Part shown: one piece after another, positions 1 through 10,078 of the stretch
How the letters are laid out: each line of letters opens with the position of its first letter
Position numbering within the stretch: position 1 is the stretch's first letter
Source: a bacterium
GTDB lineage: Bacteria > JAHJDO01
Direction: 5' to 3'
Assembly (NCBI GenBank): GCA_030611945.1
Contig: JAUWOV010000063.1
Span: forward strand, 1-10,078
Length of the DNA stretch: 10,078 nt
Notes under the pieces: model-generated
The model's database searches: none
Told to the model about the DNA's origin: nothing
Seen by the model: only the letters and a program-made list of their open reading frames with translations
Translations under genes and position numbers: made by a program

Positions 1-1
1 A

Positions 2-454
2 ATGATAGGTGCGATAATAGGCATTATTGTTGCTTTGGTCTCTGCGGGTTCTGCGATATATTCGGCTCAACAGCAAAAGAAAACAGCTGATTATAGAGCG
101 CAATTAGCAGAAGAAGCTGGCGAGGAAGTAAAGGCAGGGACTGAGGTTGAGAAGGCAAGAGCGGAAAGAGAAGGGAAAAGATTAAAAGCAAGGCAGAGAG
201 CGATGTATGCAAAGTCTGGCGTTAAAATGGAAGGTTCTCCTCTTGAAGTGCTTGCTGACACACAAGCGGAATTAGACTTAGATCAAATGATTATAGAGCA
301 TGGCGGGCTTTCAAGAGCTAGTGCATATGAGCGAAAAGGCATGTTTTTAAGGCAAGCAGGTCGCAGTGCCCAGCAGGCAAGTTATATAAGAGCAGGAGCG
401 AGCCTACTTGAATCAGGAGGAAAAATCTATAGTGGATATCAAGGGAGACAATAA
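2..454 (+). CDS. Small internal virion (ejection) protein, T7 gp14-like in character
   Basis: This 150-aa protein has a hydrophobic N-terminal segment (about residues 2-20, rich in Ile, Gly, Ala and Val). An Ala/Gln/Glu/Lys-rich helical body follows, with a G-S-P-L-E-V motif around residue 78 and a Q-A-E-L-D motif soon after. This architecture is typical of phage internal core proteins of the T7 gp14 type, which leave the capsid with the DNA and insert into the host outer membrane to start the ejection channel. The assignment rests on motif style, size and the two larger helical genes downstream, not on an alignment. The ATG is the second base of the window, so a start further upstream cannot be excluded, although the hydrophobic N-terminus right after this ATG looks natural. 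It contains no cysteine. The next gene follows after two bases, so the genes are very likely co-transcribed. Confidence 0.75.
   Translation: MIGAIIGIIVALVSAGSAIYSAQQQKKTADYRAQLAEEAGEEVKAGTEVEKARAEREGKRLKARQRAMYAKSGVKMEGSPLEVLADTQAELDLDQMIIEHGGLSRASAYERKGMFLRQAGRSAQQASYIRAGASLLESGGKIYSGYQGRQ
442..447 (+). promoter_or_regulatory. Shine-Dalgarno site that fixes a TTG start
   Basis: AGGGAG lies inside the last codons of the upstream gene, nine bases before TTG at 457. No ATG or GTG in frame is equally well placed, so this site supports TTG as the start of the 502-aa gene. Confidence 0.6.
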
Positions 455-456
455 CT

Positions 457-1965
457 TTGGCTAGAATTCCTATCTATACTTCTAAAGCCCCTATGCAGGG
501 ACCAATTGTAGTTGAACCTCATCCTATGGCGGGCACGCAAGTTGCAGAGGCAATAGGCGGACTTGCCCGGACTGTTGGCAAGGGTGTTGAGGATTGGGCT
601 AATGCTAAGGCACAGGATACAGCACAGAGAGAACTTGCAAGTAGTGCAATAAATTATAAGAGCAAGATGTCCAATTATGTTATTGGCGTAAGAGACAATC
701 CCGATTATAACAAAGATTGGGAAACTGATTTTAATAAATTCGAAAAGGAAACAAGAGGTGGAATAGAATTTACAAGTCAAAAAGCAAAGCAAGTTGCTGA
801 ACGAAATTTTGACAATTATCGCATAGCATATAAAACCGAATTAGCTGGTATTGATAGGCAAAAATACCAAAAAGCAGGAAGAATACAATTAGATATTGAC
901 TTAGATTTAGCAGAAAAGATGAGAGATAAAAAACAAGTAGATTTGCTTCTTAATTCAGCTAATTTACTACTTAGTAAACCGGCAATAGAAGCAAAAAGAA
1001 TTGAGAGATATCATGATATAGAAATATTGCAGATTAGAGATGCTTTAACTTTAGATCCAAAAGCGGATTTGAGTGGATTTAAGAATGTATCTAATAAAGA
1101 AAAATCGGAGTTAGTCAGTGTCTTTAGACGTAATGCTATAGCAGAGGCGAATAGATTAAAAGCTGAACGGGCAGATAAATTAAAAAAACAGCAAGCCGAG
1201 TTAGATAAAAACAATGTTGACGAATTAAGAGAACATACTTTTACTTATGATAAATTACTTGCTCAGAAACCTATACTTAGTAAAGAGCAATATAGGTATT
1301 TTGACAAAGCATTGGCAACAGTGCCACCAGAAAAAAGCGATCCAAAAGTAAGGGCGGAATTGTGGAAACGACTTGGATTGGGACTTTTAACACGAACCGA
1401 TATTATGGATGCTTATGGGAAATTGAATCAACCAGATAAAGAAAAGCTTGAAAGGAGTTATACTAATCGTGAAAAAAATGAGTGGGGGCAAATCATAGAA
1501 CCAAATAAATATCAACAGGCTACAAAAGAAGTAGATAAAACTTTAAATGAATTGGTTGAAGATAAATTAATGAGCAAGCAAGATATGGAAGAAGCTAGAA
1601 CAAATGTAATTTATAAACTTTTTGATGTATCTAGGGAAAAGAATCTGGCAGATGATGAGATAATAGAACAAAAAGAAAAATTAATGCTTCCTTATTATAA
1701 AATGCAATCTCAATTATTAAATGATAACAGATCGTGGAATGATTTTATAACTGGTAGAAAAACAGAGCGTGAAAAAGCAGAGAAAAAAGTTGAGAAACTT
1801 GAGATTTTAATAGAAAAAGAACCCGTTAAAGAAAAGCCTAAAGAAATTCTAAAAATAGAGGGTATTCCACCAGAGCGGGTTACGGAATTATCTGATTGGT
1901 TAAGGGAAAGCGGAAAAGTTGTTGATGAGGAAAACATAAGACTATCCTATGAAAAATTTAAATAA
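457..1965 (+). CDS. Coiled-coil-rich internal virion protein, probable T7 gp15 analogue
   Basis: This 502-aa protein starts with TTG. The N-terminus (residues 1-50) is Pro/Gly/Ala-rich with an A-I-G-G-L-A-R-T-V-G segment, a common opening of phage structural proteins that continue into long helices. From about residue 60 to the end it is highly charged (Lys, Glu, Asp, Gln) and predicted by eye to be almost entirely helical, with heptad-like stretches around 225-255 and 430-460. It has no cysteine, no signal peptide and no membrane segment. It sits between a gp14-like and a very large gp16-like protein, so the likely role is a virion core or ejection protein forming part of the DNA-delivery tube. 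It is shorter than T7 gp15 (747 aa), and the family link is inferred from order and composition. Its 3' end overlaps the next gene by 17 bases, which suggests translational coupling. A generic phage structural protein is the main alternative. Confidence 0.65.
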   Translation: MARIPIYTSKAPMQGPIVVEPHPMAGTQVAEAIGGLARTVGKGVEDWANAKAQDTAQRELASSAINYKSKMSNYVIGVRDNPDYNKDWETDFNKFEKETRGGIEFTSQKAKQVAERNFDNYRIAYKTELAGIDRQKYQKAGRIQLDIDLDLAEKMRDKKQVDLLLNSANLLLSKPAIEAKRIERYHDIEILQIRDALTLDPKADLSGFKNVSNKEKSELVSVFRRNAIAEANRLKAERADKLKKQQAELDKNNVDELREHTFTYDKLLAQKPILSKEQYRYFDKALATVPPEKSDPKVRAELWKRLGLGLLTRTDIMDAYGKLNQPDKEKLERSYTNREKNEWGQIIEPNKYQQATKEVDKTLNELVEDKLMSKQDMEEARTNVIYKLFDVSREKNLADDEIIEQKEKLMLPYYKMQSQLLNDNRSWNDFITGRKTEREKAEKKVEKLEILIEKEPVKEKPKEILKIEGIPPERVTELSDWLRESGKVVDEENIRLSYEKFK

Positions 1966-4900
1966 ATTAGATTTTACCAAAGCAAATGAATCATTTTTAA
2001 CAACTCTTAAAGATGAACCTAAAAAGATGAGTTCATCTGAATTTGCTACATTCTTCGCAACTCTTAAAGATGAACCTATCAAATTTGGCGGAGGCATATC
2101 ACGAGGAAAAGGTGCAGTTGGAACATTTGAAGACGACCTACCTAAAATTGAACCTATGACTTCTTACGTCAGGGGGCAAGTTGCCATACAAAAATTATTA
2201 CCAGCATTTTTCAGAAGACAACAAAGACGAGAACAAGTAATAGAGAAGGGATTAACAAATTATATGAAATATGCGCAGCCAGCTTTTAAATGGGCTATCT
2301 CTGGTATGCCAGAAGAAGACCCTGAGCGATTTATGAAAATGAGTTGGGCAGACGTAATAAGGGAATCATATCCAGTGCTTAGCGACCCTGAAAGTCCACT
2401 AGCCAGATCAGTAGCAGTTCAATTCGGAGTTGAAACAGCAGGCGAATTATTAGATATTGGCACAAGACCATCTACATATCTTATATGGGGAGTCGCTGAA
2501 AGATTAATCCCCCCGGCATTAGGTGCAGTTTTTAGAAAATTGCCAAAGGGAGTTCAGCAATCTCTTATCAAAGAAAGATTTATTTGGGGCAGAAAACCAC
2601 TTGACTTAGCATATAAGGAATTAGGATTAAAAAGAGGAGCTTCATTAAAGGAAGTTCATAAAGCATATCGTGGCATGGTTAGTGAATGGCATCCAGATAA
2701 AGCGCCTGCTGGGCAATCAATGAAATATCTTCGTAAATTTTTAAGAAAGCAAGGAGCATATGACAAAATAAAAGCGTCAACGGAAATAATAAGACAAGGA
2801 GAAATACTTAATAAAGATTTAGGATTGCCAATACCTAGAGAAGAAATGGCAAAAGTAAAACCCATTATAAGACGAACGGATATAGGGCGAGTCATGCCTA
2901 CAAAACCAACTATGCCCATAAAATTTGTTAAGCCGATAGATATAGGAACAGCCATTGAAAAAGGCGATTATAGATCTATTCTTAAAATGTCTAATATAAA
3001 ATATGATGAGTATGTTACAAAGAATTTTGAACCAGAGGAATTAAAGAAAATACAATTTTTATTTACTAAAGGTGGAAAAAGTCCTGATATTGCTGCTGCT
3101 GATTTAATGATAGACCATCCCGAAGTTGGAGAGATAACAGGTGATGATATAATTAGAAACGCAATAGCTCAAACAGGGAAAAAACTTGACACAATAGGAG
3201 ACCAAGAGTTAAAATACGCAAAGGAGTTAGAAGATGGATACCTTGAAAATGAAAGTATCAAAGATGTCGCAAGAAGAAAAATTGAAGAAAATAAGAAAGC
3301 TGGCATACAGGAAGGCCATAAGAGAGCGCTTAATGAAAAAGTCACCGAAGAAAACCTAAAAGAACTTGAAGAATTTTTTGTAGAAAGAAAAGAACTTATC
3401 ACCAAACACCCACTCAAAATAACCGCAAAAGACCTAATCCAAGCAAAAGATAGAGAAGAAATTCAAAGTTTATTGCAACGCATATTTGGCACATACGAAG
3501 AATTAGATAAAATAGAAGCAGGAGAATTGCCATATACTAAACGAGCTGAATTAGCTGATGATTTTATGGCTGACTTAGAACACGCAGTCGTGGAAAAAGA
3601 CACCGATGAAGTAAAAAAGATATTATCTGTTATAAAAACAGAATTAACTAAAGCAGATTATCCTGAAATAATTATTCCAGAAGCGAAACCAAAGGTTGAA
3701 AAACTTGTTATACCAGAAGAAAGGGCAGAAAAGGCAATAGAAAAAATAACAGAATCAAAGACCATTGAAGAAGCCACAGCAAGCATAGCCAATGCAGAAC
3801 ACATACTTGCAGATGAAAAGGGAGCGTTAGCTATAGGCGACATAACAGAACCAGCTAATGTTATTATCAATACCGGCAGAAAAGTCCACGATTTTATATT
3901 TGCATTTGGGCAAGTTAAAAGAGAGGCTCCTGAACTATACAAAAAAGCTATGCAGACATTTCATAAACAATCTGCGGCATTTGAGCAATCTGTAACTGAT
4001 CTTAATAAATTAATGAAGGGGAAAACATTATCACAAAAAGAAGGCGTTCAACTTACATTTGCCTTTGAAGATAAAAGACTTTCGCCACCAGAAAATCTAA
4101 AAGCAGAATATAAGAAGTTTGCAGATTTGTTGGATAAGATAGAAAATGCCCACAAAGAGCGCGGTATATTCGCAGAAGGATTTCCACAGAGAGCAATAAA
4201 TGAAGCAAATGCAGAGATACTGGAAATAGATAACAAATTAACTTTATTTAATAAAGATATTACTGCTAAAGATATTCTGAGAAAAAAAGAACTTTTAAAT
4301 GAAATACAAAAATTACAGAACTTTAATTATTTGCCACATACCATTGTTGTTCGCAGAGTAATAGAAGCAAAACTGGAAGGATTAAGTGGTGAAAAAAGAC
4401 AAGCATTTTTGGATAAAGCAAGTAGGATATCTTATCAATACAAGCAACGAACGGGAAGATTATTTTTAAAAGATTATTTCGAAACTGAACTTGTAAAACC
4501 AGAAGATATAGATATAAGAAAATTAGCAATAGAGGCATTAGATTCATTTTATGTTAGGTCAGCGCTTAAAGATTTAGTTGATTATGCAAAAACTAAAGAA
4601 TGGGTAAAACTAAGTTCAAAAGCATTGGAAAATCAAGGATGGATTCCTATCCGTCAAATAGGAGTATATGCGCCAGAATATAAAAATATGGTAATGCACC
4701 CCCTATTAGCTTCTGTTTATAGCGATTTAAAACTTATGAAAACGCCAAAGGGAACTACTTTTACTAGAATGTTGGGAATTGTAAAGGTAGCGCAATTTTA
4801 CAATCCTATGATTCTGGTCAATTACGATTTATTGCAAATGATGTATGGTGGGGCATATGCTTTGAACCCAATAAGGGAAACGAAATATTGGGCAGAAGCT

Positions 4901-6133
4901 TTTAAGCAAGTATTAACAAAAGGGGATAAATATCACGACTTGCATAGAAGGGGGTTATATCAAGAAGCATATATGCCGGGAGCAAGACACAAAGAAGATT
5001 TGATCAAAATTGCAGTTAGAAGGACCATAACGGAATTGCCTAAATATGTTAAATGGCTTGAAAAGATAACGAAGGTTACGTGGACAAAAGAAAATGCTAA
5101 ACATTTATTAGGATCAATGTATAGAGCTATACATAACGGAACGTGGACAATGGATAGAATAATAAGAACAAAATCCGCATTGGCTTATGAAGCTATGGGG
5201 ATACCAGCAGATGAGGCGGTTATAAAGGCAGCTAACTGGCACGCCGCATATTCTGAATTAGCCCCCAAGTATAAAAAAGAAATGGGTAAAATAGTATTTG
5301 TTCAAAGTTTTAGAATATTAATGCCTAGACAAATGATAGAAGCAATTATTAGAGAACCAGTAGAGTTAATTCTTGGAAAACGAAAAGCTAAAAAAGGAAC
5401 TTTTGAAAGAGTAATCAAAGGACTTGTTGCGATATTCGCCATTCCCGTTATGGTGGATTTATATTTTAAAGCAAGGGGATTTGAAAGAGACAAACTCGGT
5501 TGGAAATGGAAGAAAGAAGTTATGGTGGGTGGTCAAAAACAAGAACTTATTGTTGGAGTAAATTATATTCTCAATATGCCTTTGAAATGGTGGCATAGAT
5601 TAAATACATATAATCCGATAAGTCCTGACATAAGACCAATCCAAGGCATTAAGAGCTTTGCAAAGTGGGAATTACATCCAATATATCGAATCCCTATGGA
5701 TATAAAAGATAATAAACGTTCTTTTGGAAGTGGAGAATATGTCTATGATCCCTCAGAAACTAATCCTATTAAAAAATATACAGAAATTGCAGTTTTTGTA
5801 TTTGGGCAAGTATTTAGATTATATGGCAAGTTAATGGAAGACTATGCAGATGCAAAATATACTACCAAAGAGAAAAAATTGCAGGAACAAGTTTATGAAG
5901 AAGCATTAACGAAAATTGATAGAATAATTATAAATACAGTTGGATATAAATATATTAGGGTGAACAAGCAAAGCAGACAAAGGATTATGCAAAAATCTTT
6001 GGAGAAGGAATATTGGAAAAGATTATACACAATTCAACGCAAGTATTCTGGCGCAAAACAAAAAGAAATGCTTAGTAATTTAAAAACATGGCATAGTAAA
6101 TGTAGTAAATGGATTAATGAGGGATTTAAATGA
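1949..6133 (+). CDS. Giant internal virion (ejection) protein with an N-terminal-region J-domain
   Basis: This 1394-aa, mainly helical protein has the size and position of a T7 gp16-type ejection protein. Residues 1-45 contain a short tandem repeat with T-L-K-D-E-P twice. Residues about 218-280 form a J-domain: a Y-K-E-L-G-L turn, a basic helix ending K-A-Y-R-G-M-V, then HPD at 248-250 followed by K, and a further basic helix. The J-domain family stimulates Hsp70 (DnaK) ATPase activity through HPD. Residues 280-800 are charged helices. Around 790-960 are Y-L-P-H and F-Y-N-P-M segments, and near 1154-1172 a hydrophobic stretch that could span a membrane, followed by a Trp/Pro-rich region. The overall style recalls the large polyvalent proteins of phages. 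No lytic transglycosylase motif is obvious, unlike T7 gp16. There is one cysteine, close to the C-terminus. The start ATG overlaps the upstream gene, and the nearest purine-rich site (GAGGA at 1927-1931) is rather far, so translation may depend on coupling. The J-domain is well supported; the ejection role is inferred. Confidence 0.75.
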   Translation: MKNLNKLDFTKANESFLTTLKDEPKKMSSSEFATFFATLKDEPIKFGGGISRGKGAVGTFEDDLPKIEPMTSYVRGQVAIQKLLPAFFRRQQRREQVIEKGLTNYMKYAQPAFKWAISGMPEEDPERFMKMSWADVIRESYPVLSDPESPLARSVAVQFGVETAGELLDIGTRPSTYLIWGVAERLIPPALGAVFRKLPKGVQQSLIKERFIWGRKPLDLAYKELGLKRGASLKEVHKAYRGMVSEWHPDKAPAGQSMKYLRKFLRKQGAYDKIKASTEIIRQGEILNKDLGLPIPREEMAKVKPIIRRTDIGRVMPTKPTMPIKFVKPIDIGTAIEKGDYRSILKMSNIKYDEYVTKNFEPEELKKIQFLFTKGGKSPDIAAADLMIDHPEVGEITGDDIIRNAIAQTGKKLDTIGDQELKYAKELEDGYLENESIKDVARRKIEENKKAGIQEGHKRALNEKVTEENLKELEEFFVERKELITKHPLKITAKDLIQAKDREEIQSLLQRIFGTYEELDKIEAGELPYTKRAELADDFMADLEHAVVEKDTDEVKKILSVIKTELTKADYPEIIIPEAKPKVEKLVIPEERAEKAIEKITESKTIEEATASIANAEHILADEKGALAIGDITEPANVIINTGRKVHDFIFAFGQVKREAPELYKKAMQTFHKQSAAFEQSVTDLNKLMKGKTLSQKEGVQLTFAFEDKRLSPPENLKAEYKKFADLLDKIENAHKERGIFAEGFPQRAINEANAEILEIDNKLTLFNKDITAKDILRKKELLNEIQKLQNFNYLPHTIVVRRVIEAKLEGLSGEKRQAFLDKASRISYQYKQRTGRLFLKDYFETELVKPEDIDIRKLAIEALDSFYVRSALKDLVDYAKTKEWVKLSSKALENQGWIPIRQIGVYAPEYKNMVMHPLLASVYSDLKLMKTPKGTTFTRMLGIVKVAQFYNPMILVNYDLLQMMYGGAYALNPIRETKYWAEAFKQVLTKGDKYHDLHRRGLYQEAYMPGARHKEDLIKIAVRRTITELPKYVKWLEKITKVTWTKENAKHLLGSMYRAIHNGTWTMDRIIRTKSALAYEAMGIPADEAVIKAANWHAAYSELAPKYKKEMGKIVFVQSFRILMPRQMIEAIIREPVELILGKRKAKKGTFERVIKGLVAIFAIPVMVDLYFKARGFERDKLGWKWKKEVMVGGQKQELIVGVNYILNMPLKWWHRLNTYNPISPDIRPIQGIKSFAKWELHPIYRIPMDIKDNKRSFGSGEYVYDPSETNPIKKYTEIAVFVFGQVFRLYGKLMEDYADAKYTTKEKKLQEQVYEEALTKIDRIIINTVGYKYIRVNKQSRQRIMQKSLEKEYWKRLYTIQRKYSGAKQKEMLSNLKTWHSKCSKWINEGFK
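2001..2077 (+). repeat. Short in-frame tandem duplication with two identical 20-base copies
   Basis: An identical 20-base sequence occurs at 2001-2020 and 2058-2077, 57 bases apart, exactly 19 codons. It encodes T-L-K-D-E-P twice near the N-terminus of the giant virion protein. The residues before each copy are also similar (E-S-F-L-T and A-T-F-F-A), so the whole 19-aa unit looks duplicated and partly diverged. Confidence 0.8.
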
Positions 6134-6376
6134 TTATTTTCCTTCGGCATGCATCCATAGACTCCCTGTGTTCCATTGTAATTTTTGAGGGAGATAATGC
6201 CAGAAGAATATTGCGAGAAAGAGAAAAGTAAAAATGAGAATAAAACCAAAAACAGTTTCACATTTAGTATTCTTACTATGCTTTTTGGCAAAAAGAAATG
6301 AACCTAATAATCCAGTTAAGCATAGTGGAGTTAATGTAGTAAGCCATTGCAATGGAATCTCTAATAATTCTCTCAT
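6134..6376 (-). CDS. Small two-helix membrane protein, antisense to the late genes
   Basis: The reading frame gives an 80-aa protein with two clear hydrophobic segments, about residues 9-28 and 41-60, joined by a short basic loop containing K-K-H-S-K. The C-terminus is polar. This looks like a small inner-membrane protein; small phage proteins of this form include holins, antiholins and superinfection-exclusion proteins, but I do not recognise a family. Its stop codon abuts the stop of the giant virion gene, so the two are convergent. No Shine-Dalgarno site precedes ATG at 6376. An in-frame TTG two codons upstream is possible. A promoter-like sequence just upstream would place the transcript start almost at the ATG, which fits a leaderless message. 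A 61-codon frame on the + strand (6234-6419) competes for the same DNA, but its product has no recognisable organisation. The gene could still be spurious. Confidence 0.45.
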   Translation of the reverse strand: MRELLEIPLQWLTTLTPLCLTGLLGSFLFAKKHSKNTKCETVFGFILIFTFLFLAIFFWHYLPQKLQWNTGSLWMHAEGK

Positions 6377-6382
6377 ACTCAA

Positions 6383-6411
6383 ACGATATCAAACTACAAA
6401 GGATATGTCAA
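6383..6411 (-). promoter_or_regulatory. Sigma-70-like promoter for the antisense membrane gene
   Basis: Read on the - strand, TTGACA (6411-6406) is a perfect -35 box. It is followed by a 17-base spacer and TATCGT (6388-6383), a 4/6 match to TATAAT. Transcription would be expected to begin about seven bases later, at or next to the ATG at 6376. The match is visible but untested, and AT-rich DNA gives chance matches. Confidence 0.4.
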
Positions 6412-6419
6412 GAAGATGA

Positions 6420-6447
6420 TTGAAGTTATAAATAATAATGATACAAT
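6420..6447 (+). promoter_or_regulatory. Sigma-70-like promoter for the exported-protein cassette
   Basis: TTGAAG (6420-6425, 4/6) is followed by a 16-base spacer and TACAAT (6442-6447, 5/6). The expected start near 6454 gives a short leader holding a perfect AGGAGG at 6458-6463, seven bases before ATG at 6471. It lies back to back with the - strand promoter. This gap of more than 300 bases is the natural place for a new transcription unit. Confidence 0.4.
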
Positions 6448-6470
6448 AACAAAAAACAGGAGGCAATAAA

Positions 6471-7277
6471 ATGAACAAAAGAAATTTACTCTTAAACGTG
6501 ATCTTAGTAATAATGCTTTTATCAGGACAGGCATTTGCTGGCAATAAGTCAGGCTATATGACGCCTGATCAGAAGGATGCGCTTGACGGAGCAAATGCGC
6601 CCTCTGCAACTAATGTGCTGGCTACTATGAATGATGTTGCTGCCATAGAGACGGGAGTGCAAACTATTACGCCCGGAGCGAACATGAGCAATTCTGGCAC
6701 AGAGGCTGATCCTGTTCTGAACGTTGATATGAATGATAGTTCAACCTCTGACACGGAGCCATGGTCAGCTGCAAAGATAATAGAAGAACTTGCCGACAAG
6801 CTAGATATAGCCGATTCTCCGGTTATTAGCGATGTGGCATATGACGCTGATACTTGGAACGCAAATACAGACGCAGCCTCTAAGAATGCTATCAGGGATA
6901 AGATTGAATCATTGGCGAGTGATTCTAGTACAGCTTCACTAACTCTCGATTATAAATTATACAGAGTATCTCTCGGAGAATCATATACGGGTTACATAGA
7001 TTGTCAATTAGTTATCAGTCAAAACTCTGATTTTTCTGCACCTGATGTAGATATCGATATGGCAACATCACAAACAGATTGGCTTGCTTATTGTGCTGCA
7101 AGCGATAGTTATGAGGCTTGGAGTGCAAGCGGTATGCCAGCAACAGATGTGAGGTCTATTATATATAAGGGGACGTCTTTAACGAGAGGAACAGTTTATT
7201 ATTATAGATGGCGGACTTATGCTCATGGTGATACTGAAATTGCAACAGATTATAAAGGAGGCATGCTATGTCTATAA
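6471..7277 (+). CDS. Secreted tail-fibre-like protein with signal peptide
   Basis: Residues 1-23 are a classical Sec signal peptide: K-R at the start, a Leu/Ile/Val core, and A-F-A before the predicted cleavage at 23/24. The mature part begins with Y-M-T-P-D-Q-K-D-A-L-D, a motif seen in phage tail fibres. It continues with G-T-E-A-D-P-V-L-N-V, P-W-S-A-A-K-I near 97-103, and S-D-V-A-Y-D followed by T-W-N-A-N-T-D-A-A-S-K-N-A-I-R-D-K-I (about 120-145). The last two are recurrent spacer modules of phage fibre and appendage proteins. Residues 155-268 look like a beta-sandwich, perhaps fibronectin type III-like, with W-S-A-S-G and Y-Y-Y-R-W-R-T-Y. A perfect AGGAGG precedes the ATG. The next gene overlaps the 3' end by 10 bases. 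The conflict between a fibre-type body and an export signal is real in the sequence. Its job, perhaps on the cell surface rather than in the virion, is inferred. Confidence 0.75.
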   Translation: MNKRNLLLNVILVIMLLSGQAFAGNKSGYMTPDQKDALDGANAPSATNVLATMNDVAAIETGVQTITPGANMSNSGTEADPVLNVDMNDSSTSDTEPWSAAKIIEELADKLDIADSPVISDVAYDADTWNANTDAASKNAIRDKIESLASDSSTASLTLDYKLYRVSLGESYTGYIDCQLVISQNSDFSAPDVDIDMATSQTDWLAYCAASDSYEAWSASGMPATDVRSIIYKGTSLTRGTVYYYRWRTYAHGDTEIATDYKGGMLCL

Positions 7278-7759
7278 AGAATCTACTTATTAGTTTTGGT
7301 CTTATTTTAGTTGTGAGCACAGCCTTAGCTTGGTTAGGTTCAAACCCCGCAATAAGAATAGTCTATCCTGATGCTACTGACGATGCTGATACATGTCTTG
7401 TGCCTGTAAATGTAAAGGTTAAACAGTTAAATACTTTGCAAGGCATTGACTATGGATTATATTGGTTAGTAGAGGAAATTGATGGTGATACAGTTATTAG
7501 CGATACAGAGTGGAATGCAAGAGTGCAAATTCCTGTTAGTAACATTGAGGATATCAATAGAGAAGCTCCTCTTGTAATAGCAGAATTGGGAACAAACTTC
7601 TTGATTCAATCAACATATTACTATATTATTGGAATAGGAAAGGATTTGAATGGGGATTATTCTGCTGATAGCAGTTTAATTCCGGGTGTTAGTCAAGACG
7701 GAGATGCAAATATAGCAGACAGTGCAATAGCACGATTTTATGTAAATGGTTATAGATAA
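7268..7759 (+). CDS. Small secreted beta-rich protein
   Basis: This 163-aa protein has a signal peptide (residues 1-21, ending A-L-A before W22). The mature part is Asp-rich and predicted to be mostly beta strand. A Y-Y-Y-I-I-G-I-G-K-D segment around 117-126 resembles the Y-Y-Y-R-W-R-T segment of the preceding gene product, so both may carry a related fibronectin-like fold. D126, N128, D130 and D134 are spaced like a calcium-binding loop, but the last ligand expected of an EF-hand is absent. I do not recognise a family. The ATG overlaps the end of the previous gene by 10 bases, and its ribosome site (AAAGGAGG) is built into the last codons of that gene, so the two are translationally coupled and probably work together. 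Confidence 0.65.
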   Translation: MSIKNLLISFGLILVVSTALAWLGSNPAIRIVYPDATDDADTCLVPVNVKVKQLNTLQGIDYGLYWLVEEIDGDTVISDTEWNARVQIPVSNIEDINREAPLVIAELGTNFLIQSTYYYIIGIGKDLNGDYSADSSLIPGVSQDGDANIADSAIARFYVNGYR

Positions 7760-7774
7760 TAAGGAGGAAGTAAC

Positions 7775-8635
7775 ATGAAACGTCTTATATTAGCAGTTGG
7801 CTTGGTTTTAATGCTGGCAAGTCTATGCTTTGCGGAAGAACCTAGCAGTGAAAGATTTATGTTGGGCTGGAAGATAACAGGAATTTGGGGTGACAAAGTT
7901 AAGGAAAAACCAATCTTAGAGGCTGCTGGGTTCTCAGACGAGCAAGTAGTTTCTGTAATTGAAAGAAAAAGTCAACACGTTAGCTTTGATTTTTATACTT
8001 CTTGCTATCCTGTTGCTGGCACAGAGCAGCGAGTCATAAACGAAGCAGGCTGGACATTGAAGGGGCTTATGGTGAAAGACATAAAGAATGCCTATCTTGA
8101 TTATGAGTATTGGATACGTTTCTTAGATGATGTTGAACTCATTTCAGATATTGCACCAGGACAGATATTTCTCTTAGTTGATTTCATAAAAAAGCACCGT
8201 AAACAAATAAAAATTATGCGTTTGACACATGCAGGGTGGTTTGGAACCTATGGTAATAACTTGGATATGAAGAATTTTGAGTTTGTAAAGAAGAAAACTG
8301 AGATGCAATTCTACATACTGAAAGCTGTTTTCCCTGATTTACCTATTCTGGGAACGGTTTGTGTAAGTAGTGCAGATTTTGAATGGATAAAGATGAGCCC
8401 TCCTGTTGATGGTTGGGCAGTTTGGAATATATATAAACGAGGAGCAAATTTCGAGAAGATTTACAATAGATATAAAAACTATTCTCCGAATATAGTTCTT
8501 GGTGGTTTTTATGGATTTAACCCTGATAATAAAATAGTTACTTGGAATGATGTTAAAAAATATAAATGGGAAACAATTACCCGTTGTAAAGAAATTGGTT
8601 ACAAGGGAGTTAGTTTTCCTATTTGGCGTTATTAA
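7775..8635 (+). CDS. Secreted beta/alpha-barrel-like protein, possible glycoside hydrolase
   Basis: This 286-aa protein has a signal peptide (residues 1-20, ending C-F-A before E21). A cysteine lies in the c-region at 18, but the -1 residue is Leu, so this is not a lipobox. The mature chain alternates hydrophobic strands and helices. Examples are H-V-S-F-D-F-Y near 68-74, I-F-L-L-V-D-F near 131-137, I-K-I-M-R-L-T-H near 145-152, D-G-W-A-V-W-N near 212-218, I-V-L-G-G-F-Y near 240-246, and a terminal G-Y-K-G-V-S-F-P-I-W. Aromatic residues cluster at strand ends, as in TIM-barrel carbohydrate enzymes. I cannot assign catalytic residues or a family, so an enzyme activity is only a suggestion. A strong ribosome site (AAGGAGG, 7761-7767) lies between the genes. 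The location points to the periplasm or outside of the host cell. Confidence 0.6.
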   Translation: MKRLILAVGLVLMLASLCFAEEPSSERFMLGWKITGIWGDKVKEKPILEAAGFSDEQVVSVIERKSQHVSFDFYTSCYPVAGTEQRVINEAGWTLKGLMVKDIKNAYLDYEYWIRFLDDVELISDIAPGQIFLLVDFIKKHRKQIKIMRLTHAGWFGTYGNNLDMKNFEFVKKKTEMQFYILKAVFPDLPILGTVCVSSADFEWIKMSPPVDGWAVWNIYKRGANFEKIYNRYKNYSPNIVLGGFYGFNPDNKIVTWNDVKKYKWETITRCKEIGYKGVSFPIWRY

Positions 8636-8655
8636 AAATCTTAAATCTAAAAAAG

Positions 8656-8664
8656 AGGAGGTGA
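8656..8664 (+). promoter_or_regulatory. Extended Shine-Dalgarno site for the TPR gene
   Basis: AGGAGGTGA is a nine-base match to the 16S 3' end consensus and sits seven bases before ATG at 8672. It is the longest such match in the window and suggests high translation of the exported TPR protein. Confidence 0.75.
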
Positions 8665-8671
8665 GAAAAAT

Positions 8672-9340
8672 ATGAAGAAAATACTGATTGCTACACTGTT
8701 TTGTTTCTTTCTAGTTGGAACAGCTCTTGCTGGTCTAATTGAAGAAGCTGAAAAGAGCCAATTCTTACCGTTAGGAAAAGTTCAAATTCTTGAAATCATT
8801 TCTAACAACTATAAGAAGGTTGGCAATTTCTCAGAGGCTTCAAAAGCACTAGAGAACGCAATTCGGATAGCTAAGACAGAGGGTATTACTTCACAAATGG
8901 CAAGATTGCTTTATACAAAAGCAAGACTAACAGCAACGTTGGGAGATTACGCAAAGGCAGTGAGTGAGCTTGATGAAGCTATTGCATCAACAGGTATAAA
9001 AAACAGAAAGAGCTCATATCTGCAACTGAAGGCTCGTTACCTACGAAATCTAGGGAATGAGAAAGCATCTCAGGCTGCTTATTTGGAAAGCATTACATTG
9101 CTACCAAATAAATATATCTATGCAGAACGAGGACTAAATGCCATTTCTGTTGATGTGGTTGGTGAAGATGCTTATTACTCTACTTTTGAGAGCTTAGCTA
9201 GTTTCTACAACAGTCCGAAATTTGCTAAGCAAAGAAAGACTAACACTAAGATGTCTGATTTTGTAGACTTTCTTAACAGTGTTATTGCTGAGCGTAAAGC
9301 AAAATCTGTGACTCCTGTAATAGAGTCTGTGATAGAGTAA
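8672..9340 (+). CDS. Exported TPR-repeat protein
   Basis: This 222-aa protein has a signal peptide (residues 1-20, K-K start, Phe/Leu core, A-L-A before G21). About three tetratricopeptide repeats follow, near residues 35-71, 72-108 and 109-145. They are recognised by helix pairs with the turn residues G-N-F-S-E-A, G-D-Y-A-K-A and G-N-E-K-A-S, and by A-I or S-I hydrophobic second helices. TPRs are protein-binding scaffolds. The C-terminal 75 residues are helical without a clear repeat. It would act as an adaptor in the periplasm or at the cell surface, plausibly binding one of the other exported products encoded just upstream. Its only cysteine is in the signal peptide. The partner is unknown. 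Host-type lipoprotein assembly TPR proteins are an alternative ancestry. Confidence 0.75.
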   Translation: MKKILIATLFCFFLVGTALAGLIEEAEKSQFLPLGKVQILEIISNNYKKVGNFSEASKALENAIRIAKTEGITSQMARLLYTKARLTATLGDYAKAVSELDEAIASTGIKNRKSSYLQLKARYLRNLGNEKASQAAYLESITLLPNKYIYAERGLNAISVDVVGEDAYYSTFESLASFYNSPKFAKQRKTNTKMSDFVDFLNSVIAERKAKSVTPVIESVIE

Positions 9341-9361
9341 AAAATGTACGCAATTGCTATT

Positions 9362-9379
9362 GGGGAGTTGATTCTCCCC
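9362..9379 (+). promoter_or_regulatory. Stem-loop in the leader of the lipoprotein-like gene
   Basis: GGGGAG (9362-9367) and CTCCCC (9374-9379) form a six-base-pair stem with a six-base loop, followed by only three T residues, so it is a poor terminator. The right arm can also pair with GGGGA (9395-9399), which belongs to the ribosome site of the next gene. The two pairings exclude each other. A 19-codon frame (ATG 9344 to TGA 9401-9403) runs through the hairpin but has no good ribosome site. Confidence 0.4.
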
Positions 9380-9404
9380 TTTAGCTCTAATATGGGGGAA
9401 TGAT

Positions 9405-9716
9405 ATGAATAAGCTAGTAATAATTGCAGTAATAGGACTTATGCTTTCTGGTGGTGCGACCACAAGGATTTGTTATACAGAGAGACCAAAGGATACGGAT
9501 GTAAGCTCGTCTATGAAGCAGGGACGTATCTTTAATAAAAAGCCTATTGTAGGCAAAGGGTTTGATGTGATAACCAAAGGACAGGTAGAGGCAGAGGTAA
9601 CAACAAAAGACGGCAGTGTAGTTAAAATTAAAACCATGAAGCCTAGCTTGATGGAGAGAATAATGGGCTTCTGGAGCATAGCAAAACCGGACAACGTAGG
9701 AATAGGGGGGAAATAA
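9405..9716 (+). CDS. Small exported lipoprotein-like protein with a defective lipobox
   Basis: This 103-aa protein has a short positively charged start (N-K) and a hydrophobic core (residues 4-14). L-S-G-G-A-T-T (14-20) then matches the usual lipoprotein box L-S-G-C-A-T-T except that residue 17 is Gly (GGT) instead of Cys (TGT). Without the cysteine, signal peptidase II could not process it, so it would stay anchored by its N-terminus or be cut differently. The next cysteine, at 23, follows T-R-I and is not a lipobox. The rest is polar and basic with short beta-like segments and no recognised domain. Small lipoproteins next to lysis genes in phages are often outer-membrane spanins, but nothing specific supports that here. 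The ribosome site is a G-run (9394-9399), weaker than those upstream. The next gene follows after one base. Confidence 0.6.
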   Translation: MNKLVIIAVIGLMLSGGATTRICYTERPKDTDVSSSMKQGRIFNKKPIVGKGFDVITKGQVEAEVTTKDGSVVKIKTMKPSLMERIMGFWSIAKPDNVGIGGK

Positions 9717-9717
9717 T

Positions 9718-9897
9718 ATGGAAAAATCAACGCTTGGATTACCTTCGGGAAGCATAAGAGCTATTCTGGCTCTGGCAATATCAGGAGTAGCATTGGCAAC
9801 TATAATATTAAGGGGTGAGCTTCCTCAAGGATTATCTGCTATATGGGGCAGCGTGTTAGGTTTTTATTTTGCAGGTAAGAAAGGGGATAATGGCTGA
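9718..9897 (+). CDS. 59-aa membrane protein, possible holin-type protein
   Basis: The product opens with a L-P-S-G-S-I-R segment and continues into a hydrophobic helix (residues about 14-31). After a short polar turn (R-G-E-L-P) comes a second, weaker hydrophobic segment ending G-F-Y-F-A-G-K-K. The pattern P-x-G-x-x-R-A-I, hydrophobic helix, G-E-x-P, then F-Y-F recurs in short phage membrane proteins of unproven function that lie near lysis genes. Length and topology are compatible with a small holin. A G-run (9705-9710) seven bases upstream serves as ribosome site. The gene overlaps the next one by eight bases, which indicates coupled translation. Confidence 0.65.
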   Translation: MEKSTLGLPSGSIRAILALAISGVALATIILRGELPQGLSAIWGSVLGFYFAGKKGDNG

Positions 9898-10078
9898 AAA
9901 GATAACAATTGGAGTATTAGGCGAAAGACTTAATAATCTAAAGGATAGCCTTTTTAATTCAAAAACAGGCATGCTTCCTAGATTGGAATCGAAATTTGAT
10001 AATCATTTAAAACATCATGAGAAAAACGAATCTAAAAAAGGAGATAGAATTTTTAAGATTTTTACTGTAATTTTGCAA
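9890..10078 (+). CDS. Partial helical protein, XhlA-like organisation, cut by the window end
   Basis: Sixty-three codons are visible and the frame is still open at the last base. The N-terminal half contains E-R-L-N-N-L, then L-P-R-L-E-S-K-F-D-N-H-L and H-H-E-K-N. This is an amphipathic, possibly coiled-coil helix. A basic stretch (K-K-G-D-R) follows, and then the start of a hydrophobic segment (I-F-K-I-F-T-V-I-L). A coiled coil followed by a C-terminal membrane helix is the layout of XhlA-type holin-associated proteins. The homology is not proven and the C-terminus is missing. The ribosome site AAGGGGA lies inside the preceding membrane-protein gene. Confidence 0.6.
   Translation, partial: MAEKITIGVLGERLNNLKDSLFNSKTGMLPRLESKFDNHLKHHEKNESKKGDRIFKIFTVILQ

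Follow-up and report, generated by a model that had tools for sequence, protein, structure and literature searches.

Tailed phages are assembled in the cytoplasm until lysis, and we know of no precedent among them for fiber maturation outside that compartment. The virion adsorption protein pIII of filamentous phages is made with a signal peptide (SP) and matured in the periplasm, but filamentous virions are extruded at the membrane, unlike those of tailed phages. Phage T5 encodes Llp, a superinfection-exclusion lipoprotein. Tail fibers and spikes of the T7 gp17 type are late products encoded behind internal virion proteins, with shaft-like and tip domains and a variable C-terminus. Lys44 of phage fOg44, a secreted endolysin, is a late product that uses host Sec export and has a cleaved SP (PMC6116005). 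When variable proteins encoded by phages were surveyed, their lack of SPs was counted in favor of phage origin (PMC6199706). By the SP calls of the present analysis, consecutive SP-bearing late genes for fiber, spike, and structural proteins occur in the Tunturiibacter phages Tunturi 1, 2, and 4 (PMC11924767; PP887698, PP885685, PP885687). The main text of the paper describing these phages does not mention signal peptides (PMC11924767). No report of Sec SPs on tailed-phage fibers was found in a literature search that had most subscription journals outside its reach, and no published virion proteomics was found for the Tunturi phages.

The window, the whole stretch of 10,078 nucleotides analyzed here, comes from a diderm MAG with the markers BamA, LptD, and LspA; it is one contig of that MAG and holds a T7-type internal-virion module followed by a cassette of SP genes. 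The module begins with a T7 gp14-like internal virion protein (2..454, + strand, as are all genes below unless stated; PHROG 418, E 4.9e-23), with a 66% identical homolog in the congener phage G001:C114. Next comes a probable internal virion protein of 502 aa in the gp15 position (457..1965), which has a 31% identical homolog in the same order in G001:C114 and lies in front of the gene for a gp16-like giant late protein of 1394 aa with a J-domain at residues 222-271 (1949..6133; Pfam DnaJ, 2.8e-8). PHROG 9880 is matched by the proteins that occupy the place of the giant protein in G001 and on C8, another contig of the same MAG. The gp14/gp15/gp16-type order appears to be that of a T7-type podovirus late module, gp14 being assigned by PHROG 418, and gp15 and gp16 by position and order in G001 rather than by family match. 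Host contamination was rejected as an explanation of the contig: the gp14-like virion gene runs into the cassette, and G001 has the same order on a 37-kb phage contig. Outside the cassette, a small antisense membrane ORF of 82 aa (6134..6382, - strand) is preceded by a TTGACA-N17-TATCGT match at 6411-6383, and similar ORFs lie at the same place in G001 and in C119, a further contig of the MAG.

A reading of the DNA made earlier from the sequence alone had described the following genes as four consecutive SP proteins plus a lipoprotein-like one within a phage late region, with order and coupling suggesting one operon. The ORFs lie where that reading placed them, both the late region and a tight coupling are supported, and all five ORFs score as SP-bearing with a rule-based caller, which finds no SP on the upstream genes (2-454, 457-1965, and 1949-6133). 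The predicted SPs, with the residues behind the cleavage site, are MNKRNLLLNVILVIMLLSGQAFA/GN (6471-7277), MSIKNLLISFGLILVVSTALA/WL (7268-7759), MKRLILAVGLVLMLASLCFA/EE (7775-8635), MKKILIATLFCFFLVGTALA/GL (8672-9340), and MNKLVIIAVIGLMLSGGA/TTR (9405-9716). The cassette shows the n-, h-, and c-regions and A-x-A sites of Sec/SPI substrates by this caller, with cleavage predicted, and each of the five starts has a purine-rich Shine-Dalgarno-like stretch. SPs were called by rule rather than by SignalP, with a looser first and a stricter second caller. The stricter caller accepted 7/8 known exported enterobacterial proteins, 10/970 shuffled N-termini, and 39/875 non-fiber phage genes, a calibration that is approximate as regards the enterobacterial N-termini and the start of one coliphage fiber. 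Because its rates on shuffled N-termini and non-fiber genes are low, five consecutive SPs lie far above background. Hydrophobic N-termini are known on some internal virion proteins, and cleavage is so far predicted, so the segment might instead be a plug that anchors the fiber in the particle. This is quite improbable, since unrelated proteins show the full n-h-c architecture and A-x-A sites, homologs have a real lipobox, SP-bearing proteins are enriched in cysteine, and homology begins directly behind the SP.

The first cassette gene (6471..7277) encodes a 268-aa protein with a Sec SPI signal peptide (QAFA/G), and its earlier description as fiber-like is confirmed by homology. The mature N-domain has 88% DNA identity to C119 and 63% amino acid identity to G001, the C-terminal 117 aa share 81% identity with the end of a myovirus tail fiber that lacks an SP (L007), and relatives match PHROG tail-fiber families. 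The gene lies directly behind the gp14-like, 502-aa, and gp16-like genes, an order kept in G001. In late position, shaft-like and tip domains, and variable C-terminus it resembles the T7 gp17 type, but it departs from cytoplasmic assembly without an export signal in carrying an SP, which is kept in relatives, and in that the anchor end of the relatives is a separate SP-less gene. The SP shares 9/21 residues with that of C119, compared with 74/92 for the mature N-domain, and appears to remain an SP while its sequence drifts. No isolated relatives of this fiber, of the giant late protein, or of three IMG/VR fibers with an SP or near-SP were found in 50,697 phage records.

In the window, on C119 and C8, and in G001:C114, an SP-bearing fiber follows the giant late protein in the tail-fiber position. 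Relatives in the same MAG, the congener, and IMG/VR have exchangeable SP genes downstream (lectin, discoidin, phosphoesterase, and beta-helix). The suggestion that the cassette moves as a unit holds for one part of it, the fiber tip and the 163-aa gene behind it, which form a single 831-bp block with 74% DNA identity in L007. Among 66 de-duplicated viral loci, from a survey seeded with the fiber motif, SPs were called on 12/35 fiber-motif genes compared with 39/875 others (p 8e-8), and the two next genes carried SPs in 11/23 cases behind SP-bearing fibers compared with 2/37 behind SP-less ones (p 2e-4). In several loci an SP-less stub overlaps the start of the SP-fiber (L107, L008/L068). In L095 the overlapping SP-less protein has 267 aa and matches tail proteins and fibers over their first ∼120 residues (PHROG 1640, 1.3e-9). 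The stub seems to resemble the anchor end of a fiber, suggesting that anchor and distal parts are split in several phages; no stub gene is visible in the window. L008 and L068 represent the same siphophage, with the same SP-fiber N-terminus and different tips and downstream SP genes, a pattern consistent with the evolution of receptor-binding genes.

The cultured phages extend this distribution, although no sequence relation between Tunturi and window proteins was found. In the podoviruses Tunturi 1/2, all large fiber or spike candidates identified (gp12, gp13, gp14, and gp17) carry SPs, those of gp12 and gp13 having been missed by the first caller owing to a proline in the h-region and judged by eye and hydrophobicity. 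In the siphovirus Tunturi 4, gp113 and gp114 carry SPs, and the homology of Tunturi 2 gp17 to gp114 starts at gp114 residue 22, directly behind the SP. As negative controls, Flavobacterium phage lillamy9-7 and Maribacter phage Molly_5 showed no SP-bearing fiber among their late genes, and the fibers of Tunturi 3 carry no SP either. By these comparisons, SP-fibers appear to recur in several unrelated tailed phages, cultured ones included. The variable gene content and the lectin, discoidin, and phosphoesterase domains of relatives would also suit morons, here fitness genes of the host or a prophage whose secreted products, adhesins or enzymes, aid a lysogen in sticking or feeding and are unrelated to infection, and C8 lies in the chromosome. 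This is improbable, as such genes also occur in the plaque-forming Tunturi phages and the fiber sits next to virion genes and is coupled to late genes.

Cysteine content also separates the two groups of fibers, with a median of 0.71% in SP-bearing and 0.18% in SP-less ones (p 0.007; p 3e-5 with neighbors included). For SP-bearing versus SP-less proteins the values are 2.05% versus 0.51% in Tunturi 2 (p 6e-12) and 8/932 versus 1/2043 residues in the window (p 6e-4); taken singly, C8, C119, and G001 show no significant enrichment. Higher cysteine in SP-fibers is as expected for oxidative folding.

The main reading, to which we give a probability of about 0.5, is that Sec exports the receptor-binding fibers, which then fold in the periplasm and come together with the virion at lysis. 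The cassette would be a phage adhesion module made for export: the fiber and its accessory proteins would be translated late with the virion genes, pass through the host Sec system, and lose their SPs to signal peptidase or, in the lipoprotein form, to LspA. They would fold and form disulfides in the periplasm, which the diderm host provides, while capsid, tail, and any SP-less fiber stub were assembled in the cytoplasm, and on opening of the membrane at lysis particles would meet the exported fibers and the distal receptor-binding part would dock. Export, cleavage, disulfide formation, and docking are steps that we infer. It is slightly short of an even chance that some tailed phages have such a split virion, in which head, tail, and short anchor are made in the cytoplasm, whereas the receptor-binding part passes through Sec, acquires its disulfide-bonded fold in the periplasm, and joins the particle no earlier than lysis. 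The TPR, phosphoesterase, and lipoprotein partners, which are not obvious virion parts, and the same fiber tip in L007 with no SP at all speak against maturation by export.

The main rival, which we consider rather unlikely, is that the exported fiber and its companions are not virion parts and instead coat or process the surface of the infected cell, which stops binding phage (shielding the receptor, excluding superinfection, or freeing progeny from debris). A tip shared with an SP-less virion fiber and placed here on an exported protein is how a decoy would look; the cassette includes a lipoprotein, whose C8 and G001 counterparts have a true lipobox, and the Tunturi phages have a pectate-lyase-like, polysaccharide-acting partner. 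C8 adjoins queA and nnrD of the host, and the cassette could therefore be expressed from a prophage. However, no other full-length fiber was found in Tunturi 1/2 or G001:C114, so a decoy would leave the virion without a receptor binder; the pairs of stub and SP-fiber genes favor a virion role; and the genes lie in the late tail region, where no strong promoter specific to the cassette stands out. If SP-fibers of podo- and siphoviruses are as they seem, either virions would mature in a further compartment besides the cytoplasm or exported fiber decoys would form a class of their own. Either outcome, periplasmic maturation or decoy, would change searches for host-range genes in metagenomic data; there, a contig protein with an SP can pass for the product of a host gene. 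The Tunturi phages, together with their host from soil, make the question testable now.

A separate envelope-acting system, as proposed by the sequence-only reading, is unsupported: the first gene is a tail fiber in fiber position, cassette relatives have fiber, lectin, discoidin, and DUF2793 domains, and SP-fibers are recurrent. Behind the fiber lies its tip companion, a 163-aa SP protein (7268..7759; TALA/W), with a 63% identical SP homolog directly behind the same tip in L007. It has a remote match (E 3e-4) to a C8 SP protein (SP-459) whose end is a DUF2793 tail-fiber domain; a pattern scan for relatives returned none, though L007 holds one. For the 286-aa SP protein (7775..8635; LCFA/E), no relatives were found in viral contigs, genomes, phages, or 96 other genomes, and no match in PDB. 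The labels "barrel-like" for the 286-aa protein and "beta-rich" for the 163-aa protein are unconfirmed, with no family matches and model pLDDT of 38.7 and 32.5, respectively. The 222-aa SP protein (8672..9340; TALA/G) does contain TPR repeats (Pfam TPR_8, 1.1e-8). It gave the sole match to PADLOC models of known anti-phage defense proteins, a TPR-type match (E 6.6e-5) that does not mark it as one of them.

The last SP gene (9405..9716) encodes a 103-aa protein derived from a lipoprotein, 77% identical to a C8 protein with a lipobox (SGC) and 53% to one in G001 (TSC). The lipobox cysteine is replaced by glycine (SGG), so the description "near-lipobox" was right, and the window copy lacks the cysteine of a bacterial lipoprotein and the lipid anchor of Llp/Cor-type superinfection-exclusion lipoproteins. 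It resembles T5 Llp as a small exported phage protein of lipoprotein type, but it belongs to a fiber cassette. Its ancestor could be an outer-membrane spanin. That the five SP proteins are endolysins was considered and rejected, since no lytic (peptidoglycan-hydrolase) domain was found in any of them, and the suggested lysis assembly is unlikely for these genes. Lys44 and the cassette proteins are alike as late products of host Sec export (predicted here), but Lys44 is a single-gene lysis enzyme and not an adhesin.

The small membrane proteins bordering the cassette may be lysis genes. One is a holin-like protein of 59 aa (9718..9897) with a weak GTA_holin_3TM match (E 0.025) and a 74% identical ORF at the same place on C8; it was also scored as an SP by the looser first rule, and looks like a small membrane protein. 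The other is XhlA-like, a 77-aa membrane protein of which the contig end leaves only the start (9890..10078), 73% identical to G001 L107 12519-12752, whose product has one C-terminal transmembrane segment.

The late region of the window opens with a T7-type internal-virion-protein module of three genes without Sec signal peptides (SPs), at 2-454 (match to PHROG 418), 457-1965, and 1949-6133 (the last two assigned by position and order). At 6471-9716 lie five consecutive genes for which a rule-based caller places SP sites, in order, at QAFA/G, TALA/W, LCFA/E, TALA/G, and SGGA/T. This run, noticed in the sequence-only reading as four signal-peptide proteins plus one with a near-lipobox, is real, because the hit rate of a second, stricter caller is 1% for shuffled N-termini and 4.5% for other phage genes; an SP region acting as a non-Sec hydrophobic anchor is less likely. 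All five starts have a purine-rich ribosome-binding site, and overlaps or short gaps at the junctions (7277/7268, 7759/7775, 8635/8672, 9340/9405, and 9716/9718) suggest one transcription unit, in line with the operon proposed in that reading. The giant gp16-like late protein encoded at 1949-6133 contains a DnaJ J-domain (aa 222-271; Pfam 2.8e-8), a chaperone-recruiting domain, and is probably a virion protein that is ejected; the protein at the same position in G001:C114, a 37-kb phage contig from a congener, has no Pfam match.

The first cassette gene (6471-7277) is a predicted tail fibre. The myovirus-like contig L007, which has baseplate-type genes, encodes a 572-aa SP-less fibre whose end shares 81% identity with the C-terminal 117 residues of the window's fibre. 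Directly behind it in L007 lies a homolog of the window's 163-aa SP protein (7268-7759), also with an SP. The two contigs align over a single 831-bp block of 74% identity that spans the fibre tip and the 163-aa gene, so the pairing of tip with companion is seen in two types of phage. In the window's fibre, the mature N-domain has counterparts in G001:C114 and on C119, another contig of the same MAG, where DNA identity is 88% over 253 bp starting just behind the SP; the SP itself is far less conserved (9 of 21 residues identical between window and C119, vs 74 of 92 for mature residues). The second and third genes match no known family, and the fourth encodes TPR repeats. The fifth product (9405-9716) shares 77% identity with a protein from C8, a further contig of this MAG, that has an SGC lipobox, and 53% with a G001 protein whose lipobox is TSC; Gly (SGG) replaces the Cys kept in both. 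It descends from a lipoprotein, consistent with the near-lipobox described earlier, and owing to this substitution would be released, not lipid-anchored.

The window is a complete contig (C13, 10,078 bp) of the 1.66-Mb MAG G000, whose lineage is thinly represented, as compared relatives beyond four congeners have only the domain in common. The host is diderm and has BamA, LptD (the LPS transporter), and the lipoprotein signal peptidase LspA, and therefore a protein with a Sec signal would reach the periplasm and one with a lipobox would be anchored in a membrane. The best-supported reading of the signals, their recurrence and clustering, the cysteine content, the split genes, and this envelope is that the distal, receptor-binding fibre would go out through Sec, mature in the periplasm, and join particles at lysis; export, cleavage, and docking are steps we infer.

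Among 66 de-duplicated loci from two fibre queries, related ones of which are perhaps not fully independent, SPs occur on 12 of 35 fibre-motif genes vs 39 of 875 other genes (odds ratio 11, p = 8e-8); 12 of 35 is not a population rate because loci were chosen by fibre motif. Counted over the next two same-strand genes, SPs occur in 11 of 23 cases for SP-bearing fibres vs 2 of 37 for SP-less fibres (p = 2e-4), which makes the SP a module property; the cassette representing morons is less likely. Cultured phages of Tunturiibacter extend the pattern. Tunturi 1 and 2, both podoviruses (PMC11924767), carry SPs on gp12, gp13 (tail fiber), gp14 (pectin lyase/tail spike), gp16, and gp17 (virion structural protein), functions being the names in the records, and none on portal, capsid, tail, or endolysin genes. 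The siphovirus Tunturi 4 has SPs on gp113 and gp114, and Tunturi 2 gp17, from its residue 486 on, is homologous to gp114 from residue 22 on, right behind the gp114 SP, so the SP precedes different domains. No SPs were found on Tunturi 3 fibres or on late genes of two flavobacterial phages. The main rival, in which the exported product serves as a fibre decoy or receptor shield, fits the tip common to the window and L007, but no other full-length fibre was found in Tunturi 1, Tunturi 2, or G001.

Median cysteine content is 0.71% in SP-bearing vs 0.18% in SP-less fibres (p = 0.007; p = 3e-5 with SP-bearing neighbours included). In Tunturi 2, Cys makes up 84 of 4,102 residues in SP-bearing proteins vs 27 of 5,332 in other late proteins (p = 6e-12), and in the window 8 of 932 vs 1 of 2,043 (p = 6e-4); enrichment is not significant in C8, C119, or G001 each alone. 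Cysteine pairs suit an oxidizing compartment, and the enrichment would make sense as an independent trace of export. Split genes also bear on export of the distal fibre. In L095, labelled a Pseudomonadota MAG, an SP-less protein of 267 aa has matches to several tail proteins and fibres over their first ~120 residues (PHROG 1640, 1.3e-9, and others), and in the overlapping ORF directly behind it the internal start MNFRGLLTHSIVLFLFFSGVAFG opens an SP-fibre. Short SP-less proteins with a common C-terminal domain likewise overlap the SP-fibre start in L107 (from G001) and in L008/L068. This arrangement points to an anchor produced along with the virion and a distal part destined for export; no stub gene is visible in the window.

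The adsorption protein of filamentous phages bears a signal peptide. Secreted endolysins are already known (PMC6116005), and absence of SPs on phage variable proteins has been used as support for phage origin (PMC6199706). No report of Sec-tagged tailed-phage fibres was found in a search with most subscription journals outside its reach. An SP also occurs on a probable lysozyme-type endolysin, recognized by eye only, close behind an SP-fibre (L055, 11983-12609), so fibre and endolysin export may go together in some phages.

G001:C114 runs from terminase, portal-type connector, tail proteins, gp14-like, 509-aa, and giant proteins to a 101-aa SP-less stub, an SP-fibre with a LamG lectin domain, a lipoprotein, and an XhlA-like gene; the window agrees, with three additional SP genes between fibre and lipoprotein. 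The C8 cassette, which looks like a prophage end, adjoins host genes queA and nnrD and comprises a gp16-like gene, an SP protein, an SP-fibre, an SP protein ending in the tail-fibre domain DUF2793 (8e-15), a true lipoprotein, a small membrane protein, and a papain-like peptidase. L008 and L068 represent one siphophage and share an SP-fibre N-terminus to which the G001 podovirus has a homologous one; they differ in fibre tip and following SP genes (LamG and metallophosphoesterase in one, discoidin and lipoprotein in the other), a pattern characteristic of exchangeable receptor-binding cassettes. In two phages of the genus, HNH-endonuclease-like genes adjoin the fibre cassette (L064, 3049-3600; L107, 11821-12516; recognized by eye only) and are a plausible agent of cassette exchange. 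Further SP proteins include one of 115 aa in G001:C114, flanked by the genes for tail tubular A-like and B-like proteins (L111, 3131-3478), and a small one ahead of an SP-fibre (L021, 9123-9509). In three phages of the window's host genus, the giant late gene is separated from the SP-fibre by a small antisense membrane ORF, with no evident homology among the three ORFs: window 6134-6382 (-), 82 aa; L064 2787-3035 (-), 82 aa; and L107 8678-8857 (-), 59 aa. A TTGACA-N17-TATCGT match sits just upstream of the window ORF, and one guess is an exclusion protein expressed in lysogeny.
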